Positions 1-49,612 of a DNA stretch of 49,612 bases are shown piece by piece. This DNA comes from Deltaproteobacteria bacterium. Lineage in GTDB: Bacteria > Desulfobacterota > Binatia > Binatales > Binataceae. How positions within the stretch are numbered: position 1 is the first letter of the stretch; the number at the start of each line of letters is the position of its first letter. Position numbers and translations under genes: made by a program. The notes beneath the pieces were generated by a model. The model saw nothing but the letters and a program-made list of their open reading frames with translations, was not told where the DNA came from and did not search any database. Location of the stretch: assembly GCA_003135855.1 (NCBI GenBank), contig PNBD01000008.1:18072-67683 (forward strand), written 5' to 3'.

Positions 1-60
1 GCCCGAAGTCGGCTCCGCGTCACTCCCAGGAAGCCCGAAACCCGTGAGGGGTTTCGGATC
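1..60. repeat. Dispersed intergenic repeat with hairpin
   Basis: Non-coding end of the window. Positions 1-20, read on the minus strand, match 11069-11088 on the plus strand at 19 of 20 bases, so this is one copy of a dispersed repeat. Positions 35-43 and 49-57 form a perfect 9-bp stem (CCGAAACCC / GGGTTTCGG) with a 5-nt loop. The hairpin lies just downstream of the minus-strand oxidoreductase that ends at 81 and could act as its terminator, but no T-run follows on that strand. Confidence 0.55.
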
Positions 61-80
61 TCCGTCTCCGTCTCTCCCTC

Positions 81-1151
81 CTACATCCGCTCGATCACGT
101 CGCGCGATATCTCGTCGATACTATCGTTAAACCCGTCCATCGGCGGATTGACGAACACCTGGCTCAGCCCCGCGCGTTGCAGTTCTCTAAGCCGCTCGAC
201 GACTTGTTCGCGCGGCCCGATTATCGTGCTCGCCGCGATCGTCTCCGCCGTCACGAAGCGCATTTCTTCCGGCGCCACGAATGCGCAATGACCCACGTGC
301 AGTTCGAGATAGCGCTCGGCCGCCGGCGTCTTCATCTTCGCGACGTACTTCTCGTATTCGTCGTACACCGATTTCACCGTCGCCGTCAGATAGTCGCGCC
401 CCGCGTAGCCCGCCGCGATCGCGTGAAAACTCGCCATCACCCAATGCCCCGTCATCGCCTTAACTCGCGGCGAATCGATCTTCTCACCCGGCCGCAGCAC
501 GCAAACATGCGTCAGCGATACGATCGGCATCTTGTCCGCCTTGCGCCCGACCTTCGAGGCGCCCGCGCTAAGATGCCGCCGCACATTCGCGACGCGCTCC
601 GAATCGGTAATCCCAGTCGTGATCGCTCCGTCGCCGAATTCACCCGCTATCGCGAGCGTCTTCGGCCCGTTCGCCGCGACGTAGAATGGAATCCGATCGT
701 CAATATTAATGAACCGGCGATCGCGATTCAAAAAACGAATTTTCCGGCTGAGCCCTTCGGTGTTGTAGGTCGCCTCGCCCTCGCGCAGCAAGTCGTGAAT
801 CACGCGCACCTGCTCGCGAAAATCCGCCTGCTTCACCGGCGGCAGGCCCATCACGCGCCGCCCGGTATGCCCGGTCCCGAAACCCAGGATCGTTCGCCCC
901 GGCGCGAGCTGGTTGATCGTCGCGATCGAATGCGCCGTCACCGGTGCGATCCGATTCGACGCGATCGCGACGCCCGTCCCCAGTTTGATCTTCTTGGTAT
1001 TGACCGCCGCGAGCGCCATGCACGCGTATGTATCGCCCCAAATCATGTGCGAGTCGGGAATCCACGCGTGCGTGAAGCCGCGTTCTTCCGCATACTTCAC
1101 GTCGGTAATTGCGCGCTCAGGCTTGGTAAAAATCAGGGTGCCAAAATCCAT
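81..1151 (-). CDS. LLM-class flavin-dependent oxidoreductase
   Basis: 356 residues, spanning the whole luciferase-like monooxygenase domain (bacterial luciferase / F420-dependent reductase superfamily, TIM barrel). The N-terminus (FGTLIF, then a helix ending in RGFTHAWIPDSH) and the GFGTGH segment near residue 92 are typical of the family. Such enzymes use FMN or F420 for oxidation or reduction of small organic substrates; the substrate cannot be read from the sequence, and no F420 biosynthesis gene is in the window to decide the cofactor. The ATG at 1151 is preceded by an AGAGGT ribosome site. Transcribed alone, divergent from the DUF4242 gene, with a candidate promoter at 1199-1229. A second, distant family member is at 29951-31114. 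Confidence 0.85.
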   Translation of the reverse strand: MDFGTLIFTKPERAITDVKYAEERGFTHAWIPDSHMIWGDTYACMALAAVNTKKIKLGTGVAIASNRIAPVTAHSIATINQLAPGRTILGFGTGHTGRRVMGLPPVKQADFREQVRVIHDLLREGEATYNTEGLSRKIRFLNRDRRFINIDDRIPFYVAANGPKTLAIAGEFGDGAITTGITDSERVANVRRHLSAGASKVGRKADKMPIVSLTHVCVLRPGEKIDSPRVKAMTGHWVMASFHAIAAGYAGRDYLTATVKSVYDEYEKYVAKMKTPAAERYLELHVGHCAFVAPEEMRFVTAETIAASTIIGPREQVVERLRELQRAGLSQVFVNPPMDGFNDSIDEISRDVIERM

Positions 1152-1198
1152 CTCGTTACCTCTCTCATCGATACGGAGTCAGCGGATCGCTTTCCGCG

Positions 1199-1229
1199 AC
1201 TATAGCCGAAGTATTCGGCTCGGCATCAA
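1199..1229 (-). promoter_or_regulatory. Candidate MerR-type promoter with dyad in the spacer
   Basis: On the minus strand a -35 like TTGATG (1224-1229) and a -10 TATAGT (1199-1204) are separated by 19 bp. A perfect 7-bp inverted repeat, AGCCGAA-GTA-TTCGGCT (1204-1220), fills most of that spacer. A 19-20 bp spacer holding a dyad is the known layout of MerR-family controlled promoters. The start point would be about 40 bp before the oxidoreductase ATG at 1151. No merR gene lies beside it. The promoter call is inference. Confidence 0.4.
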
Positions 1230-1386
1230 ACTGCGCAATCAGTCGTCCTGACAACGGTTTGCCTCTCAAGGTCAAACGGAGTACGGAGAGTGTACCGCTG
1301 TTTCGTTATAAAGCTGGGCTGCTCGTTCTTGAGCCACGCGCTGATAACAACGAGCGGCGGACAGCAACAATACCAAGGAGATACTC

Positions 1387-1674
1387 ATGCCTCTCTACCT
1401 GATCGAGCGAAATTTTGCCGAGCAACAGAACTTAGATCGCGACGGCGCCAGGGCAATCACCCAGGCCAACGCCGATGTCGGCATCCAGTGGCTGTTCTCC
1501 TTTCTTAGCGCCGACAAAAAGAAGACCTACTGCCTGTACGAGGCGCCCAACCCCGATGCTATCCGTGAAGCGGCGAAAAAACTTGGCCTCCCGGCGGACG
1601 TGATTGTCGAACTAGGCGAATCGCGGGTCACTCCGACAGCGCAGAACCTGTTCAGTCCCACCCGCATCACTTGA
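1387..1674 (+). CDS. DUF4242 domain protein (SCO4226-like)
   Basis: 95 residues, the full length of the DUF4242 family. The start MPLYLIERNF followed by a helix, and the middle segment KKKTYCLYEAPNPDAIREAA, are the family pattern (a small ferredoxin-like fold). A Streptomyces member, SCO4226, has been reported to bind nickel; a catalytic role is not established. The ATG follows a good AAGGAG site at 1375-1380. The 235-bp region before it is shared with the divergent oxidoreductase. It ends 9 bp before the convergent cyclase-type gene. Monocistronic as far as can be seen. Metal binding in this copy is not shown by the sequence. Confidence 0.8.
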   Translation: MPLYLIERNFAEQQNLDRDGARAITQANADVGIQWLFSFLSADKKKTYCLYEAPNPDAIREAAKKLGLPADVIVELGESRVTPTAQNLFSPTRIT

Positions 1675-1683
1675 TCGATCGCG

Positions 1684-4600
1684 CTAGTGTAAGTCCGGCT
1701 TCATCATCGCTATGCGGCCCATGATGCGCTCCTCGAGCGCGCGCATCCCCAACTCGCGAGCCGTGGCGAGAGCCGCGTCCAGCAGTGCGGCAGCCTTATC
1801 GCGGTCGCCCGACTCGTGCCGCGCCAGCAGCATCGTGGCGTACTGCTCTTGCGTGTGGGCCAGCCAGACGTGCGCATCCATGCGCGCGTTCATCGCGAGT
1901 GCGTCTTCGAAGTGGCGAGTCGCGTCGTCCCAACGCTCGAGTGTCGTAGCCAGCGCACCCAGGTATCGTGAGAGGGCGCCGTAGCAAGCCGTGCCGTTGC
2001 CAACGACCACATTGCTGCCGGCGAAGGGGATGAGAATCCGATACAACGTGTCGGCGCGGGCCCGATCCCCCAGAAAGGTGCAGATGTCCACGAGATAGGT
2101 CATGGTTCCCATCCACACAAAATCGCGAGGCAGGTCGGCGAAGTCGTGCTGCGCCAGGTTCTCGAATTCCGCTCGCGCGTCTTCGGTCAGACCTAGATCC
2201 GAGTAAATCACCGCCAATCCCGGTCGCCATGCTGCAGCAGCCGTGTTTTGTTGCACGAACATGCGAACAACCGGCTCGACTTCCTTGAGGCGGCCCTGCT
2301 CGCGGCGCAGCGCAAACATCTGGAGCCCAAAAACGCCGGCGGCGGTTTCCGTTTGCACGCGCTGCGCGATCGTCAGGGCTTGCTGGGCCAGGCGCTCGCT
2401 GTCTTCGAAGCGGCCCCGCATCAAGGCCCGCATGGCTCGAAACATTGCGTTGAGGGAAAGTGAGAAAGGTCGGTTCTGCTCTTCCACAACACGGCCTTGG
2501 GTGTCGATGTCCGCATCGGCCGCCATTACATCTCCTGACTCGAGCAGGCAATATGCACGCCACCAATGGGCCTCGCCCAGCACCTCTGTGGCGTTCGCCT
2601 CTTCGGCACGGTCCACCATTTCTATTGCGACGGGGAGCCTCTGCCCGGCGTACTCCGGCCCCATGAGAGCGCCGAACATTCCGAGGAGGCTGTGGGCGAT
2701 CAATCCCGGGTCGCCCAAGCGCCGGGCCATCGCCACCGATTGCTCGGCGTATCTCAGCGCTTGTTGGGACTGCCCACTGGCGCCGAGTGCGCGGGCCAAA
2801 TAGCTAAGGATTTTCGCAGTGAGGGAATTGTCTTCCGTCCCGAGTCTCTGCAGCGCTTCCTCGAGCAAGCGAACCGCCGGGAGTGCGGGGAGGCCGCCAT
2901 AAAACGTCGCATCTACGAGCTCCAGCGCCGCACGGACTAGGCTTTCCGTTGATCCCAGCGATCGAGCGACCGCGGCAGCGAGCAGCAGCGTTTCCTGGCC
3001 CTCGAGGAATTCGCCCGCATAGAATTGCGCGTCACCAAGTATTAACAGGAGCGCGCAACGCTGAGCTTCGTTCGCGGGACGACTCCGCTCGGGCGCGTCT
3101 GGGATGGACCCGAGCAGTTCGAGCCCCTTCTTGAGATGGTTGATTGCTTCCAGGTTTGCCCATCGCTGAAGGGCTCGCTCACCCGCCCGTAGCCAGTACG
3201 GAATTGCTTGTGCTCCCAGCCCCGCTTCTGAGTAGTGATGCGCGATCAGCTCCGGTTGAGTCTCCACCGTTTCCGGGAATTGTGCTTCCAGCGCCCGAGC
3301 GACGCGTTGGTGCAGAACTCTGCGTCGTTCCAGCAATGCCGAGCCCGACGCGACTTGCTGCGATAGCGCATGCTTGAAGACGTACCCGACGTCGCTAATC
3401 GCGGGTTGCTCGTAGATGAACTCGGCTAACTGCAGCTCCGAGAGCAGCGTCTGCAGCTCCTCGTCGGCTTTGCCGGAGACCTCTCTTACCAGCCGGTATG
3501 GGAACTCCTTGCCGATCACCGCGAGCGTCTGCAGCAGGTCTTTCTGCTCCGGCGGCAGCCGGTCGATGCGCGAGGCCAGCACTGCCTGCACCGTCGACGG
3601 GATCTGAATGGTGCTCAGAGATTTGGCGAGCTTAATCGAGCCGTTGCGCACAAGGGCGCCTTGCTCGAACAGCGCCTGTACGATCTCCTCCATGAAAAGT
3701 GGATTGCCTTCGGTCTTCTCGATTATCAATTGCTTGAGCGGCGCCAGCTCGCGACCGTCGTCAAGCAGCGCCCGCAACATCTCCTCGCCACTCTCGGCAC
3801 TCAGCGGATCAAGCCGGAGCTGCGTATAGTAAGTCTTGTTGCCCCAGTTGTGGGTAAATTCTGGCCGGTAATTCACCAGCATCATCACCCGCGCAGTGCC
3901 GATTGAATCCGCCAGCAGGTTCAGCAGCGCCCGCGATCCATCGTCGAGCCAATGCAAGTCCTCGAAGATCACGACCAGCGGCTGGCTGAGGCTTTCGCGC
4001 AGCAGCAGGCGCTTGATCGCGTCGAGTGTCCGGCGCCTTCTGATTTCGGGATCGAGGCGGGCGAGCTGATCGTCGCTCTCCACCACCTCGAGCAGGGTGA
4101 AGATATATGGCAGCGTGTCTTCCAGCGCGCGATCCAGGATCAGGATCTTTCCGGCGATCTTTTCCCGGCGCCTGCGTCCGTCGTCGTCCGAAGTGATCTC
4201 GAAATAGTTTTTGAGCAGGTCGATCAGCGGCAGGTATGCCGACGCCTTGCCGTGCGAGACCGATAAAGTCTCAAGCACCAGGCATCCGGATTGCCCGACC
4301 GCCTGGAACTCGAAGAACAGGCGCGATTTGCCGACCCCGGCCTCGCCCACCGCCGCGACCACTTGCCCACGCCCGCTCTTCGCGAGTTCGAGCGCGTGCT
4401 TCATCTGCACGAGTTCGGCCTCGCGGCCCACGAACTTGGAGAGCCCGCGCCGCGCCGATGCCTGCAAACGTGTGCGCAGCGGGCCGAGCCCCATCACCTC
4501 GTGGACGTTTACCGGCTCGCTCACGCCCTTCACCCGCGTAGGTCCGATCGAGCGGAACGTGAAGTAGCCTTCGCAGAGCTTGCGCGTATTCTCGGTCGCC

Positions 4601-5277
4601 GCGATGGTGCCGGTCGCGGCCACCGTCTGCATCCGCGACGCCAGGTTGGCGCTATGCCCGATCGGCGTGTACTCGATCTGTCCGTCGCCGGTCTTGATCG
4701 ATCGCACCACGACTTCGCCGGTGTTCACGCCGACCCGGATTTCGATCGGCGCCCAGCCGCGCTCGCGCAGCGTCGCCGCATAGCGCCGGAGATCTTCCTG
4801 CATCCGCAGCGCCGCATACAGCGCGCGTTGTGGGTGGTCCTCGTGCGCGAGCGGAGCGCCGAACATCGCGAAGATGCCGTCGCCGGTCGACTGCACCACG
4901 TAGCCATCGTAGCGATGCACCGCCGCGATCATCAGCTTGAGCGCGGGATCGATGATCGCGCGAGCTTCCTCCGGGTCGAGGTTCTGCTCCAACTCCGTCG
5001 ATCCCTTGATGTCCGCGAACAGCGCCGTCACCAGTTTGCGCTCGCCCTCGAGCTCGCCGGCAGGTTCAACGATCTCGGTGGTCCGTGGCCTCGCGCGCGC
5101 CGGCGCGCCAGCAGCTCGAGTCGCAACGCCCAGTGCGGCGCCGCAATCTCCGCAGAATTTCTTTCCGTCCGAATTCTCCGCCCCGCATTTCGGGCAGCGA
5201 TTGCTCAGCTCCGCGCCGCAGTCGCCGCAGAACTTCTTGCCCGCTGGATTTTCGGAGCCGCAACTTGCGCAGCGCAT
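1684..5277 (-). CDS. Zinc-ribbon / class III cyclase / AAA ATPase / TPR signalling protein
   Basis: 1197 residues. Two CxxC-type zinc ribbons come first (Cys 3, 6, 17, 20 and 28, 31, 42, 45). A class III nucleotide cyclase domain follows (about 80-260), with metal-binding Asp89 (FADIKGST) and Asp133 (TGDGIFAMFG) and Asn211/Arg215 in the HSANLASRMQ helix. Next is a large STAND/AAA_16-type ATPase with Walker A GEAGVGKS (311-318) and Walker B VVIFEDLHWLD near 450. The last 500 residues are helical TPR-like repeats. Proteins of this build are presumed soluble sensors that make a cyclic nucleotide or act as ATP-driven scaffolds; the ligand is unknown. The usual purine-recognition Lys before TGDG is Gln129 here, so cyclase activity and nucleotide choice are uncertain. 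The ATG has a GGGGG site upstream and the gene stands alone. Confidence 0.88.
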   Translation of the reverse strand: MRCASCGSENPAGKKFCGDCGAELSNRCPKCGAENSDGKKFCGDCGAALGVATRAAGAPARARPRTTEIVEPAGELEGERKLVTALFADIKGSTELEQNLDPEEARAIIDPALKLMIAAVHRYDGYVVQSTGDGIFAMFGAPLAHEDHPQRALYAALRMQEDLRRYAATLRERGWAPIEIRVGVNTGEVVVRSIKTGDGQIEYTPIGHSANLASRMQTVAATGTIAATENTRKLCEGYFTFRSIGPTRVKGVSEPVNVHEVMGLGPLRTRLQASARRGLSKFVGREAELVQMKHALELAKSGRGQVVAAVGEAGVGKSRLFFEFQAVGQSGCLVLETLSVSHGKASAYLPLIDLLKNYFEITSDDDGRRRREKIAGKILILDRALEDTLPYIFTLLEVVESDDQLARLDPEIRRRRTLDAIKRLLLRESLSQPLVVIFEDLHWLDDGSRALLNLLADSIGTARVMMLVNYRPEFTHNWGNKTYYTQLRLDPLSAESGEEMLRALLDDGRELAPLKQLIIEKTEGNPLFMEEIVQALFEQGALVRNGSIKLAKSLSTIQIPSTVQAVLASRIDRLPPEQKDLLQTLAVIGKEFPYRLVREVSGKADEELQTLLSELQLAEFIYEQPAISDVGYVFKHALSQQVASGSALLERRRVLHQRVARALEAQFPETVETQPELIAHHYSEAGLGAQAIPYWLRAGERALQRWANLEAINHLKKGLELLGSIPDAPERSRPANEAQRCALLLILGDAQFYAGEFLEGQETLLLAAAVARSLGSTESLVRAALELVDATFYGGLPALPAVRLLEEALQRLGTEDNSLTAKILSYLARALGASGQSQQALRYAEQSVAMARRLGDPGLIAHSLLGMFGALMGPEYAGQRLPVAIEMVDRAEEANATEVLGEAHWWRAYCLLESGDVMAADADIDTQGRVVEEQNRPFSLSLNAMFRAMRALMRGRFEDSERLAQQALTIAQRVQTETAAGVFGLQMFALRREQGRLKEVEPVVRMFVQQNTAAAAWRPGLAVIYSDLGLTEDARAEFENLAQHDFADLPRDFVWMGTMTYLVDICTFLGDRARADTLYRILIPFAGSNVVVGNGTACYGALSRYLGALATTLERWDDATRHFEDALAMNARMDAHVWLAHTQEQYATMLLARHESGDRDKAAALLDAALATARELGMRALEERIMGRIAMMKPDLH

Positions 5278-5373
5278 GAGTCCCCCAAGGCCGCAGAAGT
5301 ACCACGCCGATGCGGTACTGGACAGCGTTGCCTCATTTGACCACTAGGATGCTTTCGTCCAGGATCGAGCCAC

Positions 5374-6366
5374 ATGATCTCCAAGGGCGCCGACCCCGAA
5401 ACCTGGACCGACGAAGAAGAGCAGCGCGACGAAAGCTCCGAGCGTGAAAGCCATGCGATGCGCATCAAGCCCGGCGAGCTCAAGGAGCTGTACGCCCTCG
5501 ACCTTGTTCGCTCGCTCGCGCCTCTCGCCGGGACTTGGGCGCTGATCGCCGCCTCGATCGCGCTCGCACTCTGGAGTCACAACTTCATCGTATGGATTGC
5601 CGCCGCCATCATCGTCGGCCGCTCTCAGCACGCGCTCGCCGTTCTGATGCACGATGCGGCGCATTTCAGGCTGCTCGAAAATCGCGCGCTCAACGATTTC
5701 GTTGGGCAGTGGCTATGCGCTTTTCCGATCGCGAGCAATCTGTACGCCTATCGCAAGGTCCATCTCCGCCATCATCGCTATCTGCTGACCGATCGCGATC
5801 CCGATCTTTCTCTCTCGCGCGGCTATCCGGTCACCTGGGAAAGTTTCCGCCGCAAACTGATTCGCGACGCGACCGGCGAGTCGTCGCTCGTGATGCGCGG
5901 ATATCTCGACGTGCAGGACGGACACAAACGGCTCACGCTGCGAAACCTCTATCGCCGCGTGACCGCCGAGGTCCTCGCGCGACGCATCGCAGTCGCGCTA
6001 TTGGTCGCCGCGCTCTTCTACCTCGGCTACGGATTCGCGTTCATCGCGCTCTGGATCGTTCCGTTGCTCGTGGTTTATCAGGTGATTCTGCGCATCCGCG
6101 GAGTGCTCGAGCATGCCGCGGTGCCCGACGCGCACGACGGTCTCCGCAACGCGCGCACCATCGTCTCTCGCAATCCGGTGCTCCGCTTCATGCTGAATCC
6201 GCACCACGTCAGTTATCATCTCGAGCATCATCTCTATCCCGCCGTGCCGCACTACAACTTGCCGCGCCTCCACGATGCGTTGAAAACCGATCCGCTTTTC
6301 CAGCGCGCGCTGGTCGAGCACAGCTATGCCGAAGCGATGCGCGACGTGATCAAACCCGCCGCATAA
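5374..6366 (+). CDS. Membrane fatty-acid desaturase family protein
   Basis: 330 residues with the three histidine boxes of the di-iron desaturase/hydroxylase family: HDAAH (93-97), HLRHH (130-134) and HLEHH (282-286). Hydrophobic membrane segments lie at about 50-82 and 205-240. Such enzymes insert a double bond or hydroxyl in acyl chains or carotenoid-like lipids at the cytoplasmic membrane; the exact substrate is not evident. The first 28 residues are very acidic and not part of the family core. An in-frame ATG at 5458 (Met29) could be the true start and would give 302 residues. The region before it is shared with the divergent cyclase-type gene, and the convergent methyltransferase ends 10 bp after it. 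Confidence 0.85.
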   Translation: MISKGADPETWTDEEEQRDESSERESHAMRIKPGELKELYALDLVRSLAPLAGTWALIAASIALALWSHNFIVWIAAAIIVGRSQHALAVLMHDAAHFRLLENRALNDFVGQWLCAFPIASNLYAYRKVHLRHHRYLLTDRDPDLSLSRGYPVTWESFRRKLIRDATGESSLVMRGYLDVQDGHKRLTLRNLYRRVTAEVLARRIAVALLVAALFYLGYGFAFIALWIVPLLVVYQVILRIRGVLEHAAVPDAHDGLRNARTIVSRNPVLRFMLNPHHVSYHLEHHLYPAVPHYNLPRLHDALKTDPLFQRALVEHSYAEAMRDVIKPAA

Positions 6367-6375
6367 ATTTTCGAT

Positions 6376-7170
6376 TCACGGCGCGGTGCCGATCGCCGCG
6401 AATACTCGATGCAGCACGCGCATCGGATCCTCTGCAAACCGCTCTGCCAGCATCGCGCGCAATTCTTCGTCGAACGCCACGACCTCGGTCGGCGTGAGAC
6501 TCGCGCTAACTCCCGCACTCGCGCGAGTCCGTCCGCGCCACGCCTCGTGCGTATAGATCGCGTCGATGTCGAATGAAAATGTCTCCAGCTTCTCAAAGCC
6601 CGCGCCCGACAGGTCCGCCATCCATCGCGGATACATTCCAACTCCGCCGCCCATCTTCCATTTCGGATTGTGCTTTTCAATCAATTTCTCGGTTGCCTCG
6701 ATCATGTTGCCCGGCAGCGGAATCCAATCGAAATGCCCGATCACCAATCTGCCGCCCGGCTTCAAGAGGCGTCGCGATTCCGCCGCCGCGCGCGGACGAT
6801 CGAACCAATGCCAACATTGTCCCGCAGTGACCAAATCGAAACTCGCCGCCGGCAGTCCCGTTTCCTCGGCTGGTGCCACGACGTAATTCACCGAGACGCC
6901 CAGTTCGCGATCGATCTGGCGCGCCTGCTCCATCAACGGCTCCGATCGATCCAGCCCGACCGCATCGCATCCCCGCAGCGCGAGTCCGCGTGCGATCGTG
7001 CCGGTTCCGGTGCCGAGGTCGAGCGCGCGCATTCCGGCTCGCAGGATGTTCATCGCCGCCATCCGCTCGAAAAATTCGTTCGGAAAGCCCGCCCGATGAC
7101 GGCCGTAATCCTCGGCCGTTTTGCCAAAATCCGCCCGTAGCTCTTTGAATCGCACCTCCGCGGAACTCAT
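6376..7170 (-). CDS. Class I SAM-dependent methyltransferase
   Basis: 264 residues. The SAM-binding motif I is DLGTGTGT (51-58), the acidic ribose-binding residue is Asp74 in VGLDRS, and a post-motif LLKPGGRLVI follows at about 135-144, as in the Methyltransf_11 / UbiE-like group. Small-molecule methylation is likely, but the substrate is unknown. I chose the ATG at 7170 because a strong GGAGGA site sits just before it; the open frame runs further upstream without such a site. A promoter-like pair on the minus strand, TTGCGT and TATACA with 17 bp between (about 7198-7226), precedes it. The gene is divergent from the HTH-citrate synthase and shares its repeat-rich upstream region. Confidence 0.85.
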   Translation of the reverse strand: MSSAEVRFKELRADFGKTAEDYGRHRAGFPNEFFERMAAMNILRAGMRALDLGTGTGTIARGLALRGCDAVGLDRSEPLMEQARQIDRELGVSVNYVVAPAEETGLPAASFDLVTAGQCWHWFDRPRAAAESRRLLKPGGRLVIGHFDWIPLPGNMIEATEKLIEKHNPKWKMGGGVGMYPRWMADLSGAGFEKLETFSFDIDAIYTHEAWRGRTRASAGVSASLTPTEVVAFDEELRAMLAERFAEDPMRVLHRVFAAIGTAP

Positions 7171-7190
7171 CGGCAGATTCCTCCTTGAGC

Positions 7191-7251
7191 TTGACTGTAT
7201 ATAACTGCTCGTATCTTGACGCAAGTTGATATGTTGACGACCGCTTGACGC
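7191..7251 (+). promoter_or_regulatory. Array of direct TTGAC repeats between divergent genes
   Basis: Between the methyltransferase and citrate synthase genes, TTGAC occurs in the same direction at 7191, 7216, 7234 and 7245, with TTGAT at 7226. The octamer CTTGACGC is exact at 7215 and 7244. The last four copies are 8-11 bp apart, close to one helical turn. This looks like a binding array for a small DNA-binding domain; the adjacent gene encodes one. The binding is inference. Confidence 0.5.
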
Positions 7252-7280
7252 GTACCCAGTGCGCATGACGTGATTTTCGC

Positions 7281-8597
7281 GTGGCGATTCGCAAAACCAG
7301 CCGCGCCGGGATGCTCACTGCTGCCGAGGCCGCGAGTCAGCTCGGCGTCAAGCTCGGCACCCTCTACGCCTACGTCAGCCGCGGATGGCTCAAAAGTTAC
7401 CGCCGCAAAGTAGGGCGCCAGGCGCTCTATCGACGCCTCGACATTGAAGCGCTGCGCGGCGTCGTCTCCACCGAGCGCGGACGCCGCGGCCGCAGTCTCC
7501 CTGCCGCTTCTACCTGGGTCACGGTGGCCCAGCCGAAAAGTATCGAGGATGGCGCGCCCGGCGTGATTGTCGCCGAGTCCGCCGTCAGTTCGATCACCGA
7601 CGGCCGTCTCGCCTATCGCGGCTATCCGATTGAAGAGGTCGTCGAGCGCGCATCTTTCGAAGAAGTCTGCCTGTTGCTCTGGAGCGGTGAGCGTCCGGTG
7701 CCTGAGGAGATTGCCGCGCTGAAAGCTGAAATCGAAGGTGCGCAAATGCCCACGACCGTTGCCGCCGCACTCAACGCAACTGGTGAGGACGCGCCGCCGC
7801 TGCTCCGGCTCGCCGCCGTGATGCCGAGTCTGGCCGCATGGGATCGCCGGCAGCCGCCGCGTACACGAATCGATCGCGCCAAGTTGATCATCAGCCAGCT
7901 TCCGCTCGCGTTGGGAAATCGTCCCGAAGGCGGCGCGCCGCTCGGCGTTGGGATGGCGGGGCGACTGCTCGGTTTGGTTCCATCATCCACCGGATCGGAT
8001 TGGGAAGTCGCCGCGCTCGATCGCGTCCTGGTCGCGTGCGCCGAGCACGAATTGAACGCGTCCACTTTTGCCGCACGCGTCGTCGCGAGCACCGGCGCCG
8101 ATCTATTTGCCTCGGTGCTCTCCGCGTTGTGTTCGCTATCAGGACCAATTCACGGCGGCGCCTGCGATCGCATCGAGGCGATGTTCAACGAACTCGAATC
8201 CGGCGCGCGCATGGATGAATGCCTCTCCACCTTCACTCGCGATCATCGCCTGCCGCCCGGCTTCGGCCATGCGATTTATCCCGACGGCGATCCGCGCGCC
8301 GTGCTGTTGCGAGCAGTCGCGCAATCGATTGCACGCCATCGCGGCCGCCGGCTGTTCGAGACTGCGCTCAAAGTCGAAGCGGCCGTGTTCAAACGCGAGC
8401 GGCTCCGCCCCAATCTCGATTTTTATCTGACCGTCTGCGCGCGCATGCTCGGCTTCCAGCAATCGCTGCCGGCCGCGATCTTCGCGATCGGGCGCGCATC
8501 GGGATGGATCGCGCATGCGCTCGAACAGTATGCCGACAATCGACTGATTCGTCCGCGCATGCGTTACCGCGGCGCCCCCTCGCGACATTGGGATTAG
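7281..8597 (+). CDS. Citrate synthase-family protein with N-terminal helix-turn-helix
   Basis: 438 residues. Residues about 11-60 form an excisionase/MerR-like helix-turn-helix (LTAAEAASQLGV, then TLYAYVSRGWL, then a basic wing). Residues about 90-430 are a citrate/2-methylcitrate synthase with all catalytic residues: His291 in GPIHGGA, His330 in GFGHAIYPDGDPR and Asp380 in PNLDFY; HELNAST at 256-262 is also conserved. The enzyme part should condense oxaloacetate with an acyl-CoA. The fusion suggests that the protein also binds DNA, possibly its own upstream repeats. The start is GTG at 7281 without a clear ribosome site; ATG at 7311 (Met11) is an alternative that keeps the HTH. It is followed, 69 bp later, by an alcohol dehydrogenase on the same strand. 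Confidence 0.88.
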   Translation: MAIRKTSRAGMLTAAEAASQLGVKLGTLYAYVSRGWLKSYRRKVGRQALYRRLDIEALRGVVSTERGRRGRSLPAASTWVTVAQPKSIEDGAPGVIVAESAVSSITDGRLAYRGYPIEEVVERASFEEVCLLLWSGERPVPEEIAALKAEIEGAQMPTTVAAALNATGEDAPPLLRLAAVMPSLAAWDRRQPPRTRIDRAKLIISQLPLALGNRPEGGAPLGVGMAGRLLGLVPSSTGSDWEVAALDRVLVACAEHELNASTFAARVVASTGADLFASVLSALCSLSGPIHGGACDRIEAMFNELESGARMDECLSTFTRDHRLPPGFGHAIYPDGDPRAVLLRAVAQSIARHRGRRLFETALKVEAAVFKRERLRPNLDFYLTVCARMLGFQQSLPAAIFAIGRASGWIAHALEQYADNRLIRPRMRYRGAPSRHWD

Positions 8598-8666
8598 CGC
8601 GCGGGCTTTTGCGTTGACGCCGAACGCGTCCAAGTCGTATTGAACACTCAGAGATAAATCCAACCA

Positions 8667-9683
8667 ATGAAAGCAATCGCCAAAACCAGCGCGGCTCCCG
8701 GCGCCGAAGTCATCGAAACTCCAATCCCCGAAGTCGGCGAAAGCGAACTGCTCGTTCGCGTCGGTGCCTGCGGCGTGTGCGGTTCCGATCTGCACATCGT
8801 CGATTGGGAACTTGGTGCGAACCGGATGGTCTCGCGAATTCCGTTCGTGCTCGGCCACGAGCCCGCCGGCGAGGTCGTCGAACTCGGCATCGGAGTAAAC
8901 GGCTTCAAAGTTGGCGATCGCGTCGCACTCGATCCCTTCGGTCATTGCGGACGATGCGGCCCGTGTCGCGCTGGTCGATTTCATCTTTGCGCTTCCCCGA
9001 CCACGCTCTCGGGAGCCTTCGCTGAATTTACGATCGCGCCGATCGGCAACGCCCATCTCGTTCCGCCTACGATGGATATGGAGCAGGCCGCGTTGCTCGA
9101 AATGTTCGGCACCGGGCTGCATGCGGTCGAGCAATCCTGCCTGATGCCCGGTGATAGCGCGGTTATCGAAGGCCCGGGTCCGATTGGCTTGAGCATCGCG
9201 CTGTCGGCGCGCGCGCTTGGCGTCACCTCGCTCGTGATCACAGGCCTCGCGCAGGATACCACCCGCCTCGAACTCGCTCGCACTATGGGCTTTAAAACAG
9301 TGACTACCGGCGCCCCCGATTGGATCGAGCAAGTGCGCGCCATGATGCCTGCCGACGGCGCCGACGTGGTGTTCGACGCGTCGGGCGCCATCGATTCTCC
9401 GCGCGAATTGCTGCGTCGCGGCGGCCAGTTGATCGAAGTGGGATGGCCCGCGCGTGATGTGACCTCCGCCGAATTGCGCGCGCTGTTCTTTCACGGCGTC
9501 AATATTATCAACTCGCGAGTCCGCACCCCCGAAACCTGGCGTCGCGCAATCGCGATGGTCTCGTCGGGCGCGATCGACTTGCGTCCGATGATCACCCACC
9601 GCTACGGCATCTCGCGCGGCTTGGAGGCTTTCACCTTGCTGCGTGAACGGCGCGGCGTGAAAGCATTGATTATTCCGGAATAG
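8667..9683 (+). CDS. Zinc-dependent medium-chain alcohol dehydrogenase
   Basis: 338 residues of the MDR superfamily (threonine/sorbitol dehydrogenase-like). Catalytic zinc ligands are Cys38 (GVCGSD) and His64-Glu65 (GHEPAGEV). Structural zinc ligands are Cys94, 97, 100 and 108. The NAD(P)-binding Rossmann turn is GPGPIGL near 169-175. It should oxidise a secondary alcohol or polyol reversibly in the cytoplasm; the substrate is not determined. The ribosome site before the ATG is weak. It lies 69 bp after the HTH-citrate synthase and 46 bp before an amidohydrolase, all on the plus strand, so the three may be co-transcribed. Confidence 0.88.
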   Translation: MKAIAKTSAAPGAEVIETPIPEVGESELLVRVGACGVCGSDLHIVDWELGANRMVSRIPFVLGHEPAGEVVELGIGVNGFKVGDRVALDPFGHCGRCGPCRAGRFHLCASPTTLSGAFAEFTIAPIGNAHLVPPTMDMEQAALLEMFGTGLHAVEQSCLMPGDSAVIEGPGPIGLSIALSARALGVTSLVITGLAQDTTRLELARTMGFKTVTTGAPDWIEQVRAMMPADGADVVFDASGAIDSPRELLRRGGQLIEVGWPARDVTSAELRALFFHGVNIINSRVRTPETWRRAIAMVSSGAIDLRPMITHRYGISRGLEAFTLLRERRGVKALIIPE

Positions 9684-9729
9684 TAACGCTATTAGCTACT
9701 GAGATTTCAGTATAGTACGGAGCAAAGTC

Positions 9730-10848
9730 ATGAAAGACGGATTCAAGATCGTCGACGCAGATACTCACTTGATGGAACCTGAGTATGTATTCGAAAGGTA
9801 TATCGACGAACGCTACAAGTCCCAGGCCCCGCGACTCGGTATCGCCGCCGAATCAGGACGCCGCACATTCCTCGTCGAAGGCGAGCCGTTCACCCGCGAA
9901 AAGGGCAAGTACCCGATGGCCGCGCCGGCCTTCCTCGAGTCAGTCCGCCGCGCGATGAAGCGCTTCGAGCGCGCCGCCAAAACCGGCTTCAGTCCCGAAA
10001 GCCGCCTGATGGACATGGACGAGCAGGGCGTCGACGTTCAGATTGTTTATCCAACCGCGGCCGGTCAAATGATGGGCCGCGAATTCCGCGATCCCAAACT
10101 GCTCGCCGCTTGCTGCGCTGCGTACAATGACTGGAGCGCGGACTATTGCTCGAAGACCAACGGCCGCGTCAAGTTTGCCGCGATCCTGCCGATGCAGGAC
10201 GTCGAGGAATCCATCAAGGAAGCGCATCGCGCGGCCAAAAACGGCGCGATCAGCTTTTATGTCCGTCCCAATCCGGTTCGCGGCCGCACGCTCTTCCACG
10301 ATGATTATCTGCCGCTCTGGGCCGAAGTCGAAAAGCTCGGCCGTCCGATCTCCACCCACGACTCGGCCTCCGCCTCGGTCGAATCATTTGGCGATCGCAT
10401 GGATACCCATGTCACCGGCCACATCTTGTCGCATCCGTTCGAAGCGATGGCCGCGATGGCCGGCCTTATCTGGTACGGCGTGATCGAAAAGTACCCCAAG
10501 TTGAAAGTCGTGCAGGTCGAGGCCGACGGCGGATGGGTTCCCTACTGGCTACAGCGGATGGAACAGCATTGGAATTTTAGCGGCAATGCGGAACATGAGT
10601 ATTTGACCAAACGCCCGACTGAGTATTTCAAAAGCAACTTCTTCGTGGCGTTTCGCGGCGACGAACCGACTATGAAAGCCGCCCTTGATATAGTCGGCGA
10701 TGACAACTTCCTGTGGGATACTGACTATCCGCATCCTGACGGCACATTTCCCTGGGGCATCAACGCGATTCTGCAGCAGTCGATTCCCGAGACCAGCAAA
10801 CGCAAAATCCTGTGGGACAACGCCGCCCGCGCATTCAACTTGAACTGA
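9730..10848 (+). CDS. Amidohydrolase family 2 protein (ACMSD-like fold)
   Basis: 372 residues. It opens with the metal-site motif VDADTHLMEP (Asp9, His13) and has the C-terminal WDTDYPHPDGTFPW segment typical of amidohydrolase family 2, whose members include decarboxylases and hydrolases with one catalytic metal. LMDMDEQGVDVQIVYPTAAG near residues 93-112 also matches this group. The reaction cannot be named. The ATG follows a GGAG site at 9719-9722. It is last in the citrate synthase - dehydrogenase - amidohydrolase run and is followed by a 413-bp gap with parS-like sites. Confidence 0.85.
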   Translation: MKDGFKIVDADTHLMEPEYVFERYIDERYKSQAPRLGIAAESGRRTFLVEGEPFTREKGKYPMAAPAFLESVRRAMKRFERAAKTGFSPESRLMDMDEQGVDVQIVYPTAAGQMMGREFRDPKLLAACCAAYNDWSADYCSKTNGRVKFAAILPMQDVEESIKEAHRAAKNGAISFYVRPNPVRGRTLFHDDYLPLWAEVEKLGRPISTHDSASASVESFGDRMDTHVTGHILSHPFEAMAAMAGLIWYGVIEKYPKLKVVQVEADGGWVPYWLQRMEQHWNFSGNAEHEYLTKRPTEYFKSNFFVAFRGDEPTMKAALDIVGDDNFLWDTDYPHPDGTFPWGINAILQQSIPETSKRKILWDNAARAFNLN

Positions 10849-10939
10849 CGTCTCGAAGTGGATAGTCGGTCTGCGACGTAATTAGGATCGCCCCTAATAC
10901 CCACTCATGCTTTCGCGTTTCGTTCTCCTGAACTGCCAA

Positions 10940-10955
10940 TATTTCACATGAAACA
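10940..10955. promoter_or_regulatory. parS: parS-like site 1
   Basis: TATTTCACATGAAACA matches the bacterial chromosomal parS consensus TGTTTCACGTGAAACA at 14 of 16 positions. It is 28 bp from site 2, centre to centre. Weaker than site 2 because the central CG is AT-shifted. Confidence 0.5.
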
Positions 10956-10967
10956 TCACACCAAACA

Positions 10968-10983
10968 GGTTTCACGTGAAACA
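10968..10983. promoter_or_regulatory. parS: parS site 2 (near-perfect)
   Basis: GGTTTCACGTGAAACA matches the parS consensus at 15 of 16 positions and keeps the TTTCACGTGAAA core as a perfect palindrome. parS is the loading site of the ParB clamp in chromosome segregation and is usually found in the origin-proximal part of chromosomes. No parA or parB is in the window. Confidence 0.75.
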
Positions 10984-11032
10984 TCTTCCCTGACTGATTT
11001 TTCTAACAGCCAGCAGCGGCACTCTTTACCTC

Positions 11033-11132
11033 GCCCGTTATTTTTACGGGAGAGGACGCCCGCCGACCACGCGAAGCCGACTTCGGGCCGAAGGGCCGAA
11101 TCGCTCCAGGATTAAGCGGGTAGGTGAGGGTG
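11033..11132. repeat. Dispersed intergenic repeat copy with hairpins
   Basis: GC-rich non-coding element. It contains a short CCCGT/ACGGG hairpin near 11034-11050, a CTTCGG-G-CCGAAG palindrome at 11081-11093, and 20 bases (11069-11088) that recur in inverted orientation at 1-20. The tail ends with GGTAGGTGAGGGTG. This has the look of a REP-like or MITE-like intergenic element, but only two partial copies are visible. Confidence 0.45.
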
Positions 11133-11184
11133 CCGGATCGCCTGCTAGTGCATCGCGTCCACGATATTGCGTCCGCACCAAATA

Positions 11185-11200
11185 TGTTTCACGTGAACCC
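11185..11200. promoter_or_regulatory. parS: parS-like site 3
   Basis: TGTTTCACGTGAACCC matches the parS consensus at 14 of 16 positions. The left half is perfect; the right half has two changes. It is 217 bp from site 2. Confidence 0.55.
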
Positions 11201-11261
11201 CGAAACCCGCGTGAGGTTCGCCGCTTGCTTGAACTTTGCGATCTCGCCGCTCGACCGAGGT

Positions 11262-12701
11262 TTAGCCCGCGAGCTTTTGCTTCAGGATATCGTTGATCAC
11301 TTTGGGATTGGCCTTGCCGCCCATCGCCTTCATCACCTGACCCACGAAAAATCCGAATAGCTTGTCACGACCGCCGCGATACTCGGCCAGCTTGGCCGGC
11401 TCCGCCGCGATTATCTTTTCGCACGCGGCCGCGATCGCTGCTTCATCCGAAACCTGCGCGAGCCCGAGTTCCGCGACCGTCGCCTCGGCGCCCTTGCCGG
11501 ATTTCACCATCGCAGCGAACGCCATCTTGGCGGCGTTCAGGCTGATCTTTTGCTCCTCGATCATTCGGAGCAGCGCGCCGATTTCGCTGGCGGGCGGCAC
11601 CGCCTCGCCGATCGATTTGCCCGATTCATGCACCACCCGCAGCACTTCCGTCATCACCCAGTTCGCCGCGCTCTTGCGATTCTTAAGTCCCGGTATAGCC
11701 GCTTCGAAATAATCCGCGACGTCGCGATCGGCCGTGAGCACGCCAGCTTCGTAATCGGTCAGCGCCAACTCTCGAATGTAGCGCGCTCGCCGATCGGCGG
11801 GCAGTTCGGGCATGGTCGCGCGGATGCTCTCGACCATCTCGGGCGCCACGATCAGCGGCGGCAGGTCCGGCTCGGGGAAATAGCGATAGTCATTCGCATA
11901 CTCTTTCGATCGCATCGGCCGCGTTTCGTTGCGAGCCGGATCCCACAGGTGAGTTTCCTGCAGGACCCTGCCGCCCGCCTCGATAATCTCTACTTGCCGC
12001 GCGACTTCATGATCGATTGCGTTCTCGACGAACCGGAACGAATTGAGATTCTTGATTTCCGTTCGCGTGCCGAATTCCTGCGAACCGCGCTTGCGCACCG
12101 AAACGTTGCAATCGCAGCGAAAGCTGCCTTCCTCCATCTTGCCGTCCGAGGCATCGACGTAACGGAGAATTGCCCGCAGTTGGCGGAGATACGCGCCAGC
12201 GTCCGCTGACGATCGCAAGTCGGGCTCGCTCACAATTTCGATCAGCGGCACTCCCGATCGATTGAAATCGACCAGGCTCGCACCCGCGGCATGGATATTT
12301 TTGCCCGCGTCTTCCTCGATATGAATTCGCGTGAGCCTGACTCGCCGCGGCTGCCCGTCGCCATTGGACGGCAAGTCGATATAGCCACCTTTGCAGATCG
12401 GAGTCTCGTACTGACTAATCTGATAGCCCTTCGGCAAGTCGGGATAGAAATAACTTTTGCGATCGAAAATAGAGTGCGGAGCGATTGTGCAGTGAGTAGC
12501 TAGTCCCGTCCGAATAGCTAATTCGACGACGCGCCGATTCAGCACCGGCAACACGCCCGGCATGCCCATGCAGACCGGACACACATTCTCATTCGGGCCC
12601 GCGCCAAAGGTCGTCGAGCATCCGCAGAACAGCTTCGACTTGGTCAGCAGATGGGTATGGACCTCGAGTCCGATTACCGCTTCGTAGGCTTCTGTATTCA
12701 T
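11262..12701 (-). CDS. gatB: Asp/Glu-tRNA amidotransferase subunit B
   Basis: 479 residues, the normal GatB length. It starts with the conserved GLEVHTHLLTKSKLFC block; four zinc-binding cysteines (26, 28, 41, 44) are intact, and CMGMPGVLPVLN follows. The C-terminal YqeY-like tail (about 330-479) ends in QVMKAMGGKANPKVINDIL. GatB phosphorylates and helps amidate Glu-tRNA(Gln) and Asp-tRNA(Asn) with ammonia delivered from GatA. It is the last gene of gatC-gatA-gatB, 8 bp after gatA. Its presence implies that the organism makes Gln-tRNA and/or Asn-tRNA by the indirect route. Confidence 0.97.
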   Translation of the reverse strand: MNTEAYEAVIGLEVHTHLLTKSKLFCGCSTTFGAGPNENVCPVCMGMPGVLPVLNRRVVELAIRTGLATHCTIAPHSIFDRKSYFYPDLPKGYQISQYETPICKGGYIDLPSNGDGQPRRVRLTRIHIEEDAGKNIHAAGASLVDFNRSGVPLIEIVSEPDLRSSADAGAYLRQLRAILRYVDASDGKMEEGSFRCDCNVSVRKRGSQEFGTRTEIKNLNSFRFVENAIDHEVARQVEIIEAGGRVLQETHLWDPARNETRPMRSKEYANDYRYFPEPDLPPLIVAPEMVESIRATMPELPADRRARYIRELALTDYEAGVLTADRDVADYFEAAIPGLKNRKSAANWVMTEVLRVVHESGKSIGEAVPPASEIGALLRMIEEQKISLNAAKMAFAAMVKSGKGAEATVAELGLAQVSDEAAIAAACEKIIAAEPAKLAEYRGGRDKLFGFFVGQVMKAMGGKANPKVINDILKQKLAG

Positions 12702-12709
12702 CGCAATCG

Positions 12710-14170
12710 TTAAACCGCTGTCGGCCGCGGCTTGAAACTCCCGGCGCGTTCGAACGCGTCGCCCGCGCGAAAAATCGTTTCCTCGCTGAATGGCGGCCCG
12801 ATCAGTTGCATGCCAATCGGCAGATTTTTTTCATCGTACCCGCACGGTATCGACATTCCGGGCAGCCCGGCCAGGTTAACCGAGATCGTGAAAATGTCCG
12901 AGAGATACATCGTCAGCGGATCGTTCATCTTTTCGCCAAGCTTGAACGCCGTTGTCGGCGCTACCGGCGTGACAATCAAGTCGCATTTCTCGAACGCCCG
13001 CTCGAAATCGCGCCGAATCAGCGTGCGAACTTTCTGACTCTTCAGATAGTAGGCGTCGTAGTAACCAGCCGAGAGAGCGAAGGTGCCGAGCATGATTCGG
13101 CGCTTTACCTCGGCGCCAAAACCTTCCGCGCGTGTGAGATTGTAAAGATCGATGTGATCCTCGGCGTCGATGCGAAGCCCGTAGCGAATGCCGTCGTAGC
13201 GCGCGAGGTTCGCGCTCGCCTCCGCCGTCGCGACCAGGTAATACGCCGCAATCGCGTAACCGGTATGCGGCATCGATACGTCAACGGCCTTCGCCCCGAG
13301 CGATTCATAAATTTTGATCGCAGCTCGCACCGACTTCTCGACTTCCGGCTGCATCCCCTCGACGAAGTATTCCTTGGGCACCCCGATCCGAAGTCCCTTC
13401 ACGTCTCCGGTCAGTGCGCGCTCGTAGTCGGGAACGGCGCGCGCGGAGCAGGTCGAATCGCGCGGGTCCTTACCGGCGAGCGTCCGCAGGATTATCGCCG
13501 CATCGCGAACCGACTTCGCGAACGGCCCAACCTGATCGAGTGACGACGCATAAGCGATCACGCCGTAGCGGCTCACGCGGCTGTAGGTCGGTTTCATTCC
13601 GACCACGCCGCAAAATGAAGCGGGCTCGCGAATTGAACCTCCCGTGTCAGTGCCCAGCGAGCCAAGGCATTCGTTCGCCGCAACTGCCGCGGCCGATCCG
13701 CCCGAGGAGCCGCCGGCGACGCGCTCGGTGTCGTGCGGATTAAGTGTCGCGCCGAAAGCCGAATTCTCCGTCGAAGAACCCATCGCGAACTCATCGAGGT
13801 TCGTCTTCCCGACGAACACCGCACCCGCCGCGCGCAGCCTCTCAACAACTGTTGCATCGAACGGCGGCACGAAATTCCCTAAGATTCGCGACGCGCAAGT
13901 CGTCCGCACGCCTCGGGTCGCGTAGATATCCTTGATGCCAAGCGGGATTCCGCACAGCGCCGGCGCCTCGTTGGATTTCAAGCGTCGATCGGCCGCGTGC
14001 GCCTGCTCGAGCGCTTCTTTTTCGCAGACCGTAATGAACGCGTTGAGCTTCGGCTCGATTGCCTGGATGCGGTCGAGACAGTCGCGCGCCAATTGCAACG
14101 CTGTGATCTCGCCCTTGCGGAGCAGCGTCGAAGCTTCGGCGATCGTGAGTTTGTTCAATTCGGATGGCAT
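12710..14170 (-). CDS. gatA: Asp/Glu-tRNA amidotransferase subunit A
   Basis: 486 residues, the amidase-signature subunit that releases ammonia from glutamine for the tRNA amidation reaction. The catalytic triad Lys80 (GIKD), cis-Ser155 (GGSSGGS) and Ser179 (TDTGGS) sits at almost the same positions as in characterised GatA proteins. The order gatC-gatA-gatB with 23-bp and 8-bp gaps shows one operon. The start at 14170 is an ATG in the normal place for the family. Confidence 0.97.
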
Positions 14171-14193
14171 TGGTGAAACAGTTTATTCTTTCG

Positions 14194-14490
14194 CTATTCG
14201 ATTATTTTCGGCACCTTGAAGTAATTGCGCTCGCGCGACGGCGCATTCGCGAGCATTTCTTCCGCCACCGGCGCGTTAGTCACATCGTCTTCACGCATCG
14301 GCGTGCCTGCCTCGCCGACCTGTGCGGTTGGCGGCACATCCGTGGTGTCCAATTCGTTCAGCTTGTCGACGTAGGCCAGCATCTCGTCCATGTCGCCGCG
14401 CAGCGATTCTTCCTCGCTGCTCGACAATTGCAGCCGCGCGAGGCGCGCGACATGCCGCACCTGCTCAAGCGTAATCCTGGTCTCGGCCAT
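14194..14490 (-). CDS. gatC: Asp/Glu-tRNA amidotransferase subunit C
   Basis: 98 residues from the ATG at 14490, the usual GatC size; it starts MAETRITLEQVRHVARLARL as the family does. The open frame continues 15 codons upstream, but that part is not family-like. GatC is the small structural subunit that wraps around GatA and joins it to GatB. First gene of the gatCAB operon, divergent from yraN, with 173 bp between them. Confidence 0.95.
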   Translation of the reverse strand: MAETRITLEQVRHVARLARLQLSSSEEESLRGDMDEMLAYVDKLNELDTTDVPPTAQVGEAGTPMREDDVTNAPVAEEMLANAPSRERNYFKVPKIIE

Positions 14491-14663
14491 CTTGATTGGT
14501 TGCCTCGATTCTCGATTCCGCGGAAATCGTAACATTCCTCGAAGTTCAAGTCAGTCGCCAGCCACAGATGAATCGCTTGCGAAGCGGCGCGCTGCCTTCT
14601 AGCTTCGGAAGCGGCTTGGCAGTTTGGGCCATCATCTCGCGAGACTGGGGGGACGCGGATAAG

Positions 14664-15080
14664 ATGAAGCGGAGCCGCGTGAAGGTTCGCAAGTGGTCGG
14701 CGCGACTGCTCGATTGGGCGCATCGGCTGACTGACTATGTACCGCTTGGAGCGCAGGGCGAGCGGGCGGCAGAGCGGCATCTCAAACGCCAGGGCTACCG
14801 GATCGTTGCGCGAAATTTTCGCGCCGCAGGTGCGGAGATCGATTTGGTCGCGATGGATGGCGAGACGCTGGTCTTTGTCGAAGTGAAGACGCGGCGTACC
14901 GATAGCGCGGGCGCACCGGAAGAGGCGGTGGATGCGCGCAAGCAGGCCCGGATGCGTCGTGCGGCCGAGGCGTTCGCGATTCAGTATCGGGTCGGCGAGC
15001 GTGAGATGCGCTTCGATATTGTCGCGATTAGCGGGACGGGTCCGCGTTTTGGAATTGAACTCGTGAGGAACGCATTCTGA
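14664..15080 (+). CDS. yraN: YraN-family (UPF0102) nuclease-fold protein
   Basis: 138 residues. It carries the UPF0102 pattern GAQGERAAERHLKRQGY, ARNFR, AEIDLVAMDGETLVFVEVKTR, giving the PD-(D/E)XK-like residues Asp60, Glu73 and Lys75. The family has a Holliday-junction-resolvase-like fold; its cellular role is not well defined. I set the start at ATG 14664 because a GGGGGGA site lies just upstream and the frame before it lacks family similarity. The stop TGA is directly followed by the ATG of serS, so the two genes are coupled. Confidence 0.9.
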   Translation: MKRSRVKVRKWSARLLDWAHRLTDYVPLGAQGERAAERHLKRQGYRIVARNFRAAGAEIDLVAMDGETLVFVEVKTRRTDSAGAPEEAVDARKQARMRRAAEAFAIQYRVGEREMRFDIVAISGTGPRFGIELVRNAF

Positions 15081-16427
15081 ATGCTTGATATCAAGCTGAT
15101 TCGCGAAAAGCCCGATTTCGTAAAGGCGGAGCTGGCCAAGCGGGGTGTCGATCCGGCGGACATCGACGGCGTGCTCGCGGCTGACGCCGTGCGGCGAAAG
15201 CTGCAGGCGAATCTCGACGAAATGCGCGCCGATCGCAAGCGGCGCTCCAAGGAAATCGGCACGCTGCCGCCAGACCAACGCGCGGCCGCGATCGCGCAGA
15301 TTCGCCAGGAGGAAGCCGAGGAGAGCCGCGCCAGTCGGGTGCTTGCTAATGCCGTCGAAGCGGCGGCGGCGATCAACAGCAGCAATCCGATCACTCTGGC
15401 CGCGACGCAATTGGCGTTGGCCGAGCGCGAGGTCGAGCGGCGCGCGCTGGTCTTGCCCAATATCCCGCGGTCGTATGTCGTCGTCGGTCAGAGCGAAGCC
15501 GACAATCGCGTGATCCGAACCGAAGGCACGCCGCTCGAGTTCACCGCATTCCAGCTGCTGCCGCATTGGGAGCTCGGTGAGCAGCTCGGAATTATCGATT
15601 TCGATCGAGGCGTCAAATTGTCGGGCACCAGATTCTACGTGCTGATGGGCTTGGGCGCGCGTCTCGAGCGCGCGCTGATTGCCTGGATGCTCGATATCAA
15701 AACCAGCGAGCAGGGCTACCTGGAAGTAATTCCGCCGCTGATGGTCAACACCGAGACCGCGACCAGCACCGGTCATCTGCCCAAAAATGCCGACACGATG
15801 TATCACGATGCGGAGGACGATTTCTGGTTCATCCCGACCGCAGAGGTTCCGCTGACGGGCCTTTATCGCGACGAGGTTCTCGACGAGAGCAAGCTGCCCG
15901 TTTACCTGACGGCATACACACCGTGCTTTCGGCGAGAAAAAATGTCGGCGGGCCGCGACGTCCGCGGTATCAAGCGGGGTCATCAGTTCGACAAGGTAGA
16001 GATGGTCAAGCTGGTGAAGCCCGAGACCTCGGACGACGAATTCAATAAGATGGTCGAAGACGCCGCTCAAGTGTGCCGACGCCTGAAAATTCCATTCCGA
16101 GTCGTCGAGCTCTGCACGGCGGATCTAAGTTTTGCGAGCGCCGTGACCTACGACCTCGAGATGTGGGCACCGGGATGCGGCGAATGGCTCGAGGTAAGTT
16201 CGATCTCCAACTGCACCGACTTCCAGGCGCGGCGCGCACACATCAGATTCCGCGGCGCGAAGGCGGGCAAGCCGGAACTTGTGCACACGCTGAATGGCTC
16301 GGGACTGGCGCTGCCGCGGACTGTAATCGCGATTCTCGAAAATTATCAAAACGAAGACGGCAGCGTGACGATACCCGAAGTATTGCGGCCATACATGGGC
16401 GGCTTGGAGAGAATCGCCAAAACATGA
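15081..16427 (+). CDS. serS: Seryl-tRNA synthetase
   Basis: 448 residues, close to the family norm of about 425-430. The N-terminal 110 residues form the antiparallel coiled-coil arm that contacts tRNA-Ser (KLQANLDEMRADRKRRSKEI region). The class II catalytic core has motif 2 (YTPCFRREKMSAGRDVRGI) and motif 3 (LNGSGLALPRTVIAILENYQ) intact. It charges tRNA-Ser with serine in the cytoplasm. The start codon abuts the yraN stop, so it is translated in the same message. The 201 bp after it carry no gene before the pst operon. Confidence 0.97.
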   Translation: MLDIKLIREKPDFVKAELAKRGVDPADIDGVLAADAVRRKLQANLDEMRADRKRRSKEIGTLPPDQRAAAIAQIRQEEAEESRASRVLANAVEAAAAINSSNPITLAATQLALAEREVERRALVLPNIPRSYVVVGQSEADNRVIRTEGTPLEFTAFQLLPHWELGEQLGIIDFDRGVKLSGTRFYVLMGLGARLERALIAWMLDIKTSEQGYLEVIPPLMVNTETATSTGHLPKNADTMYHDAEDDFWFIPTAEVPLTGLYRDEVLDESKLPVYLTAYTPCFRREKMSAGRDVRGIKRGHQFDKVEMVKLVKPETSDDEFNKMVEDAAQVCRRLKIPFRVVELCTADLSFASAVTYDLEMWAPGCGEWLEVSSISNCTDFQARRAHIRFRGAKAGKPELVHTLNGSGLALPRTVIAILENYQNEDGSVTIPEVLRPYMGGLERIAKT

Positions 16428-16628
16428 GCCTCAAGTTCAACTAAGCTCTGGAAAACACTTCTTTACGTGACCGTTTTCGCCGAACATTCGCGGGTTCACT
16501 GCGAATTACGGTGTCCGTAACATTCTCGAAACAATTGATCGTTAGAATCCTGCTACGGATGAAGCAGTTGCGGCGACGAGTGGCGAGCCGAAGAAGGAAG
16601 TCCGTAAATTCTGAGGGAACGACACAGC

Positions 16629-17627
16629 TTGTCTGAATTGGATAGTTCGGTCGCGGAGCGTGTAACCGTCGTCAGACGCGAGCGCGCCAAACCGCACGTC
16701 GGCGTACGCCTGATCGGCGATCGCATTTTCAACGTCACGACGTTTTCGCTCGCATTGTCGATCCTGCTGCTGCTGGCGGGGCTCGCGATCGCGCTGATCT
16801 ACGACAGCTTTCCCGCGATTCGCCAGTTCGGCCTACACTTCCTGGTCAGCACCGATTGGGATCCGGTCAATGAACAGTATGGAGCGTTGCCGTTCATCTA
16901 CGGCACCTTCGTTTCCTCGTTCATCGCGCTAATCGTGGCCGTGCCGCTCAGCTTGGGCGTCGCGCTATGCCTTAGCGAGATGGCGCCCGACTGGCTCGGT
17001 CACCGCCTCGGATTTCTGGTCGACTTGCTCGCCGCAATACCGAGCGTCGTCTACGGACTGTGGGCGGTGTTCGTGATGGGCCCGTGGCTTCGCGATCACG
17101 TCGAGCCGCTACTCGCCAAATGGTTCGGCTTCCTGCCCTTTTTCCAGGGACCGAAAGTCGCGGTCGGTATGTTGTCGGCCGGAATGATCCTCGCGATCAT
17201 GATCATCCCGTACATTTCATCGGTATGCACCGATGTGTTTCGGGTCGTGCCGCAGTCGCAGCGCGAAGCCGCGCTCGCGCTGGGCGCAACCAAGTGGGAA
17301 ATGGTCAAGACCGCGGTTATTCCGTACGGGATGACGGGCGTGATCGGCGCGATCATAGTTGGCCTTGGGCGCGCTCTCGGCGAGACAATTGCGGTCGCGA
17401 TGGTGATCGGCAACTCGGCGGAGATTTCTGCATCGCTGTTCAAGCCGGCCGCGACGCTCGCGAGTGTGATCGCCAATGAATTTGCCGAAGCGACTTCCGA
17501 TATGTACGTCGCTGCGCTGATCGAACTTGGACTCGTGTTGCTGATCATGTGTGTCGCGCTCAACGTAGTCGCTCGCGCGCTGGTGCTCGGCGTACAACAG
17601 CGACGCTACCGGGAGATGGGCAGATAA
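16629..17627 (+). CDS. pstC: Phosphate ABC transporter permease PstC
   Basis: 332 residues with six membrane segments, the first at about 38-62. The permease coupling loop reads EAALALGATKWEMVKTAVIP, followed by the conserved GRALGETIAVAMVIGN. With PstA it forms the inner-membrane channel for phosphate. The start is a TTG at 16629 preceded by an AGGGAA ribosome site. First gene of pstC-pstA-pstB-phoU-phoB-phoR; the TAA overlaps the pstA ATG by one base. No pstS precedes it. I see no convincing Pho box in 16428-16628, although a TAGAAT hexamer lies at 16543. Confidence 0.95.
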   Translation: MSELDSSVAERVTVVRRERAKPHVGVRLIGDRIFNVTTFSLALSILLLLAGLAIALIYDSFPAIRQFGLHFLVSTDWDPVNEQYGALPFIYGTFVSSFIALIVAVPLSLGVALCLSEMAPDWLGHRLGFLVDLLAAIPSVVYGLWAVFVMGPWLRDHVEPLLAKWFGFLPFFQGPKVAVGMLSAGMILAIMIIPYISSVCTDVFRVVPQSQREAALALGATKWEMVKTAVIPYGMTGVIGAIIVGLGRALGETIAVAMVIGNSAEISASLFKPAATLASVIANEFAEATSDMYVAALIELGLVLLIMCVALNVVARALVLGVQQRRYREMGR

Positions 17628-18502
17628 TGGCTGCGGCCGCCAGCTTTCTTCGCGGAGAGACCAGCTACCGCATTCGCAAGTTCAAAAGCGATGGCATGAT
17701 GGCGATCACGGTCGGTGCGACGATCCTCACATTGATCCCGCTCTTCCTGGTTCTCGGCTACTTGCTGTTCAAGGGCTTCAGCAGTTTGAACTGGGCATTC
17801 TTCACGCATATGCCAGCGCCGGTCGGGGAGAAGGGCGGGGGGATGGCCAATGCGATCGTGGGCACGCTCGAAGTAGTGGGCATAGCGGCGTTGATTGGCG
17901 TACCGATCGGCGTTGGCGCCGGTCTCTATCTTGCAGCCAATCGCGCCAGCCAGTTCACGAATTGGATTCGCTTTTCCGCTGACGTGCTGATGGGAGTGCC
18001 ATCGATCGTGATCGGGATCTTTGCGTACGCGATCGTCGTCCGCCCCTTTGGAGGATTTTCCGCATTGTCGGGCAGCGTCGCGCTGGCAGCGATGATGGTG
18101 CCGTTAGTCACGCGTACGACTGAAGAAATGGTTTTGTTGGTACCGCCGGAATTGCGTGAGGCGTCGCTCGCGCTGGGAGTTCCGAATTGGCGCACAACGC
18201 TATCAGTCGTAGCGCGAACCGCGCTCGCCGGAATCACCACCGGCGTCATTCTCGCCATAGCTCGAGTTGCGGGTGAAACCGCGCCGCTGCTGTTCACGGC
18301 GTTCGGTAATCGATTCTGGTCAACCTCGCTCTTTCATCCGATTAATACACTGACGGTTCAGGTTTACACCTATGCCATATCGCCGTTTCCCGATTGGCAA
18401 CGGCAGGCGTGGGCCGGCGCGGTGGTGCTGACGGGAATCATTCTCGCGCTCGAATTGGGCGTTCGATGGATGACGGGCGGGGCGGCAAAAGCGCCAAGAT
18501 AA
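17627..18502 (+). CDS. pstA: Phosphate ABC transporter permease PstA
   Basis: 291 residues from ATG 17627, which overlaps the pstC stop codon (TAATG). Six predicted membrane segments. The coupling loop [20 protein letters not shown] and the [15 protein letters not shown] segment are typical of PstA. Second half of the phosphate channel. The open frame extends upstream into pstC, but this start fits family alignment. pstB begins 2 bp after its stop. Confidence 0.96.
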
Positions 18503-18504
18503 TC

Positions 18505-19266
18505 ATGGCCGACAAACTGGTCGTCAAGAACCTCAACGCCTACTTCAGCCAGATTCATGCGGTGCGTGACGTAAGCCTGGAGTTCGAGGAAAACCGGATC
18601 GCCGCGATTATCGGGCCGTCGGGATGCGGTAAGTCCACGCTCGTCCGATGCCTCAATCGAATGCATGAGGTCGTGCCGGGCGCGCGCGCGACCGGCGAGG
18701 TTCTGCTCGACGGGAATAATATCTACGACGATGACGTCGATCCGGTGCAGGTGCGGCGTCGAATCGGGATGGTGTTCCAGAAGCCGACGCCGTTTCCCAC
18801 TATGTCGATCGAGGACAACGTCGCGGCCGGACTCACGCTCAATGGAGTGCAAATCAGCCGCGCCGAGCGGGACTCAGTGGTCGAGCGAAGTCTGCGCCAG
18901 GCTGCGCTCTGGGACGAGGTGAAGGATCGTCTGCGGCGTCCCGGCGCGAGTTTATCCGGCGGACAACAGCAGCGACTCTGTGTTGCGCGCGCTCTGGCAG
19001 TTCAACCGGAAGTGATCCTGATGGACGAGCCGTGCTCGGCACTCGATCCGATTTCGACCGCGCGCATCGAAGAACTGTTGCTGGAATTGAAGTCGGCGTA
19101 CACTATCGTCATCGTGACACATAACATGCAGCAAGCTGCGCGAACCTCTGACAAGACCGCATTTATGTACACCGGAAATCTGGTCGAATACGGCGCGACC
19201 AAACAAATTTTTACCAATCCGACCCGACGCGAGACTGAAGATTACATCACGGGTCGATTCGGCTGA
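18505..19266 (+). CDS. pstB: Phosphate ABC transporter ATPase PstB
   Basis: 253 residues from ATG 18505, the usual PstB size. Walker A is GPSGCGKST (37-45), the ABC signature is [15 protein letters not shown] and Walker B is [13 protein letters not shown]. The segment [20 protein letters not shown] is typical of phosphate importers. It powers phosphate uptake and, with PhoU, passes the transport state to PhoR. It sits 2 bp after pstA and 17 bp before phoU. Confidence 0.96.
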
Positions 19267-19283
19267 TTTCCGCGGAGGCGACC

Positions 19284-20006
19284 ATGGACAGCACACAGCC
19301 GCAGCATACCAACAGGCAGTACGAAGAGGATTTGCGCGGCTTACGCGCCGGCTTGCTGAAAATGGGTGGCTTGGTCGAACGTCAAATCGCTGAGGCGGTG
19401 GAAGCGCTCGTCAATCGCGACAGCGACCATGCACGCGAAGTGATCCAGCGCGACGACGAAGTGAATCGCATGGATACCGATAACGACGAGCAATGTATCC
19501 GGCTGCTCGCGCTGCATCAGCCGACGGCCAGCGACCTCCGCTTCATCACCACCGGCCTCAAAATCACGACCGATCTCGAACGGATCGGCGATAACGCGGT
19601 GAATATCTGTGAGCGGGCGCTCGAGCTCAATGAGGTTCCGCAACTCAAGCCCTACGTCGATTTGCCGAGGATGGCGGAGATCGCGCAATCGATGGTCAAG
19701 GATAGCATCGATGCGTTCATGCGTGACGACACCGAGCTTGCCGACCAGGTGATCGCGCGCGACGACGAAGTCGATGTGTTGAACTACCAGGTGTATCGCG
19801 AACTGCTTAGTTACATGGCGGAGGATCCGCACACGATAGCGTCCGCGACGCGCCTGTTGTTCGTCTCCAAGTACCTGGAGCGAATAGCAGATCACGCGAC
19901 CAACATCGCCGAAATGGTTACCTACATGGTCAAGGGCGAGATGATTCGTCACATGGAATCGAAGAAGCGGGGACATGAATCGGGCGGTGGAGATGAATCG
20001 GCATGA
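19284..20006 (+). CDS. phoU: Phosphate signalling protein PhoU
   Basis: 240 residues made of two three-helix-bundle repeats; each repeat carries the metal-binding motif, ERIGDNAVNICE in the first and ERIADHATNIAEM in the second. PhoU links the Pst transporter to the PhoR kinase and shuts off the response when phosphate is plentiful. A GGAGG site precedes the ATG. Its stop overlaps the phoB start by 4 bp (ATGA). The C-terminal tail after about residue 222 is charged and specific to this copy. Confidence 0.95.
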   Translation: MDSTQPQHTNRQYEEDLRGLRAGLLKMGGLVERQIAEAVEALVNRDSDHAREVIQRDDEVNRMDTDNDEQCIRLLALHQPTASDLRFITTGLKITTDLERIGDNAVNICERALELNEVPQLKPYVDLPRMAEIAQSMVKDSIDAFMRDDTELADQVIARDDEVDVLNYQVYRELLSYMAEDPHTIASATRLLFVSKYLERIADHATNIAEMVTYMVKGEMIRHMESKKRGHESGGGDESA

Positions 20007-20761
20007 ATCAATCCAGTCAAGTGACTAATGCAGTGAGCGAGGCGCAACGCGGCGTTCGCTACCGGGTTCTGATCGTCGAAGACGATTCCGACATCCGCGA
20101 GCTGATTCGATACAACCTCGCCCAGGAAGGCTTCGTCGTCGAAGAAGCCACCGATGGACCGCAGGCGCTCGAGCGGGTGAGGCGCCGCGTGCCGGATCTC
20201 ATGGTGCTGGATTTGATGCTGCCGGGGATGCCGGGACTCGAAATCTGCCGTCTGATGCGCAACGGAACGGACACCTCGAATCTGCCGATTCTGATCGTCA
20301 CGGCCAAGGGCACCGAGGTGGACAAAGTCATCGGCCTCGAGATGGGCGCCGACGATTACGTGGTGAAACCCTTCAGTCCGCGCGAGTTGATTGCACGCGT
20401 GAAAGCCTTGCTGCGCCGAGCGCATCCGACTGCGAGCGCCGAGCCGGCGGGAGCCTACGAGCGCGGCCGGCTCAGGATGGATTTCGGCACCTACCAGGTA
20501 TTCGTTGGCGGCATCAAGAAGGAACTGGCGCTCCGCGAATTCGAGTTGCTGCGGTTTTTCGTACAGCATCCGTTGCGCGTTTACACGCGCGAGCAGCTGC
20601 TGGATATGGTGTGGGGTCGCGACACGTTCGTCGAGCCGCGCACGGTTGACGTGCACGTTCGCCGGCTGCGTCAACATATCGAGCGCGACGACGCGAACCC
20701 GGAACTGATTCTCACCGTTCGTAGCGTCGGCTACCGCTTTAACCCCGAGGCGCTTGGCTAG
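20003..20761 (+). CDS. phoB: Phosphate-regulon response regulator PhoB
   Basis: 252 residues. The receiver domain (about 20-135) has the acidic pocket Asp27-Asp28, phosphoacceptor Asp70 (LMVLDLMLPG) and switch Lys122 (VKPFSP). The OmpR/PhoB winged helix (about 155-250) includes RTVDVHVRRLRQHIE as recognition helix and VRSVGYRF as wing. It activates phosphate-starvation genes when phosphorylated by PhoR. Start overlaps phoU, end overlaps phoR by 8 bp. The name follows operon context as well as sequence. Confidence 0.93.
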   Translation: MNQSSQVTNAVSEAQRGVRYRVLIVEDDSDIRELIRYNLAQEGFVVEEATDGPQALERVRRRVPDLMVLDLMLPGMPGLEICRLMRNGTDTSNLPILIVTAKGTEVDKVIGLEMGADDYVVKPFSPRELIARVKALLRRAHPTASAEPAGAYERGRLRMDFGTYQVFVGGIKKELALREFELLRFFVQHPLRVYTREQLLDMVWGRDTFVEPRTVDVHVRRLRQHIERDDANPELILTVRSVGYRFNPEALG

Positions 20762-22154
20762 GTCACCGACCTTTCGTCTGCTCGTCGCGATTGTTGCCGG
20801 GCTCGCGCCGGCATCGATACTACTAACTGTACTAGCCAGTACGGGCGCAGCGTCGCCGTTCTGGGTAGTCACTGTGATAGTCATTGGTCTGGGCGCCGGC
20901 GGAATCTGCGCTACTATGATCGCCGGTTCGATCTCGCAACGCGCTGAAAGATTGGACGCGGTCGCCGCCGCCCTGGGCGATCGCCGCCCGCCTCCGCATT
21001 TTCTTACCGATGAGCGAGACGTAGCCGGCCGCGCGGAGCATCGCCTGCTCGATGCCGCCGATTCGATCATCAGCGAAATCGATTCGCTGACCGAGCAGCG
21101 CGACGAATTTGAGGCGATCCTGCGGAGCATGACCGAGGCCGTGGTCGTCACGGGCGCTCGCGGACAGGTGATTCTCTTGAATGGCGCGGCGCGCCGGATT
21201 TTCGCTCTTGGCGCTGAAACCGACTATCGCGATCGCCCGTTCGTCGAGCTGTGCCGCGATCCGCGCCTGCAGGAATTCGTTGGCCGATCGATGAGCCTGG
21301 CGGACAATCGCGTGGTCAACGCCGAGATCATGATTCAGAATCCGGCTCCGCTGCATGTGAGCGCCAGCGCCGCACCGATTCGAATCTCGCGCGGCGCCGC
21401 ATGGGTGTTCGTTTTCCACGACATCACGCAGCTCAAATCCTACGAAACGCAGCGCGCGGATTTCATCTCGAATCTCACTCACGAACTGCGCACGCCGCTC
21501 AGTGCGCTGTACGGTTACGCGGAGACGCTTGTGCATGGCGTCGACGATCGCGAAACCTCGACCCGCTTCCTTGGAATCATCGAACGGCAGGCGCGGCGTC
21601 TCGCGCGGCTAATCGACGATCTCGTGTCGCTATCCGATCTCGAGCGCGGTCTGACTCCGCTCAAGTTCGATCAACTCGAGGCGCCGCGCGTGTTGTCGGA
21701 AGCTGCGGAGCTGATGCAAGAGCAAGCCAAGCGGCGAGGAATCAAACTAGAAGTGAAATGCCCGTCGGCGATGCAGGAGTTCGCTGGCGATCGCGACCGG
21801 ATGCATCAGGTGATGCTCAATCTTATCGACAACGCGATCAAATACACGCCGCGCGAAGGTCGCGTTACGCTTGAGGCTCGCACATCGGTCATGGCCGACG
21901 GAGTTGGCGAGAGACCCGGCATCGCACTTTCGGTGGCTGATACCGGCGAGGGGATTCCCGCGAGCGACATACCGCGGCTCACCGAGCGATTCTATCGCGT
22001 CGATCGCGCACGCTCGCGTGAACTTGGCGGCACCGGCCTCGGCTTGGCGATCGTCAAACACATCGTGCAGTTGCATCACGGCGTGCTCCGCATCGAGAGC
22101 AAGGTGCGCGAAGGCACGACCGTCACCGTGTGGATTCCCGCATCGCAGGACTGA
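20754..22154 (+). CDS. phoR: Phosphate-regulon sensor kinase PhoR
   Basis: 466 residues. Two membrane helices near the N-terminus (about 8-28 and 36-58) are followed by a HAMP-like linker, a PAS domain (about 118-225), a HisKA domain with phosphoacceptor His243 (SNLTHELRTPLSALYG) and a HATPase with N box (LNLIDNAIKYTP), G1 (DTGEGIP) and G2 (GGTGLGLAIVKHI). The start is a TTG inside the end of phoB, so translation is coupled. It phosphorylates PhoB under low phosphate, under control by PstB/PhoU. There is no large periplasmic domain, as usual for PhoR, which reads the transporter rather than phosphate itself. Confidence 0.93.
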   Translation: MARSPTFRLLVAIVAGLAPASILLTVLASTGAASPFWVVTVIVIGLGAGGICATMIAGSISQRAERLDAVAAALGDRRPPPHFLTDERDVAGRAEHRLLDAADSIISEIDSLTEQRDEFEAILRSMTEAVVVTGARGQVILLNGAARRIFALGAETDYRDRPFVELCRDPRLQEFVGRSMSLADNRVVNAEIMIQNPAPLHVSASAAPIRISRGAAWVFVFHDITQLKSYETQRADFISNLTHELRTPLSALYGYAETLVHGVDDRETSTRFLGIIERQARRLARLIDDLVSLSDLERGLTPLKFDQLEAPRVLSEAAELMQEQAKRRGIKLEVKCPSAMQEFAGDRDRMHQVMLNLIDNAIKYTPREGRVTLEARTSVMADGVGERPGIALSVADTGEGIPASDIPRLTERFYRVDRARSRELGGTGLGLAIVKHIVQLHHGVLRIESKVREGTTVTVWIPASQD

Positions 22155-22178
22155 TTGGCGCAAGACTGATTGGCGCGA
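22149..22178. repeat. Tandem 15-bp duplication at the phoR stop
   Basis: Two copies of GACTGATTGGCGC plus two bases (22149-22163 and 22164-22178) are adjacent; 14 of 15 bases match. The phoR stop codon lies in the first copy, so the duplication does not alter the protein. A 6-bp CGCGAG/CTCGCG stem follows at 22174-22193 without a T-run. Confidence 0.7.
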
Positions 22179-22227
22179 GTCTGCTTGCTCGCGAGCCTGC
22201 GATGTGAAAATTTCTAAGGTCTCCGAC

Positions 22228-22304
22228 GCGCCCTTAGCTCAGCGGATTAGAGCATCAGACTACGGATCTGAGGGTCGGGGGTTCAAATCCCTCAGGGCGC
22301 ACCA
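22228..22304 (+). tRNA. tRNA-Arg (anticodon ACG)
   Basis: Complete cloverleaf. The acceptor stem GCGCCCT pairs with AGGGCGC (22294-22300), and CCA is encoded at 22302-22304. The anticodon stem TCAGA/TCTGA encloses the loop CTACGGA, giving anticodon ACG, which after A-to-I editing reads CGU, CGC and CGA arginine codons. The T loop GTTCAAATC is standard. It stands alone between phoR and ppk2. Confidence 0.98.
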
Positions 22305-22585
22305 AATTTTTCAGGTTCGAAAATCCTCTCAGCGAACCAGCTGAACGCTACCCTCGACGCTTGCCCGATTGCTTTGCGCCCGCGGTTTTCTTTTTCTTGA
22401 TCGGGAGCGACGAACCACAGTTGAGCGATTTTCTTACCCACGCAGAAAGTATCACTCTCGGCAAACGCCAATTCAAAGTCGAGGATGCACACTCGACTAG
22501 TATGCGCACCGTAGTGTAACCATCGAGGCGGACGTTAGCAGGATCGATTGATTCATCGGTCCGACCAGAAGGAGTGCGCACATCA
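22305..22585. other. Intergenic region after tRNA-Arg, no supported gene
   Basis: Contains short minus-strand open frames (22292-22492 and 22348-22581). They overlap each other in different frames and one runs into the tRNA. A lysine-rich tail in one frame and a more protein-like stretch in the other could be the decayed end of an old gene, but nothing is recognisable. The last 20 bp hold the ribosome site of ppk2. Confidence 0.4.
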
Positions 22586-23467
22586 GTGGCGAGTCTTTCA
22601 GAACGTTATCGAGTAGATCACGGGCGCAAATTTCGGCTGAAGAATTGGGATCCGAAGGACACAGCCCATTTCAAATCAGAGAAGCACGGCGAGAAGTTGC
22701 TGGTGCGAGGAGTCGAGCGCCTGATCCAGTTGCAGGAAAAACTCTACGCGCAAGACCAATGGGCGGTGCTCGTGGTCATCCAGGCGATGGATGCGGCCGG
22801 CAAGGATGGCGCGATCAAGCACGTGATGTCCGGCGTAAATCCGCAAGGATGCGACGTTCATTCGTTCAAGCAGCCGTCCTCCGAGGACCTGGATCATGAT
22901 TTTTTGTGGCGCACGACCAAGCACCTTCCGGAGCGCGGCCATATCGGGATTTTCAATCGTTCTTACTATGAAGAAGTGCTGATAGTGCGCGTTCATAACG
23001 AACTACTCGAACACGAGCATCTGCCGCCACCGCTCGTCAGCAAATCAATTTGGAAGCAACGTTTCGAGGACATCAACACCTTCGAGCGCCACCTCCGGCG
23101 CAATGGCACCGTCGTTCTAAAATTTTTCCTCAACGTCTCGAAAGCCGAGCAGAAAAGACGGTTTCTGAGACGCCTCGACGATCCCGCAAAGAACTGGAAA
23201 TTCTCGATGGCCGACCTTTCCGAGCGCGAGCGATGGAACGACTACATGCACGCTTACCAGGAAATGATCGAGGGGACCGCGGCCCCGCATGCTCCCTGGT
23301 ACGTCGTCCCCGCGGACAATAAGTGGTTCACGAGGTTGGTGGTGGCTGAGGCGATCATTGAAGCACTCGAAGAATTGAAACCCGCGTATCCCAAGCTCGA
23401 TTCGGCAAAACTCAAAGAACTGAAAGCGGCGCGGGCCGCGCTCGAGAAAGGGCGGCATCGCAGATGA
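22586..23467 (+). CDS. ppk2: Polyphosphate kinase 2 family protein
   Basis: About 293 residues, a single PPK2 domain. It has the Walker A-like MDAAGKDGAIK, the lid segment with VNPQGCDVHSFKQP and the Walker B-like HIGIFNRSYYEEVL, then RFLRRLDDPAKNWKFS. PPK2 enzymes move phosphate between polyphosphate and nucleotides, mostly making ATP/GTP or ADP from polyphosphate. I prefer the GTG at 22586 since AGAAGGAG (22567-22574) fits it; the GTG at 22574 would overlap that site. The stop overlaps the MFS gene start by 4 bp (ATGA). Its place just after the pst-pho operon suggests a link to phosphate status, but the tRNA between makes co-transcription doubtful. Confidence 0.92.
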   Translation: MASLSERYRVDHGRKFRLKNWDPKDTAHFKSEKHGEKLLVRGVERLIQLQEKLYAQDQWAVLVVIQAMDAAGKDGAIKHVMSGVNPQGCDVHSFKQPSSEDLDHDFLWRTTKHLPERGHIGIFNRSYYEEVLIVRVHNELLEHEHLPPPLVSKSIWKQRFEDINTFERHLRRNGTVVLKFFLNVSKAEQKRRFLRRLDDPAKNWKFSMADLSERERWNDYMHAYQEMIEGTAAPHAPWYVVPADNKWFTRLVVAEAIIEALEELKPAYPKLDSAKLKELKAARAALEKGRHRR

Positions 23468-24693
23468 CGACTGGCGCTCCCAAAGTCGTGGAAGCGATCC
23501 CGCGACTCGATCAATTTGATTCGCCGCGCTCGTGGCGGATGGTCGGCGCGGCCTTCGTCGCGATGTTCGCGGTGTACGGCGTCGCATACAGCTTCGGCGC
23601 GTTCTTCAAGCCGATGGCCGCTGAGTTCGGCGCGCGTCGGGGCGCGACCTCGGCCGTGTTCTCGCTGACGGTGCTCGTCTGGGGTTTGCTCGGTCCAATC
23701 TGCGGACATCTGTCGGATCGATACGGTCCACGAATCGTTGTCGCGACCGGCGCGATCGTCATGGGACTTGGTCTCGCGCTGACTTCGATGATCGATCGGC
23801 TCTGGGTCGGCTACCTGACCTACGGCCTGGGTGTCGGAATCGGGATCGCGTGCGCATACGTGCCGATGGTTGCCGTGGTCGGCGGATGGTTCATTCGCCG
23901 GCGCAACACGGCGCTCGGGATCGCAGTCGCAGGCATAGGATTCGGCACGGTGTGCGGTGCACCAATCGCTGCCGCGCTCATCAGCCATCTCGGATGGCGC
24001 GCGACCTACGTGGTCTTTGCGATCGGCGCCACCGCGATACTGTTTGGATGCGTCGCCGTCGTCGAGCGTCCGCCGATTCACGTGACGGTATCGCCGCTGC
24101 GCCTCGGCGACGCGATTCGTACTCCGGCATTCCGGCTTTTGTACTCGTCATCGGTGATGGTCTCGATGGCGCTCTTTGTGCCGTTCGTCTACCTGCCGTC
24201 GTTCGCGCATGATCACGGCGCTAGCGAAGTCGCGAGCGCCGCGCTGGTTGGCGTGATTGGCGGCGCGAGCGTAGTGGGGCGCATGGGGCTAGGGACGCTG
24301 GCCGATCGCGCCGGAGTGGTGCGTCTTTACCAGGCGAGTTTCCTGGTGCTGGCGCTCAGTTACGGAATCTGGCTCGCGGCGAATTCATATCCGATGATGG
24401 TGCTGTTCGCGATCGTGATGGGCGCCGGCTACGGAGGATACGTGGCCCTGTCTCCGGCCGTGATCGCCCACCTGTTCGGCACGCAGCGTCTCGGCACGAT
24501 GCTGGGCGCTCTGTATACGAGCGGTGGATTTGGCGCGATGATCGGTCCGCCGCTGGCCGGAATGATCATCGATCATACCGGCAGCTATCGAATTGCGATC
24601 GCCGCGGCACTAGCGATCGCGATTTCAGCGTTTGCGTTATTGATTCCGCTCGCCAGGTACGGGCCACCCGACGACGCTATCGAAGCCGACTAA
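23464..24693 (+). CDS. MFS transporter (OxlT/monocarboxylate type)
   Basis: 409 residues with 12 predicted membrane helices. The loop between helices 2 and 3 has the MFS motif GHLSDRYGPRIV, and the second half repeats it as GTLADRAGVVRLY. Family resemblance is to the oxalate/formate and monocarboxylate group (short N-terminus, SFGAFFKPMAAEFG in helix 1), so a small carboxylate substrate is possible; this is inference. The ATG overlaps the ppk2 stop, so the two are translationally coupled. It converges with the CAP-domain gene, with 11 bp between. Confidence 0.88.
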   Translation: MTTGAPKVVEAIPRLDQFDSPRSWRMVGAAFVAMFAVYGVAYSFGAFFKPMAAEFGARRGATSAVFSLTVLVWGLLGPICGHLSDRYGPRIVVATGAIVMGLGLALTSMIDRLWVGYLTYGLGVGIGIACAYVPMVAVVGGWFIRRRNTALGIAVAGIGFGTVCGAPIAAALISHLGWRATYVVFAIGATAILFGCVAVVERPPIHVTVSPLRLGDAIRTPAFRLLYSSSVMVSMALFVPFVYLPSFAHDHGASEVASAALVGVIGGASVVGRMGLGTLADRAGVVRLYQASFLVLALSYGIWLAANSYPMMVLFAIVMGAGYGGYVALSPAVIAHLFGTQRLGTMLGALYTSGGFGAMIGPPLAGMIIDHTGSYRIAIAAALAIAISAFALLIPLARYGPPDDAIEAD

Positions 24694-24704
24694 CAAGGTC
24701 TCAA

Positions 24705-25769
24705 CTATTTTTGCGATTTCGCGTCGTCGGACTTTAGTGTTGCGACGGTGAAGCTCCATTCGTAACGTTTCGAGTCTTCGGTCAGCGCGACCTTGTAATG
24801 ACCGGGTGAGAGTGGTTGTCGCGGCAACATGATCGCGGCGCCGGTGCGCTTGAGCCCCGTCTTACCGATCTCCGTTTGAATGTCATTCGGTCCACGATAC
24901 GACGCGGCCGTGATCGAGCAATTATCGAGATCAACGCCATCGCGCGACAACGAATGCTCGGTGACTTGCAGACTCCCGTCCGCGCCGTAGCCCTCGCCGA
25001 GTTGGAGTGCAACCGGAATTCCCGTGGGTGCGGTGAAGCCCGGACACGCAGTCAACGGATCGGGCAAGTCGCCGCCGCGGTAGGATTGCAGGTCGACCAC
25101 TGAGCCGTCCGGCGGAAACTCTACCGGAGTTCGGAGGCGTCCTCGCTCGGCGGGAATTGGGCCCAGACCCGGATTCCAAAGACGGTCGCTCTCGGGCCCG
25201 TCGTACAACGCGATGCGCACGGGCTTCTCCAATGCGTAGCGAAAGGGGATCACGATCGCACACTGACCGGGCTCGCAATATGCTCCAACTCCAAGGCGCG
25301 AGAATTGCGGGACCATCGTCATCAAACCGCTGAAAGGCATCTCCATTAGACGATCGACGAACTCACCGCCGCCCAAATCGATTTGTTTCGCGGTGACGAC
25401 GATCGCGTTTCTGCCGGCGGCGGCGCCTTCATCGCTGTAGAAGCTCCTGCCCTTGTCTTCCCACTTCGACGCGTCCTGCGGAATCTGCACGTGCATCTGG
25501 CCTTTGCTGAGAACGATGTCGCCGTCGGCGATGCCATGCTTGACGAGGTAACGAGCATGATTGAAAGCGCCGGCGCTCATGCGGGCATCTTCGGTCAGCG
25601 GCGGGATCTTCGCCATCGCGCGATAGTAATTGGCGCGCGCGATTCCGCTTTCCGCGAAGTTCGATGGGACGTTCGGTGAGGCGCCAGCCGGCTGCTCGGC
25701 AGATGCCGACCACGGCAGCGACAGAGCGGTGTGAAGGACGGCAAAGCAGGCGATACGGCGAAAGCGCAT
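24705..25769 (-). CDS. Exported CAP-domain protein
   Basis: 354 residues from ATG 25769, which has a GAGG site; the upstream frame would overlap the preceding gene. A Sec signal peptide (residues 1-24, ending SASA) leads to a CAP/SCP (cysteine-rich secretory protein) domain, recognised by IARANYYRAMAKIPPL and the helix ARMSAGAFNHARYLVKHG with its conserved His. The C-terminal half (about 180-354) is beta-rich and not recognised. Bacterial CAP proteins are exported and mostly uncharacterised. The upstream lipoprotein gene ends 11 bp before it, so both are probably one operon. Confidence 0.78.
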   Translation of the reverse strand: MRFRRIACFAVLHTALSLPWSASAEQPAGASPNVPSNFAESGIARANYYRAMAKIPPLTEDARMSAGAFNHARYLVKHGIADGDIVLSKGQMHVQIPQDASKWEDKGRSFYSDEGAAAGRNAIVVTAKQIDLGGGEFVDRLMEMPFSGLMTMVPQFSRLGVGAYCEPGQCAIVIPFRYALEKPVRIALYDGPESDRLWNPGLGPIPAERGRLRTPVEFPPDGSVVDLQSYRGGDLPDPLTACPGFTAPTGIPVALQLGEGYGADGSLQVTEHSLSRDGVDLDNCSITAASYRGPNDIQTEIGKTGLKRTGAAIMLPRQPLSPGHYKVALTEDSKRYEWSFTVATLKSDDAKSQK

Positions 25770-25780
25770 CGTCGATCGCC

Positions 25781-26173
25781 TCAGTCCTCGGTGCACAGTC
25801 CTTGGGCGCGTAAATACTTCACGCGCTCGTCGGTCATCGGCGGGCCAGTCTTGACTTGCGCGTACACGACGGATTGCTTCTGCGCATTGATTCCGCAGTG
25901 AACTTCCAGAATAGAAGATCCGTCAGGCATTTTTATTGGGATAAAGATGTCAGCCGTGTGACCGGAATTTTGTTCGACCATTCGTTGGTCGGCAGAAAGG
26001 CCGGTGCCGGACATGTCCACGGACTTGCCGCGAACATTCGCGCAAATCTCCGTCGCATTGACCTTGCAGCCGTTGCCGACGTCGACGGTGCCCGAGGAGC
26101 CGCTCGATCCGCTCTGAGACGCGCAGGCTGCCAGCGCGAAGCTGATCAGCATCAAACTCAACCGGATTCGCAT
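25781..26173 (-). CDS. Small lipoprotein of unknown function
   Basis: 130 residues. The N-terminus MRIRLSLMLISFALAAC is a lipoprotein signal with lipobox LAAC and lipidation at Cys17, followed by a Gly/Ser-rich linker. The mature part has Cys at about 36, 44, 93 and 127, suggesting disulfides. No family recognised. Strong GGAGGAA ribosome site before ATG 26173. First gene of a two-gene unit with the CAP-domain protein, so the two may act together in the envelope. Confidence 0.8.
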   Translation of the reverse strand: MRIRLSLMLISFALAACASQSGSSGSSGTVDVGNGCKVNATEICANVRGKSVDMSGTGLSADQRMVEQNSGHTADIFIPIKMPDGSSILEVHCGINAQKQSVVYAQVKTGPPMTDERVKYLRAQGLCTED

Positions 26174-26432
26174 GGCAGTTCCTCCAGCTATCTTCGGTTC
26201 GGAAGATTTGGCATCGGAAGCTATCAGTCCAACTATGCACGAGCAACTGAAAGTTTAGTCGCGCATCAGATAGTCGAGCATCGCTGCGCCGTCGCCTACT
26301 GACACTCCGTCGAATCGTGAGCGTCTTGTGACCTCGAGCCTTCGTAAGTTTTGTTTGTTAAAAGCATAGGGTGTTGATAGCGTCGGCCAATTCCAGTGCG
26401 CGGCGTGGGGCCGTAGCTTAGGGGACATTAGA

Positions 26433-26687
26433 ATGCGCAAATTGATCATCTCGGGTCTTTTCGCCGCCGCTCTCGCAGGCATCGCGTTCGCCGCCGATCG
26501 CGATCGTCATGCTGACTACACCAATCCGAAGGCGCCGGCGGGACAAACACAGTCACAGTGCAAAGGCTTCTACGGCGGCGACGACAACCTTACCGCCTGC
26601 GCCGATTGGTGCGGTCAGTATCGAACCGATAATCAGGGCGCGACTTGCGAATGCGGTGAAGGCAAGTGCGTTGCTGACGATCACTAG
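26433..26687 (+). CDS. Small secreted six-cysteine protein
   Basis: 84 residues. Residues 1-20 are a Sec signal peptide (cleavage after AFA). The mature peptide of about 64 residues has six cysteines (43, 56, 60, 72, 74, 79) and little hydrophobic content, which suggests a disulfide-held exported peptide. No family recognised. The ribosome site is weak (GGGGAC about 10 bp before the ATG). It is divergent from the lipoprotein/CAP unit and converges with the 2OG oxygenase gene. Real-gene evidence is the signal peptide and the Cys pattern. Confidence 0.7.
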   Translation: MRKLIISGLFAAALAGIAFAADRDRHADYTNPKAPAGQTQSQCKGFYGGDDNLTACADWCGQYRTDNQGATCECGEGKCVADDH

Positions 26688-26725
26688 AAGGTCAGTCCGA
26701 GCCTGAAATTGCGATCGAGCAGGCG

Positions 26726-27466
26726 TTACGCGGCGTCGTGAAATATGATGCCCATCGCGTAGCGTAGGCCTGACGTGATCGTACTGACTCCGTGCCGCAT
26801 CGTCGCGCGATAGTATCCGCGCGCGCCGGCGACCGGGTGAAACCGGTTCGCAAACAGGATCCCTTCGCCCTGGTCTAGCGCGATCGCCTCGCCGCGCGAT
26901 TGCGCCCGCGGCCGCTGCTCGACCAGCAGGAGTTCCCCACCCTCGAAATCGCGCCCACGGCGGGTCAGCATACACGTGAACTGAAGCGGGAAGGCGACCT
27001 TGCCGTAGATATCCTGATGCAGACAATTGTAGCCGCCCGCCTCATAACGAAGGATTAGCGGTGTCGGTTTGGTTTGCCCATGCGCGTGACAGCGCGCGAG
27101 ATAGCGTGCGAGCGAAGTGGGATAGTCGTCGTCGTCGCTCAGCGCCTGCGCCCATCGCTTAGCGGTCGCGACCAGTTTCCGATAGAGCGCGACGCGCGCT
27201 TGCTCGACAATCTCCGGCATCGGCTGCGCGAAATACTTGTACTCGCCGACGCCGTAACGAAAGCGCTCCATGACGATCCGGCTGCGAAATCGCTCGCGAT
27301 CGTCATAGAGCGCGATCAGTTCGCCGCACTCGGCGGCGCGGAGCAGCTTGCCGGTCGTGGCGTATCCGCGCGCATCCAGATCGTGCTCGATTCGCTCCCA
27401 ATCGAGCGCATCGATTCGCCCGCCGATTGCCGCGCGCGAAATAATCCGATTGTTCACGGACGGCAA
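26726..27466 (-). CDS. 2OG-Fe(II) oxygenase (COG3826-like)
   Basis: 246 residues. Iron ligands of the facial triad are His150 and Asp152 (NCLHQD) and His225 (RHGVSTI); Arg235 in the following SGLRYAMGI is well placed to hold 2-oxoglutarate. Length and the ending GIIFHDA fit the uncharacterised prolyl-hydroxylase-like COG3826 group. The substrate is unknown. The start is TTG 27466, the first start codon after an in-frame stop; its ribosome site is weak. It is the third gene of the SDR - esterase - oxygenase operon, 17 bp after the esterase. Confidence 0.8.
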   Translation of the reverse strand: MPSVNNRIISRAAIGGRIDALDWERIEHDLDARGYATTGKLLRAAECGELIALYDDRERFRSRIVMERFRYGVGEYKYFAQPMPEIVEQARVALYRKLVATAKRWAQALSDDDDYPTSLARYLARCHAHGQTKPTPLILRYEAGGYNCLHQDIYGKVAFPLQFTCMLTRRGRDFEGGELLLVEQRPRAQSRGEAIALDQGEGILFANRFHPVAGARGYYRATMRHGVSTITSGLRYAMGIIFHDAA

Positions 27467-27483
27467 ATCATTTCACGAGGCAC

Positions 27484-28374
27484 TCAGGCGGCGTTCGTTT
27501 GCACGAACTGCCCGACCTTGTCGATCGCCTGCTGACCTTCGTCGAGCATCGCCGCGAAAATGTGCCACACGTGAACCATGTTTTCCCACGGCTCGAGGGT
27601 GACTTTCACCCCGGCTTTGCGCGCACGCTCGGCGATTCGGGTCGAATCGTCCAGCAGCGTCTCGGCGGTGCCGACCTGTATCAGGAGCGGCGGAAGTCCG
27701 GTGAGATCCGCGTAGAGGGGCGCCGCGAGCGGCGAGCGCGCATCCTTGCCGCCGAGATAGAGCTTCGCCATCTCAAGCAATCCGGCGCGCTGCACCATCG
27801 GATCCACCGACGCCTTGGTCTGCATCGACTCGCCGATTCCTTCGAGATCGACCCATGGCGATAGTCCCACGCCGGCGGCTGGCAACGGCAGCTTCGCATC
27901 GCGAATCGCAACCAGCGTTGCAATCGTCAATCCGCCGCCGGCCGAGTCGCCCGCAACCGCGATCCGCGCCGGCTTGAGTCCGGTCGAGAGCATCCAGCGG
28001 TACGCAGCGACACTGTCATCCACTGCAGCCGGAAACGGATGCTCGGGCGCGAGCCGATAATCAATCAAAAGGACGCGAGCCTTCGCCGCACGCGAGATTC
28101 GGCCCGCCAACGAGCGATGCGTATTGATCGAACCGATCACGTAGCCGCCGCCGTGTAGGTACAGCACCGCGCGTCCCGCGTCGGCGCCCGGCGCGGTGAT
28201 CCACTCCGCCTTGATACCGCCCGCATTGACGGGTTCGACTTTGACGTCGGCTTCGACCGGGAAAGCTCCCGCCATTTTTTCGAACCCGGCGCGGGTTTCG
28301 CTCAACGAAGGATTTCCGGTGATGGGCTGCGCCTTGAGCATCTGAACAATCTGATCAAGCTGTTGTTGCGACAT
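27484..28374 (-). CDS. Alpha/beta hydrolase, HSL-type esterase
   Basis: 296 residues. Oxyanion motif HGGG (74-77) and nucleophile Ser144 in GDSAGGG mark the hormone-sensitive-lipase family. The acid/His part of the triad is in the GTAETLLDDS region and VHVWHIF near the C-terminus. It should hydrolyse short-chain esters in the cytoplasm. A strong AGGAGGT site precedes ATG 28374. Middle gene of a three-gene minus-strand operon; 27 bp separate it from the SDR upstream. Confidence 0.9.
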   Translation of the reverse strand: MSQQQLDQIVQMLKAQPITGNPSLSETRAGFEKMAGAFPVEADVKVEPVNAGGIKAEWITAPGADAGRAVLYLHGGGYVIGSINTHRSLAGRISRAAKARVLLIDYRLAPEHPFPAAVDDSVAAYRWMLSTGLKPARIAVAGDSAGGGLTIATLVAIRDAKLPLPAAGVGLSPWVDLEGIGESMQTKASVDPMVQRAGLLEMAKLYLGGKDARSPLAAPLYADLTGLPPLLIQVGTAETLLDDSTRIAERARKAGVKVTLEPWENMVHVWHIFAAMLDEGQQAIDKVGQFVQTNAA

Positions 28375-28401
28375 CGAATCTACCTCCTGAATTATTGGCG
28401 A

Positions 28402-29193
28402 CTACCATTCCGGACCCTGGCCGGAAAGAGACGGCATGCCCGAATGCGCCCACAGACCGCCGTCGGCGACGAAGAATGCGCCGGTCACGAACGACGCTTC
28501 GTCGGACGCGAGAAACAGCACCACGTTGGCGATTTCCTGCGGCTCGCCCAGCCGGCCCATCGGAATTGCCTCGCGGATTCGGCCGACGATATCCGGCCGC
28601 GCATCTTCCAGCCTGAGCAGTGGCGGAGTTCCGATCGGCCCCGGACATACCGCGTTGCAGCGGATTCCCTTGCGCGCGTACTCGATCCCCGTCACCCGCG
28701 TGATGTTAACGACGCCCGCCTTGACCGCGTTGTACGCGCCCAGCGTGTAGTCGCCTGCGAGCCCCGACACTGACGCGGTATTGACGATCGCGCCTTTACC
28801 CTTCGGCAGCATCACTTCGAGCGCACATTTGGTCGCATACCAGTACGCGGTGAGGCCGACGTCGAGCGTCTTCTGCCATCCTTCGAGCGTGATCTCGCCG
28901 ATCCGCCCGACCGTGGTGAAGACCGCGTTATTATGCAGGACATCAAGCCGCCCGAAACGATCGCGCGCGAACTTGATCATGCGCTCGATCTCGGCAGTCG
29001 AGCCGACGTCGGCGCCGAGAAACTCCGCAGTGCCGCCGGCCTTGCGAATCTCCGAGACGACTCGATTGCCGCCGTCTTCGTTCATATCGACCACGACCAC
29101 TGCGGCGCCTTCGCGCGCAAAAGTCTTGGCGGTCGCCTCGCCGATTCCCGATCCCGAGCCGGTGATGAGTGCGATTTTGTCTTTTAAACGCAT
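28402..29193 (-). CDS. Short-chain dehydrogenase/reductase
   Basis: 263 residues of the classical SDR family. NAD(P)-binding TGSGSGIGEA near residue 11, NNA motif (LHNNAVF), Ser in NTASVSG and the YxxxK pair in YNAVKAG are intact. An acidic residue after the second strand (VVVDMNE) suggests NAD(H) use. The substrate is unknown. GGAGAAGAG precedes ATG 29193. First gene of the operon with the esterase and oxygenase, driven by a promoter-like pair at 29232-29261. Confidence 0.9.
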   Translation of the reverse strand: MRLKDKIALITGSGSGIGEATAKTFAREGAAVVVVDMNEDGGNRVVSEIRKAGGTAEFLGADVGSTAEIERMIKFARDRFGRLDVLHNNAVFTTVGRIGEITLEGWQKTLDVGLTAYWYATKCALEVMLPKGKGAIVNTASVSGLAGDYTLGAYNAVKAGVVNITRVTGIEYARKGIRCNAVCPGPIGTPPLLRLEDARPDIVGRIREAIPMGRLGEPQEIANVVLFLASDEASFVTGAFFVADGGLWAHSGMPSLSGQGPEW

Positions 29194-29231
29194 GGCTCTT
29201 CTCCGCGCTCTTATTCTCAGATAGTCCGCGC

Positions 29232-29261
29232 AGTATAGCGCCGCCCAAGTTCATCCGGCAA
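29232..29261 (-). promoter_or_regulatory. Candidate sigma-70-type promoter for the SDR operon
   Basis: On the minus strand TTGCCG (29256-29261) and TATACT (29232-29237) are 18 bp apart. The start point would be near 29225, leaving about 32 nt of leader before the SDR ATG with its ribosome site. Hexamer matches are 4/6 and 5/6. Confidence 0.4.
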
Positions 29262-29328
29262 AGCAGTGCGGAGCGGCGATTGCTCACGATTAGTCTCGAC
29301 GACAGCGGAGTCGAAATCCGGCCACTGG

Positions 29329-29350
29329 GTCAAGGGGTCAGCCCCTTGAC
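29329..29350. repeat. Perfect 9-bp inverted repeat
   Basis: GTCAAGGGG and CCCCTTGAC (29329-29337 and 29342-29350) flank the 4-base loop TCAG. It lies between the divergent SDR and DUF2784 genes. It could be a transcript hairpin or a REP-like palindrome. There is no T-run after it on either strand, so a plain terminator is unlikely. Confidence 0.6.
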
Positions 29351-29417
29351 GCGATGCGATCCGACTCCCTGCGAAAAGAAGTTTAGCGGCGGACCGTGAA
29401 AGAGCGCATAATTGCCT

Positions 29418-29843
29418 ATGCCCACGCTCGACGCGATGCTCGCCGATACAGTCGTGATCGCACACGCCGGGTACGTCGCGTTCGTGATGTTCGGGCTGAT
29501 CGCGATTCTGATCGGTGCTGCGCTCGGATGGCGATGGACGCGCGCTCTGGCGTTTCGGATCGCTCACCTGGCCGCGATCGTGCTCGTATGTGTCGAGTCG
29601 TTCGTCGGCGTGATGTGTCCGCTCACATCACTCGAGGACTGGTTGCGGCGCAGCTCCGGAGGCGCGGGTTATCGGGGTGAGTTTCTCGGCTACTGGGCTC
29701 ATCGCCTGATCTTCTACGATTTCTCGCCGCAGGTGTTCACCGCGATCTATGTCGCATTCGCGGGGCTTGTTCTAATCACTTTCCTGCTGGTGCCGCCGCG
29801 ATGGCCTGCAATCCGCCGACCGAGTTCGGTGATAGCTCGCTGA
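29418..29843 (+). CDS. DUF2784 membrane protein
   Basis: 141 residues from ATG 29418 with four hydrophobic segments. The DUF2784 pattern is clear: an N-terminal LADTVVIAHAGYVAFVMFG helix, then the conserved CPLTSLEDWLRR followed by GYRGEFLGYWAHRLIFY. The function of the family is unknown. A GAAAGAG stretch about 15 bp upstream may serve as ribosome site. It lies upstream of, and on the same strand as, the second luciferase-like gene. Confidence 0.85.
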   Translation: MPTLDAMLADTVVIAHAGYVAFVMFGLIAILIGAALGWRWTRALAFRIAHLAAIVLVCVESFVGVMCPLTSLEDWLRRSSGGAGYRGEFLGYWAHRLIFYDFSPQVFTAIYVAFAGLVLITFLLVPPRWPAIRRPSSVIAR

Positions 29844-29950
29844 AAGTCGCCGCGCCGATCGAAGCGACCGGCGTCGTTGAATCCACTTGCCGGAATTGCT
29901 CGCACAGTTCTAGAGTCAGCGGGTGCGACGAACTCAAAATTGAGGTGAGC

Positions 29951-31114
29951 ATGAAGGTATCGCTCTTTTATCTGCCATCGGTCGGCAGCAAGTCTGATAT
30001 TGAAAAAGGACGCGTCGGCCTGCAGGGACATCTCTACGATCAGATGCTTCGCGAAATTTCCGCGCAGGCGCAGCTGGGCGACCAACTGGGCTACGATTCA
30101 ATCAGTTTCACCGAGCATCATTTTCACGTCGAGGGCTTCGAAGTCTCGAACAATCCGGTCCTGCTCGATTTGTACATCGCGATGCAGACCAAGCGGATTC
30201 GCGTCGGCCAGCTCGGGATTGTGTTGCCATCGCAGAATCCGCTCCGAGTCGCCGAGGACATCGCGATGCTCGATCACATGAGCGGCGGGCGCGCCAACGC
30301 GGGCTTTGCGCGCGGCTATCAGCGGCGCTGGGTCGACATTATGGCGCAGCAGACACATGGCATTCATGGCGCGCTGCCGCATCAGCACGACGAGATCGAC
30401 AATGCCAATCGCGCCGCGTTCGAGGAAAACTTTCGCATCATCAAGCAGGCGTGGACTCAGGACTTTCTCCACTACGAAGGAAAATACTGGCGCGTTCCAC
30501 CAGGCGAAACGCCATGGACGCTCGAAGCGACCGCGAAATGGGGCGGCGGCGTCGAGAATGGGATCGTGCGCGCGGTTTCCGTGGTGCCAAAGCCCGTTCA
30601 GAAACCGCATCCTCCGATCTTTCAACCGTTCGCGTCGTCGGAACGCAGCATCAGATGGTGCGCGCAGGAGGGCGTGACGGCGATCCTGCCGCCGCTGCAT
30701 CCCATCCTCGAACATCAACTGTGCGAGGTCTATTCCGAAGTATCAGGCAAGCCGCTGGGCGAGGGAATCGGCGTGCTGCGCGACATCGTGATCGCAGACA
30801 CCGACGAAGAGGCGCACCAGATTTGGAAGGACAGCGGCTACTTTTGCGGTAGCCAATGGTTCGAGCCGTTCGGATTTTCGAAGGGGCTCGAGGATCCCAA
30901 AACCGGAGAGCCGGCCGACCTATGGTCAAATGGTCTGGGCTTCGTCGGAACCGTCGACACCGTCACGCGTCAAGTTGAACACATGCTGAAGCGGCTGCCC
31001 GTCAGCTGGATCTTCGCCTGGATGTACAACGGCCTGATGCCGCACGATCGCCTGATGAAAACCATCGAACTGTTCTGGACCAAAGTAATGCCGCGCGTCG
31101 CAAAGCTCAGTTAG
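29951..31114 (+). CDS. LLM-class flavin-dependent oxidoreductase
   Basis: 387 residues from ATG 29951, which has a GAGGTGA site; the open frame extends 50 codons upstream into DUF2784 but without similarity. Family features are the SFTEHHFH motif near residue 53, LPSQNPLRVAEDIAMLDHMSGGRANAGFARGYQ, and a C-terminal VGTVDTVTRQVEHML. This is the alkanal-monooxygenase-like branch, probably FMN dependent, with a partner reductase or F420 elsewhere. The substrate is unknown. It is not a close copy of the gene at 81-1151. Confidence 0.88.
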   Translation: MKVSLFYLPSVGSKSDIEKGRVGLQGHLYDQMLREISAQAQLGDQLGYDSISFTEHHFHVEGFEVSNNPVLLDLYIAMQTKRIRVGQLGIVLPSQNPLRVAEDIAMLDHMSGGRANAGFARGYQRRWVDIMAQQTHGIHGALPHQHDEIDNANRAAFEENFRIIKQAWTQDFLHYEGKYWRVPPGETPWTLEATAKWGGGVENGIVRAVSVVPKPVQKPHPPIFQPFASSERSIRWCAQEGVTAILPPLHPILEHQLCEVYSEVSGKPLGEGIGVLRDIVIADTDEEAHQIWKDSGYFCGSQWFEPFGFSKGLEDPKTGEPADLWSNGLGFVGTVDTVTRQVEHMLKRLPVSWIFAWMYNGLMPHDRLMKTIELFWTKVMPRVAKLS

Positions 31115-31223
31115 CCGAACACCACGCGCGGATCGATCTCTGCGGTCGGACAGGCGCAGCGACGGGCGATGCTCCGCTCTGTGAAACGTCTTCCGAGACG
31201 GGCTAAAATGGCCCGACTCGATC

Positions 31224-33281
31224 ATGATTCAGTTCGTCTCTCACACCTTTCTCGAAGATCTCGCGACGGTGCTCTGCGTCGCCGCGGTCACCACGGTTAT
31301 TTTTCAAAAGATTCGCCAGCCGGTAGTGGTAGGCTATCTGATCGCCGGATTGATCGTTGGACCGCACACGCCGCTCCTGTTCGCCGATCAGGATCGAATC
31401 CACACGTTGTCCGAGCTTGGCGTGATCCTGCTGATGTTCGCGCTTGGGCTCGAGTTCAGCATCCGCAAGCTGATCAGGCTCGGTCCCACATCCGGATTCA
31501 TCACCGCGCTGCAAGTCGGACTGATGATCTGGCTCGGGTTCATGTGCGGGCGCGCGATGGGCTGGACGCCGCTCGAGAGCATCTTCACCGGAGCTCTGCT
31601 TTCGATTTCGAGCACCACGATCGTCGCGAAGGCATATCAGGAAACTCCCGTCTCCGAGCACTTGCGTGAACTGGTTTTTGGCGTTCTCCTGGCCGAAGAT
31701 CTGACGGCCGTCATCGAACTCGCCGTACTGACGACACTGGCTTCAGGAGCCAGCGTATCCGCGCCGCAGATGACGGTGACGGTTGGTAGACTGATTCTGT
31801 TTCTGGTCGCGTTTGTCGGTATCGGGATACTGATCGTGCCGCCGGCGGTGCGATTGGTCGTTCGGATGGGACGCCCGGAGACCACGCTCGTTGCCAGCGT
31901 TGGCATCTGCTTCGCCTTTGCACTACTCGCTGAACGCGCCGGCTACTCGGTCGCGCTCGGCGCGTTTCTGGCCGGGTCGCTGGTCGCTGAATCGGGGCAG
32001 GCGGAGCAGATCGAGCATCTGATCGCACCTCTGCGCGACATGTTTGGCGCGATCTTTTTCGTTTCGGTCGGCATGATGATCGATCCGGGTTTGATCGCCG
32101 AGCACTGGGTCGCATTGACCTTGCTGACCTTCACGGTGATCGTCGGCAAAGTTGCGGGCGTCTCGATTGCGTCGATCCTGAGCGGCATCAGCACCAAGAC
32201 TTCGATCGAGGCCGGGATGAGCCTCGCGCAAATCGGCGAGTTCTCTTTCATCATTGCCGGCGTGGGCCTGCAGTTGCACGCGACGCGTGACTTTGTCTAC
32301 ACGCTCGCAGTTGCAGTGTCTGCGATTACTACTTTCCTGACGCCATATATGATTCGCGCTTCGACTCCCGTGGCCGAGTATGTGTCGAAGCGACTGCCGC
32401 GCCAATTCAGAGTACTCGAGTCGCTGTACGATTCGTCGATGGAGCAGATGCGCCGACCGAAACTGGTCGAGATCGAGCGGCCATCGCTCCTAGGGCCGAT
32501 CCTGTCGATCGCCGCTTCTGCGATCGCGATCGGGGTGATCTTGATTCTCAACGCGCTGGATCCGCTCGACCTGACTGTGGCCGCGGCGAAGCTCGAACAC
32601 GTCTCGTACTTCACCGCCGCTATTTTCGTCGATCTATTCGCGTTGCTGCTATGCGCCGGCCCGGCTGCGGCACTTTATTTCGGCTCGCGGCGACTCGCGC
32701 TCGGTCTGGCCTCTAGCGGAATGCCGGTGGTTGCGAAAAGCCATGAAGGCTCTGTCATCGCGCTCATTGAACTTTTGCAAGTTACAATTTTATCAGTCGT
32801 CGTGATTCCGTTATTGGCGATTATTCAGCCATTCCTGGCGTCCTTCGAAGGCATTGGAATCGTAGTCGTCGCAGGCGTGCTGATGACCGTCGTGATTTGG
32901 CGATCCGCGGGCAAAATGTACGGGCATATGCGCGGCGCCGCCCGCTTGATTGCCGAGGCGCTCGCGGGATCACACGCGCACAGTCGAGATGGTCAGAGTT
33001 ACGATGTTCCGGGCCTCGGCAAGCTGACGCCGGTCAGAGTTCGCCCGGATTGGTACGGAGTTGGCAAGACGCTCGCCGATCTCGATTTGCATGGCAGCAC
33101 CGGTGCGCTGGTCGTTGCGATCGGACGCGGAGACGGCGAGATAATCGTTCCCACCGAGCGGGAAGTCGTCCGCGAAGGAGACGTTCTCGAACTGGCCGGC
33201 TCGACCGCGCCAGTGCGGGCCGCGAAAAATTTGTTGCAGACTGGTTCCAACGAGTCCGGCGGACTCGCGATGTCGGTTTGA
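31224..33281 (+). CDS. CPA2-family cation:proton antiporter (KefB/YbaL-like)
   Basis: 685 residues. An Na+/H+-exchanger domain covers about 1-390 with around 12 helices; LLAEDLTAV near 155 is the core antiport motif. A second block of four hydrophobic segments (about 430-565) follows, and a TrkA-C domain (about 595-675, with VVAIGRGDGEII and VREGDVLELAGS) ends the protein. The NAD-binding TrkA-N domain usual in KefB/KefC is missing, so regulation should differ. Probably exchanges K+ or Na+ for H+ at the inner membrane. Single gene with 109 bp of non-coding sequence before it. Confidence 0.88.
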   Translation: MIQFVSHTFLEDLATVLCVAAVTTVIFQKIRQPVVVGYLIAGLIVGPHTPLLFADQDRIHTLSELGVILLMFALGLEFSIRKLIRLGPTSGFITALQVGLMIWLGFMCGRAMGWTPLESIFTGALLSISSTTIVAKAYQETPVSEHLRELVFGVLLAEDLTAVIELAVLTTLASGASVSAPQMTVTVGRLILFLVAFVGIGILIVPPAVRLVVRMGRPETTLVASVGICFAFALLAERAGYSVALGAFLAGSLVAESGQAEQIEHLIAPLRDMFGAIFFVSVGMMIDPGLIAEHWVALTLLTFTVIVGKVAGVSIASILSGISTKTSIEAGMSLAQIGEFSFIIAGVGLQLHATRDFVYTLAVAVSAITTFLTPYMIRASTPVAEYVSKRLPRQFRVLESLYDSSMEQMRRPKLVEIERPSLLGPILSIAASAIAIGVILILNALDPLDLTVAAAKLEHVSYFTAAIFVDLFALLLCAGPAAALYFGSRRLALGLASSGMPVVAKSHEGSVIALIELLQVTILSVVVIPLLAIIQPFLASFEGIGIVVVAGVLMTVVIWRSAGKMYGHMRGAARLIAEALAGSHAHSRDGQSYDVPGLGKLTPVRVRPDWYGVGKTLADLDLHGSTGALVVAIGRGDGEIIVPTEREVVREGDVLELAGSTAPVRAAKNLLQTGSNESGGLAMSV

Positions 33282-33354
33282 TCGTTCAGTTGCGTCGAAA
33301 TCGCGGCGGTCATAACTTCGTGCATCCTGAAATCAGAAATGGAGTGAAGTTGCC

Positions 33355-34122
33355 ATGAATTTGAAAAACGCGATCGCTCTGGTCACTGGCGGCGGCTCGG
33401 GTCTTGGCGAGGCTACCGTTCGCGAGTTTGCCTCGGCTGGCGCCAGAGTCGTGATTCTCGATCTGCCTGCGTCGCCGGGAGCGAAGGTCGCTGAGTCGCT
33501 CGGCTCCAACGCGATCTTCGTCGAAGCGGACGTTGTCTCGAGTGACCAGGTCTCCGATGCGATTTCAAAAGCGGTCGCGAAGTTCGGCTCCATCAGCATC
33601 GCAGTCAACTGCGCCGGTATCGGTCGCGCGATGCGCACGGTCACGAAAGAAGGCCCGCATCCACTCGAACTGTTCAACAAAGTGATCGCGGTCAACCTTT
33701 CGGGCACTTTCAACGTGATCCGCCTGGCCGCGGCCCAGATGGCGAAGAATCAGCCGGGTCCGGACGGCGAGCGCGGCGTGATCGTCAATACGGCCTCGGT
33801 CGCGGCATTCGACGGGCAGATTGGACAGGTGGCGTACTCGGCTTCGAAAGGCGGCGTGGTTGCGATGACGCTGCCGATCGCACGCGACCTGGCGTCGCTC
33901 GGTATTCGCATCTGCACGATCGCGCCGGGAACTTTTGAAACACCGATGCTGGCCGGATTGCCCGAAGCGAATCGCAAGGCGCTTGCCGCGCAGATTCCAT
34001 TTCCGCAGCGCCTCGGCAAGCCGACGGAATATGCCGCCCTGGCGCGGCATATCGTCGAAAACGAGATGCTTAACGGCGAGACGATTCGCCTCGACGGCGC
34101 GCTCCGGATGCCCCCGCGCTAG
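33355..34122 (+). CDS. SDR, 3-hydroxyacyl-CoA dehydrogenase type II-like
   Basis: 255 residues. The cofactor loop [18 protein letters not shown] (acidic residue, NAD-type), NCAGIG and the catalytic pair in YSASKGG are present. The arrangement with [29 protein letters not shown] and [15 protein letters not shown] resembles HSD10-type 3-hydroxyacyl-CoA / 3-hydroxy-2-methylbutyryl-CoA dehydrogenases, acting in fatty-acid or isoleucine breakdown. Substrate assignment is by resemblance only. A GGAG site precedes ATG 33355. It converges with the ABC permease gene. Confidence 0.87.
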
Positions 34123-34138
34123 CGACTCGGCGAAATTC

Positions 34139-34924
34139 TCAGATGGTCGACGCTTTGCGCGCGACTCGCGTCGCAAGAATAAACGCGAACGCCGCAAATG
34201 CGATCGCGATCGCGGTCGACGACCCTAGCGGCATCGTCACGCCGATCGTAGCCGGCTCCGCGAGATAGAGCCCGCGCCTCAGCGCCGCCATCGCGTAGGT
34301 CAGCGGATTCAGTCGCATGGTCCATTGCAGCCAGGCGGGCGCACCCTCGATTGGGAAGAAGGCGCCCGAGAGCATCCAGATCGGAATGAGGATGAGATTC
34401 ATGATCGCGTGAAACCCCTGCGTCGATTCGATTCGCCACGCGATCACCAGCCCGATACTCGTCAGCGCGAACGCGATGATCGCCATCATCGCGGCCGACA
34501 CCAGGATCGCACCGGCGCTGAGCGTGATGCCTGCCAGCGGCGCGAGCACCAGGAAAATCACGCCCTGCACGAGCGCGAGCGTCGTGCCGCCTAAGGCTTG
34601 CCCGAGCACGATCGTGCTGCGCGAAATCGGCGCGACCAGCACGCCTTGCAAGAATCCTTCTTTGCGATCTTCGACGGTCGAGATGGTCGCGAAAATCGCG
34701 GTGAACAGCAGCACCAGCACGATCACTCCGGGATAGAAGTATTGCGCGTAGTTAATTCCCGCGGGCATCCCGCTCGGCTTGAACGACGCTTTGAGCCCCG
34801 CGCCCAGCAGCAACCAGAACACCAGTGGCTGCAGAATCGCGCCCGTCAGGCGGCTCCGTTGGCGGACGAATCGCACGATTTCGCGCTGCCACAGTGTGCC
34901 TGCTTGAAGAATCACGTCGCGCAC
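34139..34924 (-). CDS. ABC-2 type transporter permease
   Basis: 261 residues with six hydrophobic segments and the ABC-2 family signature around FLQGVLVAPISRSTIVLGQALGG truncated here to its core (RKEGFLQGVLVAPISRS). The start is GTG 34924, adjacent to the ATPase gene stop (34926-34928), so the pair is translated together. It forms the membrane part of a DrrAB- or NodIJ-like exporter of lipids, drugs or polysaccharide. The substrate cannot be inferred. Confidence 0.88.
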   Translation of the reverse strand: MRDVILQAGTLWQREIVRFVRQRSRLTGAILQPLVFWLLLGAGLKASFKPSGMPAGINYAQYFYPGVIVLVLLFTAIFATISTVEDRKEGFLQGVLVAPISRSTIVLGQALGGTTLALVQGVIFLVLAPLAGITLSAGAILVSAAMMAIIAFALTSIGLVIAWRIESTQGFHAIMNLILIPIWMLSGAFFPIEGAPAWLQWTMRLNPLTYAMAALRRGLYLAEPATIGVTMPLGSSTAIAIAFAAFAFILATRVARKASTI

Positions 34925-34925
34925 T

Positions 34926-35921
34926 TCACTCGACCTCGGTCCGCGTATCGGTAAAGAACTGATGCCCGGTCAGATGAACGAAGACGTCCTCGAGCGTTGG
35001 TTTGCCGAACGAGATCGAATCGATCTCATCGCCGAATACATCCACGACTTCGTGCACGAATTCATGCCCGCGTGGCCGCTCGATGCGAATTGTTCCATCG
35101 ACGATCTGGCCCTTCAGGCGAAAGCGTTGCAGGATTTTTCTTTGCAGCAATTCTGGCGCGCCAGCATGAATCACAACCACGTCACCGCCGACTTCCGATT
35201 TGAGCGCGGCCGGCGGCGCGATCGCGATCAGCTTGCCCTGATGAAGGATCCCGATTCGATCGCATCGTTCGGCTTCTTCAAGGTAGTGCGTGGTCAGCAC
35301 CACAGTGACGCCGTCATGCTCGCGCAGATGAGCCAGGTAGTTCGCGAACTCACGCCGCGCCGCGGGATCGAGACCGGTGCTCGGCTCGTCGAGCAGCAGG
35401 AGTTCCGGCTGATGCAACAGCGCTTTGGCAAGTTCGACGCGCCGCTGGAGACCACCCGAGAGCGTTTCGACCAGATCCCGCGCGCGCGAGGAAAGCTCGA
35501 GCCGCTCGAGCATCGCGGCACTCCGTTCGCGGAGCCGCTTGCCGGTCATCCCATAAAGATGTCCGTGATGAGCCAGGTTCTCGAAGACGGTCAGCTTGCC
35601 GTCGAGGCTCGGATGCTGGAACACGACGCCGATCCGCCGCCGCACCCGGACGGTCTCACCCGCGAGATCGTGGCCGAGCATCCGCGCGCTGCCGGACTGA
35701 ATCGGCACCAGCGTCGAGAGCAACTTGAACAGCGTGGTCTTGCCGCCGCCATTTGGTCCGAGGAAGCCGAAAATTTCGCCGCGCGCGATCGAAAAGTTTA
35801 CGTCGCTCAGCGCCTGGCGATCGCCGTAGCGGAAGCCGATTGAAGAGGCCTCGATTGCCGACGGCGTCGTGGCGGCGATTGCGCTCGCTTGTGAAGGATT
35901 AGAAATTGTGGTGGCGCTCAT
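34926..35921 (-). CDS. ABC exporter ATPase (DrrA/NodI type)
   Basis: 331 residues from ATG 35921. Walker A is GPNGGGKT (55-62), the signature LSGGLQRRVELAKAL and Walker B LLLLDEPSTGLDP, followed by the H loop TTHYLEEAE. The C-terminal 90 residues are the extra domain common in DrrA/CcmA-like subunits. The first 20 residues are low-complexity Ala/Ser/Thr. An upstream extension of the open frame (to 36140) overlaps the metallopeptidase gene and is unlikely. Powers the permease encoded next to it. Confidence 0.9.
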   Translation of the reverse strand: MSATTISNPSQASAIAATTPSAIEASSIGFRYGDRQALSDVNFSIARGEIFGFLGPNGGGKTTLFKLLSTLVPIQSGSARMLGHDLAGETVRVRRRIGVVFQHPSLDGKLTVFENLAHHGHLYGMTGKRLRERSAAMLERLELSSRARDLVETLSGGLQRRVELAKALLHQPELLLLDEPSTGLDPAARREFANYLAHLREHDGVTVVLTTHYLEEAERCDRIGILHQGKLIAIAPPAALKSEVGGDVVVIHAGAPELLQRKILQRFRLKGQIVDGTIRIERPRGHEFVHEVVDVFGDEIDSISFGKPTLEDVFVHLTGHQFFTDTRTEVE

Positions 35922-36003
35922 AGCTCGAAGATTAGAAACAATTATCGCCTTGCGACGGTCGCCTCGCAAACTCGCTGCATATTCGCAATCGAGATGAGGG
36001 AAT

Positions 36004-36756
36004 TCAGGGTTGGCCGAGGCCGCCGGCAGGACGCGTGCCTTGTTCCGACAGTCCGACTTGCGCGCGATGCCATCCGTCCTGGAACGCCGCGCTGCGCTCC
36101 TCGCCGCTGCCATGACCCGATGCGTGGCCGACGAAATCATCGCCGGTGAGTTGGTAGTAGCGCGTCACTTCCTCCGAATCGAGACGGCGGATACCGAGCC
36201 GCTCCATCGTATAGCCGGCAAATTGATCGGCTGCCAATTCTTTGTTCTTCCCGGGAACGGAGTCAGCAGAACTATCGAAGTCGGCGTGCGCGAGATGCCC
36301 GAGCTCGTGGGCGAAGATCGCGTACAGCATCGGCTTCAGCGCGTCCTCATCCTTGATATTCATCCATTGCTGCAGCAGCGAATCGAGATACTTGCCGTTG
36401 TAGAAAATGCATCCACCGGCGTGGGCGTGCGGCGAACCCGCCCTCGGCGATTCATAGACGGCAAAGGTGGTCCCCCACATATCGTTGAGCTGCGCGACGA
36501 TCGATTTGTACGGCTCACCCGCAGGTCGCGCCGGCTCTCCGCATGCCGACATCGCGCTGTCGGCTTTAGGCGCGGGCGCTGCGCTCGATTCGGCAGGTCC
36601 GCTATTCGTATGCCGCTCGATTACTTGCCAATCGTCTTGCGCGTAACTCGAAGGCATTACGGTAAGGATGACGAGCGCCGCCATCACAGCAGCCTGCGCA
36701 AAAACGAGCCGTTCCACTAGTTGGAAATCCTTCGACACGCGATCAATCGTATGCAA
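36004..36756 (-). CDS. M48-like zinc metallopeptidase, membrane-anchored or exported
   Basis: 250 residues. The zinc site HELGH (150-154) and a downstream Glu173 in the ELAAD motif fit gluzincin peptidases of the M48 type. An N-terminal hydrophobic stretch (about 17-39, ending SSYAQ) is a signal peptide or anchor. Domain size is small and the family is otherwise not clear. The start is TTG 36756; GTG 36738 would also keep the signal. The substrate is unknown. It stands alone between the ABC transporter and the D-aminoacylase-type gene. Confidence 0.75.
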   Translation of the reverse strand: MHTIDRVSKDFQLVERLVFAQAAVMAALVILTVMPSSYAQDDWQVIERHTNSGPAESSAAPAPKADSAMSACGEPARPAGEPYKSIVAQLNDMWGTTFAVYESPRAGSPHAHAGGCIFYNGKYLDSLLQQWMNIKDEDALKPMLYAIFAHELGHLAHADFDSSADSVPGKNKELAADQFAGYTMERLGIRRLDSEEVTRYYQLTGDDFVGHASGHGSGEERSAAFQDGWHRAQVGLSEQGTRPAGGLGQP

Positions 36757-36790
36757 GCCGGAGGTCGCTGTGTAGGGTGCGGGGACAGCG

Positions 36791-36840
36791 GAACAAAAGT
36801 CGGCGTCACGGATCGTGCTAGGTTGCCGATCCGTGACGCC
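36791..36840 (-). terminator. Strong hairpin terminator after the D-aminoacylase-type gene
   Basis: A perfect 14-bp stem (36802-36815 with 36827-36840, GGCGTCACGGATCG and its complement) has an 11-nt loop. On the minus strand it follows the stop of the gene at 36857 and is followed by GACTTTTGTT, a short T-run. It is therefore a likely intrinsic terminator that also insulates the metallopeptidase gene. Confidence 0.7.
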
Positions 36841-36856
36841 TTATGTGTGCGTTAAA

Positions 36857-38569
36857 TTATGCGCTCACGCCGTGACGCAAAACCTTGCCCGGATGCACGC
36901 CCGTGAATTGATCGTTTTCCCACGTGACCGCGCCGTTGACGATCACGTATTGATAGCCTTCGGCGCGCTGGATTCGACGCCACTCGTCACCCGGCAAATC
37001 GTGAACAATTTCGACCGGCAGTACCGCCAACTTGTCGAGATTGTAGATTACGATGTCGGCGGGAGCGCCTTCGCGCAGGAAGCCGCGATCCTTGAAGCCC
37101 GCGCAGAACGCCGGCAATCCCGACAAGCGCCAATGGATGTCCTCGAGCGAAATCCATTTCTGTTCGCGCGTAAAATTGACGATACCCTCGGTCGGGAAAC
37201 GGCCCGCCGTCAGGAATTTCGTATGCGCGCCGCCGTCGGACACGCCGAACGTCAGGTAAGGATAATCGATCAATTCCTTCATGCCCGCCGAATCGTGCGA
37301 GTTGGTGCCGGGCGCGAAGAATTCGGTCTTGAGATTCTCCGACACCGCGAGGTCGAGCATCGTGTCGACCGCATCTTTCTTCGTTTCGAGCATCGCGAGC
37401 CGTAGCGTCATGCCTTCGAGCCGCTTGTTCTCGGGACGATCGACCTGCGTGATGATGATCTCGTCAAAGTAATTGACGATCAGACTCTCGCGCGGCATCT
37501 GTGCTTTCAGCGCGGCGCGCCGACGCGGATCGCCCAGCTTCTCCGTGCGCTCTGCGATCGAACCGGTGGTGGCTTCGCGCCATGCATCCGAATCGTCGAA
37601 CAGGTTCCAGTCTTCGAACGTAAACGTTAGGCCGGCGTCGGTGGTCACGCCCTGTCCGTAAACTGGGAGCCCGCGCTCGCGGCATCGCTCGAGCCATCGC
37701 AGCGTGTTGCGATGCCGATGCGGGAAGCGATCGTTGGCGGCGACCGCTTCGAACATGATAGGACGCCCGCTGATTTCCGCGAGCTTCTCGAAATGTGCCG
37801 CATCGGCCTTGGGATCCCAGCTCGCGAGCGTCAGCTCCTGGAAGCCTTCGCCGCGATCGCCGAGCACCTTGGCCATCTCAAAGCACGTCTCGTCGTGCAT
37901 GATATCGGTATTCATCGGCGCGCCGTCGTAATCGCGCTGCACCGAACTCGGGCCATCGGGCTTCAGCCGCTGCGCCGACCATCCGCACGCGCCGGCGTCC
38001 ATCGCCTCGTTCAGGATGTGCCGCATCTTCGCGTGCTCATCGTCAGTCGGCATCCGGCCGGTCTTCGATTCGTCGATACCCATCACGTAGCCGAGCAGCG
38101 GATTCATCGGCACGTAGGGGAGCAGATTGATTCCCTTGGGGATAGTATCAAGCTTGTCGAGGAACTGCGGATAGCTTTCCCAATCGAACGGCATCGCGGC
38201 CTGCATCGAGCGCAGCGGAATCGCCTCGGTGCGTACCATCGTGAGCATCGCGCGCTCGGCCTCTTTCGGACGGACAGGAGCAAAGCCGAAGCCGCAATTT
38301 CCGATCACCACCGACGTGATTCCGTGGAATCCCGAAATCGTCAGATAGGGATCCCAGAAAATTTGCGCATCGTAATGAGTGTGCAGATCGATGAATCCCG
38401 GCGCGACGATCGAACCGCTCGCATCGACGACCCGCGCCGCTTCGTGCGGCCGGATCCGTCCAATCTTCGCAATCCTGCCGTTCTTGATCCCGATATCGCC
38501 GCGAAAACGCGGTGCGCGGGTGCCATCGATCACCATGCCGTTTTTAATGACGATATCGAATTCTGCCAT
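36857..38569 (-). CDS. N-acyl-D-amino-acid deacylase family amidohydrolase
   Basis: 570 residues from ATG 38569, which has a GGAGGAAGG site. Metal-binding His63 and His65 (DLHTHYDAQ), bridging-type Cys92 (GNCGFGFAPV) and the late Asp in SDGGAHTKF follow the D-aminoacylase pattern. The family hydrolyses N-acyl-D-amino acids or related amides in the cytoplasm. Many members annotated this way in soil bacteria have unknown substrates, so the exact reaction is open. A paralogue with the same key positions is at 45788-47515. Monocistronic, ending in a strong terminator. Confidence 0.87.
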   Translation of the reverse strand: MAEFDIVIKNGMVIDGTRAPRFRGDIGIKNGRIAKIGRIRPHEAARVVDASGSIVAPGFIDLHTHYDAQIFWDPYLTISGFHGITSVVIGNCGFGFAPVRPKEAERAMLTMVRTEAIPLRSMQAAMPFDWESYPQFLDKLDTIPKGINLLPYVPMNPLLGYVMGIDESKTGRMPTDDEHAKMRHILNEAMDAGACGWSAQRLKPDGPSSVQRDYDGAPMNTDIMHDETCFEMAKVLGDRGEGFQELTLASWDPKADAAHFEKLAEISGRPIMFEAVAANDRFPHRHRNTLRWLERCRERGLPVYGQGVTTDAGLTFTFEDWNLFDDSDAWREATTGSIAERTEKLGDPRRRAALKAQMPRESLIVNYFDEIIITQVDRPENKRLEGMTLRLAMLETKKDAVDTMLDLAVSENLKTEFFAPGTNSHDSAGMKELIDYPYLTFGVSDGGAHTKFLTAGRFPTEGIVNFTREQKWISLEDIHWRLSGLPAFCAGFKDRGFLREGAPADIVIYNLDKLAVLPVEIVHDLPGDEWRRIQRAEGYQYVIVNGAVTWENDQFTGVHPGKVLRHGVSA

Positions 38570-38831
38570 GGCCTTCCTCCGTCCCAACTCGAGCCGTTAG
38601 ATTGTCACTGGACCGCGATTAAACCGTTACCTTGCCTTACCTTGGCACCTGGCGAGTGAAAAATGCCGATGAATTGACGCTGCGTCGGTAATAGCGAAGC
38701 GGGTCATCTGCGCATCTCCGACGCTAGTAATCGAACCTTCAAAATGTCAAGCGTAAGGCGGATCGGCGGCCTGAAATGAAAGACCAGAATCACTTAATCA
38801 GTCAGCCAGGATTCTTTGGAGAATTGGTGCA

Positions 38832-39943
38832 ATGACGAAGCTTTACCGCGCGGAAGTGATCGGGTCGATGTTGCGGCCGCAGTACTTGAAAGAGGCGCGC
38901 AAGCGTTGGGAAGCGAAAGAAATTGGCACGCGCGCGTTCAAGCAAATCGAAGATCGCGCGGTGGACGAGATGATCGCACTGCAGGAGCGATGCGGCGTCG
39001 ACGTGGTCACCGACGGCGAAATGCGCCGAACGCATTTCATCGCACCGCTGACCGACGTGATTTCTGGGGTCAAGGAAATCCCCGCGTTTACTCGCGTCTG
39101 GCGCAAACCGCACGAGAAAAACGAGCAGCCCGAGGAGACCAATATCCAGGTGCAGTACGCGGTCGTCGAAAAAATCCATCGAACCCGCTCGCTCACCAAC
39201 GAAGAATTTGCTTACGCGCGCGGCCGTGCAAAAAAGCCGCTCAAGGTTACGCTGCCTAGTCCGCTGATGATGACGCTTCGATGGTCGCCGGAACATTCTC
39301 GCGACGCCTACCCCGATCCGTTCAGCTTGTTCATCGACGCCGCCGATATCGTGCGCCAGGAAGCGCGCGAGCTGGCTGCGCTCGGTTGCGAATATATCCA
39401 GCTTGATGCGCCCGAGCTCGGGATGCTCTGCGATCCGGAGCGTCGCAAGCAGGATTTTGCGGATCGCGCATGGATCCCGAGCGGCTGCTGACCGAAGGTA
39501 TCGACATCATAAATTCGGTCGCCAACGTTCCGGGCGTCAGCTTCGCGTTGCATCTCTGTCGCGGCAATAACAAGGGCTACTACGTCGGCGAGGGCGGTTA
39601 CGACGCGATCGCGAAACAGCTTTTCAAGCGCGCAGGTAATTTTTCGCGCCTGCTGCTCGAGTATGACGATTGGCGCTCCGGCTCATTCGAACCGTTGCGC
39701 GAAGTTCCGTCCGACATGGGCGTAGTGCTCGGGCTCATCTCGACCAAGCGCGCGCAACTGGAATCTGCCGATGAACTGGTTGCGCGAATCAAGGAAGCGA
39801 GCCGCTATTGTCCGCTCGAGCGAATGGCGCTTTCGACGCAATGCGGTTTCGGAACTGTCTGGGAGGGAAACCCGATCGCCGAGTCAGTGCAGGAAGGAAA
39901 GTTGAAGCTGGTGGCGAACGTCGCGCACCAAGTCTGGCACTGA
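38832..39943 (+). pseudogene. MetE-like methyltransferase, split by a frameshift
   Basis: Two overlapping frames (38832-39491, ending RAWIPSGC, and 39470-39943, starting MDPERLLTEG) together make one protein of about 370 residues of the cobalamin-independent methionine synthase II family. Part one carries GCEYIQLDAPEL; part two carries the zinc-binding HLCRGN and LSTQCGF motifs. The reading frame breaks between the codons for Arg (near 39467) and Met (39470); one missing base in GCGCATGG would explain it. Both parts are otherwise well conserved, so the break is recent or a sequencing error. Intact homologues transfer methyl groups to a thiol; the substrate here is unknown. Confidence 0.8.
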
Positions 39944-39954
39944 CAAATGTTCCA

Positions 39955-40734
39955 TCAGACGAATCTCACGTTGACGGAGCCAAGACGGTCATAGCGGGCG
40001 GTGATTGAATCGCCGGCGGCGACTTCGACTGCGCGGCACAATGCTCCCGGTATGATGATGCTGCCTGCCGTCAGCGTTTGGCCGAATTCCGCGAGCTTGT
40101 TCGCGAGCCATGCGACCGGCTCGGCAGGATGCCCGAGCACAGCCGCGCCGACACCTTCTTCGACTGCGATGCCATTTTTTTCGAGCTTCATCGCGACGCT
40201 CGCGAGGTCGTACTTCGACACTGGCGTCTTTGTCTCGCCCAACACGACGCGCGCCGACGATGCATTGTCGGCAATCGTATCGGCGAGCGTTATCTTCCAA
40301 TCGCGCAGGCGGGTGTCGATTATCTCGAGCGCCGGTGTCACGTACTCGGTCGCCGCAATTACGTTCGCGCGCGTGATGCCCGGACCGCGAAGCTCGCGCG
40401 ACAAAACAAATGCGATCTCCGGCTCGACTCGCGGCAGCATCAGGGCGCTTACGCGGCACTCGTCGCCGCTGCTCAGAACCATATCGTCGAACAGATGACC
40501 AAAATCAGGTTCGTTGACGCCGAACATTTTCTGCATCGCGATGCTAGTGAGGCCGACCTTGCGGCCGACGATTCGGCGTCCTGCGGCGACACGCCGCTCG
40601 ACGTTGATCATCTGGATGCGATACGCGTCGGCGGCCGACAGTCCGTTTTGTGCCGCGGGCGGATCGATCGCTTTACGTTCGCGCTCGGCGCTATTCAGGC
40701 GCTCCGCGATTTCGTTCAGCTTGGAATCTTCCAC
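39955..40734 (-). CDS. 2-keto-4-pentenoate hydratase (MhpD/BphH/HsaE family)
   Basis: 259 residues of the fumarylacetoacetate-hydrolase superfamily. The metal site residues are in RVEPEIAFVLSRELRG and the TPALEIIDTR segment; GRKVGLTS near 58 is typical. The enzyme hydrates 2-hydroxypenta-2,4-dienoate (or a substituted form) to 4-hydroxy-2-oxovalerate in meta-cleavage pathways. Start is GTG 40734 with a weak GGAAG site. It is the last gene of the dioxygenase operon, 16 bp after the hydrolase. The next pathway enzymes (aldolase and acylating aldehyde dehydrogenase) are not in the window. Confidence 0.88.
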   Translation of the reverse strand: MEDSKLNEIAERLNSAERERKAIDPPAAQNGLSAADAYRIQMINVERRVAAGRRIVGRKVGLTSIAMQKMFGVNEPDFGHLFDDMVLSSGDECRVSALMLPRVEPEIAFVLSRELRGPGITRANVIAATEYVTPALEIIDTRLRDWKITLADTIADNASSARVVLGETKTPVSKYDLASVAMKLEKNGIAVEEGVGAAVLGHPAEPVAWLANKLAEFGQTLTAGSIIIPGALCRAVEVAAGDSITARYDRLGSVNVRFV

Positions 40735-40750
40735 TTAGAATTCTTCCATT

Positions 40751-41590
40751 TCATTCGCCAGCCGACAGGAAATCGATCACCAGCCGATTGAACTCGGGCG
40801 CCTTTTCCCACTGCGCCCAATGACCACATTTGCCGAAAATGTGCAGGCGCACGTCGGGCATTTGATTCAGCATGATGAACGCGCCGTCGAGCGTGACCGT
40901 GCGATCGTCGCGTCCCCAGATGATCAGCGTTTTGTGGCGGACGTTGGCGAGCTTCTGCCATAGCGGTTCGATCGCAACTGGGCGGCTGCGCGACAACATC
41001 GGATTGGCAAGCAGATCGGGCTGGGTGCTGGCGGCGAATCGTTCCTTGATCAGTTCGTCGGTCAACTGCGAGCCGTCGTACACCATCACGTTGAGAAATG
41101 CGCGCAGCTTTTCCAGCGAAGGTCCGGGCGGCTCGTAGTAGCCGAGCAGATGCTTGATTCCTTCGGTCGGCTGCGGCGTGAAAATCGGCAAGCCGCCCGC
41201 CGCACCCATTAGCACTAGGCGTTCGGCGCGATCGGGATTGTCCAGCGCGAATTGCAGTGTGGTGCCGCCGCCCAGCGAATTGCCGACGAAACTCGCGCGC
41301 GGAATATCCAGCGCGTCCATCAGGTCGCGGATCGCTTTCGAGAGAAACGCGAACAAGCCGCCCTCGATCTTCGGCTTGTCACTCTGCGCGAAGCCCGGCA
41401 GGTCGGGCAGGATCACGCGGAAGCGTTCCGCGAAGGCATCGACGTTGCGGCGATAGTTGCTCCATCCGCCGGCGCCCGGGCCGCCGCCGTGAATCATGAT
41501 CAGTGCTGGACCGCGCCCGGCCTCGTGATAGTGGAGCTTCAGCGGACCTGCATGAATGAACTTGCTTGTGGCTTCCTGTGTGAGCGGCAT
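40751..41590 (-). CDS. Meta-cleavage-product hydrolase (BphD/HsaD/MhpC-like)
   Basis: 279 residues. The family motif HGGGPGAGGWSNYRRN (34-49) and the triad Ser105 (GNSLGGG), Asp229 (WGRDDRTV) and His257 (CGHWAQWE) are complete. Such C-C hydrolases split 2-hydroxy-6-oxo-dienoates into an acid and 2-hydroxypentadienoate. GGAGGTCGCT precedes ATG 41590. It lies between the dihydrodiol dehydrogenase and the hydratase, as in biphenyl and steroid degradation clusters. Which ring substrate it serves cannot be told. Confidence 0.92.
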   Translation of the reverse strand: MPLTQEATSKFIHAGPLKLHYHEAGRGPALIMIHGGGPGAGGWSNYRRNVDAFAERFRVILPDLPGFAQSDKPKIEGGLFAFLSKAIRDLMDALDIPRASFVGNSLGGGTTLQFALDNPDRAERLVLMGAAGGLPIFTPQPTEGIKHLLGYYEPPGPSLEKLRAFLNVMVYDGSQLTDELIKERFAASTQPDLLANPMLSRSRPVAIEPLWQKLANVRHKTLIIWGRDDRTVTLDGAFIMLNQMPDVRLHIFGKCGHWAQWEKAPEFNRLVIDFLSAGE

Positions 41591-41635
41591 AGCGACCTCC
41601 GAGTTGTTATCGATCAGCGATAGATTTTATTTGCG

Positions 41636-42451
41636 TTACAAATTGCGGCCGCCAGCCGCGTTATCACCGAATCCGCGAATGCCCATTCCGCCTTCGCAGA
41701 TGATCACGCCGCCGGTCGCGGTCGAGGAGTTTTCGGATGACGCCAGCAGGACGTACGAGCCGGTGTAGTCGCGTGGCTCGGGAAGTTTGCCTAGCGGCAG
41801 CCCACGCTCGATCATCTCCTTGAGCGGCACCGAGGCGATCGATCGTTCAGCCATCTGGAGCGAGCGCGGCCCGCGGAGGTCGGTGGGAATCGCTCCGGGC
41901 GCGACGCCATTGACGCGAATCTTGGGCGCGAGTTCATAAGCGAGTTGGCGAATCAATCCGACCACGGCGTGCTTCGACGCGGTATATAAAGGACCGCCGC
42001 CGCACGGATAGAAGCCGGCGTTCGAGACAGTATAGATGATGGAGCCGCGAGTCTTGGCTAGCTCGCGATAGCTGGCCTTGGCGCCGAGCAGATAGCCCTT
42101 CACGTTGACCCCGAACAATTCGTCGAATGCCTCGCCGATTCGATCACTGGGCAAGTCAACCAGCGAGGTGGAGAAATCCCAGATGCCTGCGTTGCCGACA
42201 AAACAATCGAGACGGCCGAAACGCTTCACCGTATCGGCGACAGCGCGCTCGTTATCGCCGAGAATCGTCACGTCGCCGATGATCGCGGCGGCATCCTTGC
42301 CGAGCTGCGTGGCCAACTCCTCGCTGCGTTCGCGCGAGCGATCGAGAAAGGCAACTCGTGCGCCTTCCTCGATGAACCGCTGAACTATCGCCCGTCCAAG
42401 TCCCGACGCACCGCCGGTCACCAGCGCTATCTTGCCTTCGAGCCATCCCAT
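41636..42451 (-). CDS. cis-Dihydrodiol dehydrogenase (BphB-like SDR)
   Basis: 271 residues. TGGASGLG at about 12-19, GNAGIWDF near 86-93, and the catalytic Ser143, Tyr156 and Lys160 match the biphenyl/naphthalene cis-dihydrodiol dehydrogenases almost position by position. It should oxidise the dioxygenase product to a catechol with NAD+. It lies 8 bp after the ferredoxin gene and 45 bp before the hydrolase. The product catechol would then need an extradiol dioxygenase, which is absent here. Confidence 0.92.
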   Translation of the reverse strand: MGWLEGKIALVTGGASGLGRAIVQRFIEEGARVAFLDRSRERSEELATQLGKDAAAIIGDVTILGDNERAVADTVKRFGRLDCFVGNAGIWDFSTSLVDLPSDRIGEAFDELFGVNVKGYLLGAKASYRELAKTRGSIIYTVSNAGFYPCGGGPLYTASKHAVVGLIRQLAYELAPKIRVNGVAPGAIPTDLRGPRSLQMAERSIASVPLKEMIERGLPLGKLPEPRDYTGSYVLLASSENSSTATGGVIICEGGMGIRGFGDNAAGGRNL

Positions 42452-42459
42452 TTCGGCTG

Positions 42460-42765
42460 CTACTCCATCTCGACCAGCACATCACCGGCTTCAACCTTTA
42501 ATGGATAGGTTCGAAGCGGGACGGTGGCCGGCAGTGAAAGGACCCTTCCAGTGCGCAGGCAGAAGCGCGCCTCGTGCAGTGCGCATACTATCTCGTCGCC
42601 CTCAACGTAGCCCTCTGACAGCGAGAATTTCGCGTGCGTACACGTATCGTCGGTAGCAAAGAACTCTTCACCCACGCGGAAAATCGCGATCGGATTCAGT
42701 CCTTTGATTTTGAGGCCGGACTGATCGGCGAGGTCGTCAACCCGACAGACTTTCTTCCATTGCAT
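42460..42765 (-). CDS. Rieske-type ferredoxin of the dioxygenase system
   Basis: 101 residues, the normal length of BphF/HcaC-like ferredoxins. The 2Fe-2S cluster ligands are Cys42, His44, Cys61 and His64 in CTHAKFSLSEGYVEG and CALHEARF. It carries electrons from an NADH-ferredoxin reductase to the oxygenase. The reductase gene is not in the window. It lies 16 bp after the beta subunit gene and 8 bp before the dihydrodiol dehydrogenase. Confidence 0.95.
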   Translation of the reverse strand: MQWKKVCRVDDLADQSGLKIKGLNPIAIFRVGEEFFATDDTCTHAKFSLSEGYVEGDEIVCALHEARFCLRTGRVLSLPATVPLRTYPLKVEAGDVLVEME

Positions 42766-42781
42766 CGAGGCGCTCTTATCC

Positions 42782-43345
42782 TTAGAAAAAGAAACTCAGG
42801 TTGCGTGCCTGCAGTATGGATTGATCGAGAATGATCGTGCGGCGCGCGATCTGAAAGCCGGCTGCGTTCTGAGCGCGGCGCAACACGTCATGACGCATCC
42901 CAACGAAGATCTCGACCTCGCGTTCGAGTCGCGAACGATAGAGCAGGTAGTAGCAATCGACCTCGTACTCATCGTTTGCGAGAGGCCGTAACACGACGTT
43001 GCTGACCATGTGGCGCGTGCGCGAGGGCGGATCCTCCGCCCACGCCATCCCGGTGTTGAGGCGACGGATACGCGTGGCGATCGACGCCTTGTCTTCGTCA
43101 AAGAACGCTGCTTCGTCAGCGGCAGAGAACTCCTTGTCAGCCTCGCGACGAAGCCGGTTGTAGCGCGTCGGCATGAAGTAGTGAAGGTCGCCGGCTAGCA
43201 GCTCGTACCATTCCTCGTAACGTCGCTCATCGAGCACCCGCGACTCATGATAGAGGAACTGCTCGATCTCCTGCTGGAGGTCCGGCGTAACGTGCTCAAG
43301 GCTGGCGCTTTGGGATTTTGACTGAGTGGCTACCGCGGCACTCAT
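42782..43345 (-). CDS. Ring-hydroxylating dioxygenase beta (small) subunit
   Basis: 187 residues from ATG 43345, which has GGAGGT upstream and overlaps the alpha-subunit stop (ATGA). Family features are EIEQFLYHESRVLDERRYEEW, LLAGDLHYFMPTR and the C-terminal LDQSILQARNLSFFF. It is a structural subunit of an alpha3beta3 oxygenase of the biphenyl/phenylpropionate type. The frame extends 11 codons upstream into the alpha gene, which is unlikely to be used. Confidence 0.93.
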   Translation of the reverse strand: MSAAVATQSKSQSASLEHVTPDLQQEIEQFLYHESRVLDERRYEEWYELLAGDLHYFMPTRYNRLRREADKEFSAADEAAFFDEDKASIATRIRRLNTGMAWAEDPPSRTRHMVSNVVLRPLANDEYEVDCYYLLYRSRLEREVEIFVGMRHDVLRRAQNAAGFQIARRTIILDQSILQARNLSFFF

Positions 43346-44661
43346 GCGCTTACCTCCGTGGAGATCATCTCCGCCCACCGGCGATAGAAGCCGCGCGCCG
43401 CTTCTTCGCCATAGACGTTGTTGATTGTTCCAGGGAACTTAGGATGGTCGGTTTGCGCGTGACCTAGTCCCATTCCTAAGTTGAGCTTGGAACGCCGGGC
43501 CTTGTAGCCGCGCAGAACTTTTTGGATCTCCAGCCAGTTCTCACCGTCGTCCTGCTCGAAGATGCCGCCGGCGCTGAAGGTGCGAAGCACACCCAGGCGG
43601 ACTGCCTCCTTGACCTCGGGTGGTGAGTCGCGCTCGACCAGCGCCCAAGCCCATACTTCGATTTCACCGGGTCCGCGCGGATGCCACACACGGAGCGTCT
43701 GAATTCCCGGCAGGAATGAGAAGGTCGGGAACACGGTCATGTGCCCGCCGAAGATCTCCGAGCCGCGCGGTTCGCCGAGACGCTTGACGGCTTCGACGCG
43801 CCCAGGCCCTTCGAACCATGCTGAAGCCACGGGTCCGTTGATATTCTGACCGGTGCCCATGGTCTCGGTGAAGAAGCCGGTGCCATGACCGCCACTCGAG
43901 CTGAACTGTTTTCCGATCATAGGCAGGCGGCCCAGCGCTGGATCGATTCCTTCTGGTAGTTGCGCAATCAGCGCTGACAGATGACTGAAGTCGGCGTGAT
44001 ACATATCCGAACAGAACTGCTCGGCGGCAAATTTCCAGTTACACTTCAGCACCCATCGATGCATTCCGCCGATAACCTCGGTACCGCCCGCGCTCCGATC
44101 GAAGTAACCGTCCATGTACCACAGCATGTCGCCCAGGTAGTCGCGGAATGACGCAGCGTCTTCATGCCAATTGCCGAACACAAGGCCGTGGTAAGTCTCG
44201 ACTCGCGGCACCGGCTGCGGATTCCACTGACTCTTGTCGACTTCACAGCGATAGCCGTCTTCCTCATGAGGAATTGCGATCAGCTTGCCGCCGATGTCGT
44301 AGCTCCAGCCGTGATAAGAGCAGGTGAAAGCGCGTGCGTTGCCGCCGTCGGCGCGGCAGATGCGCATCCCACGATGCCGGCATTGGTTGAGAAAGGCGCG
44401 AATCGAGCCGTCCTTCTGCCTGACTACCAACACGGGATCCTCGGCCATATAAGTGGCGAAGAAATCGCCCGGCTTCTTTAGCTGACTCTCGTGACACAGG
44501 TAGAGCCATGAGCGATCGAACACGCGCTCGAGTTCCAGCTCATAGATAGCCTGATCCTGGTAGATTCGCGGATCGAGCCGGCCGGCCTTCTCGTCGACCA
44601 ACCCGCGCAGCTCCTCATGAGTCAGTTGATGTTTGCCATTGGTTGTCGAAGCAGTTTTCAT
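43342..44661 (-). CDS. Ring-hydroxylating dioxygenase alpha (large) subunit
   Basis: 439 residues from ATG 44661 (GGAGGGC upstream). The Rieske centre uses Cys94, His96, Cys114 and His117 (CRHRGMRIC and CSYHGWSYD). The catalytic iron is held by His222 and His227 (MYHADFSHLS) and an Asp in FEQDDGENW (371 or 372). It adds dioxygen across an aromatic ring bond to give a cis-dihydrodiol. The natural substrate is not determined; the closest pattern is the biphenyl/phenylpropionate/naphthalene class. First gene of a six-gene operon, with a promoter and palindrome just upstream. Confidence 0.95.
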   Translation of the reverse strand: MKTASTTNGKHQLTHEELRGLVDEKAGRLDPRIYQDQAIYELELERVFDRSWLYLCHESQLKKPGDFFATYMAEDPVLVVRQKDGSIRAFLNQCRHRGMRICRADGGNARAFTCSYHGWSYDIGGKLIAIPHEEDGYRCEVDKSQWNPQPVPRVETYHGLVFGNWHEDAASFRDYLGDMLWYMDGYFDRSAGGTEVIGGMHRWVLKCNWKFAAEQFCSDMYHADFSHLSALIAQLPEGIDPALGRLPMIGKQFSSSGGHGTGFFTETMGTGQNINGPVASAWFEGPGRVEAVKRLGEPRGSEIFGGHMTVFPTFSFLPGIQTLRVWHPRGPGEIEVWAWALVERDSPPEVKEAVRLGVLRTFSAGGIFEQDDGENWLEIQKVLRGYKARRSKLNLGMGLGHAQTDHPKFPGTINNVYGEEAARGFYRRWAEMISTEVSA

Positions 44662-44707
44662 CGATGCCCTCCAGCAGAACGCACGAGCGCGCGACCAGCG
44701 TTCCACC

Positions 44708-44742
44708 TTCATAGCTGCTCGGAATGTTTCAGGTCAAACATT
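44708..44742 (-). promoter_or_regulatory. Dioxygenase operon promoter with overlapping operator palindrome
   Basis: On the minus strand TTGACC (44732-44737) and TATGAA (44708-44713) are 18 bp apart. A perfect 7-bp inverted repeat, AATGTTT-N6-AAACATT (44723-44742), covers the -35. A bound regulator would block the promoter, as TetR- or GntR-type repressors do. The start point would be about 40 bp before ATG 44661. No regulator gene is nearby. Promoter function is inference; the palindrome is exact. Confidence 0.55.
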
Positions 44743-44868
44743 GCAAGAGTCCGAAACGCGATCGAGTTCAAGCGGGGAAACGGGAGGTCAGTATCGCGTA
44801 TTGACTCTTTCTTTAGCTCCTTTCCCGTCGCCCGAATTTGTGCCATTTTCGCGCGCAAGGAGGAGCTT

Positions 44869-45618
44869 ATGTCAGTAACCACAGATTCCTTGATAACCCG
44901 GAGAGGTCTGCTGCGGCTTGGGGCACTCACGGGGCTTGCGACGGCGTTTTCGCCAGCGCTCCATTTGAACGAGGCGCGTGCTCAAAATGTGACCGCCTGC
45001 AATGCCATGCGACCTACCACTCCCGCCGCGGCGCTTGATGCACTTCTGCAAGGAAATGCGCGATGGTCGACGTTCGACCAGATACACCCCGGCGAGGACG
45101 AGGCACGGCGCACGTGCGTTGCGGAAAACCCGCAGACTCCATTTGCGGCGATTGTTTCCTGCTCGGATTCGCGCGTCCCGCCGGAGCTGGTCTTCGACCA
45201 GGGATTGGGCGATCTGTTCGTGGCGCGGGTGGCGGGCAATGTTGCGACCAGCACGTTAATCGAGAGCCTGCTGTTCGGCACGGGCAACCTGGGCGCGCTG
45301 GTCCTGCTGGTGCTCGGCCACTCGATCTGCGGCGCGGTGAGAGTCGCAGTCACGAACTTCCCGGCGCATAGTCTGCAGTTTGTTAGAGAGATCTTCCCGG
45401 CCGTCAAGCTAGCCAGAGCCATGGTCAGGAAAGCGGGCGGCAATCCGAATGATCCCACCCAAGTGATTCCGGTTGCTACTGACCAGAATGTGATTCTCCA
45501 TGCAGCCACTATTCGAAAGCAAAAACCGTTCAAAGACTTCATCAAGGCAGGCACGTTGATAGTCGTGGCGGGTCGCTATGACCTGGACACGCAGTTAGTC
45601 ACGATTCTGTCTCAATAG
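44869..45618 (+). CDS. Tat-exported beta-class carbonic anhydrase
   Basis: 249 residues from ATG 44869, with an AAGGAGG site. The N-terminus carries a twin-arginine signal (Arg11-Arg12 in TRRGLLRLGAL, cleavage after EARA at about 38). Zinc ligands Cys98, Asp100 (CSDSR), His151 and Cys154 (GHSICGAV) are those of beta carbonic anhydrases. It interconverts CO2 and bicarbonate, here outside the cytoplasm and folded before export. It is divergent from the dioxygenase operon. The open frame upstream of this start is not protein-like. Confidence 0.93.
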   Translation: MSVTTDSLITRRGLLRLGALTGLATAFSPALHLNEARAQNVTACNAMRPTTPAAALDALLQGNARWSTFDQIHPGEDEARRTCVAENPQTPFAAIVSCSDSRVPPELVFDQGLGDLFVARVAGNVATSTLIESLLFGTGNLGALVLLVLGHSICGAVRVAVTNFPAHSLQFVREIFPAVKLARAMVRKAGGNPNDPTQVIPVATDQNVILHAATIRKQKPFKDFIKAGTLIVVAGRYDLDTQLVTILSQ

Positions 45619-45787
45619 GCGGCTTGAGCGAGAACTTTGGGGGCAGGCGACAAGGCGCGATTCGGTTGGCATTTTGCGCGATTTGTATAAGTATCATCGC
45701 AGCATCGTATTAGACGGCGCGGCCACGCGCCTCGACATAACCGACTGATTGCGAAAAGTCCTTACCGCTCGAGGAGGGAACTCAAAA

Positions 45788-47515
45788 ATGGCTGAATACG
45801 ACATTCAAATTAAAGGCGGAACGATCGTCGACGGTACGCGCGTGCCGCGTTTTCGCGGCGACGTCTGGATCAAGGACGGGAAGATCGCGCAGATTGGCGG
45901 ACGCGCGGCCAGCTTCGCGAAAAAAGTTATCGACGCAGACGGCCTGATCGTGGCGCCCGGATTCGTCGATCTGCATACGCATTACGATGCGCAGATTCGC
46001 TGGGATCCCTGGTGCACGATTTCCGGATGGCACGGCGTCACCTCGGTCGTGCTCGGCAACTGCGGCTTCGGCTTCGCGCCGGTCAAGCCGGACTTTCGCG
46101 ATCGCTCGATGCTGACCATGACGCGCACGGAAGCGATTCCCTACGAATCGATGAAAATCGGTATGCATTGGGATTGGGAAACGATTCCGCAGTACCTCGA
46201 TTCACTCGACCGCGCGCCCAAGGGCGTGAATTGCATCCAGTACATGCCGACCGCGTCGTTGATGACCTACGTGATGGGTCTCGATGCGGCGAAGACCCGC
46301 GCCGCAACTGAGGCGGAGCGCACCGAGATGCGCCGCCTCCTGAATGAAGGCATGGACGCCGGACTATGCGGCTTCTCGATTCAGCGGCTCGGCAAGCATT
46401 CGGCGCAGGCGGATTTCGACGGCTCGCCGATGGTCACCGACACGATGTGCGACGAGGACATCCTGAATCTCGCGCGTGTGCTGCGCGCTCGCGACGAAGG
46501 CTTCATCGAAATCACGCAAGCGACCGGGCATATCAAAGCCGATTTGGCATTCGTCGAGAAGCTCGCGGCAGAGGCGAATCGGCCGATTCTGTTCCAGGCG
46601 ATCACGGCCAGCACGCGCAATCCCGACATCCATCGGAAAAGCCTGAACTGGCTGCATAACGCACGCGCGAAGGGACTGCCGATCTTCGGCCAGGGCGGAA
46701 CCGTGCGCAGCGGCTTTGCGTTTACGCTCGAGCACTGGAACCTCTACGACATGTCGAGCGCATGGCGCGACATGACAACCGGCACCAAGGAAGAAAAAAT
46801 CGCGAAGATGAACGATCCCGCAATTCGCGAGGCGGTCAAGAGCGATCGCGCGATGCATGCGATCGACACCAATGCCGCGGGAATCGGCGGACGGCCCGCG
46901 AAACTGATCGTTTCATGGGTCGAGAATAAGCCGGAGCTCGAAAAATACGTCGGCAAGTCGCTCGGGCAGATCGCGTCGGAAGAGGGCAAGCATCTCGCAG
47001 ACGTGATGATCGATTTGTCTCTGGCGACCGATCTCAAGGCCGAGTTCCTGCAGCCCCAGCCCGAATTCAACGCCGAGTTCAACGCCGAGATTATCAACGG
47101 CTCGATGTACACCTTTCCGGGCGTTTCGGACGGCGGCGCGCATACCAAGTTCTTCACCGGCGGTTCGTTCACCACCGACTTTCTGCGCTGGATGGTGCGC
47201 GACGAGCAGCGCGTATCGCTCGAAGAGGCGCACTATCGATTGTCGGCACTGCCGGCGCATGCGGCGGGATTCCGCGATCGCGGCATCCTGCGCGAAGGCG
47301 CGTGGGCCGATGTGGTGGTGTACGACCTGAAGAATCTCGGAATCGAGCCGGAGTGGGTGGGCGAAGTGACGCACGATCTGCCGGGTGGCGAATGGCGTCG
47401 GGTGCAGCGTGCGAAAGGCTATCGATCGATCATCGTGAACGGCGTCGAGACGTTTGCGGAGGATAAGTGCACGGACACGACGCCGGGCAAGCTGCTGCGT
47501 CACGGCCATGCGTGA
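45788..47515 (+). CDS. N-acyl-D-amino-acid deacylase family amidohydrolase (paralogue 2)
   Basis: 575 residues from ATG 45788, preceded by GAGGAGGGA. His63, His65 (DLHTHYDAQ), Cys92 (GNCGFGFAPV) and the Asp in SDGGAHTKF sit exactly as in the protein encoded at 36857-38569, so the two are paralogues, although the middle regions differ clearly. The substrate is unknown; the two copies may handle different amides. A 169-bp non-coding gap with no clear promoter precedes it, and a strong terminator at 47585-47621 follows. Confidence 0.87.
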   Translation: MAEYDIQIKGGTIVDGTRVPRFRGDVWIKDGKIAQIGGRAASFAKKVIDADGLIVAPGFVDLHTHYDAQIRWDPWCTISGWHGVTSVVLGNCGFGFAPVKPDFRDRSMLTMTRTEAIPYESMKIGMHWDWETIPQYLDSLDRAPKGVNCIQYMPTASLMTYVMGLDAAKTRAATEAERTEMRRLLNEGMDAGLCGFSIQRLGKHSAQADFDGSPMVTDTMCDEDILNLARVLRARDEGFIEITQATGHIKADLAFVEKLAAEANRPILFQAITASTRNPDIHRKSLNWLHNARAKGLPIFGQGGTVRSGFAFTLEHWNLYDMSSAWRDMTTGTKEEKIAKMNDPAIREAVKSDRAMHAIDTNAAGIGGRPAKLIVSWVENKPELEKYVGKSLGQIASEEGKHLADVMIDLSLATDLKAEFLQPQPEFNAEFNAEIINGSMYTFPGVSDGGAHTKFFTGGSFTTDFLRWMVRDEQRVSLEEAHYRLSALPAHAAGFRDRGILREGAWADVVVYDLKNLGIEPEWVGEVTHDLPGGEWRRVQRAKGYRSIIVNGVETFAEDKCTDTTPGKLLRHGHA

Positions 47516-47584
47516 TCGCTCGCGATGCGAGCGATCAGTTCGGCGCGCGCATTATTGAATGGTGCGCGACTGATTGAATACAGA

Positions 47585-47621
47585 AGCGGGGCGGCGATTT
47601 CGCCGCCCCCGCTCTGTTTTT
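47585..47621 (+). terminator. Rho-independent terminator
   Basis: A 10-bp GC stem (GGGGCGGCGA, 47588-47597, with TCGCCGCCCC, 47600-47609) is extended by three more pairs across a single C bulge. The loop is two bases, and a run of five T (47617-47621) follows. It ends transcription of the amidohydrolase gene 70 bp after its stop. Confidence 0.85.
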
Positions 47622-47713
47622 GGAGAGCATCGCCTCGAATTCGAAAATAGCGCCGAATCATGAGGGGGAAATTCTGGTACCCCCCAATCTCTTAGAGTCG
47701 GGGATTAGGAAAC

Positions 47714-48226
47714 ATGGCCTCTCAATCCAGCTTGGTCGGTGCAGCGGGTGAGTATCACGTGATGGCGGAGTTACTGCGCCGCGGATATATCGCGGCGCTT
47801 GCGCCACAAGGTGTTCCGAACGCAGATATCGTCGTTACTGATGTTGAGGGAGCACGGCTCTGCTCGATTCAGGTGAAAACGCGCCGCGACTTGGGCTCTG
47901 ATGGCGGCTGGCACATAAAAGCGAAGCATGAGGGCATCCGAGCAAATCGAGTGTTCTATTGCTTTGTCAATTTTGGAAAGACAGCAGACTCCCGGCCGAC
48001 TGTATATGTTCTGCCAAGCGCGGTTGTAGCAAAAGTGCTTTCGGTCGCGCACCGGAGATGGTTGGCGACACCCGGAAAGAAAGGTCAGCCACACAAAGAC
48101 AGCCAGATGCGCCGGCTGCTTCCGGACTACACAAAAACCTCTGGGCCTACTAATAACCCTTACACCGCGGGCTGGCTCGATAAGTATCGGGACGCTTGGC
48201 ACTTCCTTGGACTTGAACCGGATTAG
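47714..48226 (+). CDS. Orphan PD-(D/E)XK-fold protein, putative nuclease
   Basis: 170 residues, no close family recognised. Glu13 (GAAGEYHVMAELLRRGY), Asp38 (ADIVV) and the Gln53-Val-Lys55 pair (CSIQVKTRR) give a PD-(D/E)XK site in the E-D-QxK form. This form occurs in the group I intron-associated PDDEXK_5 endonucleases such as I-Ssp6803I, with similar spacing. No intron is visible here. The C-terminal 60 residues (HRRWLATPGKKGQPHKDSQMR) are basic and could bind nucleic acid. Base composition is lower in G+C than its neighbours, so acquisition by transfer is possible. The start follows a GGGGATTAGGAAAC stretch. Confidence 0.7.
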   Translation: MASQSSLVGAAGEYHVMAELLRRGYIAALAPQGVPNADIVVTDVEGARLCSIQVKTRRDLGSDGGWHIKAKHEGIRANRVFYCFVNFGKTADSRPTVYVLPSAVVAKVLSVAHRRWLATPGKKGQPHKDSQMRRLLPDYTKTSGPTNNPYTAGWLDKYRDAWHFLGLEPD

Positions 48227-48337
48227 GTTGATCGGCGGAATTGAACGGGTAAGCACTAGCCAAAACTAGCTCGAAGGGAAGCCTGATGCGGAAAGTAGAG
48301 AAGGCAATGCGGCCGTTCGCCCGCGCACCCTGAGGAT

Positions 48338-49249
48338 CTACAGTTCCACAATACGCTGGAAATCGGCTTCGCTGATGATGCGAATTTTATGACCTTCGTG
48401 GATTAGTTCTTCCGCCTTGCGGTGCTTCGTACTCGTTTCCTGACCGGCGAGTTTGCGGACATCTTGATTGCCGACGACAAGCAGTGTTGTGAGCTTCGAC
48501 ACGTTTGCCACGACCTTGCAGCCCGCGGCCGATGCCGAATCAGCCGCCTCATGGCGCGGCATCGATAGCGCGCCCGTAAAGACGAGGACTTCACCATAGA
48601 GTGGTCCGTCTGGATTTCCGTCGCGAGTGATTGGTAGCGATGTGAACGGATGAATTGACCGCTCAGCATCGGGATGCTCAACATCCGGATGAATTGGCTG
48701 AACAGGTAGATTGATCGGTTGCTTCACCCGCTCAAGCCACTGGTCGATGCTCAAACCAGTTTCGAGAATTGCCCGAAGCAGGATCTCGCCTGAGCAGCGA
48801 GCGTCTTCGAGCGCATCGTGTGGCCGGTACTTGATGCTAAACTCCGCTGCCACGTTTGCAAGGCCATATCCAGACCGAGAAAAAATTGGCCATGCGCGCC
48901 TTACAACCATTGCAGAATCAAGCCACCGACACTCGCAATGTGCGAGTTTGTTTTTTTCGCAGGCCCGGACCAAGGCAACTCGATCAAAGGCGGTGTGGCT
49001 AGCGACAATGTTGCCGTGCAAGAGAGAACTTACCTCGGCGTAAACTGCGGTCCAATTCGGATAAGAACGAACTTTCGCTTCATCGATGCCGTGAATAGAA
49101 ACGTTAATAGGTGCAAAGTAGTCTTCAGGGTTAACTAGGGATTCCCATGAGCTGTGCAGCACCCCATCGCGGAAAGATGCAATCCCGACTTGGCAGATGC
49201 TCGACAAATCGGGGTTGGCCGTTTCAACATCAATCACCACGAAGTTCAT
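48338..49249 (-). CDS. DnaQ-like exonuclease with C-terminal BRCT domain
   Basis: 303 residues from ATG 49249 (GGAGGGGG upstream). The DEDDh 3'-5' exonuclease domain (1-165) is complete: Asp7 and Glu9 (DVETA), Asp89 (HTAFD), His144 and Asp149 (HDALEDA). A linker of about 50 residues leads to a BRCT domain (about 215-303, VLVFTGALSMPR and an AAGCKVV turn). Such proteins occur as stand-alone epsilon-like nucleases, possibly in repair; the role is unproven. Lower G+C than the core genes. It is convergent with the orphan nuclease gene and faces away from the RND gene. Confidence 0.88.
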   Translation of the reverse strand: MNFVVIDVETANPDLSSICQVGIASFRDGVLHSSWESLVNPEDYFAPINVSIHGIDEAKVRSYPNWTAVYAEVSSLLHGNIVASHTAFDRVALVRACEKNKLAHCECRWLDSAMVVRRAWPIFSRSGYGLANVAAEFSIKYRPHDALEDARCSGEILLRAILETGLSIDQWLERVKQPINLPVQPIHPDVEHPDAERSIHPFTSLPITRDGNPDGPLYGEVLVFTGALSMPRHEAADSASAAGCKVVANVSKLTTLLVVGNQDVRKLAGQETSTKHRKAEELIHEGHKIRIISEADFQRIVEL

Positions 49250-49318
49250 GAGCGCCCCCTCCAAGCGATGAGAACTGTCTCGCCAGCCCGTACGAAAAAT
49301 CAAGTGCAACAGTGCGGG

Positions 49319-49612
49319 TCAGCTCGGAAAAGAGCTCAGCGGAGGAGCTACGGGTGTGGCGGGGGCGGGCTTCAGCTCGCGATGGAACCAACCGAGCGAC
49401 CAGAGCCGGAAACGATCCAGATAAAGGTAGATCACCGGCGTCGTGTACAGCGTCAGCATTTGGCTGACGATCAATCCCCCGACGATCGCGATGCCCAGCG
49501 GGCGCCGCAGCTCCGATCCGGTGCCGGTCCCAAGTGCGAGCGGCAACCCGCCGAGCAGCGCTGCCATGGTGGTCATCATGATCGGACGAAAGCGCAGCAG
49601 GCAGGCCTGATA
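49319..49612 (-). CDS. RND efflux transporter (MdtB/MdtC type), C-terminal fragment
   Basis: Only the last 97 residues are in the window; the frame is open to the right edge. [29 protein letters not shown] and [18 protein letters not shown] match the last membrane helices of HAE1-family inner-membrane pumps, closest to MdtB/MdtC. The tail after the last helix is short and Pro-rich. It should work with a periplasmic adaptor and an outer-membrane channel, probably encoded beyond the window. Confidence 0.9.

Follow-up and report, generated by a model that had tools for sequence, protein, structure and literature searches.

Citrate synthases fused to a helix-turn-helix domain probably act as metabolite-sensing gene switches in several bacterial phyla

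Citrate synthases that carry an N-terminal helix-turn-helix (HTH-CS) form a widespread family that probably acts as a metabolite-sensing gene switch, since in many relatives a short DNA site, shared among them, lies next to the fusion and precedes the gene of a related enzyme. We give a probability of roughly 0.68 to the reading that HTH-CS is a one-component transcription regulator whose citrate synthase (CS) domain senses oxaloacetate or acyl-CoA. At family level, DNA-directed regulation is well supported on sequence grounds, while the sensing of oxaloacetate or acyl-CoA is what we infer for the enzyme-derived domain. The member described here lies in a 49,612-nucleotide stretch of a genome assigned to the Binataceae (GCA_003135855.1, contig PNBD01000008.1, positions 18,072 to 67,683), called the window throughout. 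Its locus comprises the following features, in window coordinates.

6376-7170, minus strand: divergent SAM methyltransferase gene, with an alternative ORF start at 7266 (PF08241 matched on the longer ORF; start from the gene caller).
7185-7248, plus strand: weak candidate binding region, with TTGA at 7185, 7191, 7216, 7226, 7234 and 7245 (TTGA/TCAA count against shuffles).
7245-7274, plus strand: putative fusion-gene promoter, -35 TTGACG at 7245-7250 and -10 CGTGAT at 7269-7274 (by eye in many Binataceae-type orthologues).
7281-8597, plus strand: HTH-CS fusion gene, 438 aa, GTG start (ORF; Pfam HTH_17 and Citrate_synt; Binataceae-type orthologues 68-89% identical).
7311-7451, plus strand: winged HTH domain, residues 11-57 (HTH_17, PF12728, E 1.5e-7, 32 bits against a cut-off of 27; the HTH-only model best matches BldC-DNA, RacA-DNA and SoxR).
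7353-7379, plus strand: recognition helix, residues 25-33 (helix in the model; invariant columns in the alignment).
7479-7568, plus strand: low-confidence linker, residues 67-96 (pLDDT < 50).
7557-8558, plus strand: citrate synthase domain, residues 93-426 (Citrate_synt, PF00285, profile positions 3-357 of 357, E 2e-85, 287 bits against a cut-off of 27; fold closest to 2-methylcitrate synthases).
8667-9683, plus strand: zinc-dependent dehydrogenase, next downstream, with its own TTGACG...GTATT promoter-like sequence seen by eye (Pfam, NCBIfam, neighbour comparison).
9730-10848, plus strand: amidohydrolase (PF04909), which follows the dehydrogenase in many Binataceae-type loci (Pfam, neighbour comparison).

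The sequence-only reading had described the protein as a full HTH joined to a citrate synthase with its catalytic residues intact. Both points were confirmed: each Pfam domain scores above its curated cut-off, and His291, His330 and Asp380 are encoded at 8151-8153 (CAC), 8268-8270 (CAT) and 8418-8420 (GAT). Also kept are H256 (8046-8048), R339, R405 and R424, which we take to be oxaloacetate- or citrate-binding residues by homology to the pig and E. coli enzymes. An AlphaFold2 model, made from an alignment of 54 family members, reached a mean pLDDT of 87 with a folded HTH and a CS fold, and structure comparison of this model returned mostly 2-methylcitrate synthases as the nearest folds of the CS domain. 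Against the NCBIfam models for citrate and methylcitrate synthases, the protein remained under the cut-off of every one listed, the best being TIGR01800 (252.7 bits, cut-off 421.3). Sequence searches of solved structures returned citrate synthases for the whole fusion (best 60 of 80 matches) and weak HTH matches for the N-terminus, and no single chain spanning both HTH and CS was seen in them. The 521-aa chain 8qzp is a plant enzyme.

The recognition helix and the HTH core are better kept than the CS domain when the two branches of the family are compared. Between Binataceae-type and other HTH-CS, the recognition helix shows 74% identity, the HTH core 63% and the CS core 42%, falling to 31% in the wing and after-helix part (39-60) and 23% in the N-terminal part of the CS. 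Residues L21, Y29, Y31, V32, S33, R34 and Y50 are invariant in the 54 aligned members, together with H291 and D380, and the window protein carries the family recognition helix with Y29, Y31, V32, S33 and R34. Outside this alignment, position 31 is N in two members (L177 and L181), though both have the DNA site described below, and L178, L179 and L183 vary next to that position. Modelled alone (pLDDT 86), the HTH best matches DNA-bound BldC, DNA-bound RacA, SoxR and other MerR regulators, with a best E-value of 2.2e-3 and none at or below 0.001 for this small domain. The C-terminal coiled coil of the MerR family is absent from the fusion, in which the HTH is followed by the linker and then by the CS domain.

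In the search of relatives, 14 of 38 genomes, the window's own included, gave matches starting at or before residue 11. A scan of genome contigs yielded 79 loci kept from the best 80 matches; among these best 80, 17 loci share at least 68% identity with the window protein and are called Binataceae-type, some of them recorded under other names (Deltaproteobacteria, Proteobacteria, Terriglobia), and the others, at 32-39%, are nearly all HTH-CS with a few HTH-less CS. The HTH-CS hosts among the best 80 belong to the Alpha- and Betaproteobacteria, Myxococcota, Chloroflexota and Planctomycetota, and HTH-CS genes also occur on two Deinococcus plasmids. When the class of G057 (Chelatococcus) was sampled evenly, 10 of 96 genomes gave a match at E <= 1e-40, a count that includes the centre genome G057 and G044, each already known, and G062, whose match holds an internal TGA; all of these matches begin at query residue 1-5. 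In a tree of the CS domain (71 of 147 sequences), one branch with 100/99 support has every HTH-CS on the same side; drawn with a midpoint root, the tree divides them into two clades, Binataceae-type and the rest; L046, in the former, starts at a contig end. The simplest reading of this tree is a single origin of the fusion, with the window in a separate branch. G023, from the same family as the window, lacks a Binataceae-type HTH-CS; its own is canonical, has the site and is paired with an HMGL-like gene.

Outside the Binataceae-type branch, the opposite-strand neighbour could be compared at 62 loci: it is an HTH-less CS in 39 and a class III CoA-transferase (PF02515) in 17. The neighbour is of another kind or unassignable in the remaining 6, among which L080 has an overlapping CS ORF, and L014 and L015 have a common HMGL-like neighbour cluster (PF00682 tested for L014). 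On the two Deinococcus plasmids the partner is a pyruvate carboxyltransferase (PF00682 tested for L114, annotation for L180). The partner CS resemble CitA in having Glu at the position of the catalytic Asp (36 of 37, for example L050, L053 and L056), as do the aligned chains 2c6x and 8gmf. Other plasmid neighbours include a DUF2332 gene in Roseomonas and a ring-hydroxylating dioxygenase in P. fungorum (divergent or upstream gene), and a same-strand VOC/MFS/SDR run lies by the HTH-CS of the P. sprentiae plasmid. Plasmid At of Agrobacterium fabrum C58 carries the pair as ATU_RS25365/ATU_RS25370. The window has no divergent CS, CoA-transferase or HMGL-like gene and carries the methyltransferase gene there instead.

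The gap between HTH-CS and the divergent gene contains the sequence GTCAAT(C/A)TTGATT-N-ATCAATAT, in which the arms TTGATT/AATCAA form an inverted repeat. The pattern TCAANNTTGA-N4-9-WTCAA was present in 57 of 61 upstream regions outside the Binataceae-type branch (1 of the 62 loci was omitted at a contig end, and near-identical Reyranella-type loci are included), against 0.005 loci per set and a maximum of 1 in 200 sets of dinucleotide shuffles of the same 61 regions. Sorted by partner, it accompanies CS in 38/39 loci, CoA-transferase in 15/17 and others in 4/5; because it occurs with three partner families, the site tracks the regulator rather than one partner. By eye, the 20-bp spacer that separates TTGTCA from TATAAT in L059 is taken up by the site. 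In C58, the site (L112:4954) lies past the annotated start of ATU_RS25370, yet ahead of the start suggested by relatives.

As the pattern had been picked after viewing the 61 regions, other loci found by protein similarity were tested. All nine alphaproteobacterial test loci (L168-L176) gave a best matrix score above all 200 shuffles, and 7 of the 9 contain the strict pattern; they remain relatives of the loci used for training. The matrix was built on 51 distinct sites. The strict core TCAANNTTGA is present in 7 of 10 named plasmid loci; judged by this core, L177 and L181 have the site. In L179 the core is there but for one mismatch (by eye), whereas L178 and L183 showed no such site. Matrix scoring covered loci other than L177, L178, L179, L181 and L167, whose HTH a motif filter had missed. 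In L183, from a Paraburkholderia fungorum plasmid, a diverged HTH-CS gene and a gene set for an aromatic-ring dioxygenase point away from each other, and the gap displays TCGAT-type repeats in place of TTGAT (by eye).

Across 24 whole genomes, the pattern gave 74 matches against 7 for a reversed control, with 21 of the 74 in G039 and 0-5 in each of the other genomes. In 23 of the 24, one match has the sequence of the site at HTH-CS, and several genomes hold extra matches away from HTH-CS genes. G057 and the Acidovorax genome G048 each have one extra match at a second HTH-CS. A further copy in Acidovorax sp. CF316 (G048; L166 2769-2791) has no adjoining HTH-CS and is flanked by a class III CoA-transferase gene and an ORF that looks LysR-like by eye; it could be bound in trans by HTH-CS or be a site of the LysR protein itself. 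Such a copy is what would be expected if the HTH-like region were only an oligomerisation arm and the operator belonged to another regulator; that explanation is highly improbable, as the site follows HTH-CS across three partner families and several phyla, and the fold matches DNA-bound BldC, RacA and SoxR. The invariant helix, the BldC/RacA/SoxR-like fold, the conserved site and the divergent enzyme genes together make a mere dimerisation arm unlikely. In view of the site conserved outside the Binataceae-type branch, binding of DNA by the HTH of the family is supported indirectly.

We propose that the N-terminal MerR/BldC-like winged HTH would bind DNA, and that the CS domain would supply the dimer and the ligand pocket, known citrate synthases being dimers. 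The family at large would act locally on the conserved sequence TCAA-NN-TTGAT-N-ATCAA in the gap to the divergent gene, the predicted targets being carboxylic-acid and acyl-CoA enzymes (CitA-type citrate synthase, class III CoA-transferase, HMGL-like). The ligand may be oxaloacetate or another 2-oxo acid and/or acyl-CoA, whose binding would close the CS domain; closure would alter how the two HTHs meet the operator and would switch the neighbouring gene together with the regulator's own. Tight allostery is not favoured, given the low-confidence linker. In the Binataceae-type branch, where HTH and ligand pocket are conserved and the canonical site and partner absent, the gene often heads a dehydrogenase/amidohydrolase cluster, which it may control via another site. 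The sequence-only reading had suggested a one-protein metabolic switch acting on DNA; at family level its DNA side is well supported by the helix, the fold, the site and the divergent genes.

The active-site residues are intact in nearly all HTH-CS members, as read from a residue table that left out short ORFs (the partners of L063 and L083 and both pieces of L064) and the window copies L002 and L003. This fits an enzyme as well as a sensor, and catalysis by HTH-CS is possible judging from these residues. HTH-CS might be a true bifunctional trigger enzyme, a catalytically active citrate or 2-methylcitrate synthase with DNA binding as a second function through which flux is reported, in line with the intact residues of the window and of nearly all members and with the nearest folds being mostly 2-methylcitrate synthases. 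We regard this as unlikely, though the most serious of the alternatives. Two members, L053 and L108, carry H330Q and a third, L016, carries H256N, while HTH and operator-like site are kept in all three; since a catalytic His is lost and HTH and site are retained, these three are likely pure sensors. The residue after H330, moreover, is mostly Ala (Binataceae-type) or Pro/Gln (other HTH-CS) instead of Arg, although P. aeruginosa PrpC has the same GHAIY motif. Caulobacter CitC, possibly of the HTH-CS type, failed to replace GltA in E. coli in a published test (PMC7083601). The window's genome, which is about 90% complete, contains one other citrate synthase match, and this second gene counts in favour of the regulator reading.

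The canonical site was found in 0 of 26 Binataceae-type upstream regions, rows that represent fewer independent genomes, seven loci having been fetched by two routes with identical upstream sequences. The best matrix score in the window was -8.9, a value reached by 28 of 100 shuffles, and L041 was the only Binataceae-type locus to exceed all 100 of its own shuffles, at a low score of 2.5. Direct regulation of DNA, as the sequence-only reading had envisaged, is supported in part: the window's own protein retains the conserved HTH, but its locus has neither the canonical site nor the usual partner. One could take the protein for an ordinary citrate synthase isozyme with a functionless leftover HTH, as its CS domain is intact and its branch has no canonical site. 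A leftover is hardly credible, however, as the recognition helix has changed less than the CS body and is invariant in the 54 members, and as members of the sister branch keep the site across phyla.

Ahead of the fusion gene, TTGACG-N18-CGTGAT is followed by the GTG at 7281, 7 bp past the -10, giving the look of a near-leaderless transcript; the GTG start fits this promoter-like pair just ahead of it. Upstream regions of clade A (n = 8) contain 30 TTGA/TCAA against 9.2 +- 2.8 when shuffled (0/500 as high), and those of clade B (n = 11) contain 16 against 6.2 +- 2.3 (1/500 as high). Since clade B, with mainly the -35 box, is raised as well, part of the clade-A excess is promoter. The region upstream of the fusion gene has six direct TTGA repeats. 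As background, the 130 bp ahead of each of 190 called genes, taken from the window and L033-L049, hold 1.2 on average, and 1% of them hold six or more. As an operator of the window protein, these repeats (7185-7248) are a weak candidate, because one TTGA lies in the -35 box and a conserved CAA(C/G)TTG could be the -35 region of the methyltransferase gene. BldC binds DNA head-to-tail, and by analogy the direct repeats recall that mode of binding. Instead of an operator, the conserved upstream blocks could represent the promoter of the methyltransferase gene (TTGCRT-N17-TATA, by eye). Genome-wide TCAAGGTTGAATCGATCAA-like matches in 25 relatives were rejected as the fusion operator, as they also occur in the fusion-less genomes G001, G004, G005 and G006.

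Downstream, the dehydrogenase-amidohydrolase order is kept in many Binataceae-type loci and is followed by an acyl-CoA dehydrogenase in several. Ahead of the zinc dehydrogenase, only the promoter-like TTGACG...GTATT recurs by eye among these loci. On the other side of the fusion, the window holds a 1197-aa ORF (1684-5277, minus strand) in which two zinc-ribbon-like CxxC motifs, a nucleotidyl-cyclase-like part and an ATPase/repeat part were noted by eye. Taken across branches, the data lead us to favour, a little less firmly than the regulator reading itself, a picture in which citrate-synthase-built factors of several phyla would read the oxaloacetate or acyl-CoA state by means of an enzyme-like active site and, via a common operator, control interchangeable enzymes that produce or use up similar carboxylic acids and acyl-CoAs, the Binataceae-type having moved to a new operator and a catabolic cluster.

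With this analysis, a fusion annotated simply as 'citrate synthase family protein' becomes a regulator family that can be tested through its predicted DNA site, and its hosts include organisms with named genomes such as Agrobacterium fabrum C58, Azospirillum thermophilum and Deinococcus. An enzyme of central metabolism would here have been put to new use as a sensor, HTH-CS genes should not simply count as extra citrate synthases in metabolic models, and the protein could give a natural oxaloacetate or acyl-CoA biosensor. One-component regulators with enzyme-derived sensor domains are already known, and the HTH-CS family would be a variant of these. No description of an HTH-citrate synthase regulator was found in the literature searched, which covered few subscription journals, so that prior work may exist.

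Several known systems resemble parts of the proposed switch. The pairing of a regulator back to back with a CS gene recalls B. subtilis CitR/citA, and the divergent partner CS is of CitA type, with Glu at the catalytic Asp (2c6x, named 'citrate synthase 1', is presumably B. subtilis CitA, and 8gmf and 6wgy presumably M. tuberculosis CitA). CitR is a LysR-type regulator, whereas the HTH-CS regulator is itself made from a citrate synthase and a MerR/BldC-like HTH. The 2-methylcitrate synthase PrpC (6s6f/6s87, 3hwk) has the CS fold, is the best structural match and, in P. aeruginosa, has GHAIY in common with HTH-CS, but it has no HTH, and we know of no operator role for it. With BldC, SoxR and MerR-like regulators, HTH-CS shares the winged HTH fold; MerR promoters have long spacers, which the filled 20-bp spacer of L059 resembles by eye. 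Unlike in these regulators, the sensor and dimer part is a citrate synthase and not a MerR coiled coil. PutA and BirA are trigger enzymes in which an enzyme fold is used for gene control; HTH-CS differs from them in coming from a different enzyme family and in being probably mainly a sensor. In Streptomyces, SCO5831/SCO5832 (citA3/citA4) are putative citrate synthases, and MtrA bound a probe from their shared intergenic region (PMC12323332). For Caulobacter, PMC7083601 describes CitC (CCNA_03758) as the neighbour of an active CitB and has a strain deleted for citBC, and this adjacent citB/citC may be a partner/HTH-CS pair; in the main text on CitA in that source, the terms 'helix-turn-helix' and 'HTH' do not appear. 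CitA is presented there as a moonlighting enzyme that acts on CtrA and whose regulatory role does not depend on catalysis. Like Caulobacter CitA as described there, HTH-CS would be a citrate synthase with a regulatory role, here proposed to be exerted on DNA.

Follow-up and report, generated by a model that had tools for sequence, protein, structure and literature searches.

The six genes and their surroundings

How a ring-hydroxylating dioxygenase operon can serve a catechol meta-pathway when it encodes neither a ring-cleavage enzyme nor a reductase is the question raised by six genes of a deltaproteobacterium known from a draft genome (4.5 Mb, 90.4% complete, 3.8% contamination). The whole stretch of DNA that was analysed, referred to here as the window, comprises 49,612 nucleotides (C3:18072-67683), and the genes occupy positions 39955-44661 of its minus strand. 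The preliminary description of these genes as a single operon is borne out in its coordinates and strand, in intergenic gaps of 8-45 bp, and by the presence of the expected Pfam/NCBIfam domains in each of the six products.

The order of transcription is alpha subunit, beta subunit, Rieske ferredoxin, dihydrodiol dehydrogenase, meta-cleavage-product hydrolase and hydratase. The alpha subunit (43342-44661; PF00848 and PF00355) starts at an internal ATG, position 44661, within an ORF spanning 44712-43342, and is followed by the beta subunit (42782-43345), which scores 140.8 bits against PF00866 and 194.6 bits against NF007479 (cut-off 145). The [2Fe-2S] ferredoxin (42460-42765; PF00355) is of the BphA3/HcaC type and narrowly passes NF007422 (113.6 bits; cut-off 113); the cis-dihydrodiol dehydrogenase (41636-42451), a short-chain dehydrogenase (SDR) of the BphB/HcaB type, passes NF004849 more comfortably (386 bits; cut-off 330). 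A hydrolase of the BphD/HsaD type (40751-41590) precedes the last gene (39955-40734), which belongs to the 2-hydroxypentadienoate hydratase/oxo-acid hydratase-decarboxylase family and scores below the cut-offs of the DmpE (276 bits), HpaH (264 bits) and DmpH (257 bits) models. The operon is flanked by two amidohydrolase genes, which are paralogous to each other.

Searches of the window by tblastn with protein queries, and Pfam scans of 30 further ORFs in it, find no extradiol dioxygenase, reductase, acylating AcDH or aldolase of the pathway, again as first described; an AcDH-like match at 9171-9440 (94 residues, 32%, E 2e-5) lies far from the operon. Nor is an extradiol gene found in the assembled sequence just beyond the window: tblastn detects none of the four enzymes in the 18 kb of contig to the left, and to the right, where a neighbouring gene would escape detection, the contig stops at the window edge itself (C3:67683), from which the transcription of the operon runs away.

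Extradiol genes and operon reduction in relatives

The ring-cleavage function that a complete bph-type operon carries within itself is represented in this genome by two BphC-type extradiol genes on another contig, at C86:170215-171111 and C86:181368-182249 (the 170 kb and 181 kb extradiols). How they relate to the operon can be approached through three related genomes, from which we read the probable ancestral order as alpha-beta-ferredoxin-SDR-extradiol-hydrolase-hydratase-AcDH-aldolase. In G033, the alpha subunit of which is 78% identical to that of the window, alpha, beta, ferredoxin, SDR and extradiol form one operon, with the extradiol gene intact directly after the SDR. In G029, the order is retained through to AcDH and aldolase, and the gap of ~220 bp between SDR and hydrolase still reads MSAIERLGYLGFGVKDLDAWK..., corresponding to the N-terminal ~30 residues of the extradiol seen in G033, before running into a stop and frame breaks (an apparent ferredoxin–SDR fusion in this genome proved to be merely an extended ORF, the ferredoxin being a separate gene in a different frame). 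On the basis of the G029 remnant and of the intact G033 gene at this position, the 45-bp gap between SDR and hydrolase in the window (41591-41635, minus strand) would mark the ancestral extradiol site. The full or nearly full order is also seen in alphaproteobacterial MAGs (L106, L109 and L130) and in Parvibaculum (L144 and L159).

The distal end of the operon appears to have been shortened as well. In G020, a member of the same genus with an alpha subunit 91% identical to that of the window, the operon reads alpha-beta-SDR-hydrolase-hydratase; it is devoid of the ferredoxin, and fragments of an aldolase follow the hydratase (109 residues at 89%; 28 bp right behind the hydratase), beyond which 41 bp match the 3′ terminus of a MetE-like gene. 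In the window, the MetE-like gene itself (38832-39943, plus strand, in two frames; PF01717) converges on the hydratase, which directly abuts its 3′ end; AcDH and aldolase have, therefore, probably been deleted here too, with the MetE-like junction as the apparent deletion point.

Of the two C86 genes, the 181 kb extradiol is the closest to the extradiol of the G033 operon (70% identity). The two are sisters in a large tree (SH-aLRT 96), a relation that we claim with reserve, as a smaller and more careful tree gives it support of only 40/36. Independent support comes from the neighbouring gene: an SDR directly downstream of the 181 kb extradiol (C86:182336) shares 76% identity with the SDR that lies just upstream of the G033 operon, and this shared neighbour suggests that the 181 kb locus is a collapsed second operon. 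In the window's genome, an N together with a TAA in frame interrupts the coding sequence of the 181 kb extradiol; the hexamer AATCGG occurs on either side of the N, so the break looks like a contig-join artefact. The intact G020 orthologue scores 369.8 bits against the biphenyl-2,3-diol dioxygenase model, above its cut-off of 366.45.

An apparently complementary reduction of the two operons is also reflected in the ferredoxin, the placement of which is reciprocal: in the window's genome it is found solely in the operon, and in G020 solely beside the extradiol, in a ferredoxin–extradiol pair at the locus orthologous to C86 181 kb. In each of the two genomes, a single close ferredoxin of this type remains; the next paralogue is <40% identical. 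In the smaller, more careful tree, the extradiol-side ferredoxin of G020 has no clear sister among the operon ferredoxins.

We think it unlikely that the partner of the operon is instead the 170 kb extradiol. This gene reads intact in the window's genome, its product, at 367.7 bits, likewise exceeds the cut-off of the biphenyl-2,3-diol dioxygenase model, and at locus L070 of genome G012 its orthologue (78%) precedes an alpha homologue (71%) by ~0.9 kb. However, it falls in a different clade from the operon-borne extradiols and has neighbours of its own, sharing its cluster with genes for an FAA hydrolase and for a hydroxylase of the HpaB type, an arrangement kept in both G020 and G033. The cluster is situated beside boxB and boxC, which score 826 and 905 bits, respectively, both above their cut-offs; this pair would fit a substrate that releases benzoate.

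The genes that remain in the operon are under strong purifying selection. Between the window's genome and G020, dN/dS is 0.042 for the alpha subunit, 0.104 for the beta subunit, 0.098 for the SDR, 0.066 for the hydrolase and 0.103 for the hydratase, values that are means over the entire period since the two genomes diverged, such that a very recent loss of function would not show. Given that both genomes are without an in-operon extradiol, an AcDH and an intact aldolase, yet maintain the other genes under such constraint, a working pathway that is completed in trans is indicated. The stepwise gene losses in G029, G020 and the window's genome could also be those of a decaying relic that, short of extradiol, AcDH and aldolase, does not support growth and transforms its substrates only fortuitously; the low dN/dS, albeit an average since the split, and the fully intact catalytic residues of the alpha subunit make this quite improbable.

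The expectation that the pathway is completed elsewhere thus stands for ring cleavage, through the C86 extradiols and the operon-borne extradiol or its remnant in relatives. For the later steps that a complete bph-type operon also encodes, no BphI-type aldolase or acylating AcDH was found across the draft genome, and G020 yields just the aldolase fragment. An HpaI-type aldolase is encoded at C86:72771-73451 (389 bits; cut-off 369). HpaI enzymes take short aldehydes, and that of Escherichia coli makes 4-hydroxy-2-oxopentanoate (PMC8560999); the C86 enzyme is, accordingly, a candidate for the final step. In this genome it does not sit in an aromatic cluster: next to it are RND efflux genes and one that resembles asparagine synthase.

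Class of the dioxygenase and its electron supply

The alpha subunit has all of the expected Rieske and iron ligands. The CXH...CXXH motif (C111, H113, C131 and H134) and the 2-His-1-Asp iron site with its bridging aspartate (D236, H239, H244 and D389) are conserved, and the closest solved relatives, to which it is >50% identical, are benzene/toluene and biphenyl dioxygenases (3en1, 1uli and 5aeu). In a tree of 83 alpha sequences, it lies inside a set that contains LB400 BphA, RHA1 BphA1 and HcaE (SH-aLRT 94-98), where it forms a four-member subclade with the G020, G029 and G033 proteins (SH-aLRT 100); the nearest sequences outside this subclade come from Immundisolibacteraceae and another gammaproteobacterium. 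The iron-ligand loop, DMYHADFSH, has HX4H spacing rather than the HX5H of the bph/tod core clade (DMYHAGTTTH in LB400 and DMYHAGTTSH in RHA1), a feature that it has in common with HcaE and many uncharacterized relatives, and the score against the HcaE equivalog model is 546.5 bits, below the cut-off of 830. Judged by these sequence criteria, the protein belongs to the toluene/biphenyl/hca family, and to a subclade with no characterized member in the tree set: it has a known class at the level of the family, and an uncharacterized one at the level of the subclade. For Binatales, the literature describes genes resembling bphA1 and todC1 (PMC9535955).

This placement bears on the suggestion in the preliminary description that the operon specifies an undescribed aromatic or steroid-like route. 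The hydrolase scores highest against the HsaD model (345 bits; cut-off 400), with 289 bits against the BphD model (cut-off 462); by phmmer, it is as near to BphD (270.7 bits) as to HsaD (261.7 bits), and among solved structures its best relative is BphD (2og1). A truly different pathway, in which hydrolase and hydratase act on an intermediate of some origin other than extradiol cleavage, or in which the starting compound resembles a steroid or diterpenoid, might draw on the HsaD match, the uncharacterized HX4H subclade and the paralogous amidohydrolases on the flanks, but it is the least probable of the readings that we weighed, as the HsaD score is below its cut-off, the 181 kb extradiol, as represented by its G020 orthologue, reaches 274 bits against an HsaC cut-off of 450, and the extradiol of the relatives belongs to the same operon. 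An undescribed aromatic or steroid-like route accordingly finds no support, and the route appears ordinary in kind: a known biphenyl-type ring-degradation gene set, split across the genome.

The supply of electrons may be less conventional. A type IV three-component system combines a [2Fe-2S] ferredoxin with a GR-type reductase (Kweon et al., PMC2358900); the former is present in the operon as the Rieske protein, and the latter was not found in the draft genome, such that the genome-wide search envisaged at the outset recovered extradiols and no BphA4/HcaD-type reductase. The reductase domain PF14759 is detected neither in this genome nor in 40 of the 41 family genomes, by a search that is also silent for its E. 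coli control although K-12 has hcaD, and that is therefore not decisive by itself. Moreover, tblastn with BphA4, HcaD and the p52 reductase against the 17 Pyr_redox_2 regions of the genome gives only partial matches at 24-35%, under conditions in which the RHA1 reductase, as positive control, was detected; the idea of a BphA4 hidden among these proteins is rejected on these grounds. The sole FNR-type match in the genome is a BenC-like protein encoded beside a plant-type ferredoxin (C56:8619-9739).

A probable split pathway and its parallels

On balance, we consider it probable that the operon belongs to a functional biphenyl/hca-type meta-cleavage pathway that has become split, and that the gap in it results from the complementary reduction of two related operons. 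The alpha–beta dioxygenase, fed by its own Rieske ferredoxin, would convert a (probably substituted) benzene ring to the cis-dihydrodiol, from which the SDR would form the catechol. The ring would then be opened by a BphC-type extradiol encoded elsewhere, presumably that at C86:181368-182249 and possibly that at C86:170215-171111, after which the operon hydrolase would cleave the meta-cleavage product and the hydratase would hydrate the resulting dienoate. The route may be finished by the HpaI-type aldolase, and the electrons may come from the FNR-type reductase with its plant-type ferredoxin. As to origin, one of the two operons would have lost its extradiol and later its AcDH and aldolase, and the other, now represented by the C86 181 kb locus, would have kept the extradiol and, in G020, the ferredoxin too.

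Less expected, and entertained here only tentatively, is that the HX4H subclade acts on an unrecognized aromatic substrate, which the flanking amidohydrolases might release, that this bacterial family relies on a non-GR reductase, and that a meta-pathway is assembled from two partly decayed operons. In a poorly known lineage, then, the 'missing' key enzyme of an operon can be explained through its relatives, as a gene lost from the operon with a close homologue at a second locus, and operon content alone is unsafe ground for proposing new routes or pathway gaps. Two points of interest emerge: what donates electrons to a biphenyl-type oxygenase in a family of genomes where searches did not recover the customary ferredoxin reductase, and which substrate the uncharacterized subclade uses.

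The comparison with known systems illustrates both the kinship and the reduction. The bph operon of Paraburkholderia xenovorans LB400, with the order bphA1-A2-A3-A4-B-C-K-H-J-I-D, encodes an alpha, beta, ferredoxin, dehydrogenase, hydrolase and hydratase of the same enzyme families; the window operon differs in being without bphA4, bphC, bphJ and bphI, and its alpha subunit, 57% identical to that of LB400, has HX4H in place of HX5H and lies outside the bph/tod clade. The hcaEFCBD operon of E. coli K-12 is matched in the beta subunit, ferredoxin and dehydrogenase, all of which pass hca-type models, and in the HX4H loop of HcaE, whereas HcaE itself is in a different clade, its model is missed by the alpha subunit as described above, and the window operon has an additional hydrolase and hydratase and no hcaD. 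The operons of the alphaproteobacterial MAGs and Parvibaculum (L106, L109, L130 and L144) encode alpha subunits that are 54-56% identical to that of the window and share its HX4H loop; unlike the window operon, they are complete or almost so, with the order alpha-beta-ferredoxin-(reductase)-SDR-extradiol-hydrolase-hydratase-AcDH-aldolase or nearly this. Finally, Novosphingobium aromaticivorans F199 differs from the window's genome, where none was found, in retaining a GR-type reductase, BphA4, and resembles it in the scattering of its pathway genes: the ring-hydroxylating oxygenase genes of F199 are distributed over several clusters that have electron-transfer parts in common (PMC2358900).

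Genes flanking the operon

The dioxygenase operon is flanked by two paralogous Amidohydro_3 proteins, 51% identical to each other (window 36857-38587, minus strand, and 45749-47515, plus strand); the second is also the divergent neighbour of the alpha subunit gene in a relative of the same genus (G020), with 96% identity. Between alpha and this amidohydrolase, the window carries a PF00484 (carbonic-anhydrase-domain) protein (44617-45618, plus strand), which is not so placed in G020. Converging on the hydratase, a MetE-like (PF01717) gene (38832-39943, plus strand) is split over two overlapping frames, 38832-39491 and 39470-39943; this two-frame reading is a frameshift or an assembly error.

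Extradiol loci on contig C86

At 166013-173738 of C86 in the same draft genome (L025), an extradiol gene, an FAA hydrolase and an HpaB-type hydroxylase, whose frame is shortened close to an assembly N, form a cluster adjoined by boxB, boxC and a BoxR-like regulator. The extradiol gene at 181368-182249 (L026) is interrupted by an N with AATCGG on either side, plus an in-frame TAA, and this interruption is likely a contig-join artefact.

A second dioxygenase pair in G029

In the further relative G029, the aldolase is followed by another dioxygenase alpha/beta pair (L065:707-2515), only distantly related, its alpha being ~30% identical.
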